Notes under the pieces: generated by a model
Told to the model about the DNA's origin: nothing
The model's database searches: none
Seen by the model: only the letters and a program-made list of their open reading frames with translations
Assembly (NCBI RefSeq): GCF_011745365.1
Contig: NW_024468911.1
Span: 2,226,759-2,290,758 of the forward strand
Source of the DNA: Cryphonectria parasitica EP155
Taxonomy: Eukaryota > Ascomycota > Sordariomycetes > Diaporthales > Cryphonectriaceae
Direction of reading: 5' to 3'
Length of the DNA stretch: 64,000 nucleotides
Made by a program: the position numbers and the translations under genes
Shown here: positions 1-64,000 of the stretch, piece by piece
How positions within the stretch are numbered: the first letter of the stretch is position 1
Layout: each line of letters starts with the position of its first letter

Positions 1-1094
1 CGAACGGAGAAGAAAACCATGTTGTTTATATGAAGGGGAAAGAAAGCGGGAGAAGAAATGGGCTCACCACCAATACGCCCACGTCCAGTCATCTCTGGAG
101 TTGAATTCACTCCATCATCTCTCTCCTCAATCTTTACACCATAATTTTCATTCTGCGCTGTATTGTTAGCAGTGCTATTCTGCACACGAGGAGAAGGGAG
201 CTCACCATTGTTTTCAGCATCAAGACCGCCGCAATGCCTTCCATGACCTATTGTCAATTGTTAGCCGCATGCATCCAACCCACTCAAACCTTAGAAGGTT
301 GAAGGACTCACGATTCCGACGCCAAAAGGCCACACCTTGGACCCAAGTATAGAGACCATGCAATGTCCTACCACCCCACCGACGATAGCAGTCATACAGT
401 TCGCCGTTGTCATGAGCCCAAACATGCGGCTCATCTCTCCCCCGCCACTCTCCCCCTCACCATTGAGCTCCCTAGCATTCCACTCCGTCACCATCCAACT
501 CTCGAACACAGTCCACAACAGGGTGAGCGCTGTGCCCGCCAGGACGCGCCCCAGGAAGAGAACAGGAAGACTGTCCCCACCAAAAATGACAGTCAGACAC
601 GCTACGGAGTGGATAACACACTCGGCGAGGCAGGCCTTGCGTCGCCCGTAGCGGTCGGCGAGGAATCCCGTGACCAGGGCGGAGACAGCGGCGGAGGTGT
701 AGGCCGTGGCGTAGAGTGCGCAGACGGTGGATTCGGGGAGGCCGCGGTCGTCGCGGAGCAGCGGGTACAGGTAAGGTCCGGAGAGCCACTCCGAGGACAT
801 TACCAGAAGATAAATAGGGAGGAAGGTTTTGTGAAATTGGGCGATTTCATGATGCTTCGAGAGCTGGGTGGGTGGTGATATTGTGGATAGACCTGTTGTC
901 TTCTCGTCCGTGGAGAGGAGGGAACTGGTCGGGTCCAGTTTTTCGCCGAGCCGCTGGGCAGGCTCCTGCTGTTCGGGGCGTCCCCATAGTCTGATGATGA
1001 ATGTGAGGGCTTTGAGGAACAAGTTGCGTCCAAGGAGAAGGATAACAGTTGGAAGGAGGGTCAGAAAAGTAATCCAGTAGATGTCGAGCTCCAT
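1..1094 (-). CDS. MFSD5-like (molybdate-anion) major facilitator transporter, 3' end beyond window
   Basis: The start is the ATG at 1094 (MELDIYW..). An upstream in-frame ATG at 1217 would add 41 residues and is less likely, because family members begin with a short polar-then-hydrophobic N-terminus. Predicted exons are 1094-312, 247-206 and 152 to about 68 or further; the second intron (205-153) contains a CTAAC branch site. The protein has the first membrane segment, a long polar loop (residues about 43-90), then the classic MFS loop GFLADRYGRRKA and several further helices. Splicing restores the conserved NENYG motif that ends the sixth helix in MFSD5/molybdate-anion transporters. The C-terminal half lies left of the window. 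Family assignment rests on the overall pattern plus NENYG; substrate is inferred from family naming only. Confidence 0.75.
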
Positions 1095-3718
1095 ATTGTC
1101 GTTGAGCAAAAGGGTGGTCAAGATAGAGAGTTGGCATAATGTCCAAAACAGAGAAGCAGATACCACACACAGTACACAGATGGGCGAATGTCTCTTCTTT
1201 ATGACAGCATGAATCAATATTATTGCTGTTGTGGTGTCTCCCTTGTGGGAAGGCTAGGGCGGCATTCCTGTCCGGACTGGCATGTCTCAAATGTGATTGC
1301 GCAACGATCTGAAGATCAGCCGCTCGGCCAACATCATCCCTGAAGATGAAAGCTTCTTTGGTGTGCTCATTACATTCCAGCTAGATAAAAAAGTACTCAC
1401 ATGTTGTCATCCCTCCGCTACACTGCTTTGCAACTGCAATGTTTACATTGAAACAAAAGGGAAGAGAAGAAAACAAAGGAAACACGGGAACAAGAAGTCA
1501 AGCCCGGGCCCAAGAGTCAACACTCTAGAACCTGCCCACTTGCTTCAAACAGACTCTTTGTTCAAATCCGAAAGCGAAGTGCTTATGCGTCCACTCTCAT
1601 CCTCCATCTCGGAGTCCTTGGCAATGAACAAGTCATTGAGGGATCTCTTCAACTAGGAGCCACCTGAAGTGTTCCCGGAAAAATTGTGCTGATATCTGGG
1701 GGGATCTCTTGTACCGTTACCAGAATACCTTGATCAAGAAAATTCTTGAGAACCTCTTCACCCACCAAGATACCCTTCAATGTACTCGTCTTGGTTTTCT
1801 GGAGTACAGTGACCTCAGCTTTCTTCAAGATGGCCATACTGCTCAGGAGCTCAAGGAGACCCGTGTGCATATAGTCTCCTGTCCAAATCCCTTGTCTCCT
1901 ATCTTTTGTTCTCAGCAGGAACATTGAGGTGGCTCTAATGGGTCTACTCTCGTCGGAGCAGGCGAGATGTTTCACGAAACGATGAGAAGTCCGACATGTA
2001 GGACATAAGATCATTTATTAGATACCAGAAGAGAGTTGGACATCGTCATCGGACCGGACATGGCGGAGTCTGCTGGTTCTTGGAAAATCAGCAGCATCGG
2101 TCGACAACAGCCATGTCCGCCGTCGTTTCAGAACACTCTTGAGTAATTTAGTACCAAGTTTGATTGATTCTTTAGCAGAGGCTACTGCGTGACTCAGATT
2201 GTTGATCGAAGGCAGCTTGTGGTATACGTGCTGGTCACGTGTGCTTTCAATCAATGCCTTGAAGTCGAGTTTCCCCAGGTAGTAAAGAAGCGGACAGTGG
2301 AGTCATGGTCCAGATTCTGATACTGGGAAACAGGAAAATAAACCCATGTTGAAGGGTATTCCCTATGATGGCGGCCACCTTCTCCTCGGCCGTATGGTAG
2401 CTCAGAGACTTCGCGACCAGAGATGGTCTATGCATTTCGATCCAAATTTCTTCGCTCCTCTGAACCTTTTGCCGTATTGTCTTTAGTCTCGGGTGTTTGA
2501 ATCGCCAGCAGCTTAGTAGTGTCCTGTTGCGTGAGAAGGATTGCCGGGGGGGGGGGGTGGGCGATGGGTGTCGACTTAGCCTGGCTCTCCCTAGGATAGG
2601 ACTCATCTCTTCTCATTTGGTTTTTGGGGTGGAAGAGACAGCTGAGTGGCATTGGTTCTATTTTGTGGCTGGCGGGAGGAGTGGTATCGTGATGTAGTCA
2701 ATACAGGTTTTAGACGTCGAAGATCACTTTCATTATCGGCACACAATGTATCGAGCCTCTGGTGGTACTAATAACGAAGACACGGAGCTCTTCGATCTGG
2801 GACGCATTTTTAGCATTAGAAACCTCTCTTCAGACGTTCCCCTCGTGATAAATTTTGTTGTGCATGTCAAGTAGCCTTCAAGTCGCTTTCCTTACATATG
2901 TAGACCTTCCCAACTCATCACCAGGCAGAGATGGCATGCGCCAGGAATTCTCCCTCAAGAGAAACCGATGGACACCACTGTGTTATGGCGCAGCATGGCG
3001 GAAGATCCGCCACGCACAGATGTCGGTCATTGTGCTGCATTTCTAACACTTATGGGCGATGGTCAAGACTGTGATAAGGTATGCCGTGAGCGATGGTCCT
3101 GGGCCACGCGTCAGCACACGAATCGACCTCGTCAAGAAGGTGTACAGGATCTTCGAGGAAGTCTCAACCTAAGTCATGCAGTGAACACTAGCACGACTAG
3201 GAAGAAAGGGCACATAACAGAAGTCAGAAGGGTTAGGGTTCTGAGGCCTCATCGCAGGGGTATCCTAAGCTCATCGATCCCTAGCAGTATGTGGGTCGCA
3301 AACCGAACAACGATTGGACTCGGAGACTGACAGGAAGAGGAAGGAGCACCGCCAAGATGCAGCCACAGTCTCGTTTCTCGTGTTGCTGCTGATCTGACGT
3401 CGCATCCTTGATTTTCTCTGCTTTGCGCAACATCCAACGTTCGTTCTGCATTGTCGCATACTCTCGTTTCTGTATATACTGTGCTCTTTGAATCTTGATT
3501 CTCTGCCGCCTCGCTTTGCTCACACTACGGTGCCGCTCTGCATGTACATGAAACTTTTGTAATCAAGCAAGAGATTACACGGATTGGAACATTGGAGCGA
3601 CTACCCTTTCTTCTTTTGCTTGCCCTTCCTTCAACAGCGTTTCACCGGAAGGCCTTGGTCGACTCATACATCCAACAAGAATACTCACTGGCAATCCCTT
3701 CTCCTGGTTGTTAAAGTC
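1095..3718. other. Intergenic region, no gene recognised
   Basis: About 2.6 kb between the MFSD5-like gene and the flippase. All open frames are short and resemble no family I recognise. It contains a G homopolymer at about 2545-2557. The divergent promoters of the two flanking genes must lie here; I see no distinctive motif. Confidence 0.6.
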
Positions 3719-3757
3719 ATGAGTTGGTCACTCTTTCGTCACTCGAACCCGTCATGA
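3719..3757 (+). promoter_or_regulatory. 12-codon uORF whose stop overlaps the flippase start codon
   Basis: The last ATG before the flippase start is at 3719. It opens a 12-codon frame that ends with TGA at 3755-3757, so stop and main start (ATG 3754) share the four bases ATGA. Such overlaps are known to allow termination-reinitiation; that it works here is inference. It would be irrelevant if an upstream intron removes base 3719 from the mRNA. Confidence 0.45.
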
Positions 3758-6700
3758 ACAGCCTAGACGGCGCAGATGTTGTTCAAGATGATGGCACAAT
3801 CTCCGAGAAACGCCGACAACTCGCCGCCACCTCATCCAAATCAGACCATGGGACCCCACGAACCGCTGCGCATGGCGCCGATCGAAGGACACAGTCACGA
3901 CGCCGGAAGGTGAAGGCTTGGGTGCTGGCCTGCTACCAGCAGTTTATTGTCGAATTCCTTCTCCGCCAGAAACCTCTGCCACCATCCAAGGACGGTCGTC
4001 GGATTCCCCTGAATCTGGATTCCCTGCAAACTCCACAGCTTATTGATGAGAGGCGAGGCCACGCCTTCATCTCAAACGCCATTCGTACATCGCGGTACAA
4101 CGTCTTCGATTTCTTTCCCAAGCAGCTGTTCTTCCAGTTCTCTCGCCTGGGGAATTTCTATTTTCTTTGTGTCGGCATACCGCAGACCATCCCTGGTATC
4201 AGCACAACGGGAAATGTAACGACAATTCTGCCACTGCTGTTCTTTGTCCTCTTGACTATCATCAAAGAGGGTTATGATGACTACAAGAGACATCGGCTGG
4301 ACAAGGTTGAGAATGCGCAACCCGTAACCGTTTTGCGCAGGGCGGATCACTCATCCGGCTCGGAAACAAAGTACAGCTTGGGCTTCGGGCACTCCGTCCA
4401 CAGGTCTCTCAACCACCAACGCCACAAGCGCACTGGAACTATCGAACCGGGCCTGCCAGGGGCCGTTGATGGTTTCCAGTGGACAGGCGCGGCGTGGAAG
4501 GACCTCAGGGTGGGTGATGTGGTCAAGCTGAGCAGGGACCAAGACATACCTGCCGATCTCGTGTTGCTCCATGCCGATGGCGAAAATGGGCTGGCTTACG
4601 TCGAGACCATGGCTCTGGATGGCGAGACGAACCTCAAGAGCAAGCAGGTCCTGCCAGAATTCCACAACTGCGACACGATTCCGGGACTCATGACCTGCAA
4701 GGCAGAATTCGTGGTGGAAGACCCCAACGCCGACCTATACAGCTTCGACGGTCGTGTTACCTTGAGCGACAAGACGGTGCCTCTTACTCTCAATGAAGTC
4801 ATCTACCGCGGTAGCACTCTTCGGAACACGCCATGCGCCATCGGAGTTGTCATCAATACCGGCGAGGAGTGCAAGATCCGCATGAACGCCAACCACCATC
4901 CTAGGGCAAAACGACCAGCTCTTGAGAGGGTCTACAACAGGGTAGTCCTCAGCCTAGTATTTTATGTGATCTGTCTCACCATGGGCTGCTCCATTGGCTA
5001 CCTCCTATGGCAACGGTCCACCGAAAACTACGCCTGGTATCTCGACGGATATACTGTTCCGGGTCAGGACATCATCATCGGCTACGCGATCATGTTCAAT
5101 AACGTGATACCATTGGCTCTCTATGTGAGTCTGGAAATCGTTAAGATCGGGCAGATGTTGATGTTAAATGGGGATATGGGCATGTTCGACGAGGCGACCA
5201 ATACGCCAGCAAGATGCAACACCAACACGATTCTGGAGAACCTGGGTCAGATCGGATATATCTTTTCCGACAAGACGGGTACTCTGACGGAGAATGTCAT
5301 GAAATTCAGGAAGGTGACTATCGCAGGCACAGCATGGTTGCACCAGGCAGATCTATGCCAGGAGCAAGACGCCTCGGCGGGCGATGTGAAGACGGAACCG
5401 AGCCCAGAGAAGGATTCCTCCCGTATACGGTCCTTGGAGATTGACAGTGAGGCACGGCCTGGTATCACTCTGTCAAGCCCCGCTGATGACACTGTTCAAT
5501 CCCCGACGTCTGGCCGACGGTCATCCTCCCAATGGAGACCCACTGCCCGTGCAAGTCATGCTCAGCCTGATGTCACAACGGATGACCTGCTCGAGTTCAT
5601 TCGCTATCGACCACAGGCAACATTCTCTCGAAAAGCAGTGCAGTACATTCTCGCTATGGCTCTCTGCCACACTTGCCTCCCAGAGATCAGAGACGACAAG
5701 ATCGAATATCAAGCCTCGTCACCAGATGAGCTGGCTCTCGTCAGAGCGGCCCAGGAACTCGGGTATACGGTCGTCCAGCGTTCTTCCCAGCAGGTCACCC
5801 TGCGGGTCTCCAACGCAGATGGATCAGAGGTCACCAGAGTGTATGAGATCCTCGATGTAATCGAGTTCAGCAGCAAGCGGAAGCGAATGACAATCATTCT
5901 GCGATGTCCTGACGGCAGAATATGGCTGATCTCCAAGGGAGCTGACTCCATGATTCTGCCACGCCTAAGAATGGCCCAGGTCGCGCTACAAAAAGCGCAA
6001 GAGGTACGCCAGAGTGCGGATATGGAGCGCGCACTTCAGAGGAAAAGTTTGCAGCAAGAACCGCGCAACAGCTTCGGCGGCAGACCGAGCCTGACAATCC
6101 GTCGTAGTATTGGAGGCAACAGGTCAAGTATAGCCGCTTCCAATCTTCGTCCTCCAATGTCCGGCAGGAGCAAATCGTTCGAGATCAACAGTGTCTACAG
6201 CGCACAGGACCGCTCACGACCATCGCTCACGAGGGGATTGTCGCTTGATGTAACGCCTTTTCTCACTCCCAGCTCGCCTCGGTCGCGTTCTGTGGCCGGT
6301 CGTCAGGCCAACAAATTCGCATTCCTGGACGATCCATCGATCAACGATGAGGCGACAATCTTCACGCGGTCTTTCAAGCTTCTTGATGATTTTGCGACGG
6401 AAGGCTTGCGCACACTGCTCTTCGCCCACAAATACATCTCTGAGGCAGACTACCAAGCGTGGAAAAAAGTCTATCACTCTGCCGAGACAAGCATCGTTGA
6501 GAGACAGGCTCGGATTGAAGAAGCTGGCGACCTGATCGAACAGAACCTGGAGCTGGTTGGTGCTTCTGCAATCGAGGATAAACTGCAGAAGGGTGTCCCG
6601 GAAACGATCGACAAGCTTCGTCGGGCGAATATCAAGATCTGGATGCTCACGGGCGACAAGCGCGAGACTGCAATCAACATCGCTCATTCAGCGCAAATTT

Positions 6701-8259
6701 GTCTCCCAGAGTCCCAGGTTCACATCCTCGATGTGACCTTGGGCGACCTCGAGTCACAGATGCTCGAGATCCTTGACGACCTGCAGATCTCAGAGAATGG
6801 ACCAACACCAGTGGCCAGCAGTCATACCGTCGTGGTCATTGACGGGCAGACCCTCGCTTCCATTGAGAGTCCCTCGGGCGATTCAACAGACACACAGCTA
6901 AAGGACCTGCTCTTTAGACTGATCCCCTACATTGATAGCGTGATCTGCTGCCGCGCGTCACCTGCTCAAAAGGCTTTCATCGTGCGCGCCACGCGCAAGA
7001 CCACTTCGCACCGCCCTGTGACTTCCCCTTCCCTCACTCTCGCCATCGGTGACGGCGCAAATGATCTTGCCATGATTGCCGAAGCTCATGTGGGCGTGGG
7101 CATTTCAGGTCGCGAAGGGCTTCAAGCCGCTCGGGTCGCAGACTATGCAATTTCTCAATTTTGCTTCCTTCAGCGCCTTTTACTGGTTCATGGACGGTGG
7201 AATTACACCCGCACGGCCAAATTCGTCCTCTGGACCTTCTGGAAAGAGATGCTGTTCTACCTACCTCAAGAGATCTTCACAAGGTGGACTGGATATACCG
7301 GAACCTCGCTCTATGAGAGCTGGAGTTTGACGGTGCTAAACGTCTTGTTCACGAGTCTCTGTGTGATTGTGCCTGGGGTTTTTGAGCAGGATCTGAAGGC
7401 TGACACGTTATTGGCGGTGCCGGAACTCTACGTATACGGCCAGAGAGGCAAGGCTCTCGATTTCACAAAGTATGCCGGCTGGATGCTAGGTGCTGGCGTC
7501 GAGGGCGTGCTGTTATTTTTTGGTTGCTGGGCTGGAAATGGCATTTTTGGTCAGCTTGGAGGCTTGAGAGACGATGGTCTCTTTGCGTTTGGGGACCTCG
7601 TGTTCAGTGCTTGCATCATATGGACGAACTGGAAGCTATTGTAAATGGCCCCCCCTGCCCCCCCCCCCTTCCCAAACCCCGGGCCCCCTTTTGAGGGCAA
7701 GAACCTATCCCATCACACATCCTTGCTCCAATGAATTCAGCTTAGCAATGACATATCGACTGACTCAAGCAACAGGATCATTGAGACGCACTACAAATCT
7801 GCCGTTGTTCTTACCTCCTTTTCCATCACCGTCGCGGGGTGGTGGATTTGGCAAGTCTTCCTATCCGGCATCTATGCGAAAGCGCCCAGCCCCTACGATG
7901 TCCGGAGCGGCTTCTTCGATACATTCGGCCGAGACCCGGGATGGTGGCTGACTCTGATTGTTGTCTTAACTCTATTGTTCGTACTAGAGATGGGCTTCAA
8001 GATGGCCAAACGCACGATGGTGATTCTGGGTCTGTGGAAGTGGGGACGTGGTTGGTGGAAGAGGTGGCATAAACATAATACGAATTGGATGGAGGAACAC
8101 CTAGAGGATTGGGATCTAGGATTATGGCAAGAGATGGAGCAGGACGACAACGTAAAGAAGAGGTTGGCAGACATTCTAGCAGCGGAAGACAGGGGTGATT
8201 ACGACGAGGAGGATATGACGGGCAATGTGTCCGTGGGTGGCGAGCATGTTGTGGCATAG
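3754..8259 (+). CDS. DNF3: P4-type ATPase (phospholipid flippase), Dnf3 subfamily
   Basis: Predicted exons 3754-7640 and 7776-8259 give about 1456 residues; the intron joins KLL to IIETHYKS and restores the frame of the last two membrane helices and an acidic cytoplasmic tail. Visible P-type ATPase signatures are the actuator DGET with the P4-type ALDGETNLK context, the phosphorylation motif DKTGTLT (Asp506), TGDKRETA and GDGANDLAMI. The hinge sequence SGREGLQAARVADYAI followed by LLLVHGRWNY is typical of the Dnf3 branch and differs from Drs2 and Dnf1/2. The enzyme moves aminophospholipids from the exoplasmic to the cytosolic leaflet of Golgi, vesicle and plasma membranes, normally with a Cdc50-family partner. 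A Ser/Arg-rich insert (about residues 760-860) in the nucleotide-binding region looks disordered and phosphorylatable. The frame is open upstream to a TTG at 3724, but 3754 is the first in-frame ATG. Confidence 0.93.
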
Positions 8260-10879
8260 CATAACATTTGCAGGGATTTATTAGTTTTTGTTTCTACGTG
8301 CTTTATATACATGATACCATATAGGATACAGCAGATTTCACCTAGCACGATCCTTTTCCTGAGACCAAAGTCTCAAATTTTGATGACACCTTTATCACAA
8401 CGTCCTCCAACTCGTCCTTCAGCCGCGTGACTCGTATCCCACCTTACAGTCTTTTTCAACTACATAAGTATTCTACGTATCTACGAGTGCATTCGATCAG
8501 GATTTTCCTGATATGGTGCATCGATATACATTCCTGTTCGCGCAGAAAGCCCAAAAACATCGACTACTGAAATGCCATGTCATCGAATATGTCACTCTCA
8601 GAAAAGGGTCGTGTACTGGCCTGGTGAGGATATAGGACACAGGAGAGTTTTTGCCAAAATGCCCAGAGGGTGGCGACGCTATGTTGATAGAACCTAAAGG
8701 TTGAGGTCTATTCAATGCTCTACAGGACAGCTCGGTCTTCTCGGCGGTCATGTAGTGAGAAAACTTCTCCTAGATCAAGAGTCTAGCGACAAGTAAAGCC
8801 AGCCACCTGAAATCACAGGCCTCGGTCCCAACAGCAGAAACTGGTAGGTTAGGTGACAAGGCTCTCGAGGAGGAAAGGGCAAGTGAAGGGAGCACTGGTG
8901 CTTGAGCTTCGGACTTGAGAATGGATGTGATATCCCGAATGCTATGTTCTATAGACATTGCAGGGGCACTTTGACGCCATTGTATGTTTCTTCTTGGAGG
9001 TAGGATTTAGAAATCAACTGTGACCTCGGGAATATTGGGAAACGAGGTCTAGCCTGGCACACTGCAGAGGAGCCCGCACTGAGGTCTCTCTTCCTGTTTC
9101 ACTTTCAATTTCCACTTCAACACTTGGACAAGCCCACATCCAAATATCCAGTGCTTTTGCATCAATGCCTTGATATAATTTGACAAAATCACACAAGGCT
9201 TGTGACCATCTATGAATATTTGTTCCCACATCGGCTGAATATTCCTCTTCTCGGAAGTCCATATGCAGCAAGAAGAGTCTCTCTGCTTCCAGAATATATC
9301 TTTGGACTTCATCAAAACTACCTTCATCCACAGCACGACAACTGAACTCCTACGCAAACACTTCACTCCTCCTTCAAGCTACCCAATACTTCCTTCCGAT
9401 TCCAAACATCCGCTCTGGAAGTCTCCCTCCTCCTCCTTCGCACCAGATCCCTTCCTATTGAAACGCAGGCCCGAAATAGTGGGTATCTCCAAGATCTTCG
9501 ACGGTCTTCAAGTCAATGCTGAGTGCTTGCCTTATCGTACTGCTGTTAGCCTCTTTCCTTGGTAATATTCGCCAATCTGTGTGTTTCCTCGAACACCGGA
9601 CTTCCTTGCAACACTACAGCATTTATGTGCTACAAAACGAGCCCCCTCTCCTCTCTGGGCTGCCTTCTCTGAACCATCTTCTGCCCAACACGTCAAGCAA
9701 TCATCTCCCCGATGTTTTTCATCTCATAAATCCGCGAAGACGCTCTTTCCCAGTCATCTTTTGGGTTCATTGCTCATCTACACTCGGTTGATTTCTTCAC
9801 CGACTCTCAACAAAAAAGCATCACACGTCACACTGCCAACTCCTACCATCCACCAGGACTTTCCCACTATCAAGGCGGTGGCTTTCAGCATTTAATCTTC
9901 TGGCACGCAATTCTTTCCCTAAGGATTCATTCTCTATCGTCCTGTCAGGTAAGCTCGAGTTCTAGGTGGTCCAGAAGGACATACAGTCATTGACTAGTTT
10001 GGATTGACTGGATTTTCGACGAAGCCTCGAAAAAAACAACTCACCATTTCTTGCCTTCATCGTACTCACTGGGGACCTGAACCAAGAAAAAGCTGCTGCT
10101 CCGTGGCTACTACCTTTCCGGACTAACCCTCGAGAGGCCTATTGTCTCAGAAAGCGAGCTTCCGCATCGATGTTCCTTACGAAGCCAGCGCTCTAAGCCA
10201 TATTTCACATTCAATCTACGAAACACAGCGCAGACAAGGATAGAGCTACCTGGCGGCATTTACTCAGCCCTGCCACTTTGTGCCCAACTCTCAAGTCTCC
10301 TACTAGAACGTGGTACCCTTGGTCATAACTTACTCGAACTTTGAGCCCAGTCTCTTCGTTCAACCAGCGGCATTGCGGAAAGACAGTAAAGAAACAATCC
10401 TACGAAGCTGGAGTGCCCACAAGCATTAAACACGTGGATTCTGAAAGCAGATCCATTCTGCCTCGAAAGAGCAAGTGCATTCCATTACTAGGGAACTGAG
10501 ACATCTGCTCTCTTGGCTTCTCTGGCTGTCTGGAAGTCGCTCAACAAATCGGGGGCAAACAAGTTAAAAGGCTGTGCACACTGAGGCAGCGACCTGTCAA
10601 TTGCAGACTTTCGCAGTTGAAAACTCTGAGTCAGCTGTTGCAGTGACAGGAACAAGCTGGACTGATTCTGCCACTTCAACAAGCCGGTGGACCCCCTCGA
10701 CTGCTTTCCCTCAACTTTTCGAATCCCTTCGACTCCCTGTTGCTACCAATCGAGTACTCTTTGGGGCCTTTCCTCTCTTCAACCGTGCTTCGTTGAAAAA
10801 TACAATCTCTCTTACCTCGATCGATCCTCACGACCAAAATCTTCGACCAATCGACCGACCTCCCAGCCAAATTGCCAAC
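8260..10879. other. Intergenic region with the probable long leader of the next gene
   Basis: About 2.6 kb. The right part (from roughly 9400) is C/T-rich and may be the promoter and long 5' leader of the gene at 10880, possibly with a leader intron (donor-like GGTAAGCTCG near 9950). On the minus strand 9014-9331 is an open frame of about 105 codons with an acidic, protein-like composition, but it has no recognisable domain or start context, so I do not call it a gene. Confidence 0.45.
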
Positions 10880-12946
10880 ATGTCCAAATACATCATTATC
10901 TGCTTTGGCAATCGCAAGCGGCAGATTGCTCTGCCCCCTACATACAAGGACCTAGTCAAGGAAGCCCGCAAGCAATTTCCCAACATGAGCTCAGTCTACA
11001 GTATTGTGGTCATCTATCAGGCCATGGATGCTGGCCCCGGTACTGGCTGGGTCGAGCTCGCTGACAGCGCTTACCACAACCTGTACGAAGGCGCAGTCTT
11101 GTTCTTCAATGTACAGCACCCTATCACAAAAGAGTACATCCTCCCGCTGCCTGATGATGGATCTAACTCGACACCAAACCGCCAGGACTTCCCCACGGAG
11201 CCCACGAACCAAGGCCGCGGCTTCGCTGGCGTTACTTCCAATCATCCCATCGGCACTTGGGAGGGCAACAACGAGGTGAGACAAGGACCCCGTCCCTTGG
11301 CATTCAAAGACGATGAGTCAATCAGGTATTCGACTGTAAACCAGCCTGGCGACGGTGCCGCCTGGGGCAGTGGCTGGGGGTTCGCCTCAGAGCGCTTTCG
11401 CCGATCAGCAAAGCTGATTCCCAACCTGGAGGACTGCAAAGAAGCCGTTGGTCGTGGAATCGAAACTTCGAACCGGTACTCATACGAGCAGAGCGCTGAA
11501 TATGAGAACAAGGAGAAATTGAATGCGGCCTGGAACGGCGCTGACGATCTTGGTGCCAAACCAGTCGTGTTCAAAGTAGAGGATAGTCCTCGAGAACGCG
11601 GGACCTTCGCTTGGCAGCACCAGCACCAGGAAGCGTGTGTTTCCACGTGCACACACCCATGCGGTTGCGTCCTGTGCCAACAAAAACAGAAGGGCGACAT
11701 TGCCTCTCCTGTGCATCGAGTGGTCTGTCCCAAGACAGAACCCAGAAACGTCTCTAAGGCCACACCAATCGCTGGCGGACATACAAGATGGGGTCGTCCC
11801 GGCGAAGTCCAGGTTGAGCCACCATGGGAACAGGCCAACTCGCCGGTCTGGCCTTTTACCCATCCCGTCATTCCCACTCGCACATCACACTCGCCGACTT
11901 ACAATATTATGGCTCCCTTGATAGAGAACAACACCAACAACGCCTTTGTCTTTGGCAACGAGAAAGATGGTGGTGTCAGCGAAGGGCGTGCTGCCCATAT
12001 GAAATACCGCAACGAGTGCAGATGGGGAAGCGTAGCTGATCCCTGGGCGGACCGATCACCCAGCATTGGTAGGTCTTTTACAGATGGACGGCCAGTAGGC
12101 TGGGGAACCTATGTCAGTCATCGCATGGCTAACACTCCGGTGCAACTACCAGCGTGCTCTTGGGGCGCACAAGTCTTGGGTGATCCCGTCAACCTTGTCG
12201 CAACTCCTGATCACGCCAGTCAACCCTTGGCTGGCACCAGTCACCAAACACCCAGACCTTTTGATCGCACCATCATGTATCCTTCTCCAGGCATGCCCTC
12301 TTCAGAGAATCCGCTGCTCTGGAGCGGAGACAGCAACATTCGCAGTGTAGGTCAACTCCCTGGGTGCCATTGGGACAACGAGCGCACATCTGGCGGCGCC
12401 TCATACACACGTTTCGGCCGCCGCGCTACGAGTCCCAAGCCAGCCTCCTCACGCCTCGACCCGGCAAAGTCTACGACCGGCTCGCCGCGCAAGTCGCGGG
12501 CAAAAGCGCAGGCGGCGTCAGCTTGGGCCAGAACAACGAAGGGTGGTCTTCATATGGGCGGAAAGACAGCGGTTGATGACACTCTGAGCTCAAAACAGGC
12601 CAACCCAAACAATCAGTCGAATGCCGCCACCATGCGCCACATGGGTGCCAAAAATGCCGCATTTGATAACAACAAGAAGATTCATGGTAATGGTTGGAGC
12701 CACAGCTCTGGCAATGACGATGACAACTCCTCCTCCTTCTGGTATGCTCCTAACCAGAATATCACTCAATGTGGATGGTCAAAGGGTGTTTCAGCTGGTG
12801 TTGGGAAGGCTTCCAAGGGGAAGGCTAACAATTATGGCGAGAACCAGAAGAGGAAGGATGGAGCACACAGCATGTTGAACTCGGTCGCCAACGCCTGGGG
12901 GCCAAATACTCGGGTTACCAATACCAAGACCGACGAGTGGGAGTAA
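10880..12946 (+). CDS. Trp/Gly-repeat protein with N-terminal beta-grasp-like domain
   Basis: A single exon of 688 residues from ATG 10880, the first ATG in a frame that stays open upstream to 10567. Residues 1 to about 78 form a compact predicted domain: hydrophobic strand YIIICFG, Arg/Lys pair, then Y..L....R.QFP, another strand, and W.EL..S.YH with a final strand. The same pattern occurs at the start of the ubiquitin-like gene at 18461. The remaining 600 residues are hydrophilic and look disordered, with at least nine Trp residues next to Gly in short motifs such as AAWGSGWGF, CRWGSV, GWGTY, CSWGA and CGWSKG, and a basic patch near residue 540. I do not recognise a named family. Spaced GW/WG motifs are known as Argonaute-binding platforms, which is a possible but unproven role. 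Confidence 0.75.
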   Translation: MSKYIIICFGNRKRQIALPPTYKDLVKEARKQFPNMSSVYSIVVIYQAMDAGPGTGWVELADSAYHNLYEGAVLFFNVQHPITKEYILPLPDDGSNSTPNRQDFPTEPTNQGRGFAGVTSNHPIGTWEGNNEVRQGPRPLAFKDDESIRYSTVNQPGDGAAWGSGWGFASERFRRSAKLIPNLEDCKEAVGRGIETSNRYSYEQSAEYENKEKLNAAWNGADDLGAKPVVFKVEDSPRERGTFAWQHQHQEACVSTCTHPCGCVLCQQKQKGDIASPVHRVVCPKTEPRNVSKATPIAGGHTRWGRPGEVQVEPPWEQANSPVWPFTHPVIPTRTSHSPTYNIMAPLIENNTNNAFVFGNEKDGGVSEGRAAHMKYRNECRWGSVADPWADRSPSIGRSFTDGRPVGWGTYVSHRMANTPVQLPACSWGAQVLGDPVNLVATPDHASQPLAGTSHQTPRPFDRTIMYPSPGMPSSENPLLWSGDSNIRSVGQLPGCHWDNERTSGGASYTRFGRRATSPKPASSRLDPAKSTTGSPRKSRAKAQAASAWARTTKGGLHMGGKTAVDDTLSSKQANPNNQSNAATMRHMGAKNAAFDNNKKIHGNGWSHSSGNDDDNSSSFWYAPNQNITQCGWSKGVSAGVGKASKGKANNYGENQKRKDGAHSMLNSVANAWGPNTRVTNTKTDEWE

Positions 12947-13812
12947 ATGGTCGTTGCCCACCAACGGGCGATTTCGATGGCTGGAGTTATTTTTTCTTCT
13001 TTTCTATTGCTGGTGCAAGCTATCCACCACATTCTGGTGGGAAAGAAAAAGAGAAAAGAAAAAACATTGAGGAGCATCTATGCACCTATGTTGCTGTCGA
13101 CAGCAAGCATTACATCTGGTTCTCAAGAGATGAGAACCTAGTGCTACTCTAGTGGTACATGGGACTGTACAGTAGATTTTGCGATGCCTTTTTGCTGGTA
13201 GGTACTTGGTGTCCTTTCCTGGGGGCAATCACAGTGGTGGTGGTCATAAGATCTTGCTGATTGAGGATCATGCATGGCCAGACTTGCTCAGCCAACAGCG
13301 TTCTTTTACCAGATACAGTTAGTTTCTTGGTCTGACAAGCCAGAGAAATCAAACAAGGAAAGAAAGGAAATTGGGAGTCCATCTTTGGCAGATGCGCACA
13401 TTATGCTGGTTGTCAAGCCAGGTGCGCATTGGATGATGAGTTACAGGGCCTCTATGGGGAACATTGAGCAGAGATGGGCCTATCTGGCGTCTATGGCTTC
13501 CTTTGAGAATTCTAGTTGAGTCTGACGAGTGTGCTCGGGATCACAGAAGCTTGGGAGTGTTGATGCTTTTCTACGGATATTTACCAGAGGCATTTTCGAG
13601 CCACCAATCGCTGCTTTTCACAATATTTATAGCTTTCTTTTAAATGCTTTGAATTCGATATTTCTTGCCAAGTTGAAGCAAGCCAGGAACTATGCCAAAA
13701 TACCTGCCCAGCCTAATGGAGGAATCAGAAACCAAAATTATATCCAAACTCTGAGTAACCACTATGCATGAAAGGAACTTCACACACAGTATGCCTGGCC
13801 TTTCGCCATAAA
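12947..13812. other. Convergent intergenic region
   Basis: The region lies between the stops of the Trp/Gly-rich gene (+) and the Zn2Cys6 regulator (-). It must hold both 3' ends. I see no gene or repeat in it. Confidence 0.6.
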
Positions 13813-16602
13813 TCACATACTCCAGTTGTCCATTGGCTCCCAATTCATCCCCTGAAGCCATGCCATAAAGTCAGTGTCGTGCCCTAAACTCATAGGAGCC
13901 CCCACGCCAATTCCAGTATCAATCATTCCGTACCCCGCGAAATCCGTCATCATAGCCATAGGATTCAGCGGAGGTACGATGGCGTTCAACGACATATCGA
14001 CATCCATCTGGCCGGCCATCATACCCTGTGACTCCTCGCCGCCGTCGCCGCCGCCATGACCACCATTCGGAGGCTGCGCCTGCGTCACATCTATTCTCGA
14101 GCGTCCAGCCTCGTCACGCTGCCTCTCAGCAGCACCCTGTGGGCTCAAGATGCGGTCGAGGATCTTGGAGATGACGCGGTGGCCCTGCTCACACAGCTGA
14201 TACGACCCGTCGCTCGTGTCGACCGCCGCCAGCCTCGACGCGAACACGGCGAGGTCCTGGATCGTCTGGCTCCTCGGCAGGGCCGGGTTCTCGGGGTACT
14301 GCGGCGCCATCTCCTGTTTCAGCAGCTCGATGGCCACGATGGCCGCGCTGCGCAGGCCGTGCGCGCACAGGTACACGTTGTAGCTTGCCTGGAACCGCAT
14401 CGCGATGTCGTGCCGCCCTGTGATCTGCAGCACGTCGCGGAACACGGCCAGCGCCGCCTGTGTGAGCTTCTCGGAGCTCGCTCCCGCCTTGCGGATCAGC
14501 ACGCGCTGCAGGAGGATCTCGTTGGACAGCCGCCCTGTGCGGAGCGCGCCCCGCCGCACGGCCACCAGCGGCTTGAGGTCTGCGTCCTTGCCGCTGAAGT
14601 CGAGCGGTTCCATGAAGATCTCCCGCACCCACGGCGGCAGAGACGCCAGGTGCGCTTCGTTCTTCTCCTGGATAGTCTTGGCGCGTGCGAGCACTTCGTC
14701 GCGCGTGTACTGGCCCAGTGCGAGGTCTACAACGTCTTCGCGTCGGTGGACGTACTTCACGTAGGCTCGTATACCTTTTATTGGTTGTAGCGGAAATTGT
14801 TAGCAGCGATTCTTCGTCATAGGCGAAGGAAGGTGAGGTGGAAGATGGGCGTCAAAGCCTGAGGAAGAATGGGGGGAATTTGTAGACACGGGATCTTGGC
14901 TCACTGGTGGTATTCCGCAAGACCTCCGCCTTATTATAGCCATCGTCGTCGAGCGATGCGAGTGTGGCAGCGAGATCCGTCCCAGTCTGGACCATTTCAG
15001 GCTCGCTCAGATCAAGAGGTGGCTCGACGTTGCAGTACCGGTATGATAAACGAGGTGGACGCCCCAGACTTGTGGCGAGGCTGATCTCGCAGAAATAAGC
15101 CGCGAGGAACGTGAGCTTGCGCAGCTCGGCCATAAAGAATGGCACTTTCTTGTTGGCCTTGGTCCCCTGGTGAAGACCCAGGGCAATGACGGCGCTGTGT
15201 GCCTCGCCCGAGGCCCGGTATGTGGCGTACTGGCGGTCGCCCTTGATGACTTGGATGTTGATGGAGTAGTCCACGAGGAGCCAGACAAACATGTCGTCTA
15301 GTACCTCGCAATAACGACAAAATACCAGACACTTTTCTGAGATCTCCCTCATCATATCTATCAGGCAGACCCGGCTGACCTGGTGATCGATGAAGATCTT
15401 GTCAGACGAGGGCGTCTCGACCAAAGCGAAGGAGACGTTGGAGCAGATGAGACCCAACACCTCCCATCGCAGGTTCAGGCCACTGCCCGCACGTGCGTAC
15501 TCCATTGCCGTAGTGTTCCCATCGAACTCGATAGGGGTCAGGGTGTTCCGCCAGATCCGTTCACTCAGCTTCCGAATCTTGACGGGGTCTTGGCGTGCGA
15601 GCGTGTCGGCATGGACGAACCAGAGCTGGTGGAGCCATTCTTTCATGATTGGGGCTATGACGAGCCCCTCGGCACCTTCGGAAAGCTCGTAGTACTTGGC
15701 CATGAAGTGAGTGATCATACTTCTGTTCTTGAAAAAGGACAGGAGCGAGCAGCCTTGCGTAATCCTTGCGTTGGTGATGACAATGTTCTGCTGCTGGTCT
15801 AGTGTCTCCAGACCGGTGGGTTCTGGATCGAGGGCAACCAGTGTTTCCGTGAGAATGCTGAGATGAGAGGTTGGTCCTTCAAAGCCCGTGTTCCTGCGGG
15901 CATCAGGTGGTCTCTGGTAGTCCAGAGGAGGCGCTGAAGCTGCACGGTGAAACGGCTGGCATTGAGCATGGTTGGCATCAGGACCTGAATTAGAATGGAA
16001 GGCTGCATTTGATGGAAGTGTGATCAGGGGCGCGGGTGATATCACAGGGTCTTCGTATAACTCGACAGACTGAAGGATGGTATTCGGACTAGTTTGAGAA
16101 GAAGTCGATGTAGGAGTTAGTAATGCATCTGTTGGCGTCGGACCACGCTGTCAAGATTGTCAGAGTAATTGTCAAATTGTCAAGTAAGTGTTCTTGAACT
16201 TCTAATGCATAAAGGCGGATGAAAGATCAGATAATGCTACCATTTGGTCAGGGGGGAGGAAGTCACAAGAAACGCCAAAAGCATTGCCACCATCGCTTTT
16301 GTTTTTTTCTCTCCGTCCTGGAATCGGCGTCCAACGAAGAACAACGGACGAAGAGTGATAAGCAGGCTTACCTGTCGCGTAAGTGGATTCGGATGATAAA
16401 AACATTGATTCACTTTTTTTTTCTGGATACATCGTCCACAGGCCGGAACTCTGTGATCGCATCGGAGCTTTGACCGGCGGCATGGCTCACAAGACTGCAG
16501 CTTCCCATTACGACGATACTTCTCAGTCAATGCCGAAGTACCATTGGCGGTTTTCTGAATGCCGGCTGGCCCTGGCCCAGTATTGTTACCGCTGCGGAAC
16601 AT
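13813..16602 (-). CDS. Zn2Cys6 fungal transcription factor
   Basis: Predicted exons 16602-16372, 16147-14905 and 14774-13813 join in phase to give about 811 residues. The N-terminal binuclear zinc cluster is complete: C38-X2-C41-X6-C48-X6-C55-X2-C58-X8-C67, with the basic first loop RRSKLR. The middle part has the fungal-specific factor pattern (about residues 200-700), including LGLHQGTK and ARREDVVDLALG-like helices. The C-terminal 100 residues are Gly/Met/Pro-rich and may activate transcription. It should bind DNA as a nuclear dimer; the target is unknown. The neighbours at 17419 and beyond are not an obvious pathway. The third exon is very GC-rich, which produces long spurious frames on the other strand. 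Start and splice sites are supported by phase and by continuity of the homology region. Confidence 0.88.
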
Positions 16603-17418
16603 CGTGTACGGTTGGCTTTCTGTGATGTGGTCCTAATGCGCAGGTCAAACCAATTGGTGCGGAGTCGTACTCGAGAGCACAGCGCCCGATTTCAACTTCC
16701 AGGTGCAGCAAGCTGGCAGCAGTTCAAAGGTACATGTTTAAACCGGAGACCCCATTTGAGAGTGGTGACATGATACCGGAGTTGAAGGAGGACGTCGGGG
16801 TTCAAGCTGAACCTGGATCCATCGGCGCTCGGAATAGATTCTGCTTCACCGACATGAGTCAGCGTTTGCAAACATACAGCCCCCTTGACTATGCGTCCAG
16901 AAACGGTTATGGGCACAACTGTCAACCCAACGCCGGCAGTTCCGAGGCAGTGTGTTTGAGAACCGACCGCACCGCCCTCGGAATTCGGACTATGCTATCG
17001 CAGTACGTGGTTCTCACTAACATAGCAGTAAGACGGACAAATAGATCCTGGCTCACAGCCAATGAAGTGGGAACACTGCACGCCGTCGTCCGGCGGAGGA
17101 GAGGCTTAGCCATAATATTCCACAACAAGTCATAAATGCAACGGCAAACGTAATCTGGTGCCAGGCAGAGAAAATTGAGATCAGGCAGCAGCATACCTCA
17201 GCAGACCAAATCAGTCAGATGTGAAAGTAGTAGAAAACCATGCTCATCTCTAGTCGTCCTGTTCACGATCAAATCCTATAAGTAAGGCCTTGGTCATCAA
17301 AACTAGAACAGCCTTAGTCCATCGATCCTATTTAGCTGCTCTCATCATACATAGTGCCAGAATTCCATCGCGAGCGTTCGAAAACACCTATCCATTAATC
17401 TTCTTACCTGAAACAACC
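16603..17418. other. Divergent intergenic region
   Basis: The region separates the regulator (-) from the small gene at 17419 (+), so both promoters lie here. A plus-strand open frame at 16734-17135 has no recognisable features. Nothing else is seen. Confidence 0.55.
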
Positions 17419-17726
17419 ATGGCTTTCGGTCTTCGCAACGTCCTGTCTTCAAGCAAGTCGTCTTCGAAAAAGGAAGCACCGCGGAGTTATACGAAGCTTC
17501 AGGAGTCCAGCAGCTCGATTTTGAGTGCTGATGGCGCCGACCTCGAGGCTGCCAAGAGGAAGGCCTACGAGGCCAAGAGGGCCAAGGACGCCGAGGAATA
17601 CTTATACAAATATGGCTTCGTAAGTACTGCGTCAACAACGTGTGCTCGATCAACTCATCTATAGACGGCTATAGCTGACTTCATGCATCGTAGGGTGGTG
17701 GCGTCACGACGAACTCTCGCGTCTAG
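17419..17726 (+). CDS. Small 77-residue hypothetical protein
   Basis: Predicted exons 17419-17619 and 17694-17726. Donor GTAAGT and acceptor TAG join TATGGCTTC in phase to GGTGGTGGC, giving a C-terminus YGFGGGVTTNSRV. The N-terminal half is Ser/Lys-rich; residues about 42-62 form a charged Ala/Lys/Glu helix with alternating EAAKRKAYEAKRAKD pattern; the tail is Gly-rich. It has no membrane segment or signal peptide. Small cytosolic proteins of this style are common and conserved in ascomycetes, but I do not know a function. Clean splice sites, phase agreement and good start context (AACCATGG) support a real gene. Confidence 0.7.
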
Positions 17727-18460
17727 AAAACGGTCATCGGGGTAGTGGCGTTGGTCGGCCGGCCTGTGTACTTAATTGGTCGACGATTGCAGAATTTCAA
17801 CACCAATGGTTCCTTACTTGCTTTTGGGAAGCAGGGTGTCTATCGTTTACACCTGGAGTATGACTGGGGCGTTATGGTGTTCAGGGAAGAAAAGGCTTTG
17901 TCTTTGCAAAGGGGATTCAGATGAATGGGATTTGTATCCTTTTTTGTTTGTCATTTTGAAATCTGAAACAATTGTTAGAGATGATTTGGAAATATGCTGT
18001 ATCAGCATTCCAAAGACAGGATGCAGAATTTTTGGTTATAAAAAAAATTTCACATCTGGAGAGCTTTGCAACAAGAAACTTTTGTCATGTGACCACCCAA
18101 TCGTCTTTTGCAAGTGAAAGGGCAAGACCCATGAGGGGCTTGTGCCGCATCGTTCTTGCATCAAATGTTATGGTACGGTGCAAACACGAAGTGGCTCAGA
18201 ACTCTCCCCACCTTTGACCCTTCCTTCCTTTCCTCTATGCAGTAAATTCTGTAGGTACGAGGTCTTTCCAATCAATTTCAGCTGGGACTTTCCCCGAATC
18301 GCCAGACTCGTGAATCCTTTCCATTTACTCCCTCCAAATAAGTTGGGCGAGATCATTTCCCCATCACAGAAACTTTTTCTTTTGGTTCTTCTTCTTCTTC
18401 TTCTTCTTCTTCTTCTTCATCGTCTTCCTAAAGACTGCAGCACGTCACCTTGAATCGAAA
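17727..18460. other. Intergenic region, promoter of the ubiquitin-like gene
   Basis: No gene is seen. The right part is pyrimidine-rich and includes a CTT microsatellite just before the next start codon. Confidence 0.6.
18386..18418 (+). repeat. (CTT)n microsatellite in 5' leader
   Basis: About eleven CTT/TTC units about 45 bases upstream of ATG 18461, within a pyrimidine-rich leader. It is probably transcribed. Confidence 0.85.
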
Positions 18461-19885
18461 ATGGCAGATCTTGCAGTTGTCCTCGTCCTCGTTCACGGCG
18501 ATCAGCGCCGTCTGGTTTCGAAGCCAGAGAACTACGCACTTCTGATCGCCAATGTACGAGAGCAGTTTCCCGTCCTGGCCAACGTCAGTGATGACAACCT
18601 CTCACTCCACTTTACACCCGAGTGGACCAGTTTCGAGGTTGGCCTAGACCAATCCTCCTTCCACGCCGTTCACGATCATGCTGAGCTTCGTGTCGAGGCC
18701 AGACTCTGTGGTATGTAATCGTTCGCGATATGCTGGTGGTGTGCGTTCAGAACAAGCTGACAGTCCCCTACGTGGTACTTCCCAAGCACCCGCCACTGAG
18801 GTACCTTCATCCCTCCAACATCAAGCTACAGACAATGGTAGAGGAATTTCGGTACACATCTCCAGCGTGACTGGTTAGTCATCTCTGCCCCGTTCATCGA
18901 GTCGCGTGCTTATTTTGCGTACACAACAGGTGCGAAGTATACCATCCAGCTCCCCAGCTACAACGTCAATCTCGATTACCTCCGATCCATGATTCAAGAG
19001 CGAGAAGGCATGCCTCCAGAGATACAGCGAGTCATCTTCTCCGGCAAACAGCTGGACGGCTGCGTACCACTTTCAAACTTCGGAATCCAGAATGGATCTC
19101 AGATTTACCTGCTGCGTAGACTTGTCGGCGGCAAGCCCGCCATCTACCTACTCTCGCCCGAATACATCAAAGCAGCTTCGGTCACAGTCGAACTCTCCGA
19201 GGGCTGGGACTTTAGTGCCCTGTACCCTGTTGTATATGTCAATCAAATAGGGGGTATGAAGTACAAGTCAAAAATCACTTGGAACGTTGGCGTCGACCGA
19301 GATGGCTATATTTTCGATCAGACCGGAACAAAATACACCTATCTATACTGGGAGGCCATCAACACTGTGCCACCATACGGCCAGTTGAAGACTTCTGACT
19401 TCGAGTTCGCCCCCACGAGCCCTGCGCTCAGAGAAGAGGTGTCGGTCGTTCTAGCATTTCCAGACGTTGTCAAATACCTCGAGAGCACTCTGGATCATCT
19501 GACGCTCACCACCGCCATGCGTCAAGAGTTCATGACACACTGGATGCCACACTTCCACAAGCACCACAGCAACCACTCCGACATCGCTATTGCATTCCTT
19601 CCTCAGAAGGTTTATAACGAGGATGCCAAGCTTACTGTCAGTCCGACACCCGCGACCATCGGACGTATCTTCATGCTATTCGCAGGGGTCAAGACCGATG
19701 GGAGGTTAGCTGAATGGGATCGCTGGAAGGGCAAGAGACTCAGCGTCGCCCGGGCAATCCAGCGAGTCGACTGGGCAAAGAAGATTGGGCTTGACCGACA
19801 GGGACTGCAGGACAAGACAAAGTTCCGCGTTTTGGAGTGGGGTGGTATGGAGGTCCCTGCTGAGCAATCCTCAAAGTCCAACTAA
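18461..19885 (+). CDS. Ubiquitin-like domain protein with N-terminal beta-grasp-like domain
   Basis: Predicted exons 18461-18710, 18751-18873 and 18930-19885 give 442 residues; all three junctions keep phase, although the first intron is only 40 bases. The N-terminal domain (about residues 1-83) has the order strand, Arg pair, Y..L....R.QFP, strand, W..FEV..SSFH and strand, like the N-terminus of the 10880 gene. After a Ser/Gln/Thr linker comes a ubiquitin-like fold (about residues 110-180): a hydrophobic first strand, LRSMIQEREGMPPEIQRVIF, SGKQLDG and a final strand ending QIYLLRRL. The C-terminal half carries a conserved fungal region beginning VTVELSEGWDFSALYP. There is no terminal diglycine, so it is an integral ubiquitin-like domain and not a processed modifier. 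Partner and role are unknown. Confidence 0.85.
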
Positions 19886-20801
19886 GGGCTGCGCCTGGGT
19901 ACGCCGAGGCCTCGATCAGAACTGCGTGATGAAGGAGGAACCGCATCAAGAGTCGAAGGTAAGGTCTCCAGATCATTACAAGTTATGCAGATGCTATGTC
20001 GGCGGAGATCCCGGCTGCGTGGGAAATGTGGCGCCCCGCACAGTCGGATGGGGGGGGGGGCGGAGATCTGCAAGAGCGGCAGATATACTAGCATAAGTGG
20101 TTTCTCACGGGGTTGCTTATCTGCTTCGATTGAATGCACATCACGACTTGATCTTTGACTATCCCACTATATCAGCTGCTGCATCTCTTAAGGAAAACTC
20201 TGGGGAAAATCAGAGTATGCGCAACGTCGTGAGAATCATTTCCCGGGCGAGGCAACATTGGTCGTGTGTCGCTGTGGCAAACCCTCGAAAAAAGATAAAG
20301 ACTCTCATATGCTACACGACTATTCATACGACGCAGCTGTCCAAATGGTATGCGTCACTATGGAGTCGATCACAGTAACGGTGCTGCATAATACAAAGTA
20401 AACCCAATACTGACCTAGACCTGAATCTTTGAATACTACTCTGCTGTCATATCTCACCTTGATAAGAAGGGACGTGTGTGTTGATCACTTTCGGCAGAAT
20501 GATACACTGCAGACGCTGCAGTGGCCAGGCAGGGGGTTTATCTGTGCTGATTGTCTGCAGCGCGCATCGGGCTGTATGATCTGCGCATTTGAGATCTGTA
20601 TTTCTTGGAAAGGAAGAGGAGAAATAAGAAGAAGAAGGAGAAGAAGAAGAAGAAGAAGAAAAAACAACAACTTTCTGATCACTTCGATCGGCCTGAAGAG
20701 GAGTTTGTAACTTAATTGACCTAGGCTGCTTCGATCTAAGGTGTGGCAGTATCATCCGAGACTTCAAGCCTAGCTGCAACATACAACCGGGCAGCGCAAC
20801 C
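19886..20801. other. Intergenic region
   Basis: The region lies upstream of the urea transporter. It contains a G homopolymer near 20050 and an AAG microsatellite at about 20626-20662. No gene is seen. Confidence 0.6.
20626..20662 (+). repeat. (AAG)n microsatellite
   Basis: An interrupted run of AAG/GAG units about 140 bases upstream of the DUR3 start. Confidence 0.85.
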
Positions 20802-23004
20802 ATGGCCGGCGATGGCGGCATTCGCGTCCTGAATCAGGGTGTGGGATATGGCATTGTCGTGGGCATCGGTGCGTTCTTCGCTCTGCTCATGTAAGTTGCC
20901 TCTTACCAACCCCAGATCGTGGATAGGTGATATCACATTAAGATTTCTCTGGATTTACGTACTGACCGCGCTGCCGCACAGGCTCTTGATCACCTACCTG
21001 CAGAACCGATACACATCATACTCCACAAAGCAATCCGAGGAGTTTAACACGGCCTCTCGGAGCGTAAAACCAGGTCTCATCGCCGCAGGCATCGTCTCAT
21101 CATGGACGTGGAGCAGCACGCTCTTGACGTCGAGCACGTTCGCCTATTCGTACGGCATCGGCGGCCCGATGTGGTACGCTGCCATGGGCTCCTCGCAGAT
21201 CCTCCTCTTCGCCCTCATCGCCATCAAGATCAAGACCCAGGCCCCCGGCGCCCACACCTTTCCCGAGATCATCCTCGCGCACCACGGGCGCGCTAACCAC
21301 CTCACCTACCTCTTCTTCGCCTGGGCGACGAACCTCCTCGTCGGATCGTGCCTCGTGCTGGGAGGCTCGCAGGTCGTCGCCGCCCTGTCCGGCGTCAACG
21401 TCTACGGCGCGTGCTTCCTGATCCCATTTGTCGTCGCCGCCTATGTGATCGCCGGCGGGCTGCGGTCGACTTTCATTGCGGACTATGCGCATACAGTCAT
21501 TTTGTTCATTGCCATCTTTACCTTTGGGTTCAGCATCTACGCCACCAATCCCGAGGTGGGAAGTATCAGCCGGTTCTACGACCTGTTGCAGGAGGCCGGG
21601 CGAAACATGCCCATCGAGGGCAACGCCCATGGGGGGAGCTATCTGACGTTCAAGTCCAACGACGGGCTGGTCTTCGCTATCGACCTGCTCGTCGCGGGAT
21701 TCTGCACCGTGTGGCTAGACCAGGCGTACTGGCAGCGCGCGATTGCCTCAAGGCCAGAGACGAGCGTCAAGGCGTACCTATTCGGGGGCATGAGCTGGTA
21801 CGGCATCCCATTTGGCTTCGCAACGGCCATGGGTCTCGGCTGCGCCGCGCTGACGGCGAGCCCGTCCTTCCCCACATTCCCAGACCCGCTCTCTGCGGCG
21901 CAAAACGGGAGCGGCCTCTCGGCGCCCGCCGCGGCGATCGCGCTGCTGGGACGCGGCGGCGCTGGGCTTATGCTTCTCCTGTTGTTCATGGCGGTCACGT
22001 CGTCCACGAGCGCGGAGCTGATCGCCGTCTCGAGCCTGATTACCTTTGACGTGTACAAGACGTACGTCAAACCCAGAGCGACGTCGGACCAGCTGGTGCG
22101 CATGAGCCACGCCGGCATTGTGATTTTCTCGGTCGTACTGGCTTCCTTCTGCTGCGTCCTCAACGCCGTGGGCATCAACTTGACCTGGGTCCTGACGGTG
22201 CTGGGTGTGATTGTGGGCGGCGCGTCTATCCCGGTAGGCATGATTCTGCTGTGGGAACCCATGTCCTCCGCGGCGGCGATCGTGTCGCCGTGGGTAGGGC
22301 TGGGCCTGGGCATGATTGCCTGGTTTGTCGTGACCAAGCTGAGGAGTGGCACAATCAGCGTAGACACGACTGGTGATGTGACTAACGCCGCAGCGGGCAA
22401 CATCACGTCGTGTTGTGCTGGCGTCATCTCCGCGTTCGTGTTGAGCTACGCATTTCCCGCAAAATGGGGAGCTGCAGAATCTGAGCACAACCCCGAGGCC
22501 AAGAACAGGCTGCACAAGATCTTGCACGGGGTGCCACTGGAGCGCTCTAGCTCTGGAGCGGATGGGGTCACAGGCAACCAAGGCCTCAATGGTGCAGATG
22601 TCGAGAAGGCCGATCCGAGGCTGCCCACACAAGGTTCAGACAATAGGGAGCAGCCTGCTTCGAGCCCAGCGCCTGAAACAGTTGTGCCCACCGGCAACGC
22701 AGTCGTGGACTTCCTCGAAGCTTCCTACTCGAAGCCGATGGATCCAGAGGCGGCACGGAAAGCTACGAGGCTCGCATACGCCTTCAATATTATTTATTGG
22801 GCGGTTGCGCTGATCCTTGTACCGTTCACATTTTTCGGCAGCGAGTGGGAATTTAGCAGGGCGGGATTTACTGGTTGGTGCGTCATGTCCTTCATCTGGG
22901 TATGGTTCAGCGCCTGTGTGTGTATTTTCTGGCCTCTGTGGGAGAGCAGAGAAACAATGAAGTCGATCGTACAGGGAATTGTCAAGTCGCGTAATAGGAC
23001 TTGA
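20802..23004 (+). CDS. DUR3: Urea active transporter, sodium:solute symporter family
   Basis: Predicted exons 20802-20890 and 20982-23004 give 703 residues. The short first exon holds most of the first membrane segment, and splicing recreates the methionine at the junction (LLMLLITYLQ). About fifteen hydrophobic segments follow. The signature GIVSSWTWSSTLL, IKIKTQAPGAHTFPEII, the AYVIAGGLRSTFIADYAHT loop and the AVTSSTSAELIAVSSL segment match the Dur3 branch of the solute:sodium symporter superfamily. It is expected at the plasma membrane, importing urea (and often polyamines) with protons. The hydrophilic loop at about residues 545-635 is a likely site of phosphorylation or ubiquitination. 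Dur3 genes are normally nitrogen-repressed; no GATA-cluster analysis was possible here. Length agrees with yeast Dur3 (735). Confidence 0.92.
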
Positions 23005-26000
23005 GAGTAGTAGACTTGTAGCCAAAACATATCCAGCTGGAAGCTGCTTGCTTCTAGCGATAGCAGTGCTGCTCGCCCGGAGATACGCATTCCAGAAAAA
23101 GGAACGAGTGACTCATGCCGTCGCCATTGATAGCACCATATCCGGCCCGAACATAACTCATTGGCCGGCGTTCTCTTCCATGAAGCATGAGAATCGCTGT
23201 AGTTAGACAGGGAAATGCCTTCCAAAGAAGCCCCCTTATGCAGGCTCGAGAGGTGGATACTCGTACACTACTATTCGAGGGGGTATGCATAGAAGGGCCG
23301 AGAGACGAGGGGTCCGATGACACCGTCTTGTGAAAGTGGTGCGCAAGCGTAGATACTCGATGGGGTTCAAGCCGTGACACATGGTGCTCACTTGTGCATG
23401 CATCTCGCCTGCGTAATGTCTTGGATATTTCGTTACCCGAGGCTTACCACTCTGGGGCATGGTCCAATGGAAGACATATTCCGTCCTTCAAAGGTCCAAG
23501 ATGTACCGCTCTATCACTCCATTGAACGTGCCTAATCGAACATGCCCCCAGAAACCACATGCCGGAAGCCATATCGTGAAACCCGACGTGGGACATGGGT
23601 TGCCGAAAGGGTGGCAGTGAAGGTTGGAAGAGAGGGAATCGGAACGATGATTTCTCGGGCAAATCCGGCTTCACCATGGCAACTCGGCCCAATCAAGGGC
23701 GAAATCCACATTGCCCGCCGCGCCACTAACAGCATCAAAATCGCATTTAGCCAGAATTAGCTTGTGAGAAAAGAGCCATTTTGAGCACATCAAGCCGCGT
23801 TCTGGCGCTTCACAGAATCGAGGATGGCCCATGCTGTGGAGTGGATGATAGAGCCAGCCTACCCCCAAGCCGACTCGGTCCGTTTACCAGCACTTGGAGG
23901 GGGGTTGAAGTTGCGGAGGGAGTGGGCCTCTGGGGAAACGGAGCCGTGAATGGAGCCGTACAATCAGAGACCGCCACGGCTCAGCGGGAACACTTCAAAC
24001 TGCAGCAGTCTCCATGGGGAACGAGATAACGAGGACCCACCGCGAAACTCGAGGAGAGACTTGTTTGGTCGGCCCGCCTACCCCGCCAAAAATACATTGC
24101 ACACTGCATTCCCTGAATGAGCGTACGAGGTAACAACACTGTGAGTATATGGAGTCTTCGGCGAGGTCGTAGTACCGTAGTAGACAGAGCAAAATCGGAT
24201 GTTCTGGCGGGGCCAGTACCCGGAGGGGGACAGAGAGAGAGAGCAAAAGAGAGAGAGTAGACCTGCATGGATTCTAGACGACGTCTTTTGGTTGGCTATT
24301 CTCACCTGGGAGGGGTAGTATGGTGGGCAACCAGTAGCGAGTGGGCGGCGGCTGTGAAATTTTGGGGGATGGATGCCTTGGTGGGGTCATTGTTTGTGCG
24401 TGGTCACCGTTCGGCCACTCATCTCGACACGAGGTTGCTTGTGTGCTTGGTCTGGTCCGGTCTGTGAGAAAGACAGATGGTCAGCAAGCTGCACTATCCA
24501 GACATGATATCGACAACTCAGCAAGAAGGATGATATCCATAAGGATAAAGGGATACCGCTTGACCTAGCCACGAGAACGTCCAAGTTGTCTTGGCGACGC
24601 TGTGACTGTTTCTCCGCTGGCGGGGCTGAGCACGATAGAGCTCTGATAAGCATCTCAAAGGGGGTCACCCGGCGGTCAGACTTGTAGACCATCCTGAAAT
24701 AGCTGTTGCTAGAAATCCTTCTGAACATGCCGCAGATGCCAGGAGTGTTGAAACAATCCCAGCAGTCAGCGAAGCAGGCCAGCAATCCCGAGGCCAGCAA
24801 GCCACGACAACCGATTGCCTGAAGGTAATTCCCGTCATCGCTGACTGTTCAAAATAGTTGCACAAGCACTTACCGGCAAAGAGGTTGAGATCGAAACGAT
24901 CGGGTTGCAGGATAATCAATGCCTCTATTGTGGGTACTGTGATACGCCTCGGGCCAATAAAGGAAGCCGTAAGCCCCACTTCAGGAGTCAATACTCAGGT
25001 CATGCATGATGAGGCAATGTGAGGGCCTCGTGAGTAGTTATTTTGGCAGTCACCGCATCCAAGCTGGCGTGGCTAGACAGTTTGGACACGCATGACTCAG
25101 GGGAAGGGCGTTTTTGATGGTGTTTGTGGGTACTTTCTGCATCACCATTGAATACCATGAAAATCTGTCGTCATCTGGCAGCGATCTGCATCGAGGTGCT
25201 TGGCTGGGGAAAGTGTGGGAGAAAGCGCCAATGGGAAAATGGTAACCGTCGGTTGGCGGGGAAGGAGCGAACGTGGGAGTTGGTCCAGGCTCGTAGCCGA
25301 GCTTCCACACCTCTCATGAAAGGACGAAATGCTAAACAAGAAGGGAAAAAAGGGTCCAGGTTTTCCTTAAGCGCTGTGACGTCATTGCCGTGAGCCAATG
25401 CAGGTTTCCCCCAGTGGTTCCGTTGTTTGACGCACATGCGCTATAAGCGAACATCTGGGGAAGCAAAAGTTAAGAACGAGTTGGCGTGATCAGGAATTAG
25501 TTTTTCGATGAGGACAAAATTGATGAGCTTTAAAAATCCTCGGGTGATTCATGAGAGTGACGTACATCGGATGCTGGCTGGTTGATGTCAAGATTGACTG
25601 CCAAATTTCCCGACAAAGGGAAACTAAACCTATGGAGCAAGACTGTTCCCAGCTTTGAGGAACATCCCAAACAGTAGCACACGTCTCTCACATCATGACA
25701 AGACAAGCAATGATCAGAGGTTTCCCACGGCAACCCAGTGGTGCGGTCCTGTTTTCTGGATCGGCCCGCATATCAACCTCTCTCGATTCCGATTCGCAAG
25801 AGTCTCCGTCTAAAAGGCGGCAGGGAGGCAGGCAGGGAGGATGGTAACAAGTCCGGCTGACTAGCCTTGTCTCAGAGAAATTCTATTGTTGCTGGGCACA
25901 CAAAATGGGCAGTGTACGTGAACAGGGCCGCCGCTCAATATGTTTCTCGTGTGATGGGTATATGAGGCAGCTTTATTTGCTCGAACGTCAACACCAGTTC

Positions 26001-27125
26001 AGAACCCACTCTTTGCCGCATCTCATGATGAACCTCGGTCGCCTCCCGGTGACTGGCCAGATCTCGCTGCATTCCAGATAGCATTCCGGGCCAGATCTCG
26101 GCGAATTCTGCCTCAGATGCCGAGATGAGGCTCTGAATACTTGTAAAGCTCGTGAAATGGACACCTGATTCCATGGCATTTCGAGCGATAGTATCAGCGT
26201 TTGTAAATATTTTTAACGACTAGCCATCTCGAGTCTTGACAATCGTAAGACTAGCCACAAGAACTCGTCCAACAAGCCTCACGATGACTACAACTTGATT
26301 GCCCAGGCTGTCTACCATGCCATGACTGCAAATCCATCTCATGTTCAGATTGGCACTAAAACTACGCAGTAGCGACAAGCTCCAATCGGAGGCGATGTTG
26401 CTTCGTGAGGGTGATATGGATGGGCGGGACTGCTGTGGTATGTTGACTGATGATGGCGGCCTTTTTTGGTGCTGAGCCAGGCCAGCGATCGTTTCAAAGA
26501 CGCCTACGCATTTGGCCGGTCATACCCTCCAGGGCCTCCAGGCCTTATGTAGAGACCCACCCAGAAGGGCCGAGGGACAGGCCTTCTATCACTTTCTACC
26601 AGCGTCTTGGTGAGCAGTTGTTAGCACCTACCCCACCTGTCCACCCTGCTGGCCAGGTGGCTTGTTAAGGAATTACAGGGCATAACGGCAGGCGTGGCCC
26701 CACTTCAATTGACCCACAGGAACCCCAGCCCAGTCGACGTCAGGGACGAGGGGCCACCCCCTGCACAGGCAGGAGAGGGAGGGCAGCCACTCGCGAGCCC
26801 CTCCCTCCTGTGGCCTTCCTACTTCTAAGCCATATAAACATCGTTGCCCATCCGCTCCCTCAACTTTTTTCTTTTTCCTTCTTGGTCTATCATCACACCA
26901 AATCACCCACTATTCCCTTACATCTCCCAACCTCTCTAAACAACGTCGATTATCCTTCGTCGTTGTCTTCCTTTTACTACCTCCATCAACAAAACCCAAG
27001 TCAACATCAAGACCTGTACCTTTGAACCACGTCGTTGTCACTACTCTGACCTTACGACGCCATCCTTTCAATCCCCACCACAAGAAATTCACAAAACCTC
27101 CATTTCCCCCAATCACACACATACA
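23005..27125. other. Long gene-poor interval
   Basis: About 4.1 kb with only short, unrelated open frames on both strands. I see no gene, tRNA or clear repeat. The last 300 bases are the promoter and leader of the mannitol dehydrogenase gene. Transposon remnants cannot be excluded by eye. Confidence 0.5.
26833..26838 (+). promoter_or_regulatory. TATA box of the mannitol-1-phosphate dehydrogenase gene
   Basis: TATAAA lies 288 bases before the start codon and is followed by a long C/T-rich stretch (about 26850-26990), the usual arrangement at strongly expressed fungal genes. The assignment is by position and sequence only. Confidence 0.6.
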
Positions 27126-28313
27126 ATGGCTGCTACCAAGAACCTCAAGGCTGTCCACTTCGGTGCTGGCAACATTGGCCGTGGCTTTGTTGCCTGCTTC
27201 CTGCACAACAGTGGCTATGAGGTCGTCTTCGCTGATGTTGTGCCCGAGGTTGTTGACAAGCTGAACAACACCAAGTCGTACAAGGTCATTGAGGTCGGCA
27301 CTGAGGGCACTGTCGAGGAGATCATCACCAACTACCGTGCCATAAATTCTCGCACTCACCATGATGACCTCGTCAATGAGATCGCCAGTGCTGATGTTGT
27401 CACCTGCTCTGTCGGCCCCACCATCCTCAAGTTCATTGCCCCTGTCATCGCCCAGGGCATCCAGAAGCGTTCTGATGACATGAAGCCCCTGGCTGTCATC
27501 GCCTGCGAGAACATGATCAACGCCACCACCGCCCTTGCTGAGCACATCAAGGACCCAAAGAACACCCCCGAGAACCTTCTCGAGGTCCACAACCAGCGCG
27601 TGCGTTACGCCAACTCGGCTATTGACCGAATCGTCCCCGCCCAGGACCCCGATGCTGGTCTCAATGTGAAGCTCGAGAAGTTCTACGAGTGGGTTGTGGA
27701 GCAGCTCCCCTTCGAGGGCCAGCACCCTGCCATCGACGGCATCAACTGGGTCGACCACCTCGAGCCCTACATCGAGCGTAAGCTGTATACCGTCAACACT
27801 GGCCATGCCACCGCCGCCTACCACGGCTACAACCGCAAGAAGCGCACCGTCTACGACGCCCTCCAAGACAAGGAGATCATGGCCGAGGTCAAGAAGGCCC
27901 TGGACAACACTTCCACCCTGATCACCTCCAAGCACGAGACCACCGAGGAGGAGCAGGCTGCATACGTCAAGAAGATCATTTCCCGCATTGGCAACCCTCA
28001 CCTCGAAGACGCCGTGGAGCGTGTCGGTCGTGCCCCCCTGCGCAAGCTCGGCCGCAAGGAGCGCTTCATCGGCCCTGCTGCTCACCTTGCTGAGATGGGC
28101 GAGGACTGCAGTGGCCTCCTTGATGCTGCCGAGATGGCCTTCCGCTTCCAGAACATCGAGGGTGATGACGAGTCCAGGGAGCTTGCCCAGATCATGGCCT
28201 CTCAGAGCCCCGACGAGATCGTCTCCCAGGTCTGCGGCCTGCAGAAGTCGGAGAAGCTGTACCCCATGGTGGTCGACATCGTGAAGAAGGTGCAGGCCGA
28301 CGCTGAGGACTAA
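27126..28313 (+). CDS. mpdA: Mannitol-1-phosphate 5-dehydrogenase
   Basis: An intronless frame of 395 residues, close to the 388-390 usual for the fungal enzyme. It interconverts fructose 6-phosphate and mannitol 1-phosphate with NAD(H) in the cytosol, the first step of mannitol synthesis. The N-terminal Rossmann fold shows [12 protein letters not shown] (residues about 10-21). The polyol long-chain dehydrogenase catalytic region is present as [17 protein letters not shown], with the catalytic Lys near residue 219. Codon use is strongly biased to C-ending codons, unlike most neighbours, which fits a highly expressed gene; a TATA box and a C/T-rich leader precede it. The start context ACACAATGG is good. 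The bias also creates a long antisense frame, which I treat as an artefact. Confidence 0.96.
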
Positions 28314-29243
28314 GGCCTCGAGACAGTCACATTTTGTCTTTCCAATTTTGATGAAGGGATGATGCATTGGCGTTTTGATCTGCGAATTAAGGAAACTGGC
28401 CAGGTGTTCGGGAACGGATGGAATCATGGAAATGCATACCCTTTTTGACGGCTCTTGATGCTTGGAACCCAGGCATGACCTGGGCAATGATAACAAGCAG
28501 ACTACTGGCGAGATAGCCAATTCTAAAACAACTTGATCATACTGCTTGATTCTTCTAGATTTTGTGATCGTGACCAGATGTGTGCTGCAATCCGCATAGA
28601 CATAGTAGCCTCACTAAAAGACCCATATACTCGATCTGTAACAAATCATCATTGGATGAATTCTCTCAAACCTATGTCAACCGATTGCAAGTGAAAGATA
28701 AGTGAGGCTTCGGTCCAAGAATGAGCAGTAATGCATATTGCAAAATACACGTTCGTTCGAAGAGAGGTGGCTAAAGGTCTCCGTTTTTTTTTGTTTGTAG
28801 GGGCCTCTCATTGGTGCAAGTGTGAGAGGTGGCCTGTGCAGTGTGGCGCCTGATGTGCCTGAGGCCACATTTTACCCCGAGGCTGAACAAGCTCCCAGCA
28901 TCCCAGCAGAGACCACATCTCAATTGGATGCATAGCTCCAGGGGACACCAACATATACCCAGACGTGGCAGCACCATTCAATCTATCACAACAACGACCA
29001 CCACCGCTTGATTCCAGTAATACTTCCGTCCTCACCACAGTCTTGCGCCTAGTCTTCTACACGGCTGAGCCCGTCCTCACTGATCGTTCAGTTTGATTCC
29101 TCGAGCGTCGAAGAAGGGGCCAGCTCTCGATGTCAGCGTGCTCGGCAACAATACACGCCCCGCTACCGCTACCTCGAATCGCATCGTTAACCAGCACTTG
29201 ATCTCCCTGCCCAGAGCGAATTACAGAGACACAGTCGTTCAAG
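28314..29243. other. Intergenic region
   Basis: The region holds the 3' end of mpdA and the promoter and leader of the coatomer gene. No gene is seen. Confidence 0.6.
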
Positions 29244-32200
29244 ATGAAGTTGGACGTAAAGGTGCGTCTTGGCCCTGGCTGCCTCAGAAATTCAATCCAC
29301 TCGACTGCAAGGGAGCGTTTGGTGCGGGACCATCACAGTTGGCATCAACTGTCGCGCTGGATCTGTTTGCCGACCTCTCTTGCCCTCAACCTTCCCTTCG
29401 CAATGCCTAGCGTGCCCCGGACGAAGATGATTGCTAACAGATTACCGCTCAACGAACAGAGGCAGCTCTTGTACGTACAGACCTTGATACTTGGAGCGCG
29501 ACGCCCGATGAAGCATGGAGGGATTGATGGCGACTAACACCTACAAAGTGCCCGGAGCGAGCGTGTAAAGGGCATCGACTTCCACCCCACCGAGGTACGC
29601 TTCGACTATTCCTTCATACCGATCTACACTTCCGAAAACAGGGCAAAAAGATCAAGATTGGAATGGGAAGCTGACATCTCGCCGCCGCAATAGCCATGGA
29701 TTCTCACAACCCTTTACAGCGGCCATGTCTACATATGGAGCTACGAGACACAGACTACCGTGAAGTCATTTGAGCTAACGGACGTTCCCGTGCGAGCTGG
29801 TCGCTTCATTGCGAGGAAGAACTGGATAGTCTGCGGCAGTGATGACTTGTGAGTGCTCCTGAGGGAACCCGGTTTTAATACGTATACAGTGGAGGACCGC
29901 ACTGGCTCAGAAGAGGGCGGTAGGAGAGCCGGAAAAGATGCTAACGTGAGCGCCCTATGGTACAGCCAGCTTCGGGTCCACAACTACAACACATCGGAGA
30001 AGGTCGCGAGCTTCGAGGCGCACCCCGACTACATCCGAGCGATCTGCGTTCATCCTACGCAGCCTTTCGTGTTGACGGCCAGCGACGACATGACGATCAA
30101 ACTGTGGAACTGGGAGATGGGCTGGAAGTGCCAGCAGACCTTTGAGGGACACTCGCACTATGTAGGTTCTTCCTTGGCTGTCGCGTATGGGCGTGGGAAG
30201 GGACCGTAACAAGACTGTGGCGGGTTCCCAGGGACAAATTTCTCGTCTTGATGAGGTCTCGATTTGCCGTGGGTGTATGCTAACTAAACGGACAGGTCAT
30301 GTTCCTGGCGATTAACCCGAAAGATACCAACACATTTGCATCCGCATGTCTGGACAGGACGGTCAAGATCTGGTCACTCGGGTCCTCGACAGCAAATTTT
30401 ACTCTCGAAGCACATGAGCAAAAGGGCGTCAACTACGTTGACTACTATCCTCATTCCGACAAGCCATATTTGTTGACGTGAGCTCCCCCCTTGAAATTTC
30501 AAGACTGTTTCGTGATGGTACGGGCGAGTCTAACTCTTCGCAGGACGAGTGATGACCGCACAGTCAAGATCTGGGACTACACTACCAAGTCTCTAATCGC
30601 TACTCTCGAAGGCCACACCAACAACGTGAGCTTTGCTTGCTACCACCCCGAACTCCCTGTCATCATTTCGGGATCAGAAGACGGCACCTTGAGGATATGG
30701 CACGCTTCCACCTATCGCTTCGAGCAGAGTCTCAACTACGGCCTCGAGCGTGCTTGGTGTGTGAGCTATCAAAAGGGCAAGCAGGGGATTGCGGTTGGAT
30801 ACGACGAGGGGTCCGTGGTTGTCAAACTGGGTCGCGAGGAGCCCGCGGTGTCCATGGATGGATCCGGCAAGCTGATCTGGGCGAAGCACAACGAAGTCGT
30901 GTCGGCCATCATCAAAGGCGGCGAGGCGACCAAGGACAACACACCTATTCACCTCACCACCAAGGATCTTGGCAGCTGTGAGGTGTACCCTTCCACGCTC
31001 TCACATTCGGCAAACGGTCGATTCGTGGCGGTATGCGGCGATGGCGAGTTCATCGTGTACACTGCCCTGGCCTGGCGCAACAAGCAGTTTGGTTCCGCGT
31101 TGGACTTCGTCTGGGCATCGAAGGAGAACTCGAACGACTTTGCCATCCGGGAATCTGCGACAAGCGTCAAGGTATACAAAAATTTTGTCGAGAAGCAGGG
31201 CGGCTTGGACGTCGGATTCCCGGCGGACGGCCTGGCTGGCGGCGTTCTGCTTGGTGTGAAGGGTCAGGGAGGAATCAGCTTCTTTGACTGGGCCACCGGC
31301 GGCTTGGTGAGACGCATTGAGGTTGAGCCGCGTCAGGTCTATTGGAGCGAGAGCGGTGAGCTCGTTGCTTTAGCCTGCGAGGACACGGTAAGTCGTGGTC
31401 AAATTGTAATCGATTGGGAGGTATTCGTGTGCCCGCTGACAATACGGAAAAAATAGTGCTACATCCTCCGCTTCAGCCGCGAAGCATATCAAGAGGGTGT
31501 GCAGGCTGGACAAGTCGATGACGACGGCGTCGAGGCAGCTTTTGAGGTCATTACCGACATCAGCGAGGGGGTGAGGACTGGAGAGTGGGTTGGGGACTGT
31601 TTCCTGTACACCAACTCCACGAACCGCCTGAACTACCTCGTTGGCGACCAGACGTACACCGTCTCCCACTTCGACCAGCCCATGTACATTCTCGGCTATA
31701 TCCAGCGCGACTCTCGGATTTATCTCAGCGACAAGGATGTGGCCGTGACATCCTTTGCGCTCTCCCTCCCCGTCCTTGAGTACCAGACCCTCGTGCTCCG
31801 GGATGAGCTCGAAGCCGCCTCAGAGCTGCTGCCTTCGGTCCCAGAGGGCGAGCTCAACAAAGTTGCTCGCTTCCTGGACGGACAAGGTCACAAGGAGCTC
31901 GCCTTGGAGGTTGCTACAGACCCAGAACACAAGTTCGAACTTGCCCTTGCCTTGAACCGTCTGGATATTGCTCTTGAGCTTGCCAAGGAGGCCAATGTCG
32001 AGCACCGATGGAAGACTGGTAAGTAGTTCTCCCTGGCTACAGTTCCCAATCCCCAATGAGCATTTACTGACGTGTGATATAGTCGGCGATACCGCCCTCG
32101 CAGCTTGGGATGTCAGCCTCGCCGCCGAGTGCTTCACACATGCAAATGACCTCGGCTCGCTCCTCCTCCTGTACTCGTCTACCGCTGATCGAGAAGGTCT

Positions 32201-32648
32201 GGCCAGCCTGGCAGGAAAGGCTGAAGAGGCTGGCGTTCACAACATCGCATTCTCGAGCAAGTGGCTTCTGGGCGATGTGGACGGCTGCGTGGAGACACTC
32301 ACAAAGACAGGTCGCCTGGCCGAGGCTGTTCTGTTTTCTCAAACATATAAGCCCAGCTCGACAATTGAGGTTGTCAAGCAATGGAAGGAGTCGCTCGAGA
32401 AAAACAAAAAGGGTCGCGTCGCCAAGATGATTGGCCTTCCCGGTGCAGAGGGCGACGAGGATCTCTTCCCTGAGTGGGATGAGTGGCTGAGGCTAGAAAA
32501 GGAGGGTGTCACTGTGGGTGATGAGGATGTCGAGGTGCCGGATGCCGAGCCTGCCGCGGCTGAGAATGGTGCTGCCGAAGAGGAAGGAGAAGCTGAAGAT
32601 GGCGAAGAAGAGAATGGAGAGGAGGAGGCCGAGGATGAGGAAGAGTAG
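29244..32648 (+). CDS. SEC27: Coatomer subunit beta' (COPI coat)
   Basis: Nine predicted exons: 29244-29261, 29460-29470, 29549-29594, 29694-29848, 29966-30161, 30296-30477, 30544-31387, 31457-32018 and 32083-32648. All junctions keep phase, giving 859 residues. The tiny first exons reconstruct the conserved start [19 protein letters not shown], which the ORFs alone miss. WD40 repeats fill the first 300 residues ([28 protein letters not shown]), followed by the second propeller and an alpha-solenoid ([20 protein letters not shown]). The C-terminal 50 residues are almost all Glu, Asp, Ala and Gly. The protein is a subunit of the heptameric COPI coat on Golgi vesicles and binds di-lysine retrieval signals. 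Intron density falls toward the 3' end, as is usual. Confidence 0.96.
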
Positions 32649-33589
32649 TGTTTGGTTTTGTCCGTGGGGGCCTGAACGTCAGCCCGACAACGTCTAAGGG
32701 TTCTTGGTATGTGGCCGAGTACGGATAGCTTTTAGAGGAGTTTCTCTCGCGGGGGGCAGCAAGGCATGCTGAGGGGGAAAATGTTGGAGCCGGCCTGGGG
32801 TGTTGATAGAAAAGTCGCTGAGGCACTCCGCCCATATACAAATTTCTAACGTTTCTCTGTATGCTGTCCCTATTTTGCCACACTCTCCAGTAGACAGGAC
32901 TGTCGGTATCATTGCCTCTTTACCCTCTTTGGCATAGAAGCAAAGGATGATGCGCCCTCGCAGGATCCCGATCCTGGAGAGAGATACGACCTGTTGATTC
33001 CTTGCGTGGACGAGTCAAAAGGGTCGCACGTAGTTAATAGCACTAGACCTTCCATGTAAAGCAACATCCACGACATCCGACAACCCGCAGGCAGCGAAGT
33101 GTCTATTTTCTCCCTCTCCTCCGCTCCCGACATCCGAGATCTGAGCGGGGGCGTATGCTATCACCAAATTTCTACGGAGATGGTTAGAGAGAATGAACGG
33201 GTTACGAATATCCTCTCCACCATTGCGTGATGGGCGGCGGCACACCCCTCAATGTATTAGTGCGCACCTCAGATCATTGCCACATGAGGATTTACACAGA
33301 AGAGGAAAAAGTGTTTGTGATAAATATATTTAGGGCTCAGGTATCGTAGTTAGTTGTCTACTTTTTTTTCTTGCTTTTTATGTCTTGTTGTCCTGCCCCA
33401 GTGTCCTCGGTACGACGAGATTCAAATACTTTGACTGGAAAGTACTTGGGCAAATCCCTATTTTGAATCAAGTGACCTAAGAAGTTTTGCATAGTACGGT
33501 CTACCTTCAGAGTTTAAAATATATATAAACATACTCACACACACAAGGCTGCTGACTACCTCTCGAAACAATTCACCTCACCAATCAAC
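32649..33589. other. Intergenic region
   Basis: The region lies between the coatomer and the dioxygenase gene. An AT-rich promoter with TATATATAA-like sequence near 33520-33528 precedes the dioxygenase start. No gene is seen. Confidence 0.55.
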
Positions 33590-34868
33590 ATGGCGCCAGG
33601 ACTCACCTCGGATCTCCCCATCCACTCCTCGCAAGCAGAGGCCAAGACTTACCCGAAACCACTGCAGCTCAGCGGTGCGCTCAAGGACTTCTCCTACGAG
33701 GACACAACACCCGCCATTGGTCGCGAGTTCCTGGGCGTCAATATCGTTGACGATGTGCTCAACGCTTCTAACGCGGATGAACTTCTCCGCGACCTCGCTA
33801 TCACCAGTGCGTTCCTCTGCAATCTCCCCTTTTTCTTTGTTGATATGCTTGTTGTACATAATCAGAGCACTTATGCTGACAATGGTCCTCTAGTATCTCA
33901 GCGCGGCGTGGTCTTCTTCCGCGCCCAAGACAACCTCACCAATGAGCTCCAGAAACAATTTGTCCACAAGCTGGGCGTGGCCTCGGGCAAGCCCTCGACT
34001 TCAACCCTCCACATCCACCCCGTGCTCAACAGCACCAGCGAGTTCGGCGTGGGTGATAACGAGATCAGCCACATCAGCTCTGTAGCCCGCAAGAAGATGT
34101 TCCAGCACGAGGCCCAGCCCAACAAGCGCCGCTACGACGCCGCCCGCTGGCACTCTGACATCCAGTTCGAGCCCTGTCCCGCAGACTACACCTCGCTGCG
34201 GCTGACGGTGCTGCCCGAGACAGGCGGCGATACCTGCTGGGCGAGCGGGTATGAGCTGTATGACCGGTTCTCGCGGCCGTACCAGAAGTTCTTTGAAGGG
34301 CTGACGGCTACTTTTATCGGCGACGGGTTCATTCGGGCTGCGGAGAGAGATCCGAACGTGGTCATCTATGAGCAGCCCAGGGGCAGCCCCCTGAACGTCG
34401 GCAAGGACCTGGCGGCGGTGCATCCTGTGGTGCGGACCAACCCGGTCACGGGGTGGAAGAGTATCTTTGCGCTGGGCGGGTTTCCTAAGCAGATTAATGA
34501 GCTCGAGGCCGACGAGTCCAGGGAGCTGCTAGATAAGTTCTATCGGATGATCCTCGACAACCATGACCTGCAGGTCCGGTTCAAGTGGCGCAACAAGAAC
34601 GATATTGGTGAGTGGTCCCTCTCTTTTGTTTTCTTGTTTCCTTGTCTCCTTGTCTTCTGTACAAGCGACATGAGAGCGGCTTTGTGAATACTGACATGAT
34701 TACTTCAAACTCGCAGCGATCTGGGATAACAGGAGTGCCTTCCACAGCGCCACGTTTGATTACCAGGGTGAGAGATTCGGGAACAGAGCAGTCGGTATTG
34801 GTGAGGAGCCGTTCCTCGACCCGAACAGCACGTCCAGGACGGAGGCGCTTGGGCTGTCCCCATTTTAA
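33590..34868 (+). CDS. TauD/TfdA-family 2-oxoglutarate-dependent dioxygenase (sulfonate/taurine type)
   Basis: Predicted exons 33590-33806, 33894-34607 and 34717-34868 give 360 residues. The Fe(II) facial triad is visible as WHSDIQF (His159, Asp161) and FHSATFD (His320); an Arg at 330 or 334 should bind 2-oxoglutarate. The last exon restores the family C-terminus GIGEEPFLDPNS. The family (yeast Jlp1, bacterial TauD) hydroxylates taurine and other sulfonates so that sulfite is released for assimilation; some fungal members act on other acids, so the substrate is open. The first intron is 87 bases, divisible by three and free of stops, so retention would only insert 29 residues. A Dal5-family permease lies 1.5 kb away on the other strand, which may supply the substrate. 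Confidence 0.9.
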
Positions 34869-35029
34869 ACCTGTTTCTGTTCTCATGACGATTATGATGG
34901 TGATGGTGGTGGTGGAGGAAGAGGAGGAAGGGGTGGAGATATTGAAGTATTGGGAAATATTCGTTTCCCCCCAATTTATTTTCTTCTTTTCTTTTCTTCA
35001 GCTACAAAAACTAGATTGGTATAAATGTT

Positions 35030-35863
35030 TTACTTCCTATCAGAAGCAAGAACCTTTCGTCTCTGCCTGCGCATGTGGTTGAAAAGTGTAGGCGCAGCTT
35101 TATGACACCCATCATCGTCAGTCTTTTCTCATATTGACAACGCACTAAGAGAGGAGGGAGGGGACGTAAAAATAAGAACAACTCACCAGGGAGATAGAGC
35201 ATGGCTGCAGCAACATAGCCCCAAGCAAATCCAGAATCCCCAGCCCTCCAAGCCTCCGAGACAGCCGCAGCCACAACGCCAACCTCACTTGCGATGCCGA
35301 CCGGATACAACACGTAGAAGGCGCTGTACCGCAGCCAGATCAGCCTTCCGTACTGGTGCCCGCCGACGAGCCTGGTGGCGAAGTACAGGTACCGCACCAC
35401 GTCGGCCGCCGCCCAGGCCAGGACCATGGTGGTATAGAAGGTAGTCTGGGCGGCGGCTGGGTAGGCCTCGATGACGATCCAGAGGACGGTCAGGCGGCCT
35501 GCAACCTGGACAAAGGTAGTGAGAACAGGGGCGTGGACGAGGCCTGGGTTTTTTTTTATATTTTTTTTTGGTCAGCGAGGGGTGTCGATGTGCTTTTCAG
35601 GAATTGGAACACGACTTGAGTCCTGTGAGGTGACAAAGGAGGAAGGGCCTGTACTTACCTATGAGAGCATGCAGAATCTCCAGGCTCGCTAGGCTCTGCG
35701 CAAAGAGCACGAGGGTCCTCACGGCGGGATAGACAGCGCCCAGCCCGTCCGTCACAGCTGTCCGCCCCGTCCAAACAAAAATGGAGAGCCACAACAAGGA
35801 AGACACGGTGTTGTAGCCGATGAGATAGGCCCACTGGGGGAATACACCCTCGAAAACACCCAT
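35030..35863 (-). CDS. PHS1: Very-long-chain 3-hydroxyacyl-CoA dehydratase
   Basis: Predicted exons 35863-35659, 35543-35187 and 35097-35030 give 209 residues (yeast Phs1 has 217). The enzyme removes water from 3-hydroxyacyl-CoA in the third step of the ER fatty-acid elongation cycle. Six hydrophobic segments and the catalytic pair in RYSAFYVLYPVGIASE (Tyr148 and Glu155, spaced as in yeast Tyr149/Glu156) are present. The last exon was chosen because it gives the conserved basic tail HMRRQRRKVLAS, next to a CTGAC branch site; a longer read-through frame in another phase lacks this tail. The first exon start (ATG 35863) begins directly before the first membrane segment. It lies tail-to-tail with the dioxygenase, only 161 bases apart. 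Confidence 0.92.
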
Positions 35864-36372
35864 CTTGACGTGTGGGAGTGGGCAATTGGGGCGAAGGTCC
35901 CTTGTGTACAGGCAATTGAAAATGATGGAGTGAAGATTTGAGAGATGGGAAATTTGAGCTGGCCTGTCGGAACTAGGTTGAGCGGATCCCGGCTCTGCCG
36001 TCTCGGGAAACCCGGTCACCAAGTAAATAATATATGCCTATGGTAATTGACCAAGGTGGCTACTGATGATAGATTTTACCTCAACAACAGTAGAAAATTG
36101 TCTTTCCTATGGATTGTCTGAGGAATGATGCCCTTCAACACTAACGAGATTAAAATATTGTTCGCAGGTGGTAAAGCACAACCTCATAAGTACTGAGTAC
36201 GTGATGAATCACGCCAGAGCGAAGACATTTTTTCTTCTTCTTTCTCTTTACAGTTGTCTTCCTCAATTCTTTACAACATAAGAGGGAAAGCCAAACACAT
36301 CATACGAAGGTTCCTACAATACACTGAACCAGGCCTATGTGTAGAAAGGCGCATCATTGGCGAGCCACACCC
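35864..36372. other. Intergenic region
   Basis: The region holds the PHS1 promoter and the 3' end of the permease. No gene is seen. Confidence 0.6.
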
Positions 36373-38497
36373 TCAAATCAAATACCGGAATCCCCTCTGC
36401 AGGCTCCTCGCCTCCTCAACACTGATACCCTCCACCTCGGCCGTCAGCTGCAGCTTCCTTGTGTCATTCTCTGTGAGCTGGGCCCCAGCATCTTCCATCC
36501 TCGCCAGACTCTTATTCTGTTGCTGCAGGAGGACGCGAAGCGCGAGGGCGCAGGCAAAGGCGATGCACTGCAGCCCGATGCACACCCCGAGAGCAGGTCG
36601 GTAGTAGGGGGCGTCTTGCTCTCGATAGGTAAAGGGGGTCCAGATCGAGGCAGCGTTGCCTACGGAGTTGATGAAGGCGAATGCGGCGGCGCGTTTTGCG
36701 GGAGGTCGAGGGATGGAGGAGGAGATCCCTGGTGTGATAATTTTACATTAGTCAGGATAGGAACTTGATATGATGATGGCGGAAGGGTCTTCCTTACAGG
36801 CGTAGAGCGTGCCGTTCATTGCGAAAACAAAGACCTGTAGGAAGAGACTGAAGTAACGAGCTCCGAAGCTGCTGGTCGTCATAAACACTAATGTGAAGGT
36901 CAGCAGTGAAGTACAAGAAAAAACGCGCAAGGAAAGACAGGAAGAGAGCAGAAAGAGACCAACGTACGGATAAAGCCGACAATTGTGACGGGTATTGGGT
37001 ACACAAAGAACCAGAAACGCTTCTTGAGGTGATCAGAAACTCGCGAGTGCGCAAAGGACCAGATGACCATGAACAAATACGGCGGTGCACAAAGCAGCAG
37101 AGCATCGATGTGGTTCGGCGTCACGGTCTCGGTGAGAGTAGGGAAATAATTCTGAATGCCCGCCGCCCCCGTTTGGCCGTGATAAGCAACAGCGAGAAGG
37201 TATGTCTTGGGATCCTGAAGGGCCAGCTTGATCCCGCGCAGGTGCGACATGCCGTGTTTCTCATCGATGTCGGCCTCGGCGGCCTCGATGGCGAGACGTC
37301 GGTTGGCGACGCGGCGCTCTTCGTCCGAAAGGCTGTTCCACGTGTCTGGGAAGTCGGGCAGGACGAGCATCAGGAGAAGGCCGAACTGGTGGACAGGCAG
37401 TCTTTATGTCAGAACTCAAGCGCAGACATACACATGAATGTTTACGTTGTCAGACAAGGGAACAGGTAGACTCACAAAGATGGTGATTGACCCCTCCATG
37501 ATGTACAGCCACTGCCAAGCAGCGTAGCCACGCTTCCCAGCCAGGCCATTCAAGATACCCGCGGCGATCAGGTTTCCGAATGCGCCGCTGACGAGGGAAC
37601 CGGAATAGAATATGGCCATACGCAGGGAGAGTTCCTCTTTGGTGTACCACTTGGAGAGGTAGAACAGAATGCCGGCGAAGAAAGCTATTGCACGTTAGAA
37701 CGTCGTCAAGGCACAAATGTTGAGAGAGAAAGACAAGGAGAGGAAGAGGGAGGAGGAGAAAGGAGAGAATGAAAAGAACAGACAGTGATGAGGTACTGAT
37801 GGAAACAGAAACTACTCACGGGCTTCAACAAAACCAAGAACAAATCGTGCGGCAATGATCCCACCAGGGCTCTGGACTTGGCTGGTGAGGGCAGAGACCA
37901 ATCCCCAAATCGTTGTCTATTGATCATGGTGAGCCGCAGCGCTTCCTTGCCCAAAGTCTCGTCTCGCCAGACGGCTACCTGGACTGCTGTAACTAAGAGC
38001 TGGAGGTGGGGAGCGGCTTTCTTACAAAGAATCCAATGTATATGGACGGACGTCCAACATAATTCAGCAAAGCGTTTGAGGGCACTTGCATGAGAACGTA
38101 TCCAACAAACAAGGTCGAGAGGCCAATCTGATACTGGTTGTCGGTCATCCCCAGGTCGTCCTGGAGCCCTTGAAGCCGAGCAGCGGCATAATTGTTTCTG
38201 GGGACATTATCTATAAGCAACTTGGCAGGATTTCGTTGCTGGACACAATAGTGCTATCTTCCATTGGGACACGGAGGGAAACACCTACCGATCAATGTAG
38301 TTCATGAGGTAAATGAGGACGGTAAGTGGCATGATCCTGAAATCGATCTTCTTCCTCAGCTTCTTCTCAACTGCAAGCTCGTCCGGCGTCAGCCGCTGCA
38401 AATGCTCCGTAGTCTCGAGATCGACATTCTCATCTCCGCTGAGATCTTGATCCTGGATATGTTCAGCCCGTGGGCTATCGTCAATCTTGCTGCTCAT
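36373..38497 (-). CDS. Dal5/allantoate-permease family MFS transporter
   Basis: Seven predicted exons: 38497-38289, 38197-38026, 37916-37820, 37684-37476, 37385-36968, 36887-36798 and 36728-36373. Phase is kept at every junction, giving 516 residues. The first cytoplasmic segment ends with KKIDFRIMPLTVLIYLMNYIDRNN, the hallmark of the anion:cation symporter (Dal5) family. It is followed by GLSTLFVGYVLMQVPSN, the helix motif EAPFFAGILFYLSKWY, a central loop and six more membrane helices; the C-terminal 60 residues are cytoplasmic and charged. The family imports carboxylated nutrients such as allantoate, nicotinate, pantothenate, biotin precursors and sulfonates across the plasma membrane. The TauD-like dioxygenase nearby makes a sulfonate or related acid a reasonable guess, but the Phs1 gene lies between them. 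Confidence 0.92.
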
Positions 38498-40665
38498 GGT
38501 AACAGCTTGTAGATAGGAAAAAGAAAGAAAAAAGAGAACAATGTCGAGAAAGGGGAGAAAGGGGCAGAAAATCACAGACGAGAAGGTCGGATGCGGAAGG
38601 AGGAAAAAAAGCAAAAGGGATCACCAGCCCCAGGTTCAACGTCGTCAACGATATAAAAGCTGTTGGGCCATTGGTGAGGGGAAAGATCATCCTTCACACC
38701 CCATTGAGACCCCAGCTACAACAAAAACAACCGAGAGGGAAAAGGGGAGAGAGCGTGGGGGGCGCTGCTCCTCTCCCCCAGCTTTTCCCCAGATTTTCCC
38801 CCACACTTGAGTTCCAAGTAATCGCCACGAGCAAATCCCAAGTGGGCTGACAAAAAGGCAAGGCAAACCCTTGGCATTCCGTCACTCTTATTCTTTCCCC
38901 TCTAAACCAACACAGGCTATATCCGACCATGTTGATCCGCCCCAGTGAGGGGGAAACGCCGACGCATGCACACCGCACCCACGATTGTGATATGCCGTGT
39001 AATTTCTCCGCACCGCACCTCTGGAGATGGCGTGAAAAACAATCCCCTGCCCTGGGCCATCTACCGGGGGGTCCTGTCGTCCGAACGAATCATGGATTCA
39101 TTAGTTGCATGATCAGCTGGTGCAGTCCCATCGCATGTAACCTGTCCCTGTGCCGTGGACGCAACATGATGAGCAGCCGAGCAACAGAATATGGGTTCGT
39201 GCCAGCTAAGATGAGGGGGGTGGCCGCGGAAGAACAACCGGGAGTACTTTTCGGATGTCCAATTCAGTGCTAGTTCTCTCTGATTATTCATCTATCATGC
39301 CTCGCGAGCTCAATGGGAAGGGTAGGATCCTCTCAAGACCAAGTAATTCTAGGTGCTGCTGACGTGGGACCTTGACATGGGCGTTTAGTATTTAGTCCAC
39401 CCCATCTGCAAACTCGTCGATCATGTTCATACAGTCTACGCAATATTCGATTTTGATCTCAGCCTTGCCAAGCGAGGCAGCAGACTGGTCAGGTGGGAAA
39501 TATTGGCAGCATATAGTATGAACATCATAGCATCGCCCCCGCCATTGGGTTGAACAAGGTGCGTTGCCATCTCATAGCAATGTGCTGGGGGACAGGAAAA
39601 CGAAACTGTTCTCTTGGGGATTGGTCAAGCTTTGAAATTGTGCTGATCGGTAGTGAGCGTGCGGTTCTTTAGCAAAACTGAACTAAGGTGGTTGAAGAGG
39701 ATGTGGACCAAGAAAGGTGGACTTGTTGAGCCAGCGCTCTTCCAAGTTTGTGGTGACTCGTTCAGCCAAGGGACTTTCTCAGACCTGGGGGGTTTTTTAA
39801 GCTTATATCCAATGGTTTGATTGTGCGAGTTTCCCAAGCACATATAGACTACAGCTCCTATGTCTAAACGCACGGATTTCCTTCATCCTATGCAGAATCA
39901 TTGCAATTGTCTCGAGCCAAGATTGTTATCTGTCCATCATTCTGTCTGCTATGACCAACTTCACAACAAGTCTCTGCGGCAACATACACTCTAAAAGTTG
40001 CCAGACTGGCTGGACTTCACAGTACCAGCTTTACAAATGATACAAGGTCAGTATCAGACATGAATTGATTAAAATCAGCTGGACCCTGGGTATGGTTGTG
40101 AAATCCTCTCCAAGTCAGTAATTACAGACTAAGGCCATGCCGATATTTTTCTGTCAGCAGCCATACATGGCTTGGAGTGAAGTTGAGTCTTTTGAGGTGC
40201 TATCTTGTAAATGAATGACCCAAGACTTGAGGCACAATGTGTACTTCCATTCATCTCGAGGGCTTGATGAGAAAAGGAAGACATAGAGAGACAGTCTGTA
40301 TTGGATGAATAAGGACATTCTGGATGGCGATGAACATAAGAGCCACAGGTGAGAGATGAAATGCGTCTCGTGGGCGGACATCTGGGCAACAGGCATTCTC
40401 ACCAAGATATGATAACATTTGTCCGTTGAAAGCAAAAGTAGAGTAAAAAAGAACAGGGTCGAACTTGTCTCAGGCCCTCCTATGGGTCCAATCATGAGCA
40501 GTCAGGTGGACAAGTTCTCCCCTTCTGTGGGCCATTGTTGCAAGTGGCTGGCTGACTTCTGAAGTCATGACCAGGGGCCCAGCAGCTAGCCAGCTATACC
40601 AACGCCGAGCAAGCCTTGTTGTATCACTGTAACAAGTGTTTCAGCAACAAATCATTTGATAATAT
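38498..40665. other. Intergenic region
   Basis: About 2.2 kb upstream of the permease and of the tRNA. Only short open frames are present, none recognisable. Confidence 0.55.
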
Positions 40666-40779
40666 GTCCGCGTGGTGTAGTGGTATCATACATGCTTTGG
40701 GGGGCTATTCAGCCATAGTCTCTCCAAAGAGAGATCTTGACAATGCATGAGGTCCTCGGTTCAAACCCGGGCGCGGACT
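40666..40779 (+). tRNA. tRNA-Pro (anticodon TGG) with a 42-base intron
   Basis: The acceptor stem GTCCGCG (40666-40672) pairs perfectly with CGCGGAC (40772-40778). The anticodon stem CATGC pairs with GCATG, and the loop reads TTTGGG before the intron and T after it, giving anticodon TGG. The intron (about 40702-40743) sits one base 3' of the anticodon, the standard place for nuclear tRNA introns. The T-arm is GGTTCAAACCC with stem CTCGG/CCGGG. The spliced length is 72 bases without CCA. Confidence 0.93.
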
Positions 40780-40780
40780 A

Positions 40781-40790
40781 TTCTTTTTTC
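40781..40790 (+). terminator. RNA polymerase III terminator
   Basis: A run of six T directly after the tRNA, followed by a second T-rich run, fits normal Pol III termination. Confidence 0.8.
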
Positions 40791-41064
40791 TCCTTCTTTT
40801 TTTCCCTTCAGCCATGTTTCTTTTCCCTCTCCTGTCTTTTTCTCTCTTGGTCTGTTTCAAGATGATGAGCTAGCTGTCTAGCAGGGAACAGATAGTAGGA
40901 AATAGTCATGAAATAGTAGTTACTGAACTTGCGCCTCAGGCCAATTAATCAGGACTTGTGGATCAGTGCCTTTTTGATTATGTCTCAAGAAGCTATCCAC
41001 CTAATGCAACGCAGCCTCTGTATATGCAGCATGCTGTCTGCCCCCCTTCCCTCGTTACTATTAA

Positions 41065-43856
41065 TTACAGCTTACCGAAGCCGGGATGATACATATCAAA
41101 GTTGCTTCTGTACGACCTAAAACCAGCCCCCTGGCCAGACCCCCCAGCCATTCTCCTCGCCACGGTGCTGTTGAATCCCGTGTACGCGCTGAGGCTGGGC
41201 GGCAGATCGGCGACCTGCGTTCCCCACGAGCTCTCGTTCAGACCCAGGGTGAGCACAAGCTCTTTCCCCTCGGTGAAGAAGCTGTGGTCGATCCAGTTCT
41301 TGGTGTACGGCTCCCCGTCGAGGGTAGCGGACTGGATATAGATGGCCTCATACGTCGGGTCAAAGTTGACGTTGCGGATAGTGGCAGTCTTGCCCGTCAA
41401 GGGGTGTGTGATGTTCACGCTGGGGAAATACGGCGGGTTGATGAGATAGACGTCCTGGCCTGGGTTGGGGAACAGGCCCAGCATGCTGAAGGACAGGAAG
41501 CTGCCCATGGCGCCGCTGTCGTCGTTTCCTGGGAGGCCAGAGGGGGTGGGCTCGAAGTAGGCCGGGATGTAGAAGTGGCTGCGCTGGGCGGACAGGCCTG
41601 GTCGTCCTGCGTAGTGGTACTGGAAGACGGTGAGGAAGGCGGGCTCGTTGCCAATGTAGGTGATGTCCTGGTCATGAAGGAAGTTGAGACGGCTGACAAA
41701 GGCATCGGGGCCGCCGAAGAGCGTGATGAGCTCAGCTTGGTTGTGAGGGACGAAGCTGCAAAATGATCAGTCATGTATGAACCGAGGAGTTCCGGAATAG
41801 GGGGACAAAATCAATCAGGATGACTTACAAGCTGTACTCCCAGATGCTGCTCTCAAAGGTCTCCCGGCCGGTATTTTGCAGTGAGCAGGCTGCCCCTGAA
41901 GTATCAATATTGCTGCACTGCAGAGGATCCTGGAATCCCCAGGTCTCGTTCAGGAACTTGGGCTGAAAGAACCCCGTATAGCCTGTATCGGTGCCGTTGG
42001 CGAACAACGAGGTCTGGTCCGACTTGTAAAGGTTCTCCCAGTTGCCGCTGGACGCGATGTACTTCTCCTGGTCAGCCGTGTTGTTGAGGCCGGCAGCGAT
42101 CTGGGAGATGCAGTAGTCGTTATAGCTGTACTCAAGCGTGCGCGAGATGCTGCGGGTCATGGTGCCGAAGCCCTTGTAGTCAAAGTCCTGCACGGGGATG
42201 TAGTCGAGGGCCTTCCACGAGTCGAGGCCGCCGCGACCCTCACAGCACCAATCAAAGGGCTCATTTTCTGCGTCATTTACAACGGCTGCGTAGCCAAGAT
42301 CCCACTACAAGAATTAGCATGTTATAAGAGAGGAAGAGATATGAAAATTGTTGGGAGGTGAATACTCACATCAATACCAGTGGACAGGCCCTTCAGATAC
42401 CCGTCGGCCAAGATATTGTCGGCATTTGATCCACCCTGGGCCAGTATCAGCATAAACGCCACGAGAAAAGACCAAGATAAAATGATTCAAAGCAGCTTAC
42501 CTGGGTGTAGCCCTTGCTGAGACTCATCCGGCAGTCCGGCAGCCAACCAAGGTGAACATAGGTGTCAATGAGAGACCTCAACATCTCCTCCACCGAGGTG
42601 GGATCAATGATGGTCAAAAATGGAATCTGCGACCGGAAAGAATCCCAGAGACTGTTTCATTTTTGGCCTTGCGTCAGCTCAGTTCCATTTGAAATAGTTC
42701 AAAGAAAGCACACGTACCAATAGAACGAGTCAAAATAAGGCTCATTGCTCGACCAGAGCGGATTCTCGCCCGTGTAATTCTGAGGATTAATCATCGTCCT
42801 GTAGACACCACTAAAGAAGTTGGTCACAAACGACGCATCCACACCCGTGGAGTCGACCGAAAAGGCGCTCAGCTTTTCCTCCCAGATGGCCTGCGCGCTC
42901 GTCTTGACCGTATCCAGATCAAAGTCCGGAATCTCAGCCTCGGCATGCGCGCATGCCTGCGCAGAGCTGATGAAGCTCGTGGCCGACCGCGCATAGATGG
43001 GCTCGCTGGCGCTGGCAAACCGCACAAAGGCGCCGCCCGGCAGAGGATACCCGTTGATGGACCGCGAGATGGTGAAGTTCTTGACGTCGGTGCTGGCGCG
43101 GCTGTTGGAGTAGATGCCGTTGTCGAAAATGTCGGCGCCGGAGAAGTCGGTGCAGAAGTAAAGCACGTAGGTGCCCTGGGCAAAGCTGGGGACGAAGCGG
43201 GCGCTGCCTGTGATGCGTCCTGTGGTGGGGTCCACGGCTATGCTTCCGTTGTCCTGACGCGAGTCGGACAGGTCGGTGAGGTCCTGGAAGATTATTGGGT
43301 GCTGCTCGTCGGAAGTATCGTTGCCACTTGTAGTAGTAGTGGTGGTGGAAGGGAAGGTGAACTTGAATAAAGAGGCGTGCTGCGTCGTGGACATTTCTGT
43401 CTGGATGCCCGAGTCGAGGGTGATGCTGAAGTAGCCTGGCTCGGCGACGACCGTGTCGTTGTTGAAACTACCAAACTCGGCGCGAGAGATCTTGGGAAAC
43501 ACACATCGGTCGATGTCCCCACCAGGGCAGCTGCTGTAGGAAAACAGGGCAAAATTTCCAAGCGAAGGGTCACCTCCCGTGCCGGAGTCGTGCATAAGGG
43601 AAAAGCCCGTTACGTTGGAGCCGTCGAGGGTGAAGCCGCCCTGGTTGCTGCCCGAGTTGGTGTCTGCGACTGCCTTAGCCATACCGTAGGGCAGAGAGGC
43701 ACCTGGGAAGACATTGCCACCGTTACTGGTTCCGATCAGGGGGTCGACGAAGGCGAGGTTGTTGACGGTGGTCGTATTGGTGGTGTTCTGACCGAAAACG
43801 AGACCCGCCGTCATTATCAGCCAGGCTGAGACGAGACGAGGTCGGAAGAGAGACAT
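41065..43856 (-). CDS. Secreted GH92 alpha-1,2-mannosidase
   Basis: Predicted exons 43856-42718, 42651-42501, 42435-42370, 42304-41829 and 41755-41065 give 840 residues. A signal peptide of about 22 residues ends at VFGQ. The N-terminal beta-domain carries FVDPLIGTSNGGNVFPGAS and LMHDSGTGGDPSLGNF; the catalytic (alpha/alpha)6 domain has LWDSFRSQIP, GGSNADNILADGY and GNDDSGAMGSFLSFSMLG, all hallmarks of family 92, which is calcium-dependent. Many Asn-X-Ser/Thr sites suggest glycosylation. The enzyme should trim alpha-mannose from glycoprotein N-glycans or fungal mannans outside the cell. The intron-delimited 66-base exon is supported by family sequence continuity. No neighbouring gene suggests a cluster. 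Confidence 0.94.
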
Positions 43857-45922
43857 GATTAACCAAGCAGCTTGATTGATAGGCTGGCAAGGAGAAGACT
43901 ACCTCTGTTGTCGAGAAATTATTTTTTAAAATGATACAGGTGAGACTATGTAGAGCAAAGGAAAGTATAGTCCTAGAATAGAATAAAAAGAGCGAGTGAC
44001 TAGAACTTCCAAGGCTCGCTTCAAAGAGACAAGGACAGTCAACTAAGGCAGCGCTCTCGAGACCAACAGCGAAGTTGTTGAGAAGCTTCTTGTTGCGCCG
44101 ACCACCCAAACCAATCCGCCTTCGAAACTAACGATGGCCCTTTGGGCCTCTTTATACAAATGGCGCCACGGAACAGCATGATTAGACTGGCTGGGAAATC
44201 CCAACTGGAATGAAGCTCAAGGTAGGGCAAGGGCAGGGTGTTCGACTCATTTCATAAATTCGGCCCGGGTAGTGGTGGTTGTCGTGCAGCTCGGCACCAC
44301 ACATATATGCAGTGTGTCCTGTCGACTGCAGGAGTTAGTTAATTAAATGCAGGCAATGTGTCGATCAAGATTTAAAACTTGCAGCGGTTGGGAGGGGTTG
44401 GACAAGCGATTATCTCTGCCCACCCATCTGTGATCGACTGGGCCTGCTGGTCTGGGGGGTGCTGGGACCCATGCTTGATAATACCCTGCGTTCATGTCTC
44501 TGGATTTGGGCACGCGGAAGCATCTGGGGTAGCAGTGGCTGCAAGGGTTGGGGCAGGGTTTTTTGTTTTGTTTAATCTATTTTATCCAAGATTCAACCCC
44601 CCTCGCGACGTGCATCACTAGATTTGTACCTAGAATCATGGCACAGACGCAAGTTTTCTTTCCCGAAGGAGACATGTCGCCTTGGGAAGACCATAAGAGC
44701 TTGGTTTGCCATAAAGTATACTACACGGTAATTACAGTAGAACTTTAACAGATACTTCAATAAATTGTTCTACTTCGTATAAAGAAAAGAAGAAGAACAG
44801 TAAACGTGCTTAGCGTCTCGGTATCACGGCAGATAGAACAAGGGACAAGAACCTAAAATCCGCGAGTTAATAACTGGGGCCATCGTACCATTCTCAGTGA
44901 GGGAAAGGAAGGATGCTGCATGTGCCCGTCCGGCGTTGAATCTCGGTGAACAAACACTCAAGAAGTGATCAGGAAATATAAATCCGACAGACTTCCTGAT
45001 GCGGAATGAACAATACATAAGCGACACGAACAAGTACATAACTCTGCTACTATGCATGTCTCACCGAGAGAAAAGACAGGGAAAAGGAAAGAAAAAAGAT
45101 CATCCATCATACAATTTACTTTGTGTATCTTAGGTCCAGGCCAGGGGTGCAGATCAATAATGACACCATGCTTCTATACGTTGCATCCTACTGTTCCGTA
45201 CCTCGCATGAGACGAGTCCGTTCTAGGTAGGTCGTAGCACGAAGCCTGGCAACATGATTTGAGCCATGTGAGCCACTCATGTGTTCCTTCTAGGATTGTG
45301 GCGCGTGAGCAGGTTATACATGCTGCAGTAAGGTAATTTAACAAAAGGAGAAGGGGGAAACACGACATGGACGACGACGGTAGTGAGCGTATGCTGTGCA
45401 TCCCGTTACACAACTGCCGCCCCTCTACTGCTTCCCCCCATTTCCATCTCTCTTTTGTCCGACACTGGCTGGCTGGCTACCAAACAGATTCAAGCACCCA
45501 TCTCCTGATAACGGGGCAGGTCCTCCGCAGCATCATCATTCACTATCTTCACCATCATTCCCACCACCACCACCGCTCATCGTCCTTCCTCCATAATGCT
45601 CCGAGATGGAGTCTCAAACACATCAATGATGGCGGTGGCTGGGGCGCATGAGCACTAATGGGGAAAATTGGCCTGGCGTGCCTTTCTTTTACGGCCCGGT
45701 CCGATAAGTAAATGAATGGGGTCTACAAGTGGTCTTTCGGGTTTTGGTATGACATCAAAGAGACGGGAAGGCGAGTCTCCAGACCCACCACCACTCAAGC
45801 TTACATGCACCACTCTCCCGCCCCAACCTCAGTAGTACAGTCAGTGGTAGCAGTAGCCAGCAGCAGATTCCACCAACCATCCCCACAGGACCAGTCAATC
45901 AATCACACGCCCCCAACACGGG
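43857..45922. other. Intergenic region, divergent promoters
   Basis: About 2.1 kb between the GH92 gene (-) and the PARG-like gene (+). No recognisable gene is present. CAC/TCA-rich simple sequence occurs near 45540-45600. Confidence 0.55.
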
Positions 45923-46145
45923 ATGGGAAGAACAGAACCATCCATCGGTCGGCGCGATGCACGGGCAAAAAGGGCCAAAGCCACAGCCAACAAGCTGATC
46001 CCCTCGCTGCTCTCGGCTCATCCCCCTCCGGCCCAGCGAGCCCAAAACTGCTGCTGCAGCCTCCTCCGCCGTCTTGCCAACTAGTGCACCAAGTCTCCGT
46101 CTGACCATCCGCGCCGTGGACACCCTCACTGCTGCCCGTTCGCTG

Positions 46146-46182
<37 letters not shown>

Positions 46183-46199
46183 AGCACAGCCCAGGCGGC

Positions 46200-46260
<61 letters not shown>

Positions 46261-47195
46261 GCTCCACCGCTGCCGACAGAGTGGCTATCCTCAACATGGC
46301 CTCGCCGCTCTCGCCAGGCGGCGGGTTCCTTAACGGCGCCACCAGCCAGGAAGAGTCCCTGTGCATGGCGACTACGCTCCTCCCAGCCTTACGCGACGAG
46401 TTCTACCGCCTGCCAGAGGTGGGGTGTGTCTACACCCCCGACGTGCTCGTCTTCAGGACAATGGCATCGTCGTCATCGTCGTCGTCGTCGTCGTCGTCCT
46501 CTGCGGATGTAGCACAGGACGGAGAGCAGACTGATCTGCTTCCCAAGAGGGACAGGTGGTTTGTTGATGTCGTGAGTGCTGCTATGCTGCGCCTGCCTGA
46601 GACCGAGATCGATGAAGATACGGGGCTTGGAAAGTATGTTCACGCCAAGGACAGGGAGCTTGTTATCGACAAGATGAGGGCTGTGATGCGCGTTTTTCAA
46701 GCTAAACAGGCGAAAAGGGTTGTCCTTGGTGCTTGGGGCTGTGGTGCGTACGGGAATCCCGTCGGTGAGGTTGCAAGGGCGTGGAAGAAAGTGCTGCTCG
46801 GTGGGAATAGCAAAAGGGTGAAGCAGAAAGGAAAGGCTGCTGAACCTCGGAGCGCTTGGGACGGGATCGAAGAGGTGGTGTTTGCGGTCAAGCATGCCGG
46901 GATGGCCGAGGCTTTTCAGGCTGCCTTTGGTAAGGAGCACTTGGAGTGGGTGGATGATGAGGTCGGAGACGTGGAATCACAGGGTGGGGAGGAGGATGCT
47001 GAGGAGAAAAGACAGAGCGATGAGGTTTCTGAGAGAATTCGTGGGCTCAAATTGCGTATTGATCGTGCACCCGATCCTCACGTCAAGGCAGGGCTGGAGG
47101 CGGTGCTGGCAGGATTACTACAGAGTCAAAAGTCTATGGTTTCAATATCTTCAAAGGAAGAGTATGATAGCGAACAGGAAGAGGACGTATGTTGA
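45923..47195 (+). CDS. Microbial-type PARG (TIGR02452/DUF2263) protein with apparent frameshift
   Basis: The catalytic part is one frame from about 45999 to 47195. It shows VAILNMASPLSPGGGFLNGA, QEESLC, YTPDVLVFR, RWFVDVVSAAMLR and GAWGCGAYGNP, the pattern of the microbial-type poly(ADP-ribose) glycohydrolase (macrodomain-like) family, which removes ADP-ribose. That frame has no ATG before the first catalytic strand. An ATG at 45923 opens a frame encoding RRDARAKRAKATANKLIPSL, which looks like the family's N-terminal helix, but it needs a +1 shift near 46040-46055 to join. No GT donor lies in between. Either a base is wrong or mutated, or translation starts at a non-AUG codon. A Gln tract (13), an Asn tract (20) and a Ser tract interrupt the domain; the C-terminus is acidic. 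Confidence 0.75.
46146..46259 (+). repeat. CAG/CAA and AAC trinucleotide repeats encoding poly-Gln and poly-Asn
   Basis: 46146-46184 is 13 CAG/CAA codons and 46200-46259 is 19 AAC codons plus one AAT, separated by the five codons HSPGG. Both lie inside the PARG-like coding frame, so length changes add or remove whole residues. Confidence 0.95.
46467..46502 (+). repeat. TCG/TCA repeat encoding poly-Ser
   Basis: About twelve Ser codons, mostly TCG, within the PARG-like domain between VLVFR and the next conserved block. Confidence 0.9.
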
Positions 47196-47728
47196 TACGA
47201 GGGCTTTGATGAAGAACCAAGCTGATACTTCCTCAGGTAAAATCAAGGTAGCATCTTGGTTTTATGCAGACGTGACTGAGATTTTGTCTCGTGTTACAAA
47301 AAAGGGTATAGTGTTCTTAAGTACAGTGTGAGCATCTGAAATAGTATCGTACACCCTCCATAGAAGATGAGAGATGATCTCCGTTCTCACTTCTGTTTTA
47401 TCCAGGATCTTTCGTCAGGGCGCCACCAGCGCTGGCTCTCACCCAAACAGACAGACCTGTGTTCAGTAGGTGTTTTCCCCCTCTCTTTTCCCGAGTCTCC
47501 AGCCATCTGGTAAAGTCTGAGAATGAACTCAGTGCCACTCTGTTGAAAGTCCACTCCTTCATTCATCATCCCACGTAATGTGAGCTCGTATATACAGCTG
47601 GTTTCCCAAGTTTTCTCCAGGTGGCGGCACTCGTTTCATGAAATTAGTCCTGGCCGTAGTCCTCGCTTTGTGAAAGCAGACTTTATGCCCACAACTTATG
47701 TACTCGTCCATGCATCAAACCGTACTCA
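47196..47728. other. Convergent intergenic region
   Basis: The region holds the 3' ends of the PARG-like gene and the membrane protein gene. No gene is seen. Confidence 0.6.
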
Positions 47729-48890
47729 TCATCCCCTTCCATAACCACCCCTCGACGGCGTATTATCAAGCATCACCGCATAGTCCGCCGGCATCTCCAC
47801 CGGTGTGCTTCTGGGTTCTGCCGAAGCCGCCATCTCCGCAGCGATGATCGGTGTGCTCAGCTCATGCGCCCCATCATACCCCCAATTCGACTTGTCCTCC
47901 TGAACCAGTGCCCTAGGCGGGGTCTGCATCAGGTCCGGGGCACGTCTCCTGTTTTTCCTCCTGCGCATGAGAAAGAAGCCTGCCACGCCAGCCAGGATGA
48001 CTGCTGCGATCCCGACGCCAACGCCTATGCCGGCTGCTGCTCCTGTTGAGAGCCCGCTGGATGGTGATGGGCTGGCGGTGACAAGAGTTATCGAGCTTGA
48101 TGCGGACTTGCTCGATCCTGACGTGCTGGAGGCTCCGTCCGCTGTGGTTATTGTCGCCAACGTGGGGGCCGCGGTGTGGCTACTTGGGTAGGTCTGCGAG
48201 TCAAAACAGTTCTTAGACTTCTTCTTTCACGCAGCTTGAATGGGGGTTTTTACTTATGAATCGGCAGGAGGAAGAGAAGGGGAAGAGAGCTTACGTTAGC
48301 TGTGGAGTACCGGCTATCGTCGATAACACCTATACTCGTAAAGGTATATTGCTCGCCCCTCTGCGCAGACGTGATGTTGGAATTCATGGCCATGAGAGCT
48401 GTGACCAGTGTATCCAACCGCCAGCCCGTCCCGTTGGCTAGATTGGAGAAGTAATACGTCCCATCACCCCACGGCTCGATGGTCCAGAACATGGAATCGT
48501 CAGAGACGTTGTAGTGCGCCAGCCAGGGCACCGTGTTGCCTGTGAGTCGGTCCTTGTCGCTTCCTGTACCTAATGATGTACCAAGGTAGCCGTTGGGGCC
48601 TCCTTCTTCGCAGCGGAGAAGGTATACAGACGAGTTGTATGGGTAGAATTGCCATCTTTGGCCGGTATTGCTTGTGTTGGTGTTTTGAAAGAATACTGCT
48701 CCTGTCTACAATGGGTCGAGTCCCCAATCGTTAGTTCTGCTTGTGGTCATGGAGACTCGAGAAGTATGAGTCTAGCCACAAGACAACTCACCAGACCATC
48801 CTCATAGAGTGGCGTTCCGTGAAAACATTGATCCTTCTGGCTCGTTACATTGACCTGGTACCAGGCATTTGTATCAAAGTTGAGAGACAT
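47729..48890 (-). CDS. Single-pass membrane protein with ricin-lectin-like N-terminal domain
   Basis: Predicted exons 48890-48792, 48705-48295 and 48193-47729 give 324 residues. Residues about 1-170 resemble a single beta-trefoil (ricin B-type) unit: W.Y/F.Q repeats such as GQRWQFYPYNSSVYLLRC and MFWTIEPWGDGTYYFSNL. A Ser/Thr-rich stalk follows, then one membrane helix (Gly/Val/Ala-rich, ending GFFLMRRRKNRRR), and a cytoplasmic tail of about 70 residues with Pro-rich motifs. There is no classical cleaved signal peptide, so the helix probably anchors and orients the protein with the lectin-like domain outside. This architecture recurs in ascomycetes; function and ligand are unknown, with a wall-sensing role possible from the Ser/Thr stalk. 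Confidence 0.8.
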
Positions 48891-50201
48891 CTCTCCTCAA
48901 ACTGGAGTTGAAGATCGTAGCGTTCTGGATTGATCCAATGGGGTGAACAGCAAGAATCTTATCACGAATTCCGGCACACGAGACAGAGAGAGAAACAGGA
49001 GGAAAAAGAAAAAGAAAATCAAAGAGAGGCAGTTATGATATGACTGAAATCAGTTCAGCTGTCTGCCTCAGTAGGATTACGTTACTGCGTCACACAAGAC
49101 TGACACTGCACACCGGCAGGCATGCCACATAGCAGGCTCCCACCTCCAGGATATAGAATCGTCACATTGTTGATACCAAACACACCCTCATCTCAAGCAG
49201 GCATTTTCGGCCGCACTTCCTCAGGGGCGGGCCAGGAGGGGGGGGACGGGGCCAGACGAACAACTCCCAGCCAGTCCCTCGGATTCTCTACATCTTGGCG
49301 TGCACATGAAGCAAGGGGGGAGTGCGAGCACGCACATATACAGAAGTGGCTGGTCTCTCGTGCTAGTGCAAGGAATATAATAAGGAGCTGGTTGTGCTAG
49401 CGTTATCTGGGTAGTATTCAACGTTCCTTGGAAGAAGGTAAACCCAAGGAAAAACCTAACAACAAACTTATGGGATAGACAGGGCACACGATAAGCGACG
49501 TTCCGTGGTGGGTAAGCGATGGTCCGCTGTGGAACTGGGCAGATCGACGGCGGTCATAATATCCGCTCAGGCATACTGACAATCCTTCACTGGCACTCTC
49601 TCTGGGAGGAGGAAGCTGGCTGATGATTAGTTCGAGGTGCTAGGGCTGACTGAAGATGATCTTGTCCCATCGTATTGATTGGGTTTAAAGAAGATGCTGA
49701 CTAGCAGGGCGCATATTTTGGACCCCAACCCCCCTTTTTTGTTTCAGTTTTCTCTTCATATTTTTAACACTTTTTCCAGTTGTTTTGCTACCCAACTGAT
49801 ACTGGGTTATGCAAGTGCTAGGGTATAATAATTCCCAAAGTTCGCCACATAGCTACACCAATCAGAATATTTCATTGCTGAGCATTCTGGACTCGCAGCA
49901 CAATGGTTTAGAAATCTCACTTAGGGCTTGTGTAACCAAACTGTGGGTATTTATTTAATTATCGCTTACTTCTCTGGCACGGAAGCTGTTGCACCTTTGA
50001 TGCGAACTGTCGGATCAACACCTCATCTCCAAAACTCTACCCGGAAAGGTCAGAAATAGAGTGGTCAAGCGAATAGATGTTTATTTGGTTCAATGCTCTC
50101 CTGCTCCTTCTCTATTAAATACCTTGAGAATCAATTAATGGCAGTGCCTTTGCCCCTAAATTTGAACCGCATCTTCGTCTCATTATTACGGAAATTCCTG
50201 C
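48891..50201. other. Intergenic region
   Basis: The region lies upstream of the membrane protein and downstream of the decarboxylase. No gene is seen; T-rich and A-rich runs occur near 49730-49770. Confidence 0.55.
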
Positions 50202-51434
50202 TCACAGGCTAGCACCAATCCTCCATCCAACAGATACCAGCGTCTCACAATTCTGTTCAATCGAGTTGCGCACCAGATCCTCGTCGAAGGTTACTTCTCC
50301 CTTCGGGAACACAGCGATGACAGTACTACCTCCGTAATAGAATGCCCCCAGGGTCTGACCTCGCCTGACGCTGGCCCCGACCTCGACCCCGTCGTTGTAT
50401 TTGATAGACCCAACCAGCATGGCGCCCACGGCGATGATGGCCACAGGGCTCCCTGTAGCAGCCCGCTTCATCACCATGACCGACCTCTTGTTCTCGCAGA
50501 ACACATTCACGGTGCCAGGCTCGTTGATGGCCTGCGGGTTGACCGTGTAGTACGACCCCGGGATCTCCTTGATAGACTCCACGGTGCCGTCGATGGGTGA
50601 GTGCCATCTGTGGTAATCCTGTGGCGCCAGACGCGAGATTGCAATGGAGCCCCCGTCGAACAACTTGGCCAGGTCCGCATCGCCCAGCAGCCTCTCGAGC
50701 GTGAAGTGGAATCCCTTGATCCTACGCGGTCGTTAGTCAATAATTCCATCATCTTAATTATCGAGTCCGAGGGGCGTCCATGCCGACTGGGAATAAATAA
50801 CCTACCAATACTTCGCAGCCAGATCGATCGTAGGAAATGTTGTGAGCCTGCAGTCTGCAAGACTGCTCACGACCTTGTCATTGTCAGGCTCGGCAATCGG
50901 CCTCGCATCCGGCCTGAGCTCACGCCCAAAGAACTCATTGAACGTCTTATACTTTGACGGGTCGGGCTCCTTGAGCTGGCTCAGCGTGGCCTGGAGACCA
51001 AAGCTCTCGATAAAGGGTTTGATGTGGTCGACGCTGTTGGGCGCGTCGTACTCGCGGCCCATCTTCTCGCTCTGCTCCTTGAGCAGCTGCTTGGTCCTGT
51101 TCCACTCCAGGGCCTTCTCCTGCTCGCTTCCGTAGTAGAGCAGATGCATGCCCAGGCGCACGTACATGGACATGGGCTCAAAGCTCTTTTCGCCCGTCTT
51201 GCGGTCGATGACGTAGTTGCCCATGTGGAACGCGGCCTCCATGTCCTCGAGGCTGTTGTAGGGGAAGAGGCGCCGCATCCAGGAGTGGGACTGCTCCGTG
51301 TTGGCGGGCACGTGCAGGTGCGCCTTGGGCTCTTCGTGGTGAGCGTCCTTGGCGCGGTCGGTCACGGCGCTGATGGCGTGCTCGAGGTGCGAGAAGCGGA
51401 CATCAGCCGCCGCTTGTTCGGTCGTGTCAGCCAT
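50202..51434 (-). CDS. Phosphatidylserine decarboxylase family protein, soluble type
   Basis: Predicted exons 51434-50806 and 50721-50202 give 382 residues; the junction reads KYWIKGF. The protein should cleave itself at a Gly-Ser bond to form a pyruvoyl cofactor, and the processing site is seen as YYGGSTV with Ser342. Family residues around HRWHSPIDGTVE and GAMLVGSI are present, as are NEFFGRELRPDARPI and DCRLT. There is no mitochondrial presequence, membrane segment or C2 domain, unlike Psd1 and Psd2. It belongs to the shorter fungal PSD proteins that accompany the canonical enzymes; some PSD relatives decarboxylate amino acids (PsiD in psilocybin synthesis), but the extra PsiD N-terminal domain is not evident. 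Substrate is therefore uncertain. No partner gene is adjacent. Confidence 0.88.
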
Positions 51435-54400
51435 AATTGCTCCTGTGAGCGTGTGCTTGTGCGTGCTGGTAAATAATAATATGTCACTTTCGTGGTGAGC
51501 AAGGAACACAACTCTGGTGCAGTTTGCCTTGGTGGTGCCAATGGAGAGAGCAACAATAGTACTACATGAAAGTGGAAGAATGGACGGCTTTCAAAATTGC
51601 TGTCATCGGAGGTTTTGTTATGCGATGAAGCTGAAAGGGGCCCACCTTTTTGCCGTGCCGAAATCTCGACACAAGCCTGTTTGGCACTTACCTGCACCTT
51701 TGCCCCGCATGAAACCATCGAGGCCTTTGCTGTGGTTCCTTGCTTGCAGCCTGGCAATTGACCAAAGAACGCGGGTCCAGGTCCTAAGACGTCACTCTCA
51801 CAGGGGTTGGAGATCTGGCAGATGGTCCGGCTTGGCAGAAAGCTTGTTTTTCAACCCTACATGCATCAATAGTGGCCAGCAGATCCTTGGCAGGCCTTGG
51901 AATGCTAGTTTCCCAACCGAGGCATATTATGCACTTGTTAGTCAAATCATGTTTAAATCGTCCATAGTCATTGGCGGGCAAGCATACTAATATCCTCATA
52001 TGTGGTCTGGGCACCCAGCCTGCATTGGACTGGTCGAATGTTGGGGACAGGACATCTAGAGGGTGACATAAGAAAGTGACAAAGCTGCGTGTTTCTGGCT
52101 ATATCTTTTTTTTGTCTTTTTTTGTCTTTCTTCTTCTTCTTTCCATTCCTTCCGCTCAAGTGATCGATAGCTCTTGATAAGTCTTTTGTGAAGGACATCC
52201 AGGTAAATTGTAACCGTATTGTGATCACTTGGCAACAGTATGCATCATGCGACATAAGCACATGCAATAGAAAATACAAGCAGACATTATGGACCACGAC
52301 TCTCTATAAGACTTCATGCAAGCCGAGCTGCAGATGTCTGAGCCTCAGAGAACAGTCGACGGGCAGACCATCAGGTATCATTCGCGATGGTCAACCTTCC
52401 TCGCAGCTTTTGGCGGAGCGGTACTTGACGATTCACGCGCGGCTATGGGTGGAGACGAGAAACGCAATCATGATGCACAGTCGTACGTCTGTACGTTACC
52501 TGAAGTAAGGCGCAAGATGGAATGGAGCTACTCTGTGGACACATGGAACGTTAGCTGCATGGTATGAGACTTCTTCGAGGGCCAACTCTTCTATAGAGAT
52601 GACCCCGATGGTAAAGTATATTCTATTCGTGCTCATCTTGATGGGGTCATAGCATTGCTCTGACAGCCGCACTCGACTCACCTCGAAGGGGGAGCAGGAG
52701 TCAAGTGTCCTTTTCGCCTGTCGGTAAGTGGTACTCTGTTATTCAACTCATGTAAGCGACTGCGCAATGCTACCCATTTGCAGGCCAAACTGATCCATGG
52801 TAATGATGTACCCATTCTCAGGTTTTGTCGAATTGAGCGACTGCGAAGATTTTCTTGATGGGACAGACAAGCAGGGCTTTCTAAAATTTACGAGAGGGTG
52901 CTTCAATGGTGACAAGAGGGCAGAAAGGTTGCAAGGTAAATTCTAGGAAACCCGTGGTTGTACAATCAAAGGGGATGATGAACGTTGGCCAACACCTGAT
53001 GTCGGCTCAGAGTGCCCGTAACAGACGAGCAATCTATCAGAAGTCAGAACTGAGCCTACATGCAGAGGAACCCCAACAGTACAACTACGATGTCCATATC
53101 CAAAGGAACTCACACGCGGGCAGAGAGCAAGCCAGCCAAGGCTGTGACGGACTTCGTGCTTTTCGTCAACGTCTCTCATCCCCTTTTTTGATCGTGCCTG
53201 TTCCATCTTTATAAACGTGACAGGTTTTTGCATTCTCTGAGGCCGTGATTCTCGCACTGATGATTTTTTCTTGGTCCGCCGGATTGAACGCAGAACGGTG
53301 AACGGCTACACCGTTTCTGTGACTGCAATGATATCAGAGACTCGTATGAGTATCAATGTATGGGCTTCCGATAAGTCATTGTAGTACATACTTGATTTCA
53401 ACTTCCTTCACCTTACCCAATTTCTGCACATATGGTGTCAGCATCGGGTTACGCTCGGAAGTTGTAGAAGGGGCAAAATGAAAGTTATATATTATATCCG
53501 AGACGAGAATTATCTTGCCTGTTCAGCACTGCCACCAAGATTTGTGAATTTCTGTATTGCTCCGTCATATGGCTTAGGCAGTGCCGAGCGTGGAAGGCCG
53601 GTCCATTTTACCAAGTGCCTAGCAGAACAGGAAAAGAAACGGGACATGATACAACCTTTGGTTTTACCAGTCTTAGCGACGAGGAATAGAACGAATCGAT
53701 CGCATTATGTTGTAGTGCAAGTTTTCGAAGCAGTAATAGCAATTCCAAAGGCAGAGGAACAGCATTTATTTTATCTGTAGCGAAAGAAATGGCCAATGAC
53801 TCTGTAATCTCATTCATCGACATACATATTAGGCCAGCGCATTCTGCTTTGCTATATGATGCTTTGTTACAGTTCTGTTTTCCAGGGTTCGAGCCTTGAA
53901 AATGGTATCAACTCAAGAGCCTTGGTGCTGAGACAACGGCTGCGAGTGTCAAAAGGACCACGGAAGCAAACAGTCTATCTTATTCTATCAGCCGGAACTA
54001 CAATGGCAGTGAGCAACTTGGGGACGTGACTTCAATTCTTACATCAGATGATGCAGCGCAGCCTGCTTTTCGATGAGCCAGACGTATCAAACCCAGGTAC
54101 CCAGAAACTCTAATATCTAATCAACCAACAGCTCAAAGGATTGACAATCCTCAACAAATTGAGCCAGGCCTCTGTGTCCAGCCAACCTTTGTGCTAAGTT
54201 ACACCAACAGACAGCCGTGATTGAAGCAGCCACTCAACCCTGAGGTAACACAAGCCTTTCCCTTGTTGGACCCTAGCGTCGGATGGGTCATATGTAACAC
54301 AACACACGGCCCAGATTGCTTATTTAACAATGCAATACAGCTCTTCGGAAAACATTGCTCTCCTACGGTCCTTTGTCACCCTTTTCTCTACCTTCAAGTG

Positions 54401-54512
54401 TATCAAGGTGCTCAAGAGGCACGCACATGCGATTATCACTTCTTTCGTGTGGTGTTGGGCTGATATGAAAATACGAGAAGAAAGAAAGAAAGAAAGAAAA
54501 AGACCTCTCGAA
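51435..54512. other. Gene-poor interval
   Basis: About 3 kb. It has only short unrelated open frames on both strands and no RNA gene that I can see. It separates the housekeeping part of the window from the biosynthetic-looking part. Confidence 0.5.
54477..54502 (+). repeat. (GAAA)n simple repeat
   Basis: A short GAAA run 11 bases before the MFS transporter start codon, probably in the leader. Confidence 0.8.
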
Positions 54513-55987
54513 ATGAATACAGGGGCACGAAAAGAAGCACCGAAAACCAGCACAGGCGCCAACCCTGCTGCCATCAGCCCTGAAAAGCCTGGCGGAGTCT
54601 TGGAAGACGCCCACCGAGCCCAGCATGAGCCCAAAATTCAGGATCCTTCTCCTCCCAAAGAGGACTTCTTAGCGTGGCTCCAGGTCGTGGGTGCCTTTGC
54701 CCTCAATCTGAACACATGGTAAGAATGTACTTGCTCTGTTTTTATGATCATTTAAGCTGTCGCTGACGTGGCCCGTCGTTTGTCCAATTTAGGGGTTTGA
54801 TGAATGCGTATGGGGTCTTCCAAACATTCTACCAGCTCGACCTTCTCAGTTCCCAGTCGTCGTCCAGTATCGCCTGGATCGGTTCCACGCAGGCCTTCCT
54901 ACTGTTCCTCGTCTCCGTTATAACTGGTCCAATATTTGACGCCGGCCACCTTCGCTCCCTGCTATGTATCGGTCTCGTCCTGGTCGTCGTGGGCATGATG
55001 CTCACCAGCATCACCAGTCGGTACTGGCAAGTGTTCCTGACCCAAGCCGTCATGATGGGTCTCGGCTTTGGCTGTTTATATCTGCCGGCACCTGCAGTCG
55101 TCTCCCAGTATTTTCACAGACGCACAGCGCTGGCCATGGGCGTTTCGTCTCTAGGCGCTGCCTTAGGTTTGTGGTTTTTACCGCATCTTTGAGCGACTTC
55201 TGAAGACGTGGCTGATATTCTTCGACGTTTAGGAGGTGTTATATACCCAATTGTTTTTCACCAGCTTCAGCCACGCATCGGCTTTGATTGGACTGCTCGC
55301 GCCCTCGGCTTCATCATTCTGGGAACTACGATTGTTCCAGCCGTCCTTATGAGGTCCAGAGCACCACCAGCAGCAACATGGAGCCTTATCGATCGCGCAG
55401 CATTCACAGACGGCCCATATCTCCTATTGAATCTAGGTCTTGTCTTCGGCTTCATGGGTCTATACATCGTCTTTTACTACATCCAACTGTTCTCTCTCGA
55501 CCGCACCGACGTCTCCTCGGGACTCTCCAATTACCTGCTTGTGATCATCAATGGCTGTTCACTCCTTGGCCGCACAGTCCCCGGCTATTATGCGGACAAG
55601 ATAGGCTCCATCAACGTGCAGACTATGGCCGCTTTCATCGGGGCCATCTTGACATTCTGCCTTCTGGCAATTCATACTACTCCAGCTCTTGTTGCATACT
55701 GCGTGTTGATTGGTATCTGCTCCGGCACGTTCATGGGACTGCCCGCTGCCGGAGTTATCAGTCTCTCGGCAGACAAGAGCAAAATCGGGACGAGGCTGGG
55801 AATGACACTCGCCATGGTAGGAGTCGGCGTGTTGATTAGCAATCCAATTGCTGGGGCCATTGTGGGAGAAAATCGGAATTGGGTAGGACTGGTTGTCTGG
55901 TGTGGTGTTCTATTAGTCGCCTCAACTGCGTCACTGATGGCAAGCAGGATCGTCAAGGTCGGTCCTGGACTCACCAAGGTACTATGA
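54513..55987 (+). CDS. Monocarboxylate-type MFS transporter
   Basis: Predicted exons 54513-54718, 54793-55166 and 55233-55987 give 444 residues. The ATG at 54513 is chosen because the upstream in-frame residues are atypical for the family; 54465 (MKIREER..) is an alternative. After a hydrophilic N-terminus the first helix starts as WLQVVGAFALNLNTWGLMNAYGVFQTFY, the hallmark of the fungal monocarboxylate porter (Mch) family. Twelve hydrophobic segments and the loop motif GRTVPGYYADKIG follow. In fungi this family includes riboflavin and nicotinate importers and many exporters found in metabolite clusters. Its position beside the O-methyltransferase and UstYa genes suggests export of a cluster product, by inference only. 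Confidence 0.9.
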
Positions 55988-56299
55988 GAAGGCATTACAC
56001 CAATTTGGCTGGTTCTACAACACACAAAGGTAGCTCTGAGCGTCCCAGCGCATAGGTTGAGGCTGATGACGACTAGAATTTGACTCTTTGTGGAGGATCC
56101 AGTGAAATTCATCATTCGATCTGTCCATATTCACACAGAGATTCTCTCCATGAATCCCAAGATATCCATGTTATCTTCCTGAACATCTGAGATTTGGAGC
56201 CCGATAGAGTTCAATACGGGACCTCCTAGATCACAACGGCTGTTTCGTACGTGAAGGCTGTGGGTGCTTGTCTTTCGTCCTGGCTCACTGTACGCATTC
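55988..56299. other. Convergent intergenic region
   Basis: Only the 3' ends of the transporter and the rhodopsin-domain gene lie here. Nothing else is seen. Confidence 0.6.
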
Positions 56300-57704
56300 T
56301 TATAGCGCCATTGGACGGTCCCCGTGAGCCTCCGGGACCCGGCCCAGCTCAAAGTCATAGGCTTCGCCGCTCTCGGTGTCGCGATCCTCGCCGGCACGAA
56401 GCTCAACAGGCCCTCCATATAGTACTGTCGAAGATGTCTCGTGATCTCTTGCTTTGTTATCGTTCCCGGTGTTGGGCATTTGTTGCCATCTTCCATAGCT
56501 ATTCCCCGAGGGATTCTCCCTCGAGTGGTCCCACTGGCTTCCTTTTCTCGCAAAAATTGGCCTCAGGGTTGGAATGGACACGCATATGAGCACGAAATAC
56601 GCTTCTAGGCTGAATAGGAAGGTGTCAGCACCGCTGAGAAGATTTGGGACCATATTGTCGATGGCTTGAATGGGTTCTTGATACTTACGTCCACCAGATT
56701 GCAAGTTCAGCCATGCCATCTGATTTATAGCGATGCGTGAGCAAAGATACCGGGTATTTCGTTCCCGGGACGTTGTGCTTCTTACATGTAAGATCGTTTG
56801 TCTTGCCGATAGCTTCGAGCTTGACTGTCTTGATGATGGATGCGACCATGGCACTGACGGGAACTGTTAAATCTAGTGGGCAACCAGCGCGACGCCGATA
56901 GAAAGACGAACTCACAAGATACCAAGACCCATCATGCAACTCAGAATGACTTTTTGTTTCCGTCCCATATTCAGGTTCCAGAACAGACTTGCAGGAAAGA
57001 CCGCGAGTAAGAGATCTACCAGCGAACAGACAGCTATAAATCGATCAGTCGGGGGGATTTCTTCAGAAAGAACGGGGTTTTTCTCTTACATCCTTGGAAA
57101 AAGCCCGTATATTCCTGGATATGAACGTCCCAACAGGTCCCGACGATGTTGTGGTCCCAGAAGCGTTGTATGGGTTGACACTGGGACATGCTGATGATGA
57201 CTGTCCCGACATCGACCACAAACTGTACAGCGATGATAGTCCACAGGAACCTCCGACGCCCTTTGGTAGGGGTCACAATGTTGAGGAGTAAATAGGCATA
57301 CGAGATCCGACCGAAGCACGGGCACATGATTGAAAAGACTTCACACAAGTAAACCCATTTGACCGAGTTCATTTGATGTAATGCATCGAGATTCTGCACA
57401 TGCTGCCCAAGGCCCCACGAGACGGCAATGGAGACAAAGATACTATCCCCAAGCGCTAAGGCCTGCCACGAACCGAAACATGTCAACCCTAAGCTGAGTA
57501 GGCAGAGAAGGATGATGACAATATAACGGGACTGACTACACTCACTAGGGTGAATAGAATGATCCAGTCATCGAGAGAGAGCCTTTGAATGATATTTCTG
57601 CGGACGTAAAATCGTGCTGTGACGATAACGATGGCGATGAAGCTGAAGACCCACGCCACAGCGACAAGCGCGGGTCCAAGATTCTGAGACGTATCACTGG
57701 CCAT
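56300..57704 (-). CDS. Fungal rhodopsin-domain (Pth11-like) integral membrane protein
   Basis: Six predicted exons: 57704-57546, 57462-57090, 57033-56916, 56853-56786, 56719-56689 and 56609-56300. They join in phase to about 299 residues. Seven hydrophobic segments are visible. Family motifs are SLDDWIILFTL after the first helix pair, CQPIQRFWD with its paired Cys after the fourth helix, AVFPASLFWNLNM and a final segment ending in SIPTLRPIF. The last 65 residues are cytoplasmic and polar. The 31-base fifth exon is the weakest part. Proteins with this domain are abundant in Pezizomycotina, often next to metabolite genes; they lack the retinal lysine, and most have no known ligand. A role in sensing or in membrane steps is open. 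Confidence 0.82.
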
Positions 57705-58597
57705 GGAAACAAAGGATATCAGCACAAAAGACGCAGAAGGGAGAAGGGAATAGCGGGTTTCGGCACTGGTCACCTTTGGCCATCAGGAAGCGGTGAGATG
57801 GCGGCTTCTGAATGTGTGAAAAAGGAGTAGTTTATGGGAAGGAAGAAGAGGGGAGAAAATCGAAAAGGGAAAAAAGGACCGACATAGCGACGGCAATGCC
57901 CTCCAACTCATGCTCAGCAAAACATGTTTCATTAGCCATATGTTACCAACCTCTGTCATCTTTGACGTTTCTCAAGGCGCAAGTTGATGTTCGTACACGA
58001 CGATCTTGGCTCTAATTCGCCGAGGAACGACATCATTGCTTATGGAGGGATTTGAGTCCAAAGTTGAGCCACTTCGTATGCAAGACGGGAAAGGCTCACG
58101 CAGGCTGCACGAGACATTTCCGAGGCACACCGCTCGACGAAAAAATAGTGCACTGATACCGTTCGTTACGGTCGTGCAACCTCGTTGCTGATGCTTTGTG
58201 TCTGCCTCGGGATAGAGTGCTGTCGCACAGCATGAGTTTGGGTGACAGTGGTCAGCAGGGCTGTTACGTTTTTCTGCACACGCAGGGCTAGGCGAAATTT
58301 TGAGCCTTCCCAAAGTACCGTGCATCTCTCATGTCACAAAGAAATGCACCTGGGTTGCAGTCGCCTTCCAACGGTACAGGCAGTGAAACGCGATTGGCCA
58401 TACATCGTTGCGCGATTCCCCCACCAAGGATGTAGGCTATTCACTAACAAAGCATAAATTTCGTCATGGTTGTTGGACAACTCGGATTGCTGGGTGGGTC
58501 TGATTTTTGGTGTATGTCATTTCTTTTTCACCCTTTCATCTTGTTTTCTAGAAAGAAAAAAAGACCACACAACCACTTTGCCGAGGAACAATTTGCG
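57705..58597. other. Divergent promoter region of rhodopsin-domain gene and O-methyltransferase
   Basis: About 0.9 kb shared by two divergent genes. No gene is recognised; binding sites for a cluster regulator could be sought here. Confidence 0.55.
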
Positions 58598-60063
58598 ATG
58601 ACCGACCAAACAGTTGCCCTCATTGCACAGCTGAGCTCTTTGGGTGAGAAGCTCTCTTCGGGTGAGAGTGATCAAAGCGTACGAAATGAAGCACTTGGTT
58701 TGAGCCGCAGAATCACGGCGAGCCTCGAACAGCCGCAAAACATTGCAGTTGACCTGGCATTTTCTGTGTGTCCACTTTCACTTTTACTGTCCCGGGCCCC
58801 TCGCCCCCTCCAACCCTGATACTGGCATCAGCCGCCCATATTGACTGTGTACAGCCCCTCCTAGCTACGGCTGCCAGAATAGCCGATGGCCTGGATCTCT
58901 TCAAGCACATCGCAAGCAACAAGGGGCCCATCACCTCCCAGAAACTGGCATCCCTCTCTAATGGTGAAGAACTTCTGATCGGTAGGACACTCGCCTTCAT
59001 GTAAGAGGACAAACTTCGGTTTAACACCAGCACAGTTCGAGTCCTAAGGCCCCTCGCAACCATTGGTTTTATCAATGAAGTTGGGGAACAGACATGGGAG
59101 GCTACACCTATCACAAAAGCTATGGCCACGGAGGAGGTCGCCTCTGGGCATCGAATGGTGTAAGTCACATCGCCACTTGGTCTGCGGGATTCAGATCCAG
59201 ATGGGATACTCATACTAGAGTACAGTGGTGAGATGATCATGGGTGCCGCGCAGAAAGCACCAAACTATCTACGCGAGGCCGGTTATCGCTGCCCGACAGA
59301 TCCTCGTGATGGGTTTATGCAGTATGCATTTCAGACGAAAATGACGACTTTTGAGCTCTTCAGCACGATCCCGAGAATCTTCAAAGACTTCAACACCTTC
59401 ATGGGAAATACTATGGGGGCAAGGAACTATTGGGTTGACTGGTTCCCAATTCATGAACGTCTACTCCATGGTGCAAAGAGCAACTCAGCTCTGGTCGTGG
59501 ATGTAGGCGCTGGCAGGGGCCATGATGTGCTGGCATTCCATGCCAAGTATCCAGGTCGAGGGCGTCTCGTTCTCCAAGACCTGCAACCCGTGACTGACAG
59601 TCTTGCTGATCTTGACCCGGCCATCGAGGTTATGGCTCATGACTTCTTCGCTGAACAGCCTGTCAAGGGTAGGGAGAACCTCGTCTCTATTCTGGCTTGG
59701 TGCGGATATTTCGATATGGAACATTCCTGCTAATGTAACACAGGTGCCCGATCGTACTTCTATCACCACATCTTGCATGATTGGTCGGAACAATATTGTC
59801 TGAAAATACTGGAGCAGGTCAAAAAGGCCATGACGCCAGGATATTCCAAGCTCCTTATTCACGATTTAATCGTCCCAGAGCAAGGAGCCGACAAGTTCAC
59901 CGCCGTATTTGATCTAGTCATGATGGCTTTCAACGCTGGGATGGAGAGGACCGAGACTCAGTGGAGGGAGCTACTCGACAAGGCCGGTTTTGAGGTGATC
60001 AAGGCATGGCCACCCCCAGAGGCGGGTGCAGACGGCATCATCGAAGCTATGCTTAAGGAATGA
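58598..60063 (+). CDS. SAM-dependent O-methyltransferase (Methyltransf_2 type)
   Basis: Predicted exons 58598-58765, 58855-58981, 59036-59159, 59226-59668 and 59744-60063 give 393 residues. The N-terminal part is the winged-helix dimerisation region (about residues 50-130). The SAM-binding glycine motif is VVDVGAGRGHD (about 230-240). The catalytic base is probably His299 in HILHDWSE, followed by KLLIHDLIVPEQG and the C-terminal substrate-binding helices. The family methylates phenols and similar hydroxyls, as in sterigmatocystin 8-O-methyltransferase. It faces the UstYa-family gene tail-to-tail only 141 bases away, so it may act on the same product, for example on a tyrosine-derived phenol. 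The first intron boundary is the least certain. Confidence 0.9.
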
Positions 60064-60204
60064 GAGATTTTTGTATGCATAGCACCCTGCAAATCCATTC
60101 TATTTGGGAGGGTATATAGATCAGCCATCAACTTCCGGATTCCTCCGGTCCACCATCAACGTTGCTTTCACCAATTCTGCATGTACCATTTCCAAACCGA
60201 TTAA

Positions 60205-61311
60205 TTACAAGAAAGCTTCCATAGAGCCTGGCCTTTGCAGCAACTCCACCTCAAACAAATTAAATGTCCGCTCTGAGGCCCATGAATTCAGGGCCTCCCA
60301 ATTCGCGCAAGTGTGCGAATCGACATCGAAATTGGTTGGGTAGAACCCAGACTTGTCTTCAGGGTGTTGTGCAGTGTTGTTGATCCAGCGAAATGTGACC
60401 ATGGATAGATCCGGCTGGCACATGAGCGCTTCGCGGATGTATTCTACACAGTGATCTGATTTTGAGCCTTAGCATGGATCCTACTTGTACTCATACCACA
60501 CTATAACGTACCAACATGCTTAGCCTCACGTTGCATTGCATCGTCTGACTTTCCATGGTGATAGTAATCTTTGAATAGCATTCGCTTGACCTTCTTCTGT
60601 TGCATTGGTTACTGTCAATCAGTGATCTCTGGCCAGGTGTTCTAGCTTACAAGGACGTACCAAACAGTGTAAAGAGTGAAAGACGCTGAGAGAAACAATC
60701 CCTTCGGATCCGTTCTTTGTGTATATCGATGTCAGGTCGTGTTGGTCAAGATACTCCTTCGGTACTTTGATATTATCGTCTAAGTTAAACGGACCAGATT
60801 GTCAGAGATCATCGGAATATCGTGTTTTCCGCACGTTATAGAATGCAGACACATCAATATGGACTCACTGCGGAGTAGATCATGCCACGCCTTGTCGAGA
60901 GCTGGCCGTGGTTTACCAGCGAAAGGGTTATTTTCAATGTTTGTAAGAAAACGACGTTGTTCCCAGATGAGTTTGCTACCATCAGGCACTGTGAAGACTG
61001 GGTATGAGTCATTTGGATAGCCACGAGGATCGCAGTAATGAGGAGATTGCCGACGGCTTGACCTTACGAGTATTCTGAGTGCGATTTGTTGGAATTAAAG
61101 CCGAATTAGGCAGAATAGCTGTAGGTTCGGGGCGGAAAGAGACCAAAAGAACGAATAGTAGTGTGTACAGTGAAATTAAGCCTCCGTGGAGATATAGAGT
61201 CCAAGAGGTCTCCGACCGTCGGCGTGAGACGTCTTCTGTTCCAAGTAATGGGTCTTCGATTTGGTCTGGAATGTTCCCATCTTCCTCAAAGGATTCTTTT
61301 GAGTCCATCAT
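60205..61311 (-). CDS. UstYa-family (DUF3328) oxidative cyclisation protein 1
   Basis: Predicted exons 61311-61068, 60997-60869, 60779-60661, 60596-60512 and 60455-60205 give about 275 residues (the second exon could begin at 60988). A short cytoplasmic N-terminus is followed by one membrane helix (about residues 38-59). The lumenal part has LTNIENNPFAGKPRP.., then both family motifs: HSLHC (159-163) and HVDHC (191-195), the second created by the last splice junction. The C-terminus HTCANWEALNSWASER is also typical. UstYa proteins are copper- or iron-type oxidases, shown by genetics to be needed for ether or C-C cyclisation of ribosomal peptides such as ustiloxin, asperipin and phomopsin; some act on other metabolites. 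It shares a 381-base promoter with the second UstYa gene. Confidence 0.9.
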
Positions 61312-61692
61312 TTTGCTTTCGTTGGCAACTTAGGGGCAGGCGACATGTGAGTAGACTAGCCAGAGAAGCAAACAACTTGCAATGGTTGAGTAGATTTTCC
61401 GAGGTGGGTAGCAAGAGTAGGCAGCCAGACTATACTGTGGAACCAGTACAGATTATATGCAACTTGGGGTTCCCCAGTGATGTAGCAAGAAAGGTTATGC
61501 ACGAACATCCATCCATCCAGTAACGGCAATATTTCTCTGGGCCGTTTGGCCCGATCAAGAATACTCGGATGTGATAATGCAGTGTATGCCCCGAGTAAAC
61601 ACCGTCTTACGTGCTTATATTCTGCCGACAGCGCCTGAATTTTTATTTCATTTTGGCGGTTCATCTCAGACACTTCCATTTCGCATTCCAAG
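61312..61692. promoter_or_regulatory. Bidirectional promoter of the two UstYa-family genes
   Basis: 381 bases between divergent start codons at 61311 and 61693. The arrangement implies co-regulation. I see no unambiguous binding motif. Confidence 0.6.
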
Positions 61693-62511
61693 ATGTTGCT
61701 CTACGGACGTCTACGCGGGTATCATCCAGTCTCTCAGGAGGCGATTTGGCCGTGGGGCGGGCATGGCAAGCACAAGGGTTTTCTTTTCATGATGATGACA
61801 GCTCTCCTATCTGGCTTTTTAGGATTTACAGCTGGCTCATTTTTCTCCATCTTTCCCAAGCCCGATTCAGACGTGAAGACATTGATTCTTCAACAACCGG
61901 GAGTCAACATCAAAGAGGTTTTCACCAGCATCCACACAACGTTCACGTATAACCGTACATTCGGGGCAGACCCTGAAGTTGACACAGCAACAGCGGAGGC
62001 TTGGGATTCGATTGTTCCACGTACGTTTGCTACGCCCATTTCTTACCCTTGGCCACTTTTCCCGGGCACGCCATGTACACGACTGACCATATGCATCGCA
62101 ACGATTCAGTTGGACAAGGTACAGTCCAATTCCCGCCGCATAGCGCCCAGTTTCACACACTCTCTGTTGTGCACCAGCTGCACTGCCTCGTGAGTTTTTC
62201 TGCGCAACCTATCATATTGCGAGTGTTGGTGCTAACTTCCGATTCAGTGGGCCCTTCACCATTCCTACTACACCGCCTTGCATCGAGGCAATGGGGGCGA
62301 GGACACTGCATTAGGCCACGTCCGACATTGCTTTGACTATCTACGGCAGAGCCTGACATGTGCCGCCGATATGACCTTAGAGCCAATCGACCACACCCTG
62401 GGAGGCGTCACGGGGTGGGGAAATCCTCGTCTTTGCAGAGACTACTCCGCAGTGGCGGCCTGGGCAAGGGAGCATCGCGCAAATAACTTGAAAGGTTTCT
62501 CACATGAATAA
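61693..62511 (+). CDS. UstYa-family (DUF3328) oxidative cyclisation protein 2
   Basis: Predicted exons 61693-62020, 62110-62189 and 62248-62511 give 223 residues. A membrane helix spans about residues 30-52 after a basic cytoplasmic stretch. The lumenal domain has YNRTFGADPEVDTATAEAW, then the two metal-binding motifs HQLHC (131-135) and HVRHC (160-164), and a C-terminus LCRDYSAVAAWAREHR. The first intron carries a CTGAC branch site, and both introns keep phase. It is shorter than protein 1 and clearly diverged from it, so the pair is not a recent duplication. As a partner of protein 1 it may catalyse a second oxidative step or form a heteromer, as the UstYa/UstYb pair of ustiloxin synthesis is thought to do. 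Confidence 0.9.
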
Positions 62512-63862
62512 CCTTCAAGCGTGCCAGAATATGCGAGCATGACGCGAGGTTGCATCTCTCTACCTATGGTTGGTCTGCGGTGAAACGGTCAGGGAAGGGA
62601 TGAGCACCGAGTTTCCCGATGATGCTTGATAGTGCAATCCAATCAGGCTGGCTCGATCCATGATACGGCGGCAGTTTCCAGACATTGTGACCGCTAGAAC
62701 TGGCCCCTTCGCACCAGGGTAAGACATTATGTGCTACGCACCTTCCAGGGATTAACTTTCGTACTTTGTCGTCCATATAGTACATACTGAATAGCATAAG
62801 AACAGATCTATTCTGGTAAATGAATGCTTGGTTTCAGCAAAACCTGGTTATAATATGGGTAGTGGACACCAGAAGATCAATGGCAGGATGTGTTCAGCCT
62901 CGGTGGCGATGTGAGAAAATCCATTCCTGGAAACTGATTGGATGGACCGTTGACGATCTCCAAACACTGCTGCTCCTGTAAGTTCGAAAGCCGAAGACCG
63001 TGATGGAATTCCCAAATTCGACCGGCCCCCATATCTTTCTCCACTATCAAATAATCCCAAGGTGTGACGGGCGGTGAATTCATAAGACGTAACCTTGACG
63101 GTCGTGTTACTGTGGTACATCAGCACCCAGGAATATCTCATCATGGGGTGCTTGGATGCTACCCAAGAGAGAGAGTAAGTTCAACAAGGGCTAATGCACG
63201 AGGCTGACATCAGTTACAATCCCGCCGTAGTACAGATAATACTTGATCCAAGTGATTCGTACAGTCTGACAGCTTGGGCGTGGATCAGCATATCCTTCTA
63301 TGTGTTCTTGTGATTCTGATTACATTGATGGGAAGATGATCCTCTTATGTTGACAGACACTAATGCAGTACAAGGTTACAAGGCTGTCAATAGTACCATG
63401 TGGTGAGCGCGGGTTTTTAGTCCTTGCTACCATCTTCATGGTACTAGATTTCAACCTCGTCCACATGTTTACAGTGTTGGTTGGTTTCTAAGTATTTCCC
63501 AGATCTGCAGATGACGCAGGACGCGTAAGGGTGATTTTTCTTGCGGCGGATGTTGATCTGAGGATTGTCCATTCGGTTGATGTGATGCGGAGAGGTGGGC
63601 TGCATATGCTGCAGTCATCGAAGACACCCTGATTCGACATCAGCATCCGAGAGTCGAGAAGAACAAAAGAGTTTGCATGAAGAGGGATGGGGTCCGAAAA
63701 CTCAAACTAGAGTGTTGAGATGTATTGGTGTAGTTGACTATAAATCTCGACGAGGGGAATTTTGATCTACATTTTCCAGGCACCTAAATTACCTGCCCCT
63801 CTCAAGGCCGCTAGATCAATCCGTCAACTTCTTCCACCACAGACCTCTACTACGTTGCCAAC
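62512..63862. other. Intergenic region before the secreted-peptide gene
   Basis: About 1.35 kb. Two overlapping minus-strand frames at about 62850-63144 are open but show no domain, no clear start and no clear splice signals. The right part is the promoter of the gene at 63863. Confidence 0.5.
63739..63744 (+). promoter_or_regulatory. TATA box of the secreted-peptide gene
   Basis: TATAAA lies 124 bases before the ATG at 63863, with a C-rich leader between. Assigned by position and sequence. Confidence 0.55.
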
Positions 63863-64000
63863 ATGAAGATTACTCTCATTCTTGCCTACCTGATGACTGC
63901 TTTGGGCGTTGTTGCTCGCCCTGGTAAGTACAATATCCCCGAAATCCGAGGTTTCACAAAATGTTGTTTGCCGACGTAAGTTGACAGTACTGACTACGGG
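63863..64000 (+). CDS. First exon of a small secreted peptide gene, candidate RiPP precursor (partial)
   Basis: The ATG at 63863 has good context (CCAACATGA). The first exon (63863-63923) encodes about 20 residues that are nearly all signal peptide: a Lys at position 2, a hydrophobic core of Leu/Ile/Ala/Val, and a cleavage site after GVVA before RP. A GTAAGT donor follows at 63924. The intron may end at the CAG at 63985-63987, or TACTGAC at 63989-63995 may be its branch site with the acceptor beyond the window. Known dikaritin precursors are secretory proteins with a signal peptide followed by tandem cores between Lys-Arg sites; that part would lie past base 64000 and cannot be seen. Other small secreted proteins, such as an effector or a wall protein, remain possible. 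Confidence 0.6.

What the first reader, a model, noticed from the sequence alone, without database searches (positions are those of the whole stretch)
54513..64000. Candidate undescribed dikaritin-type RiPP biosynthetic cluster
Seen: two UstYa-family genes each with two HXXHC motifs, an O-methyltransferase, a monocarboxylate-type MFS transporter, a rhodopsin-domain protein and the signal-peptide exon of a small secreted protein, all within 9.5 kb. Known: the ustiloxin, phomopsin, asperipin-2a and epichloecyclin loci combine UstYa proteins, a secreted precursor with Kex2-cut repeats, methyltransferases and exporters. Inference: this locus makes a modified, methylated cyclic peptide. No polyketide or non-ribosomal peptide synthetase is visible in the window.
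Basis: partly seen in the sequence, partly recalled or inferred. Interest (0 to 1): 0.9.

Follow-up and report, generated by a model that had tools for sequence, protein, structure and literature searches.

The report
UstYa cluster with one-copy peptide
A fungal gene cluster that carries three peptide-modifying oxidase genes and, between two of them, a gene for a tiny secreted peptide without the usual repeats; it may make a modified peptide by a one-copy version of a known fungal route, but the product is unproven.

Summary
Window 54.5-64.0 kb encodes an MCT-type MFS transporter, a fungal rhodopsin-domain protein, an O-methyltransferase and two UstYa proteins with two HXXHC motifs each. A third UstYa gene lies 0.6 kb beyond the window end. 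The 63863 gene, read to its end, is a 43-residue secreted peptide without repeat or dibasic site. It sits between UstYa B and C; such a gene model arose in 2 of 400 resampled gaps (rules set after seeing the gene). So the Kex2-repeat precursor that defines a strict dikaritin was not found. The same kinds of scan found repeat precursors at 5 of the 17 other UstYa loci of this genome. No ketoacyl-synthase, condensation or Terpene_syn_C_2 match lies within 1.7 Mb. Best reading: a UstYa-type RiPP locus with a single-copy, non-Kex2 precursor. Main rival: UstYa tailoring of another small molecule. A plausible new variant of a known kind; moderate interest.

The parts
54513..55987 (+). MCT-type MFS transporter, 444 aa, 3 exons (54513-54718, 54793-55166, 55233-55987); putative exporter
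   Evidence: gene model; Pfam MFS_1; PDB matches to monocarboxylate transporters; export is inference
56300..57704 (-). Fungal rhodopsin-domain membrane protein, 374 aa, 5 exons
   Evidence: PF20684; link to the pathway is inference from position only
58598..60063 (+). O-methyltransferase, 393 aa, 5 exons; His-Asp-Trp where LepI has Arg-Asp-Phe
   Evidence: PF00891; best-scoring solved relatives: MpaG', LepI, OxaC
60205..61311 (-). UstYa protein A, 272 aa, 5 exons; one hydrophobic TM-like segment, then HSLHC and HVDHC; 3 N-glycosylation sequons after that segment
   Evidence: The last intron is taken as GTACGT..AATCAG (56 nt), which scored equal to the one the script printed and keeps the second HXXHC; exon 5 is then 60205-60455
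61693..62511 (+). UstYa protein B, 223 aa, 3 exons; TM-like segment then HQLHC and HVRHC
   Evidence: divergent from A across 381 bp
63863..64000 (+). Candidate precursor peptide gene, 43 aa, 2 exons; exon 1 63863-63923, 82-nt intron, exon 2 beyond the window (64006-64076 in window numbering, L009:4006-4076). Beyond it, also outside the window, follows UstYa C, 278 aa, 3 exons, HNLHC and HALHC (L009:4639-5637)
   Evidence: peptide; no Pfam match; no second copy found in the genome. UstYa C:

Best explanation
A UstYa-type ribosomal-peptide locus whose precursor carries one core only. Proposed working: the 43-aa peptide enters the ER and its signal peptide is cut after Ala18 (my reading), leaving 25 residues with one Tyr and one Trp. 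The three membrane-bound UstYa proteins, whose HXXHC domains should face the secretory lumen, oxidise it (cross-link, hydroxylation or desaturation, most likely at Tyr30 or Trp38). Peptidases trim it, the O-methyltransferase methylates it, and the MCT-type transporter exports it. Shown here: the genes, their order, the UstYa motifs, the peptide gene model, absence of repeats and of the searched synthase families nearby. Inferred: that the peptide is the substrate, the residues modified, the order of steps, trimming and export.
For: The peptide gene lies directly between UstYa B and UstYa C; a published survey found UstYa-family genes most often at the position next to the precursor gene (PMC7329392, passages). 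Two-exon signal-peptide gene models are rare by chance: 1 site in 304 kb of reversed sequence and 2 of 400 resampled gaps; 0 in 84 kb of control DNA. Its codon score (0.177; other two frames -0.2 and -0.28) is in the range of five cluster genes (0.099-0.215). UstYa A, B and C keep both HXXHC motifs and, read by eye, the seven residues invariant in 9 paralogue segments. No ketoacyl-synthase, condensation or Terpene_syn_C_2 match within 1.7 Mb. The two best paralogues of B are in loci with repeat precursors, C8 and C4. One repeat precursor of this genome (C7, L018) has single Arg rather than Lys-Arg between units, so dibasic sites are not universal at its UstYa loci.
Against: No repeat and no dibasic site in the peptide. 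Its tail does not resemble the repeat units or secreted proteins of six other loci beyond chance (lowest of six: 798 of 3000 shuffles at or above; L020: 942 of 3000). 4 of 41 intergenic stop-free stretches score 0.161 or more on the codon measure, 2 of them above the peptide, and that measure was trained on the cluster genes themselves. No 8-mer in four or more and no 9- or 10-mer in three or more of five promoter regions, so no sign of a common regulator. The best paralogue of A (C1, L025) and one of the two best of C (L034) are in loci without a repeat precursor found. The methyltransferase and transporter families also serve small-molecule pathways. No peptidase was seen among the ORFs scanned. 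Conservation could not be tested. The scan rules were written after I had seen the gene.
Confidence: 0.45

Rival explanations
1. The UstYa proteins, methyltransferase and transporter tailor a small molecule that is not a ribosomal peptide (for instance an amino-acid derivative, or a product of a distant synthase). The 43-aa peptide is an unrelated small secreted protein.
For: UstYa proteins also occur in polyketide and non-ribosomal peptide clusters (PMC12048977, section 22). In this genome a UstYa match at C4:770381 lies 4.6 kb from a condensation-domain match at C4:775114. The methyltransferase scores best against MpaG', LepI and OxaC, enzymes of small-molecule pathways (recalled).
Against: No ketoacyl-synthase, condensation or Terpene_syn_C_2 match within 1.7 Mb; the flanking ORFs that I scanned include GH92, PARG-type, phosphatidylserine decarboxylase, transporter and DUF726 genes and no synthase. 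Stand-alone adenylating enzymes, prenyltransferases, isocyanide synthases and other terpene-synthase families were not searched for.
Confidence: 0.32
2. A classical dikaritin pathway whose Kex2-repeat precursor is encoded elsewhere in the genome.
For: Repeat precursors exist elsewhere (C1, C4, C6, C7, C8), and other dikaritin features are present here.
Against: Each of those five precursors has its own UstYa matches within about 1 to 5 kb. No tandem array of codon-length period (18 or more bases, 2.5 or more copies, score 50 or more) was found in the window or in the 34 kb beyond it.
Confidence: 0.1
3. No working cluster: neighbouring genes of unlinked function, with a UstYa trio of unknown use.
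For: No shared promoter word; no transcription factor among the ORFs scanned; rhodopsin-domain and MFS genes belong to large families (recalled).
Against: Three UstYa genes within 5.4 kb, a methyltransferase 141 bp from UstYa A in convergent order, and the peptide gene between B and C. By my grouping of the 36 matches there are 18 UstYa loci in 43.8 Mb, and of 12 Methyltransf_2 matches only this one lies within 40 kb of any.
Confidence: 0.13

Closest known systems
Dikaritins (ustiloxin, phomopsin, victorin)
   Same: UstYa proteins with two HXXHC motifs, secreted small gene product encoded next to them, methyltransferase, transporter
   Different: No repeated core, no Lys-Arg sites, no tyrosinase match within 90 kb; the methyltransferase is of the Methyltransf_2 kind, whereas PhomM methylates the N-terminal amino group (PMC6514808, passages)
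Asperipin-2a locus (precursor, one UstYa homologue, transporter, reductase; PMC6514808, passages)
   Same: Small locus with UstYa and transporter, no tyrosinase listed
   Different: Asperipin comes from a repetitive precursor (PMC9233826, passages); here three UstYa genes, a methyltransferase and no reductase seen
Lichen RiPP clans R1 and R2 (PMC12048977, passages and section 22)
   Same: UstYa-family genes, O-methyltransferase in R1, no repeated precursor found; the authors name a single core peptide as one possibility
   Different: R1 has a tyrosinase nearby; in what I read no specific single-core precursor is put forward, here a defined 43-aa candidate sits between two UstYa genes
Cyclochlorotine, astin and atpenin type clusters (UstYa proteins in non-ribosomal peptide or polyketide pathways; PMC12048977 section 22)
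   Same: UstYa proteins as tailoring enzymes
   Different: No NRPS condensation or PKS ketoacyl-synthase match near this locus

Membership tests
Dikaritin (strict: from a Kex2-processed repeat protein, cyclised by UstYa homologues; PMC10512285 passages) | Precursor with signal peptide and repeated cores | tested here: not met
   63863 peptide has 43 aa and no repeat; no repeat precursor seen in window 54-64 kb or the next 34 kb
Dikaritin (strict) | Kex2 (Lys-Arg) sites between cores | tested here: not met
   No dibasic pair; only Lys2 and Arg19
Dikaritin (wide: UstYa/DUF3328 as class-defining enzyme, as PMC12048977 reports of a 2021 review) | UstYa/DUF3328 proteins with two HXXHC motifs | tested here: met
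   A, B and C
Dikaritin | Secreted precursor gene close to UstYa genes | tested here: inconclusive
   A signal-peptide gene stands between B and C; that it is the precursor is not shown
Dikaritin (ustiloxin/phomopsin type) | Tyrosinase in the cluster | tested here: not met
   Nearest PF00264 match on C3 starts at 2382797, about 90 kb from the cluster
Dikaritin (ustiloxin/phomopsin type) | S41 peptidase in the cluster | not tested
   No search for the family was made; none appeared among the ORFs scanned
Dikaritin | UstYa-dependent modification of a peptide product | not testable with these tools
   Needs metabolite data
NRPS or PKS cluster with UstYa tailoring | Synthase gene in the cluster | tested here: not met
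   Nearest ketoacyl-synthase match 2.1 Mb, condensation 2.2 Mb, Terpene_syn_C_2 1.75 Mb away on C3; NRPS-like enzymes without condensation domain not searched

The most novel reading that the evidence does not exclude
A one-copy, leader-plus-core fungal UstYa RiPP: the oxidases act on a 25-residue secreted peptide that is not cut by Kex2, so a class that repeat-based mining cannot see exists beside repeat-type loci in the same genome.
Probability: 0.35. Interest if true: 0.65.

Novelty: new variant of a known kind. Interest (0 to 1): 0.42.

Why it matters
Published searches for such precursors lean on repeats: a survey of 250 secretomes set the minimum at three repeats (PMC6339444, passages), and a search around UstYa-family genes in one fungus asked for one or more tandem repeats with kexin sites (PMC9632046, passages). 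Here 13 of 18 UstYa loci, the window's and the unclear L029 included, showed no clear repeat precursor in the 10-20 kb that I scanned at each. If a single 43-aa peptide is the substrate at this locus, a simple rule (a short two-exon signal-peptide gene beside UstYa genes) would give testable candidates at orphan loci. If not, this is an ordinary orphan UstYa cluster.

Tried and rejected
Homologues of the peptide: the protein database was switched off, and the other sequence collections on hand hold prokaryotes, viruses and plasmids, so I did not scan them, apart from one megablast of the transporter DNA against plasmids that gave nothing. The own genome shows no second copy. Similarity of the peptide tail to the repeat units or secreted proteins of six other loci: not above shuffles, so the eye-catching EAxAY..ASV likeness to the C8 repeat is dropped. 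Shared promoter words: no 8-mer in four or more, no 9- or 10-mer in three or more of five promoter regions (8-mers in three were not counted). UstYa structure: model of a C8 paralogue segment, mean pLDDT 57, too poor for a fold search, so none was run. UstYa A has no sequence match in the PDB at E up to 1. The 110-aa ORF at 62851-63180 on the minus strand: codon score -0.005, no Pfam match, rejected as a gene. The NCBIfam match of the peptide (E 0.011, 15 bits against a cut-off of 327) is chance. The first splice script stopped with an error and was redone; a model for the downstream transporter came out of frame and was not used, its open frame L009:7397-8944 was scanned instead.

The signal-peptide and splice rules were written after I had seen the 63863 gene, so the 2-of-400 figure leans towards it. 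Of the five two-exon sites, one lies inside the rhodopsin-domain gene and is false; the others (63863, L015, L029, L030) have no expression evidence.
Full report
Where it lies. The window is C3:2226759-2290758 of a 43.8-Mb genome in 17 contigs. The cluster spans C3:2281271-2292395, window 54513 to 65637, so its last part lies beyond the window end.

The genes. Gene models were built from the DNA with splice-site and branch-site scoring and scanned with Pfam: MCT-type MFS transporter (+), fungal rhodopsin-domain protein (-), O-methyltransferase (+), UstYa A (-), UstYa B (+), the 63863 peptide gene (+), and UstYa C (+, outside the window at L009:4639-5637). Transporter: 12 of the 13 PDB rows are monocarboxylate transporters. 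Methyltransferase: the best-scoring solved enzymes are MpaG', LepI and OxaC. In the alignment it has His-Asp-Trp where LepI has Arg-Asp-Phe and MpaG' has His-Gly-Phe, which fits a true methyltransferase rather than a LepI-like pericyclase; that this Arg matters in LepI is recalled.

UstYa proteins. Each of the three has one strongly hydrophobic segment near the N terminus, two HXXHC motifs and one to three N-glycosylation sequons after that segment. That fits a lumenal catalytic domain (inference). Nine paralogue segments from other loci share seven invariant residues, one His, one Leu, four Cys and one Arg; by eye A, B and C keep all seven. UstYa A has no PDB relative by sequence at E up to 1.

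The 63863 gene. Exon 1 ends at 63923 at a GTAAGT donor; the intron has CTGAC before a TTAG acceptor; exon 2 (64006-64076) ends at TGA. The protein has 43 residues. Cleavage after Ala18 (my reading) leaves Arg19-Thr43 with one Tyr (30), one Trp (38), two Pro, no Cys and no dibasic pair. It has no Pfam match and no other copy was found in the genome. Codon score 0.177 against 0.099-0.215 for five cluster genes, on which the measure was partly trained; 4 of 41 intergenic stop-free stretches scored 0.161 or more. A scan for short two-exon signal-peptide genes found 5 sites in 213 kb of UstYa loci (one false, inside the rhodopsin-domain gene) and 0 in 84 kb of control sequence. Reversed sequence gave 1 site in 304 kb, and resampling of the 2.1-kb gap between B and C gave a site in 2 of 400. 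The scan's rules were set after I had seen the gene, so these figures are favourable to it.

Controls for the missing repeats. The UstYa family search gave 36 exon-level matches, which I group into 18 loci including this one. I fetched 10-20 kb at each of the 17 others. Secreted-looking repeat proteins (signal peptides read by eye, or by the scan) stand at five: C8 (12 ASVNK units, L020), C6 (6 AWSNF units, L024), C7 (8 WADVA units separated by single Arg, L018), C1 (14 REPHH units, His-rich, L021), C4 (two SYLIV units in each of two neighbouring reading frames, L015). A Tyr-rich protein at L029 is a sixth, unclear case, and an Asp-rich run at L030 was not counted. The dibasic scan alone found only two of the five and the tandem-repeat scan four, so each scan misses some. 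None of the scans found a repeat precursor in the window's cluster or the next 34 kb. One dibasic-rule row at window 7735 is a membrane-protein-like frame far from the cluster and looks like chance.

Synthases. On C3 the nearest ketoacyl-synthase matches end at 205214 and start at 4518520, condensation at 102112 and 4584291, Terpene_syn_C_2 at 528806, tyrosinase at 2382797. At other loci of the same genome UstYa matches do lie near synthases: C4:770381 is 4.6 kb from a condensation domain and C11:682973 is 25 kb from a ketoacyl-synthase. So the family alone does not prove a ribosomal product. Flanks: GH92, PARG-type, a lectin-like match below its cut-off, and phosphatidylserine decarboxylase upstream; transporter-like and DUF726 genes downstream. 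together scanned 11 chosen flank ORFs and one ORF in the gap between B and the peptide gene, not all ORFs.

Relatives inside the genome. Best paralogues: A with L025 (29% over 137 aa) then L024; B with L019 (31% over 157) then L015; C with L019 (63.2 bits) and L034 (62.4 bits). B therefore sides with loci that own a repeat precursor; A and C are mixed. The methyltransferase's nearest relatives (41-44% over parts) are on C10, C5 and C8, none of them near a UstYa match.

What it does. I think the likeliest use is oxidation of the 25-residue peptide by the three UstYa proteins, then methylation and export (0.45). Three UstYa homologues in phomopsin are reported to act in cyclisation and desaturation (PMC10512285, passages), so several UstYa proteins on one peptide have a precedent. 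A methyltransferase without a signal peptide acting after lumenal oxidation requires the product to cross a membrane; this topology is unexplained here.

Literature. Seen as passages: PMC12048977 (also section 22), PMC9632046, PMC7329392, PMC7099791, PMC9233826, PMC6514808, PMC10512285, PMC6339444. All other papers were seen only as search listings. In eight searches of an open-licence library I saw no UstYa cluster with a demonstrated single-core precursor; PMC12048977 names that possibility for lichen clusters. Most subscription journals are absent from the library, so this is weak evidence of absence.

Verdict.

Noticed in passing
L020:4677-5460 (C8:2090677-2091460): Repeat precursor with 12 Lys-Arg sites around APAYVWASVN units, beside several UstYa matches on C8; looks like a classical dikaritin-type locus.
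   Followed up: partly
L024:6818-7428 (C6:3371317-3371927): Repeat precursor with six 25-residue units (NWNAAAWSNFVKSYVDGAEEA type, Lys-Arg flanked) 1.7 kb from a UstYa match.
   Followed up: partly
L018:6000-6470 (C7:2282500-2282970): Secreted-looking repeat protein, eight 17-residue units (TTEGVVTWADVAA) separated by single Arg, near a group of UstYa matches.
   Followed up: partly
L021:1146-2300 minus strand (C1:903145-904299): Secreted-looking protein with 14 His-His repeats (REPHHQGKGKKNNGR) about 3 kb from a UstYa match; di-histidine precursors next to UstYa-family genes are reported in PMC7329392 (passages).
   Followed up: no
L015:3017-3613 minus strand (C4:106016-106612): Two neighbouring reading frames, each with two SYLIVxADEEPAT units, about 1.2 kb from the first of seven UstYa matches on C4; one of these UstYa frames (L015:8979-9638) lacks several of the motif His.
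   Followed up: partly
L029:7767-8700 (C4:773266-774199): Secreted-looking Tyr-rich protein between a UstYa match and condensation-domain matches on C4.
   Followed up: no
window 45999-47192 +: PARG-type protein with long Gln and Asn runs.
   Followed up: no
L009:4601-4612, upstream of UstYa C: A CGG-N6-CCG palindrome, the form bound by zinc-cluster regulators (recalled); no CGG-N0-12-CCG in the other four promoter regions tested.
   Followed up: no
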